Shown here: piece after piece, positions 1-42,490 of the stretch
How the letters are laid out: every line of letters starts with the position of its first letter
How positions within the stretch are numbered: position 1 is the first letter of the stretch
Assembly (NCBI GenBank): GCA_003133625.1
Contig: PKYH01000109.1
Span: forward strand, 1 to 42,490
Direction: 5' to 3'
DNA: 42,490 nucleotides
Source: Candidatus Bathyarchaeota archaeon
GTDB taxonomy: Archaea > Thermoproteota > Bathyarchaeia > Bathyarchaeales > Bathycorpusculaceae
Notes under the pieces: model-generated
What the model was told of the DNA's origin: nothing
Database searches by the model: none
The model's input: only the letters and a program-made list of their open reading frames with translations
Program-made: the position numbers and the translations under genes

Positions 1-8
1 AATCCAAA

Positions 9-470
9 TTAGGACATTGCCAAAAATTTGTTTAGGTTTCCGTTTTTTCCGTACAATGGAAAATTTCTTGCGTTCCAATATGGGGGATCCAAGAAAATGA
101 ACACGTCTTTACCCTCTTCAAGGAGAATCTGATCATAATTTTCGTTTGTTATTTTTGCATTCTTCAAAAGTCTGGATAACGGTAACAAAGCTTCAATTTT
201 AGATGATGTGAATCGTTTTTTGAAAGATTCATCGGAGTACCCGCCAGAATCGGACGTGCCGGAATATGTGATTCTGTTCAATATGTAAAATCTCAATGCA
301 CGACCAAAAACTCCTGAAGCATCGGAGATCGCGAGTTTTGAATAGAGCCTTCTGCCATCTTTGCAGTCTTTCTTAATTTGAGTTATCGCTTTAACCAAGG
401 TTTTTGGATTTTTCTGTAATGTTTTCCAGAAGCAGTAGACGTCTGTGTTTAAGTCGTTTATTCTGCACAT
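9..470 (-). pseudogene. Dam/D12-class N6-adenine DNA methyltransferase remnant, N-terminus missing
   Basis: INDLNTDVYCFWK and FLDPPYWN (DPPY motif IV) are present; the upstream FxGGG/KWxGGK half is absent because a different ORF lies directly upstream; the C-terminus ends shortly after DPPY. Confidence 0.6.
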
Positions 471-868
471 TGCTTTTGGGTTCTTTTGTCTAAAGGCGAT
501 GAAGAACCATAACTTATGCCGTAGAGACCCGAGATTAATTCATCAATCCTTGTTAAGTCTTCTTTTTCATAAGCAGCAATAATCCATATTTTGAGTTTTT
601 CTATATCATTTTTTCTAATCATGTTCAGCATAGGTACAGAGGAGAGAGCCCCGAATCGGTCAGTATGTATTTTCCCTCCCCAAAAATCGGTATTCATTAA
701 AGAAAATATCAATTCAAACGAATCCTGCGACAACAAATTTAGATTTGTCAAGATCTCACTTCTTGCTTTATCTTCGTATTCAGCTCTCTTCATGATTCTT
801 TCCATAGGAATATACGAGTCTCTTATTCGGGAAATCTGGCTTGGGATATCCAAAGTAGTCTTCCTCAA
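458..868 (-). CDS. hypothetical protein
   Basis: 136-aa ORF with protein-like composition; no family recognised; overlaps the end of the Dam remnant. Confidence 0.45.
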   Translation of the reverse strand: MRKTTLDIPSQISRIRDSYIPMERIMKRAEYEDKARSEILTNLNLLSQDSFELIFSLMNTDFWGGKIHTDRFGALSSVPMLNMIRKNDIEKLKIWIIAAYEKEDLTRIDELISGLYGISYGSSSPLDKRTQKQCAE

Positions 869-1027
869 TTCATTTATTATCAGGTTCCGCTAAAAACACT
901 TGTCCTTTTTGAATGAGTAAATGTCTCTCTTTTCTACGCACAGGGGCAGGGAGGCTGCGCAAGCATAGCGCGGCGCGCGACTGGCAATTTTTAATAATTC
1001 ATCTACTCTATTGAGTTGTGACCAAGA

Positions 1028-1948
1028 ATGGAAAAATGGTACTTCGCTTATGGCTCTAATTTGAAAAGGGATAGGCTGAGAGAAAGAATAGGTGAATGGA
1101 AGCAAGAGCAGAGAGCAATTCTAAAGGGTTTTTCTCTCACATTCGCCAAAGGATACAGCAATCATGAAAGTGGCTATGCGAACATAAAAGCATGTTCAGA
1201 CAATGAAGTTGAAGGCGCGGTCTATCTTATTACGGAAGATCAATTCATAAAGCTTGACGCGAAGGAAGGCGTCGGATTAGGAGTTTACAGAAGGCGACCA
1301 GTCTATGTTGAAACGGATGGGAAGCGAATACCTGCAACGACCTACGAAATGAACAAAGAGGTTTGTACGCTAAGACCATCCGCCGATTATCTAAACTTAG
1401 TTCTTGATGGGCTAAAAGAGCATGGATATGCTGAAAGCACTATAAAGAAGGTTGAAGCAATCGCAGCGCACGATAGTATGTTGAAATCGTTAATACCCAA
1501 TAAACTGGCTGTAGGGCCATCGTATGATTACGGAGGGCCTTCGCTGGCTGACTTAAAGAAAGAAGGCATAACTGCAATTATAGACCTGAATCAAAATCCG
1601 AAAGAAAAGAGCGAGGCTTCAAAGAACGGCTTGGAGTATATCGAAGATCCCAAATTGAGCATCCCTAATTTTGAACCTATACCGATTGAAACGTTGAGAT
1701 ATGCGGCAAGGCAAATTCACCAGCTGATCTTACAGGGTAAGTACATTTATCTCCACTGCTCTGCGGCCCATGGCAGGTCACCCACAATTGCCGCTGCTTA
1801 TCTAATTTGCCTGGGGAAAGAGAAGAACGAAGCCATGAGCCTGGTCAGAGGTGTTCGAAACTGTGCATGGTCAGGAATGGATGGGAGATGCGCAGATTTT
1901 CTGGATGAGTTTGAAAAGACTTACCGAGGGACCTGTGTCGATAGATAA
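1028..1948 (+). CDS. gamma-glutamylcyclotransferase-like domain fused to dual-specificity phosphatase-like domain
   Basis: N-terminal YFAYGSNL and VEGAVYLI...LDAKEG (GGCT/AIG2-like); C-terminal HCSAAHGRSPTIAAAYLI is an HCX5R(S/T) phosphatase loop. Confidence 0.8.
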   Translation: MEKWYFAYGSNLKRDRLRERIGEWKQEQRAILKGFSLTFAKGYSNHESGYANIKACSDNEVEGAVYLITEDQFIKLDAKEGVGLGVYRRRPVYVETDGKRIPATTYEMNKEVCTLRPSADYLNLVLDGLKEHGYAESTIKKVEAIAAHDSMLKSLIPNKLAVGPSYDYGGPSLADLKKEGITAIIDLNQNPKEKSEASKNGLEYIEDPKLSIPNFEPIPIETLRYAARQIHQLILQGKYIYLHCSAAHGRSPTIAAAYLICLGKEKNEAMSLVRGVRNCAWSGMDGRCADFLDEFEKTYRGTCVDR

Positions 1949-2071
1949 CTCGCGTGCTCTCAATTTCACAAGTCAGCACATTACTACGCGAGCGCACCCT
2001 CAAAAAATCTTGTTATTACCGATTTTTTGTCAATAAAAGTAAAAGAAAATATATTATTGGAGGCGAGAAGC

Positions 2072-2152
2072 ATGTCTGAAGAAGAAGGGGATAAAGAAGA
2101 GGAAGACTGGACTATTCCTGGAGAACCCGACAATCCAGAGAATGAGCCTTGA
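2072..2152 (+). CDS. possible very acidic 26-aa microprotein MSEEEGDKEEEDWTIPGEPDNPENEP
   Basis: ATG with GGAGG about 8 nt upstream; short ORF absent from the supplied track. Confidence 0.35.
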   Translation: MSEEEGDKEEEDWTIPGEPDNPENEP

Positions 2153-2324
2153 GCTTTAAACTTAAACCCATGTGACCTTCGTTTGGTTATAAGTTAAACT
2201 ACATTATTTGGTCAAGTGTACATTCCCTTGGTGTCTATCCATTTTTATGCGGTAGGGCAAAATGAGAATAAATACCATTTTTGACCATTTTCGAAACAAC
2301 CATGCACATCATAGTGACTCGGTT

Positions 2325-3257
2325 CTAAAGCTTTTTCCTTTTTCTCAGGAAGTAGAAAACCAAAATTACGGATACAATTATTCCTCCCAGAACGCTGCCA
2401 ATAACTAGAGACCAGAAGATCCCTCCTGTTTGAACAGGTCCCAACAGGGCTAAGATAGCAAGGCTTGTGGTTTCAACATTCGTATTTGTTCCATTGCTTG
2501 AAAAGTTTCCATCATATCCCGTGTAGAAGCCACCCGAAGCCCCCTGCATCCTCAACAAGACTGCTTCTGCACTCTGCGAAAACTGATGCCCAAGGACTTT
2601 ACTAGCGTAGATGTAAAGCGCCAGCTTGAATGTCTGATACTGTCCTTTCTGCGCTCCATTTTGAAAGACAGAGTCATTCATTCCGTTTCCATCGTACATT
2701 TTCATGCCTATTTGATAGCTATCATTTGCGTTTTTAGCTTGACCTGCGTTGTTGTAGTAGATGGCTTCTAAAAAGGCAATATCCGCGTAAAGGGATGGGT
2801 TAAGAGGATTTGTTCCGTTGTTTAGTGTGATTTTGATCACTGCCCCTGGATAGTTGGTTACAGTATAGCTGCTTGAAGTTTTGAACACTGCAATTGACGA
2901 GTTCAGCACTATATACTGGTTCAACACGTTGGGCACGCCTGCAATGTACTTTGAAATGTTGCCGTTAATGTTTGCCGCAATGTTTGTAATGGTCAAATTT
3001 CCTGGATATTGGCTATCGTAGCGTTCTAATGCCAAAGAAGCAAGAAAGTTGTCACTGTATAGCCAGTACGTGTTGCCGCTGGGCACTTCAGGAATAAGCC
3101 CGACTGTCGAGTTGTAGTTTTCTACAAGATAATTGATAGCGACGGGAAGTGCTGATTCAGCCAGCGTATTCTGGGCAATCACGGATGACTGCAAAATCGG
3201 CATACCTATCAGGAATATCTCAAGGACAACGAGCAGCCCTACGACACTTCTATGCAT
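2325..3257 (-). CDS. secreted, membrane-anchored surface protein (signal peptide, C-terminal TM and RKRKK anchor)
   Basis: N-terminal hydrophobic signal, many N-x-S/T sites, C-terminal IFWSLVIGSVLGGIIVSVILVFYFLRKRKKL. Confidence 0.7.
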   Translation of the reverse strand: MHRSVVGLLVVLEIFLIGMPILQSSVIAQNTLAESALPVAINYLVENYNSTVGLIPEVPSGNTYWLYSDNFLASLALERYDSQYPGNLTITNIAANINGNISKYIAGVPNVLNQYIVLNSSIAVFKTSSSYTVTNYPGAVIKITLNNGTNPLNPSLYADIAFLEAIYYNNAGQAKNANDSYQIGMKMYDGNGMNDSVFQNGAQKGQYQTFKLALYIYASKVLGHQFSQSAEAVLLRMQGASGGFYTGYDGNFSSNGTNTNVETTSLAILALLGPVQTGGIFWSLVIGSVLGGIIVSVILVFYFLRKRKKL

Positions 3258-3444
3258 ACCTTGCTCTATTGAGTACTTCTGTTTAAAAAATATCTGATGC
3301 CCAGAGAAGCACTAAGCCGCTGCATGATCGCAATGCGCCTTAACGTACTAACAGCGTTCAGGCTGAACAGTCCAGAAAAAGCCAGATCCATCACCATGCT
3401 CGCAAGATAAAGAGAAATTAACACAAAAAATCGATTTAGCAACA

Positions 3445-3574
3445 GAGACTGTGTGAAAAGTCAAATTTGATTCAAGAAATTGAGCTTTATATGTATAGAA
3501 CACATCCCAAGACCAGTTTTTCGCACATAAAACAAGCAATTTTCTGAAATTGAAAATAGTTTTCACACAGTCTC
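3445..3574. mobile_element. MITE-like element, 130 bp, with 15-bp perfect terminal inverted repeats
   Basis: GAGACTGTGTGAAAA (3445-3459) and TTTTCACACAGTCTC (3560-3574); flanked by direct AACA at 3441-3444 and 3575-3578 (possible TSD); no transposase inside. Confidence 0.75.
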
Positions 3575-3816
3575 AACAGGCTGGCGCGCTTCTGCATCAT
3601 TTCCCAGTAAACCGAAACATAACTTAATACTCCGGTAATTTCTCGAGGCGCATGCCTTTCTAGCTTGAGTAAGAATTCTTATAGATTTATCTATTATTTT
3701 ACTGACTTTGTTTTCTTTTTCACCTGAAAAAGTGATTGGACTTTCTCTTTTCTATGCTTTACCAGCATTTTATGAAGCGCAGCTAATCATTTTTAAAGTC
3801 GATATTCCGACTCCAC

Positions 3817-3828
3817 AAATTTTATACA
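3817..3828 (+). promoter_or_regulatory. putative archaeal TATA box
   Basis: AATTTTATACAT about 25-30 nt upstream of the 3851 start. Confidence 0.4.
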
Positions 3829-3850
3829 TAACTTAACTTCAAAAGAAACG

Positions 3851-4477
3851 ATGATGTTTAGCATGAGCACGATACTCGGTTACGGTGAAGATGCTCTAAC
3901 TCTTTGGTCTCTAAAAGGGCAATTGAAAAAAATTCTCAACATCTTCAAGGACAACACCAAAGTAAAAGACTGCTTGGTTTTCTATCGCCCAAGTTTTGGG
4001 AGAACAGGAGGAAAAAACAGCGCAGAATTCGGAGAATTCGATGCCATAGTCGCATCTAAGGAAAAGTACTACCTAATTGAAAGTAAATGGGATAACCATT
4101 CAAACTACAAAAAAGAAAGCATAGCTATCAGAGAAGAACAAGCTTTGCGACATGAAGTTTTTACTTGGTATCTGTTCAACTGGGGCTTGAATTATGCTGG
4201 TGATTGGCAGAAATTCAAAGAAGAAAAAAAGATACCCCTCAAATATGGCAAAACTATTCCACCAGCCGGAAGCTTGCAGGCTAAAAATCTCGAGTATATT
4301 CTGAGCAGATTAGTAAACTATTGCGACTGCGTCTGTGACATGAGCAATGTCCGAAATGTGCTGCTATTCTTCTATGATAGTACAAAGTCTGAACCTCCAA
4401 CCAAAACAAATGGGATGTTCACGATAATACCGATTGATTATGGAAAATACTCGATAGATAATTTCATCAACATTTGA
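3851..4477 (+). CDS. PD-(D/E)XK nuclease-like protein
   Basis: EFDAIVASKEKYYLIESKW matches the D...(E)xK core of the restriction-endonuclease-like fold. Confidence 0.6.
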   Translation: MMFSMSTILGYGEDALTLWSLKGQLKKILNIFKDNTKVKDCLVFYRPSFGRTGGKNSAEFGEFDAIVASKEKYYLIESKWDNHSNYKKESIAIREEQALRHEVFTWYLFNWGLNYAGDWQKFKEEKKIPLKYGKTIPPAGSLQAKNLEYILSRLVNYCDCVCDMSNVRNVLLFFYDSTKSEPPTKTNGMFTIIPIDYGKYSIDNFINI

Positions 4478-4518
4478 CATTTGAAATAGCTCGGCTAAGT
4501 TAAATACTGGAGATAGCG

Positions 4519-5133
4519 ATGGGTAAATCCACGAAAACTCAGCGTTTAAGAGACAAAATGCGGGCAGCTGTTAAGCAATCTAAGCAAACAACATTGGAAA
4601 GTCTATGGGAATTGCCTCAGAAAGAATCGGCTAAAGCAGTTGAGTCTGAGCAAAAAAAGCAGATAATAATTTCTGAGATCGATATTGTTACAAAGGAAGA
4701 TGAGTTAGCACTTAAAGTCGAGTTTCGTTTGCTTCCTTCAAAGACTGCTTTTTCAAAGATAAGGTCAGATTTGTTTTTCAACGGACAGAAACTGAAATCC
4801 GTCTTAATCACTATTCCTCAGAGTCCGCTTGCAGCAGACGATTTCGAGTTAACGCCCGTGCTGGATATGAAGGGAATAAACGCTGGATCCCACATTATAA
4901 GAGTCGAAATGTATGAGCTATGGTCTAATGGAGAAAAACTTTCCTTTACCTCAAAAGAGGTTACTGTGGAATATGTTCCTCAGATCAGGGAGTCTAGGCT
5001 GATAGAATATCCAATTGTGAAAAGCTTTGGTGGCGCGGATTTAGCTGTGGTTTCCGAGTCTGACAAAAACATTTACCGTGAAATTGAAGAAACAATGAAA
5101 AAGGAATCAGTCTCCAAACGAGATGAATGGTAG
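4519..5133 (+). CDS. hypothetical protein, beta-rich middle domain, partner of upstream nuclease-like gene
   Basis: 204-aa ORF, same strand, 41 bp after the nuclease-like gene; positively charged N-terminus. Confidence 0.6.
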   Translation: MGKSTKTQRLRDKMRAAVKQSKQTTLESLWELPQKESAKAVESEQKKQIIISEIDIVTKEDELALKVEFRLLPSKTAFSKIRSDLFFNGQKLKSVLITIPQSPLAADDFELTPVLDMKGINAGSHIIRVEMYELWSNGEKLSFTSKEVTVEYVPQIRESRLIEYPIVKSFGGADLAVVSESDKNIYREIEETMKKESVSKRDEW

Positions 5134-5200
5134 CATCTTTTACACTTGGTTTTCTTTTCGCTGGAAAAAGTCCTTACATCTTGCGGCTTGTTTTGAATGT

Positions 5201-5347
5201 CTACAGGTATTCATCGTCAAAAAATAGGTCCTCGGAATCCTTATTATCGCCAGAATCACCTATTTCGTCGAATCTTAAAGCACCACATTCTTCGCAAACC
5301 GATAGTTCTTCATCATTTTCGTGCCCACAATTCTTACAAGGCCACAA
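5201..5347 (-). CDS. small zinc-ribbon protein with acidic tail (TTG start), MWPCKNCGHENDEELSVCEECGALRFDEIGDSGDNKDSEDLFFDDEYL
   Basis: CxxC-x12-CxxC zinc ribbon read on the minus strand; AGAGGA upstream; shorter than the ORF-track cutoff. Confidence 0.6.
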   Translation of the reverse strand: MWPCKNCGHENDEELSVCEECGALRFDEIGDSGDNKDSEDLFFDDEYL

Positions 5348-5927
5348 AAAGATTCCTCTTACAGTTAAACATTTGACAAAATGTGTTAATACGCTTTTCG
5401 AAAGCGTGCACGCATAAATTTGTTAGAGAAAGTATTTTTTCCCTTGCCTAATCTCATGGATGTTATTGTAGGGGATCAACAGAACACTCGTAAATAAACC
5501 CCAAAACGGTCAGGATCCGACAGCATAGATGAATCTAGGGATATCAGGTCTTATGTCCAGATGGACCTTGCGCTCTCTCATCGTCATAAACAACTTGTTA
5601 GCGCTCGCTGCTGCACTACTACTCCAGTTTAGTTTTGCCTGGAGATTGCCGATTCTTAGGGTTGTTCTCGATGAAAAAATATTTCAATTTGAACGAGCAG
5701 TTGGTTCTGTGGATATTGATGACGTGCCAGAAATGAAGAAGGGCGAGGTATTGGTTAGTTCTGTTGGCGACGGAAGTTTTCAGCGTTGAGGCGTCGGAGT
5801 TTGCAAGAAAAAAATATATTTTTTATTTTCACACGCAGTATCGTAGTTTCATCTATCTGAGGAGTCTTGTGTAGAAAAAAATATTCTATTTGGAACCCTC
5901 ACAATATAGACTAATCAGCCGACTGGA

Positions 5928-7025
5928 TTACCGTTTAAGTCGATTTTGAATCGCAGTCAACAGCTCCTTCTTCGTCATCGGCTGGAAATCTGGACCAAAC
6001 CGTTCTTTCGCGATTTCGTAAACGGTCTGGTTGATGGGCATTGGCACGCCTGCTTTCTGGGCGAGAGTCAACATGTATCCATTCAGGGATTCAAGTTCGG
6101 TGGTGGCTTTCCCCGCGAAAATGTCCTGCGACGTGCTGTTCATGCCGAGTTCTTCCCGCACAGCATATCTGTAAAATACTTTGGTGACTGATGCCGGAAG
6201 CCTGACGCTCAATCTGATTGTGCTCCAAGAAGGAATCCTGCCGAGCTTATGCTCTTTGAACCCGGCTGCCTGAAGGACTTGAATCCCCTCCCAAATGAGC
6301 CTTGCAGACATCTGTGCAACCTCATCAAAGGACCTAACAGGGACTTTCTGGAAGCCGACAAGAGTCATCAAAACATTCGTGAGATTGACCGCCAATTTGC
6401 AGTGAACCGCATCTTCCAAACGGTCCGTGAGGGAACAATCCAGTCTAAGCCGGAGAATGGCTGCGACCTCACGCTGTTCAGGCTGCAGGTCGTTCAATGG
6501 AGTGCCAAGGATAATGTATCCCCGCTTCTGGTGCCCTACTCTCCCAGGACCATCTCGCCACGCGTTAAAGCACACCACGCCATAAATGACCTTCGTAAAA
6601 TATCGGGGAAGAACCAGCTGATTTTCGACACCATTTTCAAGCGCCACAATGATAGGCTGATGAGACCCAAGCTGGTCCCGCAGCATCCGCGCTGTCGTGT
6701 CAAGGTCATAGTTTTTCACGGTGACAAAAATTATGTCAGGAGGGGAGATCTCACTTAATGATTTGATGATCTTGATTGAGATGGGAACAGCGTTAGCTTC
6801 TTCGCCTTTGAGGTAAAATTTCAATCCTTTGTTTTTAATTGCTGCTGCGCTTTCGCCTCGAGCTAACAACCATAATCTTTCATAATGAGGCGCAATCCAT
6901 CCAGCCACACTTGACCCAATGGCCCCCGCCCCGACAACCACGAGTTTTTTATCCAGCAGCATCACCTTTCCTCTTGATAATAATCGCGGAAACAGAGTAA
7001 TAAGCGCGCTATCTTGTCCCCTCAT
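5928..7025 (-). CDS. panE: 2-dehydropantoate 2-reductase (ApbA/PanE family)
   Basis: KLVVVGAGAIGSSVAGWIAPH Rossmann motif, ALENGVENQ, KLAVNLTNVL family motifs. Confidence 0.85.
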   Translation of the reverse strand: MRGQDSALITLFPRLLSRGKVMLLDKKLVVVGAGAIGSSVAGWIAPHYERLWLLARGESAAAIKNKGLKFYLKGEEANAVPISIKIIKSLSEISPPDIIFVTVKNYDLDTTARMLRDQLGSHQPIIVALENGVENQLVLPRYFTKVIYGVVCFNAWRDGPGRVGHQKRGYIILGTPLNDLQPEQREVAAILRLRLDCSLTDRLEDAVHCKLAVNLTNVLMTLVGFQKVPVRSFDEVAQMSARLIWEGIQVLQAAGFKEHKLGRIPSWSTIRLSVRLPASVTKVFYRYAVREELGMNSTSQDIFAGKATTELESLNGYMLTLAQKAGVPMPINQTVYEIAKERFGPDFQPMTKKELLTAIQNRLKR

Positions 7026-7168
7026 TATGTGTTGAGGTAGGTCAGGTAGACTGCTTGTCTATTCTTCCAAGGTTTTCAGCCGCTTCTCTGTTTAAAACTA
7101 TAGGCATACTTTAAGGCTTAACCCGCTCTTTATTCAAAACCGCGAGCTCAAAAGCCCCCGGTAGGTTT

Positions 7169-7738
7169 TCACAGCCAAGGTTTACAAATGATCTCGCGCA
7201 CTTTCACATCAAAGAAATCCTGAACGTTGGCTGGCCGAATCACAAGAGCCGTGTCAACTCCACTGCCGGATCCGCCTATGGAAATCACGTCCTCTTTGAC
7301 ACTTACGAGTCCTGAATCAGCCGCCATCAACGCTATTTCAACCGCCACCTTGGTTCCTTGACCAAAAACGCGCAACGTGTTCGCAACGATCTCGTCAGAT
7401 TGGTAAGTGCTAAACTTCCTCCTGATCGCCCGACCTAAGCCCCCAAACGCATGTGTCGTTGTCAAAATTTTGCCGCCAGCCTTGAGAATACGTTCCCGAT
7501 TCTCCGGCGTCAATTCCTGAACATCCAACCCACTAAAACCCGTGCTATGCGTTACCACCACAACATTATAGCCTCTAAACATCTCCGCCACCTTAACCCC
7601 AGTCTCTCCTCCGGTGGAAGCCACAACAACCGACCTGATTCCCAGCTCCTCCGCTCGCTTTTTAGCAGCATCCAAAACAGTATTAAGATCCGCTTTTTTT
7701 GCTCCTTTTAGCCTCTGCCCCTTTTCAACCTTCGACAT
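7169..7738 (-). CDS. stand-alone pyruvate kinase C-terminal (alpha/beta) domain protein
   Basis: RSVVVASTGGETGVKVAEMFRGYNVVVVTHSTGF, characteristic of PK_C-like archaeal proteins. Confidence 0.75.
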   Translation of the reverse strand: MSKVEKGQRLKGAKKADLNTVLDAAKKRAEELGIRSVVVASTGGETGVKVAEMFRGYNVVVVTHSTGFSGLDVQELTPENRERILKAGGKILTTTHAFGGLGRAIRRKFSTYQSDEIVANTLRVFGQGTKVAVEIALMAADSGLVSVKEDVISIGGSGSGVDTALVIRPANVQDFFDVKVREIICKPWL

Positions 7739-7951
7739 TACCTTTTCACCTAACAGAAAATGATATCCCTAACCAAAATTTAACGTTTACACAAACGATT
7801 CTTTGCAACCGCTCAACAATATCTTTGCCTCCCATTTCATGTCTCAGCACCACCGCGCAAACGAAACTTTGGTGCAAAAACAAGGAAAACCTCTGATCCA
7901 CTATTAGCGCGCACTTTGAGAGCTAATACTAACGAAAGACAGCAAAACAAG

Positions 7952-8143
7952 TTATTCGCATTTCGACTGGTACTCGCATCTTGCACATTTGTTCTGGTTG
8001 TTTGTCAATGGAACAACAATGCTAAAATTAGTTTGAGGTTGCACTGCGATAACTACGGCGGGTCGTTGTCCTCTCTGTTCACTCCCTATTGTCTCAGTTA
8101 AGGAAACCATCCAGACATCCTTAGGCCTAATTGCGTGCTGCAT
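7952..8143 (-). CDS. MazF/PemK-like toxin, C-terminally truncated or frameshifted
   Basis: KDVWMVSLTETIGSEQRGQRPAVVIAVQPQTNFSIVVPLT matches the MazF N-terminal half; the end diverges and stops early. Confidence 0.6.
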   Translation of the reverse strand: MQHAIRPKDVWMVSLTETIGSEQRGQRPAVVIAVQPQTNFSIVVPLTNNQNKCARCEYQSKCE

Positions 8144-8153
8144 CTGCTCTTAT

Positions 8154-8684
8154 CTATCCTTCCACTCTGTCCCATTCATCCATTTCTCTCCTAATTTCTT
8201 CGGTCAAATATTCAGGTTTGAATAACAGCTCTTTTGCCTTGGTTATCCCAACTACACGATCAGAATCGCCAATGTGTGGTTTGAGCCATTTCAGACTCAT
8301 GAACAGGTTATCTTCCGTAATGCTAGGATTCTGTTTCATGAAGAAAACTGCGGTAGAAGCAGCTTCCATCAGACTTTGATTCTCCAAAAGCCCTCGGCAG
8401 TTTCTGATTCTTTCCAGAACCGACAAATCAGACGGCGTAAGCACATAATCAGTTTGAAGAGCATCCATCTTGGTTTTGACCTCATCCGGATAATATTCAC
8501 AATTTAAGCCGCGCGAATAAGGCCCAGCCACATAAATGGTGAAGTCATAACCAATATCCATCCCAAGAGCTTTCGCTAGAAAAGCGATTTTCTGCGTCAA
8601 GAAACGCCAACGATAAACATACATGCTTGGGCGCAAACCCAAAAACTTGAGACAAGCAATTACCTTGTCAAGATCATTGGACAT
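8154..8684 (-). CDS. Panacea (SocA/YwgA-like, DUF4065-type) candidate antitoxin
   Basis: LxxxTQKIAFLAKALG...FTIYVAGPYSRGL layout, adjacent to the MazF-like gene. Confidence 0.45.
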   Translation of the reverse strand: MSNDLDKVIACLKFLGLRPSMYVYRWRFLTQKIAFLAKALGMDIGYDFTIYVAGPYSRGLNCEYYPDEVKTKMDALQTDYVLTPSDLSVLERIRNCRGLLENQSLMEAASTAVFFMKQNPSITEDNLFMSLKWLKPHIGDSDRVVGITKAKELLFKPEYLTEEIRREMDEWDRVEG

Positions 8685-9034
8685 TTTTCGTCTCCCTCAC
8701 TTGCAACCTTCTCGATAAGTTTCATCCATTCAACAACCTTGCTCAACTCAATTCTTCCCTTCTCAGTCAAAGAATAAACATCGACCTTCCTTCTATCCAC
8801 TTCAGCCTCAGACTTTACGATGTACCCCATCGCCCTGAGCCCATTAAGATTCGAAATAAGCTTCCCATCAGACATCTTCAATGCCGCCTTCAATTCTCTA
8901 AACTGAATGCCATCCACGAAATAAGAAAGCAAAGCCAGAATAACGCACCTCGTCAAAGAAACAATTCTACTATTCAGCCTTTCAGAGGTCCCCAACAAAA
9001 GATAGATATCGTCGTTCATTTGTTCCAGCCTCAT
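8660..9034 (-). CDS. winged-helix transcriptional regulator
   Basis: FRELKAALKMSDGKLISNLNGLRAMGYIVKSEAEVDRRKVDVYSLTEKGRIEL wHTH pattern; overlaps the downstream gene by 25 bp. Confidence 0.75.
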   Translation of the reverse strand: MRLEQMNDDIYLLLGTSERLNSRIVSLTRCVILALLSYFVDGIQFRELKAALKMSDGKLISNLNGLRAMGYIVKSEAEVDRRKVDVYSLTEKGRIELSKVVEWMKLIEKVASEGDEKCPMILTR

Positions 9035-9611
9035 GCAACTAATGGTAAATTGACTATTTAATAACTTTGGTAATTACTTTCTTTTTCAAAGTAATATTTA
9101 AAGTTGATGAAACAAAAACCCACAAAACTTCAATGACACCACTAATTTCGCATGCTCATTCCTTGGTGGACACATCATAACAACATATGAGCTGATTTAA
9201 TCTCAAGATAATACTTCATTGCCCTTGGTCGACAGGGTTCAAAACTGGTATTCAAAAATTAGAAAAGTCAATAGAGGAACTTTCGTTAAAACTCCGTCTT
9301 TCATGGCACCTGTGTCCCTGACATTTCCATTGATCCAAGCCATCGCGTTGCTTTAAATTAACCAATAACATCATTGATTTTGTGAGCTTTCCAGCCCAGA
9401 ACACAGGAGGCATATTTTCCCTTCTTTGAGACTGTAACAACCTATGAACCAATAGTCGCAATTCAAATATAAAAGTTAACACAAGACAACCGCAAACCAC
9501 ATTAGCGCGCCGACCCGTTGCTAAATAGCCTTGCACGTGTCAATGCACTGTCCCCAACGTACTTCAACACTTAATTTCGGGACAAGGCAGCGCACGCTAA
9601 TTAGGTGCCAG

Positions 9612-11438
9612 CTATCCCGTCGGTTCTTCTTGAGGGCTAGTTCCAAGTTCTTTCTTGCTTGAGCCGCCATTTTGCATGCTTCTTACGAACGCTATCGCTT
9701 CTCGAAATTTGCGAGGCAAGTACAGCGCGTCTATGCCTGGGCCGCGAAGAGTGTAACCTGTTCTGGCTTGAACGGCGAAGATGACGACGGTAATTAGAAA
9801 CGGGAGAAGGGACAGGAAGTTTATGAACGTTCCGAGAATAGGCGACTGCAGGAACGCCTGAGGAAGAATGGATCGGACCAGCTCTTCTAGGCTCGCAACG
9901 AATGCTCTTGAAAAAATCTGACTGAAAAACGGCAGAGAGAAAAGAAAAACAGAAATTGCCGCGCCCAATACAAGTGTTTTCCACGAGTACCGCCGCATGT
10001 ATTCTATGGATGATATGTTTTTGAAGGGAATTTCCGTGACTTTTCTGGAAAGAAAGCCTCTTTTGATAAAGAGCCTCTTTTCCGTCGCAATGACACCCCA
10101 GCTGCCTGAGGACCAACTCTTCAAAACGTTCTCAGGCGATGAAAGAGTAGAACGGGCTTCGCTAGGAATTTCTATTAAGCCTCTTTCTTTGATTAGTTCA
10201 GCTGTCAACGCCTGGTCAAGGTCAGCCGTCAAATTGGATATGGCGAGGCCCCTGGTCCTTTTCTTGGCGTTTTCTGAAAGCTCCCTCCACAATCCCGGAT
10301 TATCCACAAGCTTGCGGACAGCCACCGCCGCGCCCTCTATGTCTTCAGGGCCTCTCACATGGAGGCCTTCAACTCCGTCATGGATGAGCCATTTCTGTCC
10401 CCCAACCCCCGAAGTGACGACGGGAACACCGTTGTACATGAACTCCATCTGCGTCAATCCCAACGCTTCCAGCCGGCTTAAAATTAAGTTTATGTAGGAA
10501 GCTTTGATTAGGAGCACTTTTTCCTGGTCATTTATCTCGCCCAGATACGTTACGTTTGGCATGCCCTTGGTTTCTTGGATGACTTTTTCGGCGTAGGGTG
10601 AACCGCCTTTTCCAGCCAAAACGAAATGAATGTCCGTTCTTTCTTTGAGGTTCTCAGCTATTTTTATTACAGCCATCGGGTTTTTGCGTTCCTCAAGACT
10701 GCCCAAGAAAGAGACTATTTTTGAGTCTTTGCTGATCTTAAGGGCTTTCACGAATCTTCTAGCATCGGCATTCGCGTATCGCAGAAATACTTCATCGTCC
10801 ACACCGCCCGGGAACAGGAAGCACTTCTTAGGGTCAGCGCCCATCTTAACTTTAGCTTCTTTCTCCAAAGGTGTAACGACGATTATGAGGTTGGCGATTG
10901 AAAATATCTGAGGCAAAGTCAGTCTGTTCCACACGGTTCGGAAAGATCGCTCAGCCAAAGAATATCTTTTTGGGGTGGGCTCTTGGAAGTGGGACATCTG
11001 GCAGAACACTAGCGGGTCTTGGTATCCACCGATGTCTTTCATGTAACGTCGCCACTCTACGAATTTGGCAACTTCTTCAGGCCCATTCCACAAGGTGCTA
11101 TGTGTTATGAGCACATCAAGTTCGAACTTGTCCACGATCTTTTCAAGAGTAGAAATGAAATCTTGGAAAACTATTCGCCTGGGAGGCCACCTTGCGATGT
11201 AGCTTTCAACCCGAATTATCGGTATTTGCAGTTCCGCGTCGTCGGCGTAGATGTACCCACCGATTTTGGTTAGATTCTCTGAGGAGACAACTTTTTCTCC
11301 ATCATTGAACACGCTGGTGATAAGGTATGCTTTGTTCCCAAGCTTGATGAACTCGCGTACCATTCGTTGGGCTATGAGTTCTTGCCCTTTGCTTTTGCTT
11401 GTTTGGTACATGATAACGCCAATTCGTTTCTTCAGCAT
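9612..11438 (-). CDS. GT4-family glycosyltransferase with C-terminal bacterial-PH-like domain and two TM helices
   Basis: GSLEERKNPMAVIKIAENL...EALGLTQMEFMYNGVPVVTSGVGG (GT-B/GT4); C-terminal GVIATEKRLFIKRGFLSRKVTEIPFKNISSIEY (bPH_2-like) and hydrophobic segments. Confidence 0.8.
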   Translation of the reverse strand: MLKKRIGVIMYQTSKSKGQELIAQRMVREFIKLGNKAYLITSVFNDGEKVVSSENLTKIGGYIYADDAELQIPIIRVESYIARWPPRRIVFQDFISTLEKIVDKFELDVLITHSTLWNGPEEVAKFVEWRRYMKDIGGYQDPLVFCQMSHFQEPTPKRYSLAERSFRTVWNRLTLPQIFSIANLIIVVTPLEKEAKVKMGADPKKCFLFPGGVDDEVFLRYANADARRFVKALKISKDSKIVSFLGSLEERKNPMAVIKIAENLKERTDIHFVLAGKGGSPYAEKVIQETKGMPNVTYLGEINDQEKVLLIKASYINLILSRLEALGLTQMEFMYNGVPVVTSGVGGQKWLIHDGVEGLHVRGPEDIEGAAVAVRKLVDNPGLWRELSENAKKRTRGLAISNLTADLDQALTAELIKERGLIEIPSEARSTLSSPENVLKSWSSGSWGVIATEKRLFIKRGFLSRKVTEIPFKNISSIEYMRRYSWKTLVLGAAISVFLFSLPFFSQIFSRAFVASLEELVRSILPQAFLQSPILGTFINFLSLLPFLITVVIFAVQARTGYTLRGPGIDALYLPRKFREAIAFVRSMQNGGSSKKELGTSPQEEPTG

Positions 11439-11634
11439 TGCCGTTGGCTCACAAGTGTTTAGCGTCTAATAACTTGAATTGATTTGAGGTTTAAAAAAGT
11501 GACTCAACTCCACTCCGTTGAAAGCCGAGGCATGGGCGGATGGCCTGGTTCTTTGGCGCTTTACACGAAAGGCTAAAGCTACCCGAAACGGTATTATCCT
11601 GTGGGCGGCTGTCAGGTTGAAACAGAAAAATGCT

Positions 11635-12402
11635 GTGACAATAGTTGGGGCATTGTTCACGGATTATGACGGGACGATAAGCCCTATAAACGTTTCACGG
11701 TTAGAATCGCGAGTCCCCCCGGAAATCATGTTGGTGCTTAACAGGATCAGACAGCGTATTCCCGTGGCTGTGATAACTACCAAGTCGCTTGAGTTTGTGG
11801 TCGCAAGGACGCCGTTTGCTTGTGCGTGGTCTGCGCTCGGAGGGTTGGAGACCAGAATCGGCGAAATCACGTCTCGGGCGTCATGCTTGAAAACTACACG
11901 GGACTTGGCAACCGCTCTGCGGTACGCGAAGAGGATGTCTGAGGGTGTCTTGGCAGTGGAGGAGAAGCGGGATTCTCGGGGAGAAGTCGTAGCGTTTTCA
12001 GTTGACTGGCGCTTTGCTGATAACCCGGACAGAGCAGAAAAGACGGCTATGATGGTTCTTTCTTTTTGTGAAAGTTTGCCCGTGGTGGCCTTCAGATATA
12101 AGGGACAACCGTTTTTTGATGTTTTTCCGTGTGTCGTGAACAAAGGAAAAGCCCTGCTAGACTTGAAGCAGAAACTCGGAGTGCTGGATAGTGTCATGTA
12201 CATGGGTGACTCAGCTGTGGATAATCCAGCGTTTGAGTTGGCTGACGTCGCCGTGGGTGTGGTGCATGCGGAGACGCCGAAGAATCTTGCGTGTGACTAT
12301 TTTGTCCGGTTTGAGGATATGGTTGGTTTTTTCTGGTGTCTACTAGAAAACGATTTTCTTTTTGATCCGAATTTTCCTATGATTCTGCATAAGAAAGCAT
12401 AG
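11635..12402 (+). CDS. HAD-family sugar phosphatase (trehalose-6-phosphate phosphatase-like); GTG start preferred over the 11518 ORF start
   Basis: LFTDYDGTISP motif I, GDSAVDNPAFELADVAVGV C-terminal HAD motif. Confidence 0.7.
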   Translation: MTIVGALFTDYDGTISPINVSRLESRVPPEIMLVLNRIRQRIPVAVITTKSLEFVVARTPFACAWSALGGLETRIGEITSRASCLKTTRDLATALRYAKRMSEGVLAVEEKRDSRGEVVAFSVDWRFADNPDRAEKTAMMVLSFCESLPVVAFRYKGQPFFDVFPCVVNKGKALLDLKQKLGVLDSVMYMGDSAVDNPAFELADVAVGVVHAETPKNLACDYFVRFEDMVGFFWCLLENDFLFDPNFPMILHKKA

Positions 12403-12425
12403 ATGCTTGTGTTTTGGATTCTTGA

Positions 12426-12509
12426 GCCGAAGCTGTAAAGCTGATAGAAGTTGGATTCGAATATCACGCTGAGATAGAAGGAAATAAGCTGTTCCTAAAA
12501 ACGAAATGA
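12426..12509 (+). pseudogene. possible C-terminal remnant of an archaeal integrase/recombinase
   Basis: Open stretch AEAVKLIEVGFEYHAEIEGNKLFLKTK* with protein-like pattern; resembles the tail of archaeal tyrosine-recombinase-like proteins from memory. Confidence 0.35.
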
Positions 12510-12594
12510 AACAATGGATTATTCCAAAAACTACGGATTATCTCGCAACCGCTTAGAGTTGCGATGTCACGCGCACCATCCCTTTTTTATTTGA

Positions 12595-12903
12595 AAAACA
12601 GGTCCAGTGCTGAACGATGCCATGTTAGAGGATGTTGAGTTTTCGGGGATAGACAAGTTAGCTGACAAGATATTGACAACTGATGCAGACACTGTTGGGT
12701 TTGCCTTGGGCGAAGTTTCAGCTGAGTCTCTTAAGGCTTATGATGAAGCTGAGCTGGTTTTTGCTAAGGGGATGGGCTAGGCTGAAACGTTGACCGAGTA
12801 TCAACTTAAGAAGCCTCATTTCCTCTTGTTCAGAACCAAGTATGTTTCAGTAGCAAACTATTTCTATGTTCTCAGGGGAGGAATATTGCTGATGATGCCG
12901 TAA
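12595..12903 (+). pseudogene. DUF89/ARMT1-like protein remnant with in-frame TAG
   Basis: KTGPVLNDAMLEDVEFSGIDKLADKILTTDADTVGFALGEVS...AELVFAKGMG*AETLTEYQLKKPHFLLFRTKYVSVANYF; N-terminal half missing. Confidence 0.6.
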
Positions 12904-14985
12904 ATGAAGATGCCTTCTATAAACTTAAATGAAAACGAGCTTGCTGATTTTGATCAGGCCATACGAAAGGAGTGGCTTGTGACTAACGGTTTAGGGGGCT
13001 ACGCCGCCTCGACCGCATTGGGTATAAACACTAGGAAATATCATGGGTTGTTGGTTGCTGCTTTGCATCCTCCGGTTGACCGAACCGTCTGCCTTTCCAA
13101 GCTCGATGAAGAAGTATGCGTTGGCAACGATATTTTCTGTCTTGGAGCGAATGAGTTCATTGGTGTAATTCATCCTCATGGCTACCGTTTTTTGAAGGAG
13201 TTCTGGGTTTCTCCATTTCCGACATATCGTTATGAAGCTGAAAAAATTGAAGTCAGAAAGACAATTTTCATGCCGTATGAGAGAAATGCGGCAGTCGCTG
13301 TTTATCATGTGAGAAACTCGGGCGTGGTGAATTCCGAGATCAAGGTTTACCCTGTGATGTCTTGTAGGCATTTTCATTCAGTTGTTGACAGAAGGGCAAA
13401 CCAGTTATGTTTCAATCAAATCTCAAGAGCGAGAGAAGTGGAACTTGTTTTTAGCCAGCCAAGTGCCACTTTGGTCTCAAGAGCTATCACAGGAACTTTT
13501 TCCTGTAACTCGAACTGGATCGATAGGTTGCGTTATCAAGAGGAAGAGGCACGTGGCGAGAGTAGCATTGATGATTGTTTCCAGCCTGGATTTTTTGAGT
13601 TTACTCTTCCACATGAACATGAGTCTAAGTTTGCGATAGCTACCGCTGTTACTGAAAACAATGGGGAAGCAATTGCCATTTTGAATGAAATGGGCAACAG
13701 CATCAACGAGATTGAGTCTCTTCTGGCGCGGGAATTGAATCGTAAGACTACTCTTTTGGCCCGATTTTATGAGACGCATGAAGGGGTAACAGCGAAGGAT
13801 TGGTTAAGCTGGGTTCTTTTGGCGGCGGATTCTTTCATCGTGAAAAAAGGCGAGAGAAAGTTCATCATTGCCGGTTATTACTGGTTCGAGCCTTGGGGAA
13901 GGGATTCGTTCATTTCGTTGCCGGGACTCATGCTGGTACCTCGAAGATTTGATGATGCAAGAAAAGTCCTTTTGAAATTCTCGAGTTATAGCAAGCGAGG
14001 GTTAATACCTGATTACATTGATGACAAGACCGGAGAACCAGCGTACAATACTGTTGACGCCACTTTATGGTACGTTAACGCTGTCTTGCAATACTTGAAG
14101 TACACGGCTGCTTTCGAATTTGTGAAAGCTACTTTCTGGGATGGTTTAAAGGATATCATTGATACTCATCAGAAGGGCACAGAATATAACATACATGTTG
14201 ACCGGGATGGGTTGCTTGAACATGGCTCAAGGCTTACTTGGATGGATGCTGAAAATGATGGGGTGGCAGTGACTCCAAGAGCTGGAAAAGCCGTCGAAAT
14301 CCAAGCATTATGGTACAATGCTCTTCGAATATGCGAGATATTGGCGAAAAAGTATGGAGAGAATGCTCTTGCAGACGATTATTCTTCAATGGCGGATAAG
14401 GCTAAGTCGAGCTTCAATCGGGAGTTTTGGAATAGTGAGAAGCAGTGCCTTTTTGATGTTGTGGATAAGCATGGTGCCGATCAGTCGGTTAGATCCAACC
14501 AGATCATTGCTGTCGGGCTAGATTTCACGATGTTGGAAAAAGATAGGCAAAACCTTGTTGTTGACTTTGTTATGACGGAGTTTCTTACTCCTTACGGGTT
14601 GAGAACGCTTGCTCAGAGTGATCCGCGTTATAGGGGCAGATATTTTGGTGATAGGAGGGCGCGGAATTTGGCTTATCATAATGGTCCTGTTTGGCCCTGG
14701 CTGACTGGACCTTTGACGAAGGCTTACCTAAGGACGAAGGGTCAGGCGAGTCGTCAATTGAAGTTTGCGCAGGAGACTTTTCTGTTTCCGTTGTTTAGCC
14801 AGCAGACTATTCAGGGCGGGTTAGGAGCGATAAGTGAGCTTTACGATGCCGATTTGCCTTACGCGCCAGGCGGTTGCATAACTCAAGCTTGGAGCGTGGC
14901 TGAGCTTCTAAGAGCTTACGTGGAAGATACTCTGCAATTCAGGCCGCCTCATGAAAAAGAGGTTTTCAGCCCTAAGACGGTATGA
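12904..14985 (+). CDS. glycogen debranching enzyme (amylo-alpha-1,6-glucosidase family)
   Basis: KEWLVTNGLGGYAASTALGINTRKYHGLLVAAL; WFEPWGRDSFISLPGLML; HNGPVWPWLTGPL. Confidence 0.9.
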   Translation: MKMPSINLNENELADFDQAIRKEWLVTNGLGGYAASTALGINTRKYHGLLVAALHPPVDRTVCLSKLDEEVCVGNDIFCLGANEFIGVIHPHGYRFLKEFWVSPFPTYRYEAEKIEVRKTIFMPYERNAAVAVYHVRNSGVVNSEIKVYPVMSCRHFHSVVDRRANQLCFNQISRAREVELVFSQPSATLVSRAITGTFSCNSNWIDRLRYQEEEARGESSIDDCFQPGFFEFTLPHEHESKFAIATAVTENNGEAIAILNEMGNSINEIESLLARELNRKTTLLARFYETHEGVTAKDWLSWVLLAADSFIVKKGERKFIIAGYYWFEPWGRDSFISLPGLMLVPRRFDDARKVLLKFSSYSKRGLIPDYIDDKTGEPAYNTVDATLWYVNAVLQYLKYTAAFEFVKATFWDGLKDIIDTHQKGTEYNIHVDRDGLLEHGSRLTWMDAENDGVAVTPRAGKAVEIQALWYNALRICEILAKKYGENALADDYSSMADKAKSSFNREFWNSEKQCLFDVVDKHGADQSVRSNQIIAVGLDFTMLEKDRQNLVVDFVMTEFLTPYGLRTLAQSDPRYRGRYFGDRRARNLAYHNGPVWPWLTGPLTKAYLRTKGQASRQLKFAQETFLFPLFSQQTIQGGLGAISELYDADLPYAPGGCITQAWSVAELLRAYVEDTLQFRPPHEKEVFSPKTV

Positions 14986-15124
14986 TTCTTTTGTATTCTG
15001 AAGCCGCAGTTTCAGGCGTAACGGTACTGATGCACATGCCTGTGCTTTTTTCAAAGCCTGCCCAAATGCTCAGTTAAAACGTTTTGGGCAAAGCTTAAGT
15101 CGATGTTTCGGAAAAGGGTTTCTA

Positions 15125-15196
15125 GGGTCTCGTGTTCATCTTGTCCCGCTTGGGGTCACCTCCTAAGCTTGGGCGTCACTCAAAAATACGAGACCC
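15125..15196. repeat. 9-bp inverted repeat (GGGTCTCGT ... ACGAGACCC)
   Basis: Arms at 15125-15133 and 15188-15196, loop about 54 nt, next to the decayed phage ORF. Confidence 0.5.
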
Positions 15197-15465
15197 CAAC
15201 CGAAAAATAAACGTTGACATTTTAGGGACACGCCAGCGCTCGTTTTGATCCAAATCTTTGGCGTTGCCAGCCAAACCCAGAGCATCACTTAGCAACCCAA
15301 CAAGTCGCGTGTTGGAATCCACCAAACTGCCAATTGCCCGCTCTAAGCTCTCGACCTTTGCGAGCTAAATCTACAAAAAGCTCCTGACTGGGAATCGCAG
15401 CCACAGTTAATTCTTTGCGGTTATACTCAAAATGCCGCTTCCGATCAGGAGGATTCTATCTTTAC
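15176..15465 (-). pseudogene. frameshifted phage-like gene remnant downstream of terminase
   Basis: Two frames give PPDRKRHFEYNRKELTVAAIPSQELFVDL and LAKVESLERAIGSLVDSNTRLVGLLSDALGLAGNAKDLDQNERWRVPKM, joinable by one frame change. Confidence 0.45.
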
Positions 15466-15519
15466 AGTTTTATTTATGATGGTATCAATCGCAGCATTGC
15501 TCTATACGAGAAAGCATCG

Positions 15520-16734
15520 TTAGTACGGCATAACAGCGCCTCTGCCAGGCGGCGGAGCTCGCTTTAGCTGCCAAGCGGCCAATGCAAGTGCAATGACCGT
15601 GTCGTCATGGTAGCCTTCAGGTGCCCCATACTGCACATTTCTACTCGGCGTAGTCTTGTAACCGTAAAGCTTAAGCTCGTTGATCAACTCAGGAACCTGC
15701 GGAATAGTAAGCTGCTGATTCTCAATCATTATACTCAAGTTTTCGATAAGGTCCTTCTTGGTTGCATTTGTAAACTTGTAGCCATCTACGCGGACGTTTT
15801 CGCGGTATAGCTCATCACAGACGGGGTCTCCAACACCAGTGCTGTCAATAAGCAAACGAGCGTTATACCGCTCGGCAAGCTGAACTATACGTTTACGCTG
15901 AAAAACCCAATCTAACTGACTGAACCTATCAAAAGCACACAAGTGGCCATCCATGTCTAAAACGCAAAGCACTGTGAAGTCTTCAAGCTTCGCAAGATCG
16001 GCGCCCATAACATACTGTTTATGTCGCTCAAACGGTTGAAAGCTGCCTTGAACCATGCAGTCTACTCCTCGGAAAACCGAACCAACATCCTCCAAAAACT
16101 CAGCTAAAACTTCCTGCCGATAAGCCAACTCAGGCATATCTCGGGCGAAAGCTGCAATCTCCGCCGGATCCAAGTAAGGATTGCTGGCGCTGGGAAAATT
16201 CCAGCTCTTATATTCCATCTGTGACGGGTCCTGTCCACGAGTCCATAGCCGAAAATACCAGTTATGCCCTCTTGGTGTACCAGTGAAAAAAGCTATTCCT
16301 TTCTCATCCATCAACGCAGGCCTAAGGGCAAGAGTCCAAGCTTCCTCAGCAATTTGAGCGCCTTCATCAACCCAGAGAACCTTTACACCTTGACTGCGAA
16401 GGGAATCAGGGTTATCTGCGCTCTTAAACCAGATGTTACGGTTGCCCTTGAGGATTACATGCCGATCAGAGCGATGAATTTCTTTTATAAGTTCGGCTGG
16501 GCAGAAGTTGAAGAATTCGGTCCATTGACGTTTCGTATGCCAATACGTGGGCGCCACAGCAAAGCCTACTATGTTTGGACCTTGCGTCCACATCTGCCGT
16601 ATGAGTTCGTTGGCACCTGCAATGGTTTTACCCCAGCGGCGTCCACAGTCAAGCACCCTAAACCTTGCAGGGCACATGTGGAACTCAAGCTGTCCAGCGT
16701 GAGGCTTATACCTGATCAATATTGTTTTTTGCAT
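15520..16734 (-). CDS. terL: phage terminase large subunit
   Basis: CGRRWGKTIAGANELI (Walker A), VLWVDEGAQIAEEAW (Walker B), FFTGTPRGHNWYF, nuclease-domain acidic residues. Confidence 0.88.
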   Translation of the reverse strand: MQKTILIRYKPHAGQLEFHMCPARFRVLDCGRRWGKTIAGANELIRQMWTQGPNIVGFAVAPTYWHTKRQWTEFFNFCPAELIKEIHRSDRHVILKGNRNIWFKSADNPDSLRSQGVKVLWVDEGAQIAEEAWTLALRPALMDEKGIAFFTGTPRGHNWYFRLWTRGQDPSQMEYKSWNFPSASNPYLDPAEIAAFARDMPELAYRQEVLAEFLEDVGSVFRGVDCMVQGSFQPFERHKQYVMGADLAKLEDFTVLCVLDMDGHLCAFDRFSQLDWVFQRKRIVQLAERYNARLLIDSTGVGDPVCDELYRENVRVDGYKFTNATKKDLIENLSIMIENQQLTIPQVPELINELKLYGYKTTPSRNVQYGAPEGYHDDTVIALALAAWQLKRAPPPGRGAVMPY

Positions 16735-16737
16735 ACT

Positions 16738-17211
16738 TCAGGGTCTTCCCATTTTGATTACAGTCTCTTGAGGCTCTGCCGACTTTTGTGATTTTGTCCG
16801 AGGAACATATTCAAGGGAAACGGTGAGACGGCGCCTACTGATGGATTTCGAAAGTTCCAAGTTAATCGGAGTGTTTTCTCTTCCATGGCTGCCATACCCA
16901 ACACGCTTCACTCTCCAGTTACCCAAGTTTCCGCGAACCAGTTGAGGATTGCTAGTAACCAGATAGAAGGGCAGATTAATCTGAGAAGAGTAGAGCTCAG
17001 CGATAAAATTAAGCAGACGCTTCCCAATGCCTATGCCCTGGTAATCAGGCAAGACTACCAGTCGGCTAACGCGGAAAAAGTGTGCCCTCATACGCACGTG
17101 TGCAACTGCGATAAAGGCTACAGGCTTTTCTTGGTAGAGGGCAACGTAGCATCTGACGCCTACACCAAGCTTCCCATTCAGATAATGATACTGCCGAAAC
17201 ATTTGCCACAT
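16738..17211 (-). CDS. GNAT-fold acyltransferase domain; probably the C-terminal half of an ABC-ATPase/GNAT fusion made by -1 frameshift
   Basis: SRLVVLPDYQGIGIGKRLLNFIAE is GNAT motif A; the same frame reads RVRPPVELKVYRCGAS upstream of its first ATG. Confidence 0.8.
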   Translation of the reverse strand: MWQMFRQYHYLNGKLGVGVRCYVALYQEKPVAFIAVAHVRMRAHFFRVSRLVVLPDYQGIGIGKRLLNFIAELYSSQINLPFYLVTSNPQLVRGNLGNWRVKRVGYGSHGRENTPINLELSKSISRRRLTVSLEYVPRTKSQKSAEPQETVIKMGRP

Positions 17212-17870
17212 GGAAGCGCCGCACCGATAAACCTTGAGCTCAACGGGCGGCCTAACCCTTTTTTTCGGTCAAACACCATCGTGCCAGTACAGAAAACCCA
17301 GTCAGGATCCAACCAATCGACTACATCATAGTGACAAGTTACAGCTATGAATTTCTTATCTCTCTGGCGCTTGATTGCCTTGCTGATTGCGTAAGAAGCG
17401 ATCTTTGCAACCTCACGGTCAACAACCGAAGTGAACTCGTCGAAAACGACAACTTTCTGTGGAAGACATAGAGCTCGGGCGATGTCAACGCGCATCTTTT
17501 CCCCTTGACTAAGACAACTGTAAGCTTTGAGCCAGTCTGGAGGCGACGCGAAGCCAACACTGCAGAGCAGATGCGTTATTTCGCTTGTCTCTGAGCCTTC
17601 AGGAAAATCATCCAGGATGCATTGATGCGTGTATTCGAAGCCTGTAATGTAAGCGTCTGGAAAGAGCCGTTTAGCTATGCTTGATTTGCCTGAGCCACTA
17701 CGCCCTACGATGATGCCAATCTGCCAGTCGTCTCCTTCTATTGGCAGCGAGCCTTTGAAATGCTTCTCCAACTTAACATCATCTAGCGTAAAGCTGCCAA
17801 CAACGCTTTGGGCTCGAAAGCTCTCTGGTTCACTCCAACTGTTAACAAAATCAAAATCCAAACCATTCAC
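17178..17870 (-). CDS. phage-type ABC ATPase, N-terminal half of the candidate frameshift fusion
   Basis: GIIVGRSGSGKSSIAKRLF (Walker A), LSQGEKMRVDIARAL (signature), VVVFDEFTSVVDR (Walker B); the ORF tail after KKG does not look like the family. Confidence 0.85.
   Translation of the reverse strand: MNGLDFDFVNSWSEPESFRAQSVVGSFTLDDVKLEKHFKGSLPIEGDDWQIGIIVGRSGSGKSSIAKRLFPDAYITGFEYTHQCILDDFPEGSETSEITHLLCSVGFASPPDWLKAYSCLSQGEKMRVDIARALCLPQKVVVFDEFTSVVDREVAKIASYAISKAIKRQRDKKFIAVTCHYDVVDWLDPDWVFCTGTMVFDRKKGLGRPLSSRFIGAALPCGKCFGSIII
17259..17265 (-). promoter_or_regulatory. candidate -1 ribosomal frameshift slippery site A_AAA_AAA_G
   Basis: On the minus strand CGA AAA AAA GGG in the ABC frame; -1 shift enters the GNAT frame; GCCGC/GCGGC complementary arms begin 7 nt downstream. 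Confidence 0.5.
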
Positions 17871-17874
17871 CCTC

Positions 17875-18444
17875 CTAAAGATTCAAAACCCTAACCCTGT
17901 AGCCTTCAGTCTTAAGCTTGTCAAAGAAACACCGCTGTTCTGCCTCATCCTTGCATTCTATAATGAGCTCGTAGCTGCCGGGAATAATGTTTGAGCCTTC
18001 GGGTTCTCCACCTAAATCTTCTGGGAGTTTCTCGCCAACAGACTCCAACAGCGCTTTTAGACAGCCTTTCTCGCCAGCCTCTAGAATGCGCATGTACTCA
18101 GCACCGTCAAGTTCCTTGCTGTGCTTGCCCTTGAGCTTGTTCAGTATCTGTCGAAGCAGCCTTCTGTCAACGTCAGAAATAGGCAGCCGAAGAACTGGAG
18201 CAAAAAACTCGCCATGACCCTTACAAACTTCCGCCCGTTGCTCGCCATCAGCAAAAACCCCGTCCTTGTTAGTTATGATAGGGTAAGTCCAGCCGTACTT
18301 CTGAAGGCTATGCCAAATCTGATCCTTCTGCTTGATCGTCATCTTATTAGGGTTATTTTCATCGCTCCTCAAAAGCCGAAGATCTTCAACCAGCGGTAGA
18401 TAAGCGTCAGGAACCTTAATTGTTGTTTTCTTTTCAGCCACCAT
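17875..18444 (-). CDS. ParB-like N-terminal domain protein (phage)
   Basis: DLRLLRSDENNPNKMTIKQKDQIWHSLQKYGWTYPIITNKDGVFADGEQRAEVCK, ParB-like pattern. Confidence 0.7.
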   Translation of the reverse strand: MVAEKKTTIKVPDAYLPLVEDLRLLRSDENNPNKMTIKQKDQIWHSLQKYGWTYPIITNKDGVFADGEQRAEVCKGHGEFFAPVLRLPISDVDRRLLRQILNKLKGKHSKELDGAEYMRILEAGEKGCLKALLESVGEKLPEDLGGEPEGSNIIPGSYELIIECKDEAEQRCFFDKLKTEGYRVRVLNL

Positions 18445-18457
18445 AACACCTTATCCG

Positions 18458-18751
18458 TTATCTTTTATCCTGAGTTGGTAAGGCAGGGTTTTTCTGTGCT
18501 TCCGTTAAGCAATTTAAGACAGCCTTACCCAAGAGATTTCCCCCGTCAATAGTGTACTTTATGATTACGATCTCAACGCCCATTCCTTGCTGTTTAGCCC
18601 AAGCATCAAATTGTTCTTGCGAAAGGTTATAACCGCACGCTCCATAGTAATGTCCATCAAAATCTGTAACAACGTACTTTCTCTCTGCAGTTGACCCTAA
18701 CTTTTTCTCAGCGACCTCTAAACGTCTCATAACACCCCTGTTAACTTTCAA
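18458..18751 (-). CDS. hypothetical phage protein
   Basis: 97-aa ORF in a tightly packed phage operon. Confidence 0.55.
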   Translation of the reverse strand: MKVNRGVMRRLEVAEKKLGSTAERKYVVTDFDGHYYGACGYNLSQEQFDAWAKQQGMGVEIVIIKYTIDGGNLLGKAVLNCLTEAQKNPALPTQDKR

Positions 18752-19155
18752 CGCTTTCCATCCTCCGTTACTTTCTTTTCCGCTAATTCTTCCACATGTT
18801 CAAGCCGCGAAAAAATCTCCCTAGACAGCACAGTGTTGCTGTGGACTTCCAGGCTATCTAAGACAACTTTTAATGCACCTACACGCGCGTTGTCATTATC
18901 CGCACGAAGGTAGATACTCCAGGCGGCTTTCTGGACAGCGTTAAGCTTAGACTCTATGACTTGGGCAAACCCGCTGTACTTCTCCAAATCCAAGAGTATA
19001 GGAACCCATTTTTCGCGTCGTTCCCAATCGCTCCACAAGCACCTCTCAGAAACATGGTATTTTTCAGCAAGCTGGCTTATCACAGCTGAGGGATGGAAAC
19101 CTTTGCAGACAGTGTCTAGCATTTCTGCTCGGCGCTTTAAGAGCTTAAGGTTCAA
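18748..19155 (-). CDS. HTH protein, likely terminase small subunit-like
   Basis: HTH-like VISQLAEKYHVSERCLWSDWERREKW at the head of the phage operon. Confidence 0.5.
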   Translation of the reverse strand: MNLKLLKRRAEMLDTVCKGFHPSAVISQLAEKYHVSERCLWSDWERREKWVPILLDLEKYSGFAQVIESKLNAVQKAAWSIYLRADNDNARVGALKVVLDSLEVHSNTVLSREIFSRLEHVEELAEKKVTEDGKR

Positions 19156-19408
19156 AGGTTTCTCCCACTTTTATTCGTAATTCATAACTTGTGGGTTGCA
19201 AAGATCTGTCACCTTGTCCAGCATTTTGTCGAGCGTTTGCGTTACCGGTATATTCCAAAGCCTTGAGGTTCCTTCTAGTCAGGCTATTTGCCCCTTCTGT
19301 TATTGTATTAACACAAAGCCTTAAATAAAAACAAGTATTGTATAATTCAACGTTAGATATAACAAAAACTGTTAGGGAGTGTAAGAACAATCTTGTTAAG
19401 TAAATCAA
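19145..19408 (-). CDS. hypothetical protein, start uncertain
   Basis: C-terminal portion EGANSLTRRNLKALEYTGNANARQNAGQGDRSLQPTSYELRIKVGETFEP is coding-like and overlaps the next gene by 11 bp; N-terminus doubtful. Confidence 0.3.
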   Translation of the reverse strand: MIYLTRLFLHSLTVFVISNVELYNTCFYLRLCVNTITEGANSLTRRNLKALEYTGNANARQNAGQGDRSLQPTSYELRIKVGETFEP

Positions 19409-19884
19409 TGAAACAATACGTATTGAACAAAGAGAAGAATGGATACAACAAGGAAATACAAAACGTCTACAATAATCGACTTAGGGCGTACGCAATACAA
19501 GCGTTAAAGGATTTAGCTTTGTTGGCTGACAAATTGCCTGAAGCAGAGCAAGCCCAAGTCTTTAATAATAATACAATGGCACCTTTATTCCAAAGTCTAT
19601 TCAGTTTTTCAGGCGACAAACCAGGACATAATCTTCAAACCATTGAAGATTTATCGAAGAAAATGGACCAAGAACAATTGCAAAAAAGACGTTCCAGGAT
19701 ATTGCTGCTCTGCTATGAAACTGTGAATGTAATTGGCGACACAATGAACGCCCATAACATTGCACCCTATGAGATGAGTATTTTGTTAAACGCAGGGCAA
19801 AATGATGCTCTTCCGGCTTTGACGGGTACAAAGGCAGTATACCTAAAGGGATTTGGTTTGCATCAGTTGCCTCCAAGAGCTTAA
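19393..19884 (+). CDS. hypothetical protein
   Basis: 163-aa helical ORF, TTG start or ATG at 19408, divergent from the phage operon. Confidence 0.6.
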   Translation: MLSKSMKQYVLNKEKNGYNKEIQNVYNNRLRAYAIQALKDLALLADKLPEAEQAQVFNNNTMAPLFQSLFSFSGDKPGHNLQTIEDLSKKMDQEQLQKRRSRILLLCYETVNVIGDTMNAHNIAPYEMSILLNAGQNDALPALTGTKAVYLKGFGLHQLPPRA

Positions 19885-20090
19885 GGGACTTTGAGGGCGA
19901 TTCTTAGTCTTTTGCACATTGTTTTACCAAGGAGTATCCCCAATTATTCCTCACAATTGAGTAACCCCCTGTCAAATTTTCGCTTGGGACGCAACCTCTA
20001 ACAAAGAAGAAAAAAGAGAAAAATGTGAGAAAATGGGAAGTATACCTTAAAAGCTTAATATAGATTAAGGTCACGCTATTTTACTGAGCT

Positions 20091-20939
20091 GTGGAACTAG
20101 TGTTCAAAAGTGTGGGATTAATCGCCCGCTACGATAAAAAACCTGCTTTAAAGCTTACAGAAGAGCTAGCGGATTATCTTACAAAGAAAGGGTTGAAGGT
20201 TTACATCGAAGATTCGCTAGCGGGAAAAGTCACCACACAGGAAGAGATTGTTCCGCTATCAAAAATGAAAACTGACTTCATAATAACAATCGGTGGCGAC
20301 GGAACAATACTACGTACATGCATCACGGTGCCTAAGCCTGAACCGCCAATTTTAGCAATTAACATGGGAGTCAGAGGATTCTTAACAGAAGTCGAGCCTA
20401 AAAACGCCTGTGAAGCAGTAGAAAAAATCTTGAAAGGCGAGTACAAAATAGAAAAATGCGCTAAGCTAGCTGTTTCAGCAGGCGAAGAATCAATGCCAGA
20501 CGCTTTAAACGACGTTGTCATTTCTGCTGGCGAACCATCAAAAATACTTTACACTCAAATATGCAAGAACGGGAAGCCAATTCTTAAATGCCAAGCCGAC
20601 GGACTAATCGTAGCCACCCAAACGGGTTCTACTGGTTATTCCCTTTCAGCAGGAGGACCGGTTTTAGACCGAGAAGTAGACGCTTTCGTTATTACGCCGA
20701 TCTGTTCGTTAACTGTGTTCCATTCGCTTGTTTTTCCAGCGGACTCCACTATTACCTTCAACGTAATTAGGCCAAAGGACATGCTTGTTTTAATTGATGG
20801 AAACTACCGCAAACTTGTAAGCGTTAAAGAGCCAATGCTTAAGGTCACAAGATCCAAAAATGTAACTTCTTTTATAAGATTCGAAACTGATTTTTATGAC
20901 CGGTTAAGAAGTCGGTTGCTTTTTAAGGGAACAGAATGA
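20091..20939 (+). CDS. nadK: NAD kinase
   Basis: TIGGDGTILRTC, NMGVRGFLTEV, ATQTGSTGYSLSAGGPV motifs; GTG start. Confidence 0.92.
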   Translation: MELVFKSVGLIARYDKKPALKLTEELADYLTKKGLKVYIEDSLAGKVTTQEEIVPLSKMKTDFIITIGGDGTILRTCITVPKPEPPILAINMGVRGFLTEVEPKNACEAVEKILKGEYKIEKCAKLAVSAGEESMPDALNDVVISAGEPSKILYTQICKNGKPILKCQADGLIVATQTGSTGYSLSAGGPVLDREVDAFVITPICSLTVFHSLVFPADSTITFNVIRPKDMLVLIDGNYRKLVSVKEPMLKVTRSKNVTSFIRFETDFYDRLRSRLLFKGTE

Positions 20940-21490
20940 AAAGCCAAGCAGATAATCAATGTAAAAGAGTAATTGTCCTAGACACTTCCGCTTTTTTGGC
21001 AGGTTTTGACCCTTTCTCATTAAGCGAAGAACAAGTAACCGTGCCCAAAGTTGAAGAAGAAATAAGAAAGAATTCTATGACTCGGGTTAGATTTGAAACA
21101 GCAATTGAAAGTGGAAGATTAAAGGTTAAGGTGCCTTCAGAAGCATTTTGGAACAAAGCAAAAGCATCGGCAAGTAAAATGGGCGACTCATATTTACTGT
21201 CTGAAACGGACATGCAGCTTTTGGCTTTAGCCTTCGAATTGAAAGCAACAGGTTACACGCCTCAAATTGTTACTGATGACTATTCAATCCAGAATGTTGC
21301 CACTCAGTTAGGAATAGAATTTTTAGCACTCGCTACTTTCGGTATCAAGCGCCTTTTAGAGTGGATAAGATACTGTCCAGCGTGCCACCGGGAATACCCT
21401 GCCAACTGCTCATCCAAGGAGTGCCAAGTTTGTGGTACAGAACTTAAGAGGAAGCCGCGTAGAACAGTGAAAAGCTTGAAGGCAAGATAG
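20936..21490 (+). CDS. nob1: Nob1-like rRNA endonuclease (PIN domain and zinc ribbon)
   Basis: VIVLDTSAFLAGFDP, TDDYSIQNVA, CPACHREYP...CQVCGTEL. Confidence 0.88.
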   Translation: MKSQADNQCKRVIVLDTSAFLAGFDPFSLSEEQVTVPKVEEEIRKNSMTRVRFETAIESGRLKVKVPSEAFWNKAKASASKMGDSYLLSETDMQLLALAFELKATGYTPQIVTDDYSIQNVATQLGIEFLALATFGIKRLLEWIRYCPACHREYPANCSSKECQVCGTELKRKPRRTVKSLKAR

Positions 21491-21492
21491 TT

Positions 21493-22830
21493 CTAGGTTT
21501 CTTTTGCTACCTCATTAATCGTATCTTCAACGATATCCAGCGCTGAGCCTAGCAGGTCACTTTGTATAGTAAGCGGCGGCACTATCCTAAGCGTTGAAGC
21601 ACCACAAGTAACAACTGCTACTCCACGCTTCCAGGAGCGCAAAATAACCTGATAAGCCTTCTGCGGCGCAGGCTTTCTTGTTTCCTTGTCCTCAACAAGC
21701 TCGACACCAATCATTAGACCTTTACCACGTACATCTCCAACTATGTTGCTGGTTTCTTTCAAGTCCTCCAACCTTTTCATCGCATAAGCCCCTTGCTTGT
21801 TGGCGTTATCAAGCAACTGCTGCTCCTTAATGACGTCTATAACTGCGGCTGCCGCTGCACATGATAATGGATTTCCGCCGAAAGTGCTTGCGTGCGAACC
21901 ACCAGTCCAATCCATAATTTTCGCTTTAGCAATTGTTGCACCGATGGGCAAACCTGAAGCCAAAGCCTTTGCACTGCAGATTATGTCTGGTTCAGTGTTC
22001 CAGTGTTCAATAGCGAACCATTTGCCCGTTCTGCCTATGCCAGATTGCACTTCATCGTCGATAAGCAGTAAACCATACTTATCAGCGATTTTCTTGAGCT
22101 TTTGGAAAAACTCTGGAGGAGGAACCACATAACCACCTTCTCCTTGGATTGGTTCAAAAAGAATCGCTGCCACATCTTCAGGAGGCATATACTTTTGCAA
22201 TACTTGCTCTTCAATAAAATCTACGCACCAATAATTGCAGTCTGGCTGTTCCAATTTGTAAGGGCAACGGTAACAATAGGGATAAGGAACATGAGCTACA
22301 CCCGGCATAAAGGGAGAAAAATGTCTCCTTTGCGTTGGTTTGCTGGCGGTGAAAGCTAATGAACCCATCGTTCGGCCATGGAAAGCGCTGATGAAGCCTA
22401 TGAATAATTGTTTACGTGTGTGCCATCTGGCAAGTTTTACTGCCGCTTCAACGGCTTCGGTGCCGCTGTTGCCAAAATAGGTTTTTTTCTCAAATTCGCC
22501 AGGAGCTATTTGAGCTAACTTTTCTGCTAAGTTGATTACTTCTTTGTAGTAGAAGTCAGTGTTAGAATAATGTAGAAAACGGTCACACTGATTTTTTATG
22601 GCCTCAACCACGCGGGGGTGATTATGACCAACGTTCATACAGGCTATGCCAGAGTTGAGGTCAATGTACTCGTTTCCATCAACATCCTTAACTATGCAAT
22701 CGTTTGCTGACTCAACAACAAGCGGATAATACCGCATATACGATGGGGAAACAAACCGTTCATCCTTCTGAACAAGCTCTCTAGCTTTAGGTCCAGGTGG
22801 AGAAACAACAATTTTAGGGTAAGCAACCAT
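21493..22830 (-). CDS. class III aminotransferase (acetylornithine/4-aminobutyrate family)
   Basis: LNSGIACMNVGHNHPRV, FGNSGTEAVEAAVKLAR, LLIDDEVQSGIGRTGKWFA. Confidence 0.9.
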   Translation of the reverse strand: MVAYPKIVVSPPGPKARELVQKDERFVSPSYMRYYPLVVESANDCIVKDVDGNEYIDLNSGIACMNVGHNHPRVVEAIKNQCDRFLHYSNTDFYYKEVINLAEKLAQIAPGEFEKKTYFGNSGTEAVEAAVKLARWHTRKQLFIGFISAFHGRTMGSLAFTASKPTQRRHFSPFMPGVAHVPYPYCYRCPYKLEQPDCNYWCVDFIEEQVLQKYMPPEDVAAILFEPIQGEGGYVVPPPEFFQKLKKIADKYGLLLIDDEVQSGIGRTGKWFAIEHWNTEPDIICSAKALASGLPIGATIAKAKIMDWTGGSHASTFGGNPLSCAAAAAVIDVIKEQQLLDNANKQGAYAMKRLEDLKETSNIVGDVRGKGLMIGVELVEDKETRKPAPQKAYQVILRSWKRGVAVVTCGASTLRIVPPLTIQSDLLGSALDIVEDTINEVAKET

Positions 22831-22909
22831 TTTGAAATAACTCCAATCAAAAGCGACTAGTAAAGAGGCAATATTAACCTTTACGCACCAAGAAATACAG
22901 CGGTTTAAC

Positions 22910-24730
22910 TTATAGGAGCAATAGGAGCAAGATTAAAACCAGTCCTTCCAACCCGAAGACTGGAAGCAACGTTTGTTTTGCCTTTTGAATTGACTTATCG
23001 ACAAGAATAGTCATTGATTGCAAACGGGTTTCTCCGATTACTCTAACTTGGGGAACAACAAAATGTATGCATCCAGCCTTGGATGTTTCGAGGTTTGCCT
23101 CTGCCTTTTTTGCTACTTCACAAATATAACGAGTCAGTATCTCGTGGCTCATAACTTCACCAACTGGATGGTAACCACGCCGTCCCGTAACTATGGCGCT
23201 TACAGCGTGAGTGTCTGTAGTGAAAACTTCGCTTTCACCAAAACCCACAGAAGTTAAAGCGGCAAGAATTTTTTCCCTTAAACCAGAAATCATGTTGTTT
23301 CCATCAATTACCACGTAAGCGGTTTTCTGTTTCTCTACTTGAACAACTATCGCAGTAATTCCGCCTGTGCCCATGCCATCTTTTAAATTAAATTCTTTAG
23401 GGAAAACAGTGGCGGCGCCAACCATGAACTGTTTAGTTGGCAACGTAACTGCTTTTTGAAGGCATTTAGAAGCCGCCATTTGCAACGCATCTAAATATTC
23501 TTCGGTATCAACTATGTCGTTGATGCTGTTGTGGGCATTAACCACCATAGCATATTTTATTCCATACTTTTCTGCTTCCCCACAGACAATGCGGCCTAGC
23601 TCTTGCGGTAAATCTTCAGTTGTTTTTGGAGCAAGCGTAAAAGAAAGAAGTGCAGTGTCCCCAAAAATTTGACATGAAGCGGTCGCGGCACCTTCAGTGA
23701 CTTTAACAAAAGGCGAAGCTAAATCAGATGATGCCTTAAACTTTGCAGAAGCTATTACCTGTGAAACTATTTTATGATTCTGCGCTTGCGACGCTAAATC
23801 AAGCTCATGCCCAAGAATGCCGAGAGGAACACAGGTGTCGCATCCAAATTCTCTTTCAAACCCATGCTTGAGAAGAGAGGGCAAAAGACTACTGCCTATA
23901 TTCTTGAATGGTCCTGGATGCACAAGAGGAACAATGACTGCAGCTTTAGGCTTGGAAGAGTCAAACTTTAGCAGAGTAACTTCCACATCCGCGTTTTCAC
24001 CCATCTTTTCAAAAAACTCTTCAAGAGGCGCGTTAAGGCCAACTACCCAGTTAAGCATAAATGCCCTAAACAGTGGCAAAGAAGGTATCGAATAGGTTTT
24101 CTGACCTAAACGGTCCAGGGATGAAAGGAACAAGAAAACTACAGCGCAACCAATTATTGGAGAAATGACTAAGAAAGGTAGAACTTGAATTAGAATAGCA
24201 CTTGAAATGCCACCCCAAAAAACAAGAAAAGCTATTATGCAAAGGGTAGGATTAAGCAAAACAGACATCAGTTTCCGCCACATAGCTACGGAAGACGTTG
24301 CAATCAACACGACGCCCCTTAGAGTTACAACGGCGGCATAGCCTAAAAGGCAAAGTTTAACCCATAATAACCAACCAAAAGCAAAGCCTAAAACAACGCC
24401 TATGGCGATGAAAAATAGCCAGAGAAGCCAACAAAAGAAGGACAGCGCCAAAGCGCGTCTCAACAAGTAAATTGGATCAACCTTTAGAATTATCCTGCTC
24501 ATTACTGAATCGGCTATAAGCGTTAAAGCGAAAAGGGAAATGCCAAGAACCAAGCCACTAGTTAACCCTTGAATTGATGGAAAAAGAGCAAAAGAGGAAA
24601 GACCAACTACAACAATACAGACTACAGCAATTGCTAGAAGTGATTTTTTGTATGATGGAAGGAAGAACATGGAGGAATAGTGTTTCAGCGCACTATTCAT
24701 TGAATGATTAAGGGAATCCTCAGTCGCCAT
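22910..24730 (-). CDS. DUF2070 family archaeal membrane protein
   Basis: Multiple N-terminal TM segments; VPLVHPGPFKNIGSSLLPSLL; NAHNSINDIVDTEEY. Confidence 0.85.
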   Translation of the reverse strand: MATEDSLNHSMNSALKHYSSMFFLPSYKKSLLAIAVVCIVVVGLSSFALFPSIQGLTSGLVLGISLFALTLIADSVMSRIILKVDPIYLLRRALALSFFCWLLWLFFIAIGVVLGFAFGWLLWVKLCLLGYAAVVTLRGVVLIATSSVAMWRKLMSVLLNPTLCIIAFLVFWGGISSAILIQVLPFLVISPIIGCAVVFLFLSSLDRLGQKTYSIPSLPLFRAFMLNWVVGLNAPLEEFFEKMGENADVEVTLLKFDSSKPKAAVIVPLVHPGPFKNIGSSLLPSLLKHGFEREFGCDTCVPLGILGHELDLASQAQNHKIVSQVIASAKFKASSDLASPFVKVTEGAATASCQIFGDTALLSFTLAPKTTEDLPQELGRIVCGEAEKYGIKYAMVVNAHNSINDIVDTEEYLDALQMAASKCLQKAVTLPTKQFMVGAATVFPKEFNLKDGMGTGGITAIVVQVEKQKTAYVVIDGNNMISGLREKILAALTSVGFGESEVFTTDTHAVSAIVTGRRGYHPVGEVMSHEILTRYICEVAKKAEANLETSKAGCIHFVVPQVRVIGETRLQSMTILVDKSIQKAKQTLLPVFGLEGLVLILLLLLL

Positions 24731-24989
24731 GTTTCAATCCTCAAGTTTGGGTTCCTTATGGGATTGGACAGTCTTATTAAAATTTAGCTAAGTTAAAGCT
24801 TCTATTTCATAACACTAAATACACATTTTTTTATAACACACAGTTAAGGCAGTTATATTTTAGCACGAAAGAGTTAAAAAGCAAAGGAAGCAAAATTCCA
24901 TCTTGCCATTATAACCACAGAAGTTAACATGCTTTAACAGGGAAATTGTTTTATCTTTAGAACAACAATCATATTAGTTTGCGAAGTCT

Positions 24990-25280
24990 ATGCCAGATCA
25001 AGATTTGCCCCCTTCAATATTTCACATGCTGGAGAGAAACGTGGGCAAAAAAATCAGAGTTATTATAGATCCAGCTTACGGTTTCGAGGGCACGTTAGCC
25101 GCTGTAACTTATGAACCAGCAGGAATCTGGCTTTCAGACGCAGAAGCTATCGTTTTAAGGTCTACAATTGCCCAGCCTATTCCGCAAGTGGCAAGTCGAG
25201 AAGAAAGAAGCGAGTTATTTCTTCATCTGAATTCGGTTCAAAGAATAGAAGTTTTACACGCTACGCCGCCGAGGCGTTAA
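24990..25280 (+). CDS. Sm-like (LSm) fold candidate protein
   Basis: LERNVGKKIRVIIDPAYGFEGTLAAVTYEPAGIWLSDAEA resembles the Sm1 pattern. Confidence 0.5.
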   Translation: MPDQDLPPSIFHMLERNVGKKIRVIIDPAYGFEGTLAAVTYEPAGIWLSDAEAIVLRSTIAQPIPQVASREERSELFLHLNSVQRIEVLHATPPRR

Positions 25281-25289
25281 ATAAGCTGT

Positions 25290-25463
25290 TTAACCTGCAA
25301 AGAATACTTTTGCTAAAACAGAAATAACTATCAATGAAACCGCAAAGACCACAAGCAGTTCAGGTCTAATTTTTATTCCTTCAGTCTCTTCCTCAAAGAA
25401 CCTCAGCAAACCCGCACTTGCTGCGGGCATTGGACCTGTCTCTTTCTTTTTGCGTCTACTCAC
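25290..25463 (-). CDS. secG: preprotein translocase subunit Sec61beta
   Basis: GTG start; VSRRKKKETGPMPAASAGLLRFFEEETEGIKIRPELLVVFAVSLIVISVLAKVFFAG, 57 aa; not in the ORF track. Confidence 0.9.
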   Translation of the reverse strand: MSRRKKKETGPMPAASAGLLRFFEEETEGIKIRPELLVVFAVSLIVISVLAKVFFAG

Positions 25464-25606
25464 CAAATATCCCTGTCCTTTTCAATGTATTGTATGCATT
25501 TAATTAATGTTACGCAGATTCCAAAATTTCAAAACCTGAAATTTTTAAGGTTAACAAAGTTTAAACTGTACAACGTTAACAATTTACCACAAAACTTGGT
25601 GAGCCT

Positions 25607-25897
25607 ATGCACATATACGAATTCCAAGAAATGATGCACCGCCTATATTTCAAAAGAGATTCCGAACGTGGAGTAAACGGAACATACAATTGGCTTGTTG
25701 ATGAGGTTGCAGAATTAGGGGAAGAATTGAAAAAAGGAACCGATAAAGAGGCTACTGAGAAAGAATTTGCAGATGTAATTGCATGGCTTGCATCCCTTGC
25801 TAACATAATGGGAATAGACCTTGAAAAAACAGCCATCAACAAATACAACTATAAATGCCCAAAATGTAAACAGTCACCATGCCAATGCACATTCTAA
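25607..25897 (+). CDS. MazG-like nucleotide pyrophosphohydrolase with C-terminal Cys cluster
   Basis: WLVDEVAELGEELKKGTDKEATEKEFADVIAWLASLAN (EExxE...ExxD); CPKCKQSPCQC tail. Confidence 0.8.
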   Translation: MHIYEFQEMMHRLYFKRDSERGVNGTYNWLVDEVAELGEELKKGTDKEATEKEFADVIAWLASLANIMGIDLEKTAINKYNYKCPKCKQSPCQCTF

Positions 25898-26145
25898 CTA
25901 ACTAGGCGTTTCTGCCCTAAACCTGTAGACACCCAATTATAAGGTCTATGTCCTTTGCGGTGAACTATGCTTTCATTTTCAAGAAGTCGCAAGTGATGCA
26001 GAACAACGCTATAAGATAAAGACGTTTCCTTTGCTATACTTACTGCATCACTGGATTTGCTCTCAAGAGTTTCTAGTATTTTGGTTCTGGCTTTAACACC
26101 GCTACTTACGTTTCTCACATGTTCTAAGTAAGCGTTCGGATGCAA
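25894..26145 (-). CDS. ArsR-like winged-helix regulator
   Basis: ILETLESKSSDAVSIAKETSLSYSVVLHHLRLLENESIVHRKG. Confidence 0.75.
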   Translation of the reverse strand: MHPNAYLEHVRNVSSGVKARTKILETLESKSSDAVSIAKETSLSYSVVLHHLRLLENESIVHRKGHRPYNWVSTGLGQKRLVS

Positions 26146-26201
26146 AGAGTCCTTTATACCATTTCACCGCTAGATAAAAACGCGGTTTGTATTGAAAAGC
26201 T

Positions 26202-29200
26202 TTAGGTAAAATCGGAAAGGCTGGCCTGCTTTGGCTTTTTGTTATCGAACATAGAAGCTATCTCTTCTTTTATCAGGTCCATGCGCTGAGTATAATACTT
26301 TGGTAAGCCGTATTTATCAACAAGTTGCTGTGCCACCACCAGATACTTCTCTATACCGCCACGGTAAACAGTGAGAGTTAACTTTCCACCACAAAACGGG
26401 CATTTCCCTTTGAGAGGCAATCGACGAAACTTTTTGTTGCATGATTTACATCTAAACGCTTGCGTTGAGAAAGCACGCAAATTACCCGCTATGTCTCTAA
26501 TAAAATGAGTTGTTAAGACTTTTAAGGCGACACGCCTGACGTCCACAGCGTCAATTTTTTCGTCTAACTCCAGCTGCATATTCAGTTTATCAATCATGGA
26601 CTTGAATTCTTTATAGGAACTGTTAGCGTTACCAAGGTTTATGTTTGTCACGGGAGTGGTGTAGTTGAATCCTTCAAACTGCGCTTCAGTTCCAAGCCTA
26701 TGACTGATAACGTCCATAATAGAGCTCACTGGCCTAGCTTCAGCTTTCTCGAGAGTTTTTTGGTAGAATTCAAGCGGATAAGTTGCGTCAACGTCAAAAT
26801 CGTGGGCTTGTCTTTGCACTTCCTTCGTGTTAACAAACGGAATTAAGAGTAGGGGAGCATCCATGATTCCGCCTATCTGAGCAGGCAAGTATACGCGAGA
26901 AAAGTTGAGAAGTGTATCCAGCGCCAGCATGATAGCGTCTTCATCACCGTCACAGTCTCGGCGTTTGGCTGAGTGCCAAATAGGATGAGCATAAATTACA
27001 TTACGATCAGTAAAGCCAACTATGCGCCCTAAAATACAAGCGCATGTATGGGGAGCTAAACCTAAAATTAAATGCCCAACAAGGTCTTCAGGCTTCTTAA
27101 CGTTATAGTAAGAGGGAAGCTTGTAGACTCTTGTCAGTAGGTCATCAATAAAATCCGCAATTTGAATAAAGTATTCTCCTGCTCGCCAAGGAATCACAAC
27201 ATCCTGAACCCTAAGCTCACAAACCTGATTAGGATCAGTCAAACATGCGCCATGGATATCGTAACAGTATCCTAACTGTCTTATCTTTTCAACGGGCACT
27301 CCGACTTCGGCAGGCGTAAAATGCGTTAAGGGAGCATTTGTAGCGTCAAAGCGGATTGTTCCATCCTTGTACACTGATAAATCATATTTTGCCCGCAAAA
27401 CACCCTTTTCTATAATTTCAGGAGTTTTATCCTGATTAGTTAATCCTTTAACACCCCTCAAGAGTTTTGGAACTGGATAACCAAGTGACCTGCATGCATT
27501 ATCGATTAATTCTTTGAAGTTAATCGGCTGCCGCTGGTACTGAACAGCATCCGTTTTACAGGTGGGGCAACTGTTATCCTTTAAAGCTCTGCCACAACGA
27601 GGACAACTATTCTCTGCTATAGTGTCACATCCACAACTGGAGCATTTTACCCTTAAAGTGTAAGTTTTACAGTTTGGGCATTTCCTCTTAGCTATCTCAA
27701 CAAACACAGGACCCTGCTTTGCCGCTTCCAAAAGATCCCTATGCGAACCGCCAGCTAAGCTTACTGGAAATAGAACGTGAACAAGCGGCTTCATCTCCCG
27801 CCTTTTAGCCTTCTCAGGTCGACCCATGCGTGCACCCACAAAGGTAGGCGCTTTATCTTTAACCTGCACTCCAGAAAGCAGGCTAATTGCTTCCAACACA
27901 GTAGCCGCCTGATCGCTCTCAACCATTTGTGTATTACCGTAACCAAGACAGAAGGCCAAAGCGACCGCATCTTCACCTTCCAGCGAAATCTTATTACCTA
28001 CTAGTTTATGCGGAACAAGGATTTTCCGCAATAACTCGATAATAGCTTCGTTGGTCTCTCCTAAAATTCTGCAAACAACGCCATCTTCCAAGGTAAGTTC
28101 AGAAGCCGCCAACCACTTTTTCAGCAACTCAACCTCTTGAACAGAGGATAAGCTTGTCCAGAAGAACGTAAAATTTGGATGCAAAGGCACGCCCAAGTGC
28201 AAGCTAAGAAGTATCGCCTCTTTAGCCGTAGGTTTGTTTCTAAATGGGTCGTCCAGAAAACTATTCAGTCTTCCTAAAGAAACCTGAGCAGCTTCCGCTG
28301 CCTTAGCTAAATCGCCGCCGAATTTTTCCGTAAGAGCCCTCTGTAAGTCTTTAACCCACCATTCCTCAACGTACCCTGAAGGAGAAAGCCCCTTACTAGT
28401 ATAGAGAAAATCTCCAAAACTAATCAGGATATCACCCAAAAATAAGATTTTTTGGATTTTGCCTTTAACTTCGGCAAAATTTTCCAGCCACACCCGAACT
28501 ACTGAATTATCATTCAGTAAAACAATAGGAGGCTCAATGCTATCCACTGGGACTGTAACGCAACCTTTTCCCGGAAGTTCTAAACGCATTTGTGTGCCTG
28601 CGGCAAGAAAACGATCCAGTACAAGCATTGTGGCAGGATGAATGCCTACAGCCGAGAGGCCAGTGTTTCGCGATCTGCCATACCTTAACCTAAAGCCGCC
28701 ACGCCGTGAAGGAAAAGAGAAAATTGGGCGCCCAGCAATCACGTCATCCATAAAGCCGCCTGACTTCTTCTCTGATTTCTTTCGGAATTCTCTTAGCCAA
28801 TCCCAACCTTGGAAACCGAGCTTTTCAATAATTACCAAAACCTTTTGAGCACGCCCCACGATACCGTCGTTAACTACCCTGAGTGCACCACCTCTAACAC
28901 GGTTTGTCTCGATTCTTGGAAGATTTCTGTATGAAGAGACTTCTACAGGGTCTGATTCAGTGCCTGTGACTTCAACAGGAAGCAAACTAAGCGCTTTCTT
29001 TAATTCATCATCGGGAATGTGATATTGAAAACGACCTACCGACCGTTCATACAATCTTAACTCTTCTATAAAACGGGAGATTTCTTCATCTGTAGGCTTA
29101 TATCTATCCAAGCCTAACTGACGGCGCACGAAATCGCCTACAACAAGAGTTAACGCCTGATCGGTCCCGCCCGCAGACCGGATTGGCCCTGCAAAGTATA

Positions 29201-29630
29201 TCGCCAAATAGCGTGTCCTATCGGCGTTAGTTTTTATTTTGACTTGAGCTATGCCTTGTATTGGCGCTGCAGTTAAGCCTTCAGTGAAAATTGCTAGGGC
29301 AGTTCGAATTGCCTGTTCAGCTGCTTTTTCAGGTTCCATGTGGCCAAATTTGCCGTAAACAATTTCTTCAGCTACTTTAAATGCTATTTCTTCTCTTTGC
29401 ATTTTAGTGCTTAATTCTCTAATGCTGAGTGCCACTTCTTTGGGTCCTACCAGCCCTTCTACTAAGTCAGCGATGTCTTGTGCAATAATGCATTCTGTTT
29501 TTAATGATGGGTCAAATCCTTTTGATCGGGCGCTGTCGCTTATGGCATACAATTGCTTTAGCTGATTTTCCATCGTCTCAACGTAGTTCTGATAACCCTT
29601 GCTGATATTCAAAGCGCAGCTCCACCTCAA
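26202..29630 (-). CDS. polC: DNA polymerase D large subunit (DP2)
   Basis: YFAGPIRSAGGTDQALTL, AKRRDCDGDEDAIMLALD, zinc ribbons; no intein evident. Confidence 0.95.
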   Translation of the reverse strand: MRWSCALNISKGYQNYVETMENQLKQLYAISDSARSKGFDPSLKTECIIAQDIADLVEGLVGPKEVALSIRELSTKMQREEIAFKVAEEIVYGKFGHMEPEKAAEQAIRTALAIFTEGLTAAPIQGIAQVKIKTNADRTRYLAIYFAGPIRSAGGTDQALTLVVGDFVRRQLGLDRYKPTDEEISRFIEELRLYERSVGRFQYHIPDDELKKALSLLPVEVTGTESDPVEVSSYRNLPRIETNRVRGGALRVVNDGIVGRAQKVLVIIEKLGFQGWDWLREFRKKSEKKSGGFMDDVIAGRPIFSFPSRRGGFRLRYGRSRNTGLSAVGIHPATMLVLDRFLAAGTQMRLELPGKGCVTVPVDSIEPPIVLLNDNSVVRVWLENFAEVKGKIQKILFLGDILISFGDFLYTSKGLSPSGYVEEWWVKDLQRALTEKFGGDLAKAAEAAQVSLGRLNSFLDDPFRNKPTAKEAILLSLHLGVPLHPNFTFFWTSLSSVQEVELLKKWLAASELTLEDGVVCRILGETNEAIIELLRKILVPHKLVGNKISLEGEDAVALAFCLGYGNTQMVESDQAATVLEAISLLSGVQVKDKAPTFVGARMGRPEKAKRREMKPLVHVLFPVSLAGGSHRDLLEAAKQGPVFVEIAKRKCPNCKTYTLRVKCSSCGCDTIAENSCPRCGRALKDNSCPTCKTDAVQYQRQPINFKELIDNACRSLGYPVPKLLRGVKGLTNQDKTPEIIEKGVLRAKYDLSVYKDGTIRFDATNAPLTHFTPAEVGVPVEKIRQLGYCYDIHGACLTDPNQVCELRVQDVVIPWRAGEYFIQIADFIDDLLTRVYKLPSYYNVKKPEDLVGHLILGLAPHTCACILGRIVGFTDRNVIYAHPIWHSAKRRDCDGDEDAIMLALDTLLNFSRVYLPAQIGGIMDAPLLLIPFVNTKEVQRQAHDFDVDATYPLEFYQKTLEKAEARPVSSIMDVISHRLGTEAQFEGFNYTTPVTNINLGNANSSYKEFKSMIDKLNMQLELDEKIDAVDVRRVALKVLTTHFIRDIAGNLRAFSTQAFRCKSCNKKFRRLPLKGKCPFCGGKLTLTVYRGGIEKYLVVAQQLVDKYGLPKYYTQRMDLIKEEIASMFDNKKPKQASLSDFT

Positions 29631-29700
29631 GATATAGAGTAATGGGTTATTTTGGCTTTCTAAAAACTAAATAGAAAAGTTAAGCATAGACTAGCAAACA

Positions 29701-30453
29701 TTAAACCTTAAGGCCCTTGATTGCTGCGATGATTTCAGAAACCCTTTGCTTGGCATCATTGGTCTCAGTGACGTTTCCAGTTACGATTATGTCTGCTCCT
29801 GCAGAGGCAGCAGCTATCGCTTGCTCTTTAGTTCTTATTCCCCCACCTACTATGAGGGGAATTTCAAGCAAATGTTTGACTACGAGGATCATTTCTGGGG
29901 GCACAGGATTTGCTGCTCCAGAACCTCCTTCAAGATAAATGAAGCGCATTCCAAGGTATTGGCCAGCAAGAGCGTGAGCGGCTGCTAATTCAGGTTTATT
30001 ATACGGTACTGAAATCGCTTTGCCTACTATGCCAGCAGTGCCGCCTTCGCCTACAATAATGTAGCCCATGGAAATGGGTTCTAAACCATACTTTTTAATG
30101 AGTGGCGCTCCAAGAATCTGGGCGCCTATAAGGAAGTAAGGATCAACCGAATTTAAAAGTGACATGAACCATATGGCGTCTGCGTGGCTGCTTATTCCAG
30201 TTATATTGTTTGGGAAAAGTATTGCGGGAATATTTACAGTGGACTTAATGGCTTTTACCACATCGTCAAGGTGAGCTTGAGAAACAAAAGTTGAGCCTCC
30301 AATCATAATGGCGGAGGTTCCGCTATTTTCAGAGTTTTCAGCAATACGCGAAGCATCTGAGGCTGATATTTTTTCTGGATCAACAAGAGTTATGTGGATT
30401 GAACCTTCGGTCTTTATTTTTTCGAGCAAGTACTTCTCGACAGGCCCTACCAT
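29701..30453 (-). CDS. geranylgeranylglyceryl phosphate synthase
   Basis: HITLVDPEK, IMIGGSTFVS, FIYLEGGSGAANPVP, LIVGGGIRTKEQA. Confidence 0.92.
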   Translation of the reverse strand: MVGPVEKYLLEKIKTEGSIHITLVDPEKISASDASRIAENSENSGTSAIMIGGSTFVSQAHLDDVVKAIKSTVNIPAILFPNNITGISSHADAIWFMSLLNSVDPYFLIGAQILGAPLIKKYGLEPISMGYIIVGEGGTAGIVGKAISVPYNKPELAAAHALAGQYLGMRFIYLEGGSGAANPVPPEMILVVKHLLEIPLIVGGGIRTKEQAIAAASAGADIIVTGNVTETNDAKQRVSEIIAAIKGLKV

Positions 30454-30469
30454 ACCAGCAATCCTTCAA

Positions 30470-30736
30470 TTACTCTTTTTTTACGTTTGTTACAGTTGCT
30501 CTTTTTGTGGAACCATAAACGCGGTCGGTGAGCATGCAGTAAACGTCAACTTCGCCTTGGGCAGGTTTAATTGGGAATTCTTCCTTAAGACCACAGCTAC
30601 TGCAACGTGCAACAGCGTGGCCGTCTTCTCTGAATACTTCAACCCTTACTGTTTCTTTTCCACATTTAGGGCAAGAGAAGAATTTAGGCAAACGCTTCTT
30701 AGGAATGTGAACCACTTTTTTCCTTCTTCGCCCCAA
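30470..30736 (-). CDS. Elf1-like zinc-ribbon transcription elongation factor
   Basis: MGRRRKKVVHIPKKRLPKFFSCPKCGKETVRVEV...ARCSSCGLKEEF. Confidence 0.8.
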   Translation of the reverse strand: MGRRRKKVVHIPKKRLPKFFSCPKCGKETVRVEVFREDGHAVARCSSCGLKEEFPIKPAQGEVDVYCMLTDRVYGSTKRATVTNVKKE

Positions 30737-30826
30737 TATAACAGCCTTCCAAATCGATGGTAATGCTCAATCAATATTTATGCTTGTCCTTAAATACTTG
30801 CCTACGAACCAAGAATATGAGGCTGC

Positions 30827-31678
30827 GTGAGCCAAGTGAAGTTAACTTCTTCCGTGTTAGACTTGGATTTTTCTGAGACCGAAAAAAGAATTTGCCGTTT
30901 CATTAAAGAGTACGTAGAAAATGCACAAGCAAAGGGCGTAGTTCTTGGACTTTCAGGAGGAATCGATAGTGGAACAATAGCGGCCCTTTCAAGTCTCTCA
31001 GTAGGCGGAGATCATGTTTTAGGGCTTATGCTTCCGGAAAAGGAAACGTTTAACCAAAAAGACATTGATGACGCTAGAATGGTTGCAGAAAAATTCAAAT
31101 TGGAAACACAAATCTGCGATATGTCAGCTGTTTTAGGATGCTTTTACAAGGCTATTCCTGTTTTTGATCCATCAGATAGACGTTGTAAAGGTAACATTAA
31201 AGCAAGAACTAGAATGATTTACCTTTACTACTACGCTAACAAACTTAACAGAATCGTATGCGGAAGCTCTGACAAATCAGAAACAATGATGGGCTACTTC
31301 ACAAAGTGGGGAGACGCTGCAGCAGACATAATGCCAATAATGGATTTATACAAAACGCAAGTTCGCAAACTCGCAATTCATTTAGGAATCCCACAAGAAC
31401 TTGCGCTAAAACCATCCACACCAGCGCTTTGGCCAAACCAAACTGCAGAAAACGAACTCGGCATCAAGTATGAAACCTTGGACCTCATTCTTTATGGGCT
31501 GGAGCGGTTTATGACTACTGAAGAGATTGCAAATCAACTAAGCATTCAGAAGTCTATTGTTGAAAAGGTAAAGACCAGATGGCTAGCAAATGAACACAAA
31601 AGAAAAATGCCAATAGCCCCAAAAATTGGATACAGAACCGTAGGAAACGATTTTAGGCTTCCAAGACATACTTATTGA
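30827..31678 (+). CDS. nadE: NAD+ synthetase
   Basis: VVLGLSGGIDSGTIAAL (PP-loop), CGSSDKSETMMGYFTKWGDAAADIMP; GTG start. Confidence 0.93.
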   Translation: MSQVKLTSSVLDLDFSETEKRICRFIKEYVENAQAKGVVLGLSGGIDSGTIAALSSLSVGGDHVLGLMLPEKETFNQKDIDDARMVAEKFKLETQICDMSAVLGCFYKAIPVFDPSDRRCKGNIKARTRMIYLYYYANKLNRIVCGSSDKSETMMGYFTKWGDAAADIMPIMDLYKTQVRKLAIHLGIPQELALKPSTPALWPNQTAENELGIKYETLDLILYGLERFMTTEEIANQLSIQKSIVEKVKTRWLANEHKRKMPIAPKIGYRTVGNDFRLPRHTY

Positions 31679-31681
31679 AAA

Positions 31682-32524
31682 GTGGAATACATGAAAGACA
31701 AAATTAAACTCGCACTTGCTCAGATAAGCAGCAAACGTGAAAACAAAAATGAGAATCTGCAGAAAATAGAAAAATTGACTTTTAAAGCCAAGGAGCAAGC
31801 GGCGGACCTAGTTATTTTCCCTGAGCTTTCGTTGACTGGTTACGTAGTCAGGGATCAAATCTATGAGTTGGCTGAAACAATACCTGGGCCAACAGTTGAG
31901 AAAGTAGAGGCATTAGCAAAGAAGACAGGGATGCATATTATTTTTGGGATGCCTGAGTTAAGCGAAAAAACCCAAGCAACAGTCTTTAACGCTGCAGTCT
32001 TAGTAGGACCTCAAGGTTTAATCGGTAAATATCGTAAAATGTATCCGCCAACTCACAGCGTATTCGAAGAGAAAAGATATTTCCGACTTGGCTATCAACC
32101 TGCTGCCTTCCAAACTGATTTGGGGAATATAGGTTTATGCATATGCTATGACGTTTTCTTTCCAGAAGTGCTTAGGCTTACACGATTGAAAGGTGCACAG
32201 CTGATAGTTTGCATATCTGCGTCGCCTGCTGTACGTAGGAGCTACTTTGAAATATTAACTGCTGCAAGAGCTTTAGAAAACACAGCTTTTCTTGCATACG
32301 TGAATCTTGTCGGCGTTGAGGATGGCTTGCAATTTTGGGGAGGAAGCAGGTTGGTTAGCCCTACTGGAGATGTTCTTGCAAAGGCAAAGTATGACGAAGA
32401 GGACTTTATCACCTGTGAAGTAGATTACAGCGACTTAAGAACTGCGGAGACCTTTATCCCTACCTTAAGGGATTTACGCCCTGAACTTTTTGATAAATTA
32501 AAAGAATACGCAGAGCTTCTCTGA
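31682..32524 (+). CDS. carbon-nitrogen hydrolase (nitrilase superfamily)
   Basis: E-K-C triad contexts LVIFPELSLTGY, GKYRKMYPPT, GLCICYDVFFPE. Confidence 0.9.
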   Translation: MEYMKDKIKLALAQISSKRENKNENLQKIEKLTFKAKEQAADLVIFPELSLTGYVVRDQIYELAETIPGPTVEKVEALAKKTGMHIIFGMPELSEKTQATVFNAAVLVGPQGLIGKYRKMYPPTHSVFEEKRYFRLGYQPAAFQTDLGNIGLCICYDVFFPEVLRLTRLKGAQLIVCISASPAVRRSYFEILTAARALENTAFLAYVNLVGVEDGLQFWGGSRLVSPTGDVLAKAKYDEEDFITCEVDYSDLRTAETFIPTLRDLRPELFDKLKEYAELL

Positions 32525-32559
32525 ACAGGCATATAGAAGCTGCAACCATTTAGGAAGAT

Positions 32560-32690
32560 AGTGATAATTACAAATCACAAACACATCACAATCCTGTGAC
32601 GTCAAGTGATTTTAGGGATAAACCACCGTGATCTTAACGTGATAGGTGACATCACGGACGTTTTCACAATCACACTCGTTATGGCATAAG
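32560..32690. repeat. cluster of GTGAT/ATCAC motifs in intergenic DNA
   Basis: gtgataattacaaatcacaaacacatcacaatcctgtgacgtcaagtgat...accgtgatcttaacgtgataggtgacatcacgg...cacaatcacac. Confidence 0.6.
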
Positions 32691-33027
32691 AAAAAGTTAC
32701 GGGAAGCTTGGAAAAGAAGGAGTGGCAAAAAGTTATTTGTATTGCTTGTAATTTATCAAAAAAGGAGGAGATAGCCTAGTAAGCATTTTCCGAAGGTGCA
32801 ATTTTATATAAAGTTCAGAAGAAAGTGTGTGCGGAATAATCAATAATTTAGGCTTTTATGTGTTAACTATACTCAATTTTCCTCTAAATCACAAAAGGCA
32901 TTTGTTTTTGCTTTATTTTCCTGTTTCGCCGCTTTTTTGGCTGTATAAATAGCAAGCTAATAGTATTTTTCGTTTGGATAAAACTTAAAAGGCTGACTCA
33001 GTATACAAAAGTGTATCCATTTGAATC

Positions 33028-33525
33028 ATGGAAGGAGAGAGCGATTTGAAGCTTAAAGACGGCGTTCAAGCATGGTTAAACGGAGCATTAAATGACCCAA
33101 TAGTGAAAATACTCGCTAAAAACAGTCAATTAACGAAAACCCAGCTTGAAACACTGCTAATAGACGTTTTGGCTGAAAATATTTCAGGCAAACAGTTAAA
33201 ATACGATGAAAAAGCCGCATTAAGGCTAACTAAGGCTAAAATAAGCCGTGGATCCTTTAATAGGACGTTAAAGCAGTCCAAAGAAAACGTCATAAAATCG
33301 ATTTATACAGTGCTACTTTTAGGGTATTTAGGGGTGTTTGATAGCACAACTCTTGACCCGTATCTCGAAATAGCCAATAAACTGCACGAATATGTCGATG
33401 CACACCAAGACATACCTGACAAGGAAGAGGAACTAAAAGACCACCTAAAAGTCATAGAAATCATACGTGAAGAGCTTGAAACAAGCCTAAAACGGCTTTC
33501 TAGTCCATCAGAAGAGCCCTTGTGA
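33028..33525 (+). CDS. hypothetical alpha-helical protein
   Basis: 165-aa ORF with coding-like composition between the two GTGAT clusters. Confidence 0.7.
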   Translation: MEGESDLKLKDGVQAWLNGALNDPIVKILAKNSQLTKTQLETLLIDVLAENISGKQLKYDEKAALRLTKAKISRGSFNRTLKQSKENVIKSIYTVLLLGYLGVFDSTTLDPYLEIANKLHEYVDAHQDIPDKEEELKDHLKVIEIIREELETSLKRLSSPSEEPL

Positions 33526-33533
33526 CGTCACAA
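33520..33533. promoter_or_regulatory. perfect 14-bp palindrome TTGTGACGTCACAA, probable operator
   Basis: Exact self-complementarity; overlaps the stop codon of the preceding gene; related half-site at about 32593. Confidence 0.6.
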
Positions 33534-33682
33534 ATCACAGGATAAAGCAACAATTTTTAACTGAAAATAGGACGCTAAAGGACTCATATCACAAGTGCAA
33601 ATATCAAGCTTTAAATGGCAAAATAGGCTTAAATTAGAGGGCTTTATCAGGGTTCAGGATAGGCAACAGGCAAAAGAAATTA

Positions 33683-33764
33683 TTGTGATGTGTGATATCA
33701 TAGTGAACATGCGTAAATATCACCGCAAACCTTAAAAAGTCCATGGTAAACTGTGATGTGTGAT
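33683..33764. repeat. two direct copies of TGTGATGTGTGAT
   Basis: Copies at 33684-33696 and 33752-33764 upstream of the 33840 ORF. Confidence 0.65.
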
Positions 33765-33839
33765 GCAACCGATTAAATCACGCTTAAATCACAGGGGTGG
33801 AAAAGCACGGTTGACTTTGCACCGGTACTCTTAGGCGTT

Positions 33840-34523
33840 TTGCTGGCTACGACAGTAGCAGCATCAGTCGAGTATTATAGGCAAATACGTAAGGCACAAA
33901 AAGAATACGAGAAAGCCAAAGATGTTATCGAAGATATTGTACTCAGTTTTAATCGAGAACTCAAGCGTGAAGCCGACAGATTAGAATTAATCGCATACAA
34001 AGTGGAGGGAAACTCAGCTAAAGCTGATACAAGCCTTAGAAAGATAGACAATGTGGAAAAGAAGATGGCGCCCTTAGAGAATCAATTCGGAGCTGTTTCA
34101 CAAAACAACGCCAACATTCTATCAGGATTAACAGGTTTGGAATCGAAAATCAAAGACATCGAAGCGTCTCAGGAGACGTTAAGGCTAAAAATTGCAGGTT
34201 TCGAAGAACAAATCCAAAAGTTTACAGTTGCTCCCGAAATTAAAAGCGAACCCGTTGTACCCATCAGACGTGACAAAGCAATGGCTGCATTAACAGATAC
34301 AGAAATCGCAGTGCTGGAAATGTTGTCTTCAGAAGGCCCCAAGACAGCGCCGAAAATCAAAGACAGAGTACAACTTAGCAGAGAACACACAGCAAGACTA
34401 ATGAAGAAACTCTATGAAGAAGGCTATCTAGAAAGGGAAGTAGGCAAAATACCATTCAGATACAGTATCAAAAAAGAGATGGAAAAACTACTAAAGAAAA
34501 CCGAAAACAGCCAACAAACTTAA
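33840..34523 (+). CDS. membrane-anchored coiled-coil protein with C-terminal winged helix
   Basis: Upstream in-frame VDFAPVLLGVLLATTVAASVEYYRQ implies a longer N-terminal TM with uncertain start; coiled coil; LTDTEIAVLEMLSSEGPKTAPKIKDRVQLSREHTARLMKKLYEEGYLER. Confidence 0.75.
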   Translation: MLATTVAASVEYYRQIRKAQKEYEKAKDVIEDIVLSFNRELKREADRLELIAYKVEGNSAKADTSLRKIDNVEKKMAPLENQFGAVSQNNANILSGLTGLESKIKDIEASQETLRLKIAGFEEQIQKFTVAPEIKSEPVVPIRRDKAMAALTDTEIAVLEMLSSEGPKTAPKIKDRVQLSREHTARLMKKLYEEGYLEREVGKIPFRYSIKKEMEKLLKKTENSQQT

Positions 34524-34525
34524 GT

Positions 34526-36072
34526 CTACAAAGAAGGCGTCTCTTGCCCACTCAACCGTTTAAGACGCTCATCCATCTGCGTAAGTTTCGGTGAATCAGG
34601 AAGCCCATAGTCAACCCTGTTATGCTTGTCTAGGTACTCTGGATAATGCGTTACCTTGATTGGAACAGCAAACTTGATCTTTGGCTCTGAAATGAGCAAA
34701 GCTTCGCCGACATCAAGCATTTTTATTTCTGTTTCACTGTACTCCATGTACGGGTATTTTCAGTCAAGTAAAGTCTATCCTTCTTCAACTCCGTTTTCAT
34801 TATCACTTTAGTCCACAATTCAGCAAACACGTCAAAGTTAATCCTTGAAGGCCTTGGAGTTACAGCGTTAAGCCCAACCCTATACTTGCGGTATGTAAGG
34901 GCAATGTCAGAAAAAATTGTCCGTGGCTTATTCGGATCAAGAAACTCGTGTGCTTCCTCAAGGGTTATTAGCAACGTAGGAAGCTTTCGCCATTCCTCAA
35001 AGTTATCTTCCCACATACGCTTAAAATGTTCAGGTACTGCTGATGCAGATAAACAAACGATTCGGTTTTGATCTTCCGAACGAAGCCCGGAAATGTCGAT
35101 TAAGCAGGTTATGCCTTTGCATATATTCTGAAGGACACTTTCAACAAAACTGTAATTAGAAGCTGGGAATAGGTCACTTGATAGGGACGAGAGCTTTTGC
35201 ATTAACGCTTCAACAACAACTTTTTGCGCTCGGACACCGACGTTTCCCTCATTATGATACAGTTCTCTGGCACTTTGAATCCAGTCAGCTCCAAAATGCC
35301 TATACAAGGCCCATGCAAGCCGTTTTTGTGGAGGTTGAATATCAGGGAATATAGTTTCGAGTTTGCCAGGGAGTATAGTGCTTAAGCCTACAGCCATTTT
35401 TCCATCCTGAGCTGAGTAGAATTGGACTTTGCTGTGGAATAATGGGTGATCTTTTAGACCTCTTTGTGTTTTAATTTCTTTTCCCTCTAGAAGTTGCCCG
35501 GCAAAGTCGTAAATTAGAGCCACAGTTCTTGGACTGTTATCGATTAGTTGAGCATTTATGATTAATTCGGTGTTTGTTTTTCCAGAGCCGGTCATGCCGA
35601 ACATGCCCATCATTCTGGGTATAGCTTCAATGTTTATGCCTACTGAGCTTAGGATGTGGTCTTCTGAACGCAAGCACCCAATTTCAAGTTCGCCTGAGAG
35701 CTTTAATATAGAGCAGTCTTCGTCTGTTGCAGCATATACTCTGTCACGGTAGTTTGGGTTAAATGTTGGTGAATGCAGTGTATCGCCTCTTTTTTCTAAA
35801 AACAGGATCGCTTCCACACTTCTGTAAGCTGAATATGGTCCAAATGCCTCTTTGCCTTCTGCCTCACGCAACTGTTCTATTGTTTCAAGGGTTGAACTGC
35901 TTTCAGAATTAACGACCCGGGCATAAAAGTTTCTTTCGCCAGAGTCAATGCGCACTATTTGACCAAACGATAATCCGATGTTTTTGCTGACTAGAAATGA
36001 AACTGAATCGCCCTTTGTTCCGCAAACAAATCCTATTGAATCAGTATTGGTCATCCTTCCACTCCCATTCAA
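34526..36072 (-). CDS. herA: HerA-like DNA-translocating ATPase, frame-disrupted near the C-terminus
   Basis: MMGMFGMTGSGKTNTELIINAQL (Walker A), LITLEEAHEFL (Walker B); the ORF at 34526-34747 supplies the expected C-terminal IKMLDVGEALLISEPKIKFAVPIKV in the -1 frame. Confidence 0.8.
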
Positions 36073-37060
36073 ACGCGTGTTTTACTCCATGAATCTCATC
36101 TGCAAAACTGCATGAACGCTCTTCTCTTCTCAGAGCTTCAAGCAACCCTACTTCATTTAGTTTATCTTCAATCTTGTCGTAATAAGAAAACAGCATAGAA
36201 TTTGAAGGGGCCGAGAATTCGTGTGCCAAGTAGAGGCTTATTGGATAACCTATACACCGAGGATCCTCGCAGACGCTGGTTAAGGGTGAAAGTAACTCAG
36301 CAATATCTTGTTGGGTAAGGTAATCCATTATATCGCAACGGAAAACATGCTGGCTTTCAGCGCATAGCTTTACAATAGCGATATCTCCATACAAGCTTCT
36401 GTCTTTGTCTGCCTTCCGCACGGGATAATAAACCCAGATTGGATGAGAGGTCATGGTGTACGTAGTAGCGACTAAGTCTCTGCCTTTCTCATCATGCATT
36501 GAAGGAGAATTCTTGCTTATCGCTAAAAGTCTAACACCATTTTTCTCGCATTCCTCATAAAGAGATACTCTAAACTTTCGTTCACCACCAAAGTAGCCAC
36601 CACCATCTAGAAGAAGGTACATACTACGTACATCCCCATGTACGTGGTAAGGCTTACTTAGTTGTTCTTTAAGCATTTGTAGAGCAACTTGGCTTTCTAA
36701 TTCAATCCTAAAGTCCTGCAGGTAACTCCTACGTACATGCGAGTCTCCTACAACAGTGCAAATTCTCTCTGAATAGCTCCAATCAACTGTGCGCTCTCTA
36801 ACTGAAGCATATGAGGCACGCATTAAATATATGCCCCAATTATTTGCTCGCTTTAAAGTACGGGTAGAACAGTCAATAGCAATAAAACTGCCCATGTACG
36901 TAGTAACTTTCTTCAGAGGCCTCATTAGAGAAGCATCAGGTTTTACCGTTATTAATGGTTCTTCTTTTACTTGACTTCCAAGAGCTATTCTGCCTTTATC
37001 AATATAGAATTTAAGTTTATGTTCCATTTCAGCGAAGTCTACTTCAATACTCTTATCCAA
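36041..37060 (-). CDS. nurA: NurA-like nuclease
   Basis: GSFIAIDCSTRTL and MYLLLDGGGYFGG acidic motifs; overlaps herA by 32 bp. Confidence 0.7.
   Translation of the reverse strand: MDKSIEVDFAEMEHKLKFYIDKGRIALGSQVKEEPLITVKPDASLMRPLKKVTTYMGSFIAIDCSTRTLKRANNWGIYLMRASYASVRERTVDWSYSERICTVVGDSHVRRSYLQDFRIELESQVALQMLKEQLSKPYHVHGDVRSMYLLLDGGGYFGGERKFRVSLYEECEKNGVRLLAISKNSPSMHDEKGRDLVATTYTMTSHPIWVYYPVRKADKDRSLYGDIAIVKLCAESQHVFRCDIMDYLTQQDIAELLSPLTSVCEDPRCIGYPISLYLAHEFSAPSNSMLFSYYDKIEDKLNEVGLLEALRREERSCSFADEIHGVKHAFEWEWKDDQY
36456..36905. repeat. five dispersed copies of a 12-bp motif ATGTACGTAGTA (at most 1 mismatch) in both orientations
   Basis: 36456-36467(+), 36622-36633(-), 36638-36649(+), 36727-36738(-), 36894-36905(+). 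Confidence 0.8.
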
Positions 37061-37144
37061 GTGTACACTACCTAAGCGCTCGCGGAATTAATCCTTAGTC
37101 ATACTAAATTTAGTTTTATGCTTTGCGTCACTTAGCTGCTCAAG

Positions 37145-37582
37145 TTACTTTATGCGTTGCTTTATAGTCGCTTGAGAAATGTTTGCAGTTTTATACTTCA
37201 AATTGTTTTGTCCACCAATCCTTAAAAGCATACCTTTGCCTGCCATCCTTGAAAGATAAGTGGAAACTGTACTAAGGCTAATTGGCTCTTTAAGTTCCTG
37301 CTCATAAATCGACTGAATATCCTTTGAAGAAAACCAAATTAACGGAAAACTTCTCTGAATCACTAACTGAACTTTTTCAAAGCGCGAAAGGACGCGATTT
37401 GGTAAAGAAGCCCCTGTACCTAAAGTTGGACCCTCACCCGGTACACCACCTAACAATTCTACAAGATCCAAGAGGCGTAGAGCTTTATCACGGGTTACCT
37501 GACCCTCAAAAGCAATAGTATATCGATTACCATCGCTATCGAACAGCTCAACGCGTATTTTACGAGCTGGCATTAGGTGCAC
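37145..37582 (-). CDS. winged-helix regulator
   Basis: FPLIWFSSKDIQSIYEQELKEPISLSTVSTYLSRMAGKGMLLRIG. Confidence 0.65.
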   Translation of the reverse strand: MHLMPARKIRVELFDSDGNRYTIAFEGQVTRDKALRLLDLVELLGGVPGEGPTLGTGASLPNRVLSRFEKVQLVIQRSFPLIWFSSKDIQSIYEQELKEPISLSTVSTYLSRMAGKGMLLRIGGQNNLKYKTANISQATIKQRIK

Positions 37583-37770
37583 ACCTCAAGGGTTGTTCAC
37601 AAGCTTTACACTTCACAACTTATAGCTGTTATGGTGAAACAAAGGAATTAAAAAAGGCAATATCAAGCTTGTAAATTAAAAAACGATTAAAAACACAGTT
37701 TATTTACAATAACCAGCTTCACGCTAAAGTGAAACAGCTAAAAAAATTTAGTTATGGCTTTGTTTTACTT

Positions 37771-37794
37771 TTCCAGTAGAAGTGAAGGGGTGCC
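37771..37794 (+). promoter_or_regulatory. origin recognition box (ORB)-like motif 1
   Basis: TTCCAGTAGAAGTGAAGGGGTGCC matches the archaeal ORB layout TTCCAGTGGAAAC...GGGGT. Confidence 0.75.
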
Positions 37795-38027
37795 TTATTC
37801 ACAGGGAAAGGACAGGAAAAGGGTAATTTATATGAAAAGAGACTTGAGAAAGCAACAATTTTAATGCTATTTCACACGGATTCACAGTTTTGTGAACTTA
37901 AAATAGGAAAGCTTTAGCGTGAAATTCTGAAAATATACTTTGCTCAGAATTTAATTAGGTTACGGGTTAAAACAACTTAACTACCGCTTTTAAAAAGTTA
38001 ATTTACCATGGGAAAAATACTTGGAGG

Positions 38028-38051
38028 GGCACCCCTATGTTTCCTCTCGAA
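38028..38051 (-). promoter_or_regulatory. ORB-like motif 2, inverted
   Basis: Minus strand TTCGAGAGGAAACATAGGGGTGCC. Confidence 0.65.
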
Positions 38052-38097
38052 GTCTTCAGGCTAAAAAGAAGCTAGGAAAGCTTGAAAAAATATTTGC

Positions 38098-38214
38098 AAG
38101 CTGTTTATCTAAAATCTTTGATAGTAATTATTAATATATAAAATTACTTCTTACCTATCAGAGTATATTTACATTAATATAATTAAAGTCGTTTTCTCCT
38201 TAATAAGATTTTTT
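38098..38214. other. AT-rich duplex unwinding element candidate of oriC
   Basis: Long A/T tract (ttgatagtaattattaatatataaaattac...attaatataattaaag...) between inverted ORB-like motifs. Confidence 0.65.
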
Positions 38215-38238
38215 TTCCAGTAGAAACATTGGGGTGCG
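38215..38238 (+). promoter_or_regulatory. ORB-like motif 3
   Basis: TTCCAGTAGAAACATTGGGGTGCG; shares TTCCAGTAGAA and GGGGTGC with motif 1. Confidence 0.75.
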
Positions 38239-38385
38239 TCTTGCTCTCATTTTGTTTAGTTGTTATCGAGTGTTTCCATCTTTTTTTAGGATTATTGTGT
38301 TCCAAGACCAGTTTTTTGTACTACATACTTTATCTGTTCCACACGAAATAACGGTGGTGCCGCTGAAAAATGTGGGGTTGGGTAA

Positions 38386-39618
38386 ATGGGAAATCCAAGC
38401 GTATTAGATGACGTATTCGACAATTTCATTAATGGAGTTCGATTGTTTAAGGATAGAGAAGTTCTGAGGCATGATTATCTTCCTGAAAAATTACCCCACA
38501 GAGAAGAACAAATAAGATTATTAGGACAAACTGTTGCGCCAGTCCTGAAGGATGCAAGATGTTCTAACATTTTTATTTATGGACAAACCGGAACCGGAAA
38601 AACAGCAGTAACAAAATACGTGTTGAGCCATCTAGAATCTAAGGCGAAAGAATATGGTGCATCAGTAAAATTTTGTTACATAAATTGCCGAATGACTGGT
38701 TCGGAATACCGCGTTTTCGCAAATCTAAGCCAAAACCTTGGTGTGGCTATACCTTTTACAGGTTTGTCTGTTGGTGAAGTTTTTGATAGGTTTAGAGCAG
38801 GTTTAGATTCTTCCAGAATAATTTTTATCATAGTTCTCGATGAAATTGATGCTTTGATTAAAGACCGAGGAGACGCTTTTATGTATGAGCTAACAAGGAT
38901 AAATGAAACTCTACATAAGAGCAAGGTTTCGATAATCGGCATATCAAACGACCTTCGATTGAAGGAATTTTTGGATCCTAGAGTTTTTAGTTCTCTTAGC
39001 GAGGAAGAACTGGTTTTTAGGCCGTACGATGCTGGCGAACTTCGAAACATTCTTCTTGAACGATCAAAATTATCCTTTCAAGAGGGCGTTTTGTCTGATT
39101 CAGCATTAAGTATTTGTTCAGCTTTGGCTGCTGCTGAGCATGGGGATGCGAGACGAGCTCTGGATTTGTTGCGTGTTGCCGGAGAAGTTGCTGAGCGCCA
39201 AGGCGCTAAGGTAATTACGGAAGAGCATGTGCGCCAGGCGGAGAAGAATATTGAGCATAACCGAGTGGTTGAAGCTCTCAAAAATTTAACGCTACATTCC
39301 ACATTAGTACTTCTCAGCGTTTACCACTTGAACAAGTCAAGTGCTACTACAGGTGAAATATACGATGTTTACAACGAACTTTGTGGCGAATTGGGTGCTG
39401 GGCTTCTGACACAACGCCGTTTAGGCACTTTAGTTAATGAGCTTGATTCCATGGGTCTTGTAAATGCGAAAGTTGTAAGTATGGGTCGGTATGGTAGAAC
39501 GAAAAAAATCAGGCTTGAAATTTCCCGAAGCCTTATTAAGGATGTATTTGGCGGTGATAGCCGATTTGGTCGTTTAATCGACTATTCTCCGCAAGTTTCT
39601 CATAAGGGTTCAAAATGA
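38386..39618 (+). CDS. cdc6: Orc1/Cdc6 replication initiator
   Basis: IFIYGQTGTGKTAVTKYVL, FIIVLDEIDAL, ISNDLRLKEFLDPRVFSSL, C-terminal wHTH. Confidence 0.95.
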   Translation: MGNPSVLDDVFDNFINGVRLFKDREVLRHDYLPEKLPHREEQIRLLGQTVAPVLKDARCSNIFIYGQTGTGKTAVTKYVLSHLESKAKEYGASVKFCYINCRMTGSEYRVFANLSQNLGVAIPFTGLSVGEVFDRFRAGLDSSRIIFIIVLDEIDALIKDRGDAFMYELTRINETLHKSKVSIIGISNDLRLKEFLDPRVFSSLSEEELVFRPYDAGELRNILLERSKLSFQEGVLSDSALSICSALAAAEHGDARRALDLLRVAGEVAERQGAKVITEEHVRQAEKNIEHNRVVEALKNLTLHSTLVLLSVYHLNKSSATTGEIYDVYNELCGELGAGLLTQRRLGTLVNELDSMGLVNAKVVSMGRYGRTKKIRLEISRSLIKDVFGGDSRFGRLIDYSPQVSHKGSK

Positions 39619-39645
39619 TGCTAGCTGAAACCTGCTGGAAAAGCT

Positions 39646-41202
39646 TTAGTTAAATGAGAGAACGGTTGTTTCTAGTGTTTGTAAGTTCACCACTGGAACT
39701 TTGCCTGGCGTGGGGACTAACCCCAGTTTTTCCATGTACTCTGTCTGTTCCTGCCAACCGCCTGAATTTACCACCAGCACTCCACGATAATTGCAGTAAC
39801 CTAATACGTGAATGTGCCCCGCGTGGAAGATGTCTGGCACTCTGTCTATTACTAGGTAGTCTCGGTTTTCGGGTGATAACATAGTTTTGCCGCCGTACAC
39901 TGGGGCTAAATGACGGCTTTGCATAAGTAGCTTCATTGCCTTTTCTGGGTGATCATGGTCCATTCCTGGTATAACAGCGATTATGTCGTCTAAGCTCCGA
40001 CCATGGTACATTAAAACTTCCACACCGTGTAAGCTTAATAGGCATGGGCTTCCAACTGAGTGAATGTTTTTACCTTGAAGTCCAGTCAAATAATCTTGTG
40101 GTATGGCAGGTTGGGGTAAGGCTTTGCGTGAGGCATCATGGTTGCCCGGGGAGATTATTATTTCGATGTACTCTGGGATTTTTTCCATGTACTTGGCAGC
40201 AAAGTTATATTGTTTGTGCACGTCTCGTATGGATAGTTCTTTTGCTTGGTTGGGGTAAATTCCAACGCCGTCGACGATGTCGCCTGCTATTAGTAGATAC
40301 TTTACTCTGCTTGCTATTTCCTTCATTTGCTCGTTTCCATATTTGCCATTAAGCCAGAGTATGAAGCGTTTGAATGCTTCTTTTTGGAATTTAGTGCTGC
40401 CAATGTGAAGGTCTGACGTTAAGACAGCGTAAACTGGTTCTTGGGCTCTCTGTGGGGTTTTTCTGCCTATTTCTGGAAAAATTATGTCTTCAGCTAGGAA
40501 AAGGTTGCTTCTAGTTTTTATTACTGCCAAACAAATTACTTGATCAGGCAAAAGAAGAAGGGCTTTTTTGCGGACTTCTTCTGGTGCTTTCTGAGGCACT
40601 AAGACAGTTGCGCTTCCTTGCAGATCTTCAACTGATAGTATCATTTGGTTTTTTGATTCTCTTTTTTCTGTTACCATACAGATTATTTTGAGTTTTGTTT
40701 TAGCCGGTGACTTGAGCGCTTCTAGTATCGATGTTGCAGCTTTAACGTCGATTCTTTGCCTTAGCAAGCGTTCGATTCGTTTAAACCTGTCTTGGAAATA
40801 TTGCAGGTATTCTTCGAGGGTGCCGTTGGAACTAAGCTTGCCTGTGGAATCTTCCAGAATATTAATGCTTGCTTTTATGTCCTTGGCGTACGGATAAAAA
40901 GTGCTTTCAAACACGCTTGTTTGCTGTTTTATTGGTTGTTCTAGGGCGTTTTGTTGTTGCTGAGGCTGCGTTTTTGGCATGGGCACTGTTAGCTGCTGTA
41001 GTAAGGTTTCTAAGAAAACTTTGTCGATGAAGATTGGTTTTTCCTGTAAGTCCTGTATTCTTTGAAGTGCTAAATTCATAATGCCGACTGGATCTGCCAT
41101 GTCTGAGTTTTGACTTAAGAATTCAAAGGCTTCGCTGTTTAGTTGGTATCCTGCTGCGATTGCCACTTCGATTGCTTTTTGTAGTTTTTCTTTTCCGCTC
41201 AT
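39646..41202 (-). CDS. polB: DNA polymerase D small subunit (DP1)
   Basis: LTSDLHIGST, LLIAGDIVDGVGIYPNQ, SPGNHD, FHAGHIHVLGY phosphodiesterase motifs after an OB-like region. Confidence 0.93.
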   Translation of the reverse strand: MSGKEKLQKAIEVAIAAGYQLNSEAFEFLSQNSDMADPVGIMNLALQRIQDLQEKPIFIDKVFLETLLQQLTVPMPKTQPQQQQNALEQPIKQQTSVFESTFYPYAKDIKASINILEDSTGKLSSNGTLEEYLQYFQDRFKRIERLLRQRIDVKAATSILEALKSPAKTKLKIICMVTEKRESKNQMILSVEDLQGSATVLVPQKAPEEVRKKALLLLPDQVICLAVIKTRSNLFLAEDIIFPEIGRKTPQRAQEPVYAVLTSDLHIGSTKFQKEAFKRFILWLNGKYGNEQMKEIASRVKYLLIAGDIVDGVGIYPNQAKELSIRDVHKQYNFAAKYMEKIPEYIEIIISPGNHDASRKALPQPAIPQDYLTGLQGKNIHSVGSPCLLSLHGVEVLMYHGRSLDDIIAVIPGMDHDHPEKAMKLLMQSRHLAPVYGGKTMLSPENRDYLVIDRVPDIFHAGHIHVLGYCNYRGVLVVNSGGWQEQTEYMEKLGLVPTPGKVPVVNLQTLETTVLSFN

Positions 41203-41405
41203 TTTGATCTTGTTCTTGCGAACTAGTGAGTTTAGTCCTAACTTTTATGTTTAGGTTCTTATGCTTTTGAGTTATTTACTGTTTTTTGTTTGCAGGATAA
41301 TTTTTTGGAGTTTAAGGGTTCTGTTGATTTTACTTAGTTCAGGGTAGGGCAACGTTTGCTCTAACATTAATAATGTATTAACCGTTAATTATTCAAAATC
41401 AATTC

Positions 41406-41416
41406 AGTTTATATAA
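41406..41416 (+). promoter_or_regulatory. putative archaeal TATA box
   Basis: AGTTTATATAAG upstream of the PhoU/AbrB gene. Confidence 0.45.
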
Positions 41417-41461
41417 GCGCTGCATAGTTTAGATATGTTATATCTCGCTTGGGGTATCATT

Positions 41462-42433
41462 ATGGGTGAATTGCGCAAGGTTCAACAAACGCCAACGGGC
41501 ACTTTTTTTGTTTGTGTGCCTAGAGCTTGGGCTCAACAGAACGGTTTAAAAAAGGGCAATTTGGTGAATTTGGATGTAACTAGTGACGGCAAGCTTGTCG
41601 TAGATTCAAAATACGATGCTGAGCAGCAGCCTAGAATTGCTTCTTTAAGCGTTGGTCCTTACTTGGGTCGGGAGATTATTGGGCGCTATCTACTTGGTTA
41701 TGACGTGATTCGCATTGAGGCAAAGGATCGCATAGCTTATGATGTTAGACACATTGTTAAGTCGACTGTTAGTTCTCTGATTGGGTTAGAGATTGTCGAA
41801 GAGACTTCTTCAGCAATTGTTTTGCAGTGCTTGTTGGAACCATCTGGGTTTTTGCCTGAAAAAATTTTGCGGCGCAATTATGCAATTGTTGCTGGGATGA
41901 CTCGTGATGTTGCTAACTCTTTTATTAGTGGTGATTTGCAGTTGGCTAAGAGCGTTGTTGCCAGAGATGATGAGAGTAACAGGTTATATTTTTTGTTGGT
42001 TAGAATTTTGCGAACAATAATTCAAAATCCACGTTTGAGCGAGAAGCTTGGGATTACTCCGATAGAATGTTTGGATTACCGTTTGGCTGCAAGCTTAATT
42101 GAAGGTATAGGTGATGCGTGCGTTCAGGTGGCAGCTAAAGCAATGGCGCTCAATGGAGTGAAGCTGTCCGGGGAACTGCAGAAGTTGGTGGTTGATTTGC
42201 AAGCCATCTGTTGTGAAGCTCATGAGCAAGCGTTGAAATCCTTTGTAACCAAAGACATCACTTTGGCAGAAAATGTTCGTAACCTGCGGGGAAAAATCGA
42301 CGCAACTTATTCAAGCATTGAACGGGTCGCAAAAGACTCTTCTTTAGATTTGGTGCCTCACCTTTTGGCGGCGGTGTCTTTCCTTAGGCAGATTTATGAG
42401 CGAAGTGTAGACCTGGCAGATCTGGTTGTTTAA
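41462..42433 (+). CDS. AbrB/SpoVT-type DNA-binding domain fused to PhoU-like domain; ATG at 41462 preferred over 41435
   Basis: MGELRKVQQTPTGTFFVCVPRAWAQQNGLKKGNLVNLDV followed by PhoU-like helical repeats. Confidence 0.85.
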   Translation: MGELRKVQQTPTGTFFVCVPRAWAQQNGLKKGNLVNLDVTSDGKLVVDSKYDAEQQPRIASLSVGPYLGREIIGRYLLGYDVIRIEAKDRIAYDVRHIVKSTVSSLIGLEIVEETSSAIVLQCLLEPSGFLPEKILRRNYAIVAGMTRDVANSFISGDLQLAKSVVARDDESNRLYFLLVRILRTIIQNPRLSEKLGITPIECLDYRLAASLIEGIGDACVQVAAKAMALNGVKLSGELQKLVVDLQAICCEAHEQALKSFVTKDITLAENVRNLRGKIDATYSSIERVAKDSSLDLVPHLLAAVSFLRQIYERSVDLADLVV

Positions 42434-42490
42434 CTTACTTTCAAGTTTGACCTATAGTGCTCACACAAAACTATAGCTTGAAGCATATTA

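Follow-up and report, generated by a model that had tools for sequence, protein, structure and literature searches.

The E. coli dnaX gene, from which tau and gamma are made, contains a -1 frameshift site at which the shift yields the short product. The gene analyzed here resembles dnaX in its A_AAA_AAG-type heptamer, its downstream hairpin and, in relatives, an upstream Shine-Dalgarno (SD)-like element, as well as in its layout, in which a single gene encodes both a short ATPase and a longer version carrying an additional domain. It differs in that the shift would yield the long product, in being a viral ABC-GNAT gene of Bathyarchaeia, and in that the window (the whole stretch of 42,490 nucleotides that was analyzed) is without the SD-like element. 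Archaeal -1 sites have been described in S. solfataricus fucA1 and in haloviral genes (PMC8211752). These are different genes, and whereas only a few strains have the fucA1 split (site A-AAA-AAT, putative stem-loop; PMC8211752), the ABC-GNAT split is clade-wide. In magnesium chelatase genes of bacteria and archaea, an A_AAA_AAR -1 site is under purifying selection (PMC3711429, PMC5009743); this again is a different gene, and the text consulted describes no switch to a +1 signal serving the same alternative frame. For +1 shifting the comparison is with prfB, where CTTT lies three nucleotides downstream of a near-AGGGGG sequence (PMC12421855). The phrog_11143 proteins of Leptospira phages LE3 and LE4 have the same two domains in the same order as our gene, but each is annotated as one ORF with no frameshift described. 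A search of mainly open-access literature found no description of frameshifting in this gene.

The split ABC-GNAT gene and its neighbors

The features of the locus, all on the minus strand, are as follows.

17875..18444, minus strand: upstream neighbor, ParB-like protein (phrog_620 ParB-like, E 4.9e-11)
17178..17870, minus strand: ABC-ATPase in the 0 frame, comprising the ABC domain and a short tail past the shift site
17274..17277, minus strand: place of the SD-like GGAG in relatives, 8 nt 5' of the heptamer; GGTG in the window
17259..17265, minus strand: putative slippery heptamer A_AAA_AAA, codons CGA AAA AAA GGG, phased in the ABC frame
17218..17251, minus strand: downstream hairpin of 8+6 bp (14 bp), 7 nt past the heptamer
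17178..17258, minus strand: 0-frame tail of 26 sense codons and the stop TGA (17180-17178)
17179..17190, minus strand: YHYL codons TAT CAT TAT CTG of the GNAT domain
16738..17259, minus strand: GNAT acetyltransferase in the -1 frame, as read after a shift
15520..16734, minus strand: downstream neighbor, terminase large subunit (TerL; Pfam Terminase_6N and 6C; phrog_2, E 2.9e-44)

Comparison with Pfam resulted in matches of the ABC half to ABC_tran (E 1.7e-9) and of the GNAT half to Acetyltransf_7 (E 8.7e-10), and the 357 positions of the PHROGs profile phrog_11143 are matched in order by the ABC half (positions 12-194, E 6.7e-57) and then by the GNAT half (positions 197-352, E 1.4e-30). The minus strand reads GACCGAAAAAAAGGGTTAGG at 17270-17251, with the ABC-frame codons CGA AAA AAA GGG at 17268-17257. 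The preliminary description had proposed a phased A_AAA_AAA in the ABC frame, a GNAT domain in the -1 frame past a short 0-frame tail, and a pairing of GCCGC with GCGGC, and each of these is present: the A7 run occupies 17265-17259, the 0 frame closes at TGA 17180-17178 (the 27th codon after the heptamer, with the stop counted) while the -1 frame, with the sequence KKRVRPPVELKVYRCGASMWQMFRQYHYLN, is open as far as 16738, and the pairing forms part of the 8+6 bp hairpin at 17251-17218. Read in the shifted frame, the YHYL codons give the end of the 0-frame tail, which is I-I-I-stop in the window and I-T-I-stop in many relatives. A7 runs are depleted across the whole window (17, with 52 expected from dinucleotide shuffles). 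The bare run is unremarkable there; what is distinctive is the phased heptamer together with the split and the stop distance, found in 57 loci (below).

The gene lies in a short viral island (15520-19900) comprised of the ParB-like, ABC/GNAT and TerL genes and small ORFs, flanked by a glycogen debranching enzyme gene (12904-14985) and a NAD kinase gene (20091-20939); no portal or capsid genes were seen near it. The 2.55-Mb assembly contains a second copy of the gene (L121, G000:C78), and three other Bathyarchaeia genomes (G085, G086 and G087) have about five to seven copies each, multiple copies per genome probably representing several proviruses. One split locus, from a single-contig Bathyarchaeia genome, belongs to a provirus that also encodes ParB-like, TerL, portal, scaffold and capsid proteins.

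Conservation of the split, the tail and the hairpin

A search of viral contigs yielded 80 relatives, to which genes from Bathyarchaeia and other genomes were added. At 60% identity or more, every relative except L031 switches to a -1-frame GNAT domain at the same codon. The -1 relation holds at 106 loci (a redundant count), and a phased A-heptamer is found at 63 non-redundant loci, including the doubtful site of L085. Exactly 27 codons separate the heptamer from the 0-frame stop in 57 of the 63; this set was picked for its tail length, but the clade showed no tail of any other length. Among these split loci the heptamer takes the forms A_AAA_AAA, A_AAA_AAG or A_AAA_AAC, and the run is A7 in 25, A8 in one and A9 in 31. 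When the synonymous GNAT codons were resampled, an open 0 frame was expected with a mean probability of 0.49 per sequence and, given an open frame, a stop at the observed codon with a probability of 0.54; both features are present in 57/57, although the expected counts treat related sequences as independent, which overstates significance and makes the p-values nominal. Wobble variation is 0.95 bits in the overlap, compared with 1.65 downstream and 1.39 in the ABC part, and the Tyr codon preceding the final Leu of YHYL is TAT in every one of the split loci at 49% usage. Conservation in the GNAT frame, with the consensus R.RPP.EL, starts at the shift site.

Folding of the sequence downstream of the heptamer, as the preliminary description had suggested, predicted a hairpin for each of the 25 A7 members (mean z -3.67, mean dG -18.7 kcal/mol), at a 7-nt spacing that falls within the roughly 5-9 nt of -1 cassettes, whereas the A9 members (n = 31) have no structure signal (mean z +0.22). 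The stem codons of the A7 group are CCG (17% usage), CCC (23%) and CGG (11%), each in 25/25, and the rare synonymous codons CCG and CGG are mostly unused by the A9 group. Across the A7 members 95.7% of cells are paired. The stem has no two-sided covariation in this group, only one-sided changes of the G-U type; the hairpin is supported by strict codon conservation. GGAG is found 8 nt upstream of the heptamer in 21/25 A7 and 14/31 A9 members (35/56 together). In dnaX such an element is stimulatory and not required; the window has GGTG in its place. The archaeal 16S rRNA gene of the window genome contains GGATCACCTCC, the usual anti-SD end.

We assign a probability of roughly 85% to the reading, made from sequence, in which a programmed -1 ribosomal frameshift at A_AAA_AAA, aided by the hairpin, gives two proteins from one viral gene. 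Ribosomes that do not shift would produce the ABC ATPase with a 26-residue tail, and those slipping by -1 at A_AAA_AAA would continue into the ABC-GNAT fusion, with the downstream hairpin likely to help the slip. Slippage of ribosomes at the heptamer, its efficiency, and a need for both products are what we infer, the last by analogy with gamma and tau of dnaX. The earlier suggestion that one locus could make both ABC-only and ABC-GNAT proteins gains support from the 57 loci that have phased heptamer, split and stop in common.

Continuous relatives and alternative explanations

The preliminary description overlooked that continuous relatives retain the alternative frame together with a prfB-like +1 signal. 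The continuous set contains 69 non-redundant ABC-GNAT genes, mostly from planctomycete genomes and viral contigs. The alternative (tail) frame is open ahead of the stop in 69/69 (about 50 expected) and in 67/69 its stop falls at these YHYL codons too, compared with 25.5 expected (nominal p about 7e-32), and the Tyr codon is again TAT, in 69/69 at 36% usage. At the junction, the motif nGG(A/G)GG-N3-(C/G)TT occurs in frame in 57 of the 69 genes, with 0.44 expected; AGG accounts for 4.9% of the Arg codons in these genes, and CTT for 10% of the Leu codons. The SD-like run, the 3 nt, the CTT slip codon and the C that mostly follows the A-site codon are shared with the RF2 gene prfB, at equal spacing. 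The slip codon is CTT in 46 of the 57 motif-bearing genes; in contrast to prfB, it is GTT in the other 11, the A site holds a sense codon (CGG, CAA, AGG or TGG), and a +1 shift would shorten the protein rather than complete it. Neither UGA in the A site nor RF2 autoregulation applies to these genes, and given the sense codon the signal is prfB-like, not a prfB element. A role of the SD motif as an initiation site was rejected, as 56/57 motif-bearing genes have no start codon 3-13 nt downstream of it.

A +1 shift in the continuous genes would give the ABC part with a tail ending in I-(T/I)-I, like that of the split genes. Judging from these motifs, continuous relatives probably make the same protein pair, with a prfB-like +1 shift cutting the product short. 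The idea was checked on 14 phage records collected after it had been formed: the alternative stop is present in 13 of these, the exception being Aeromonas PX29, and CTT or GTT stands at the junction in the right frame in nine, including Gordonia Jace, Arthrobacter EastWest and Pasteurella Pmp13, which also have the SD. The junction codon is absent in the remaining five (Komp_PAO1_1, MT835521, PX29, P12024S and pT24), indicating that the +1 rule is not universal.

Taken across both groups, it appears fairly likely that the viral ABC-GNAT family is held under two-product frameshift control by opposite shifts: a -1 shift that would extend the protein at an A-rich heptamer, sometimes with a hairpin, and a +1 shift that would truncate it at a prfB-like SD-N3-CUU, either direction preserving the alternative frame along with its stop and its I-(T/I)-I end. 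If so, the conserved item would be the product pair and not the direction of the shift, viruses of archaea and of bacteria would have a frameshift gene in common, and a prfB-like +1 signal would occur in genes other than prfB, here with a sense codon at the A site. Continuous genes are predicted to yield the short product as well, and A7 with a hairpin beside A9 without one in a single clade would provide a natural test of the trade-off between run length and structure. Such control would also account for misleading records in which "ABC siderophore transporter" genes are short and GNAT genes are truncated.

Transcriptional slippage on the A run, as in Thermus thermophilus dnaX, would give an mRNA with one extra A that reads straight into the GNAT domain. 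For the A9 members, 31 of the 57 split loci and without the hairpin, this is possible, and natural run-length variants exist: L031 (4001-5074) has A10 with ABC and GNAT in one frame, and L140 and L162 have A8, whereupon the ABC frame terminates at once. These variants, which may reflect phase variation or assembly error, indicate that some locus variation or error occurs. As the overall explanation slippage is unlikely: the run in the window is only A7, short of the long homopolymer (about 9 or more) expected, all 25 A7 members have the hairpin at a spacing suited to ribosomes, the SD-N3-CUU of continuous relatives is translational in kind, and L055 has A6 followed by G at its shift site, which disfavors polymerase slippage there. 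An error in sequencing or assembly, or decay of the gene, is suggested by the homopolymer and by the in-frame A10 relative, and the preliminary description had allowed for an A8-to-A7 deletion or error. Many assemblies contribute to the 57 non-redundant loci that are split alike at this position, which rejects error for the family, leaving a negligible probability, and equally answers the concern that close relatives might all be continuous and without the heptamer.

Separate initiation of the GNAT domain in or after the ABC frame, by translational coupling of two genes, would be in keeping with an ATG at 17211 in the window and with firmicute phage records that show short GNAT or unknown ORFs after ABC. 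Such a start codon is not conserved across the split loci, ATG being missing from the GNAT frame in 22/57 and any usable ATG, GTG or TTG in 17/57, and an independent GNAT start was rejected on this ground; GNAT-frame conservation is also present from the shift site onward, ahead of any such start, and the SD motifs of continuous relatives lack a following start codon as described above. We consider two genes very unlikely. The very high nucleotide conservation around YHYL in both classes, next to ParB-like and TerL genes, could reflect a DNA site for packaging or ParB, with the frame pattern as a by-product. However, the conservation is codon-phased, the first and third residues of I-(T/I)-I-stop hardly vary whereas the second does, the stop is retained in several spellings (CTA A, CTG A, TTG A, TTA A), and the signal types differ between clades yet serve one frame logic, all of which makes a DNA site highly improbable.

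Predicted fold, possible role and related junctions

An AlphaFold2 model of the fusion was made for the naturally in-frame relative L031 from an alignment of 67 sequences and has a pLDDT of 90.6; a single-sequence fold of the same protein has a pLDDT of 36. In the model the last ABC strand spans residues 193-196 and the first GNAT strand residues 206-211, positioning the shift codons (about 196-199) at the end of the ABC domain and in the interdomain linker. The best viral match to the fusion model is the model of the Leptospira LE4 protein (TM 0.82), and Foldseek against the PDB returned generic ABC ATPases and a weak TmcA match. The sole PADLOC hit was a partial one to mad3, covering the ABC part, and profile comparison of the GNAT domain with the DNA-modifying GNAT Mom of phage Mu revealed no similarity (hhalign probability 0.1). 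In Pseudomonas phage Komp_PAO1_1 and a Porphyromonas phage (L232 and L234) a formyltransferase gene follows ABC-GNAT, after tail genes, hinting at a module for acyl or formyl modification of nucleic acid. From this neighbor in two phages and from the position between the ParB-like and terminase genes, a role in acyl modification of viral DNA or in packaging control may be tentatively guessed.

In a tree of the ABC part, most split genes group in a single clade (67 rows, SH-aLRT 96), and the split has another origin in streptococcal-type prophages (L052, L055 and L061) adjoining continuous +1-type genes; the A7 label requires at least three changes on this tree. Shift sites vary in the family and include A-rich sites, G_GGA_AAG (Spirosoma) and T runs. 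In Streptococcus, Lactococcus and Oenococcus phages (L034 and L084-L088), T_TTT (GTT TTT C) is a candidate shift site only, and T runs of at least 8 at the same domain junction in L033 (near 4573) and L175 (near 3105) are a possible slip site. The firmicute phage records L084-L088 call the ABC part an iron siderophore transporter and the ParB-like gene a methylase, with the GNAT domain entered as a short or unknown ORF.
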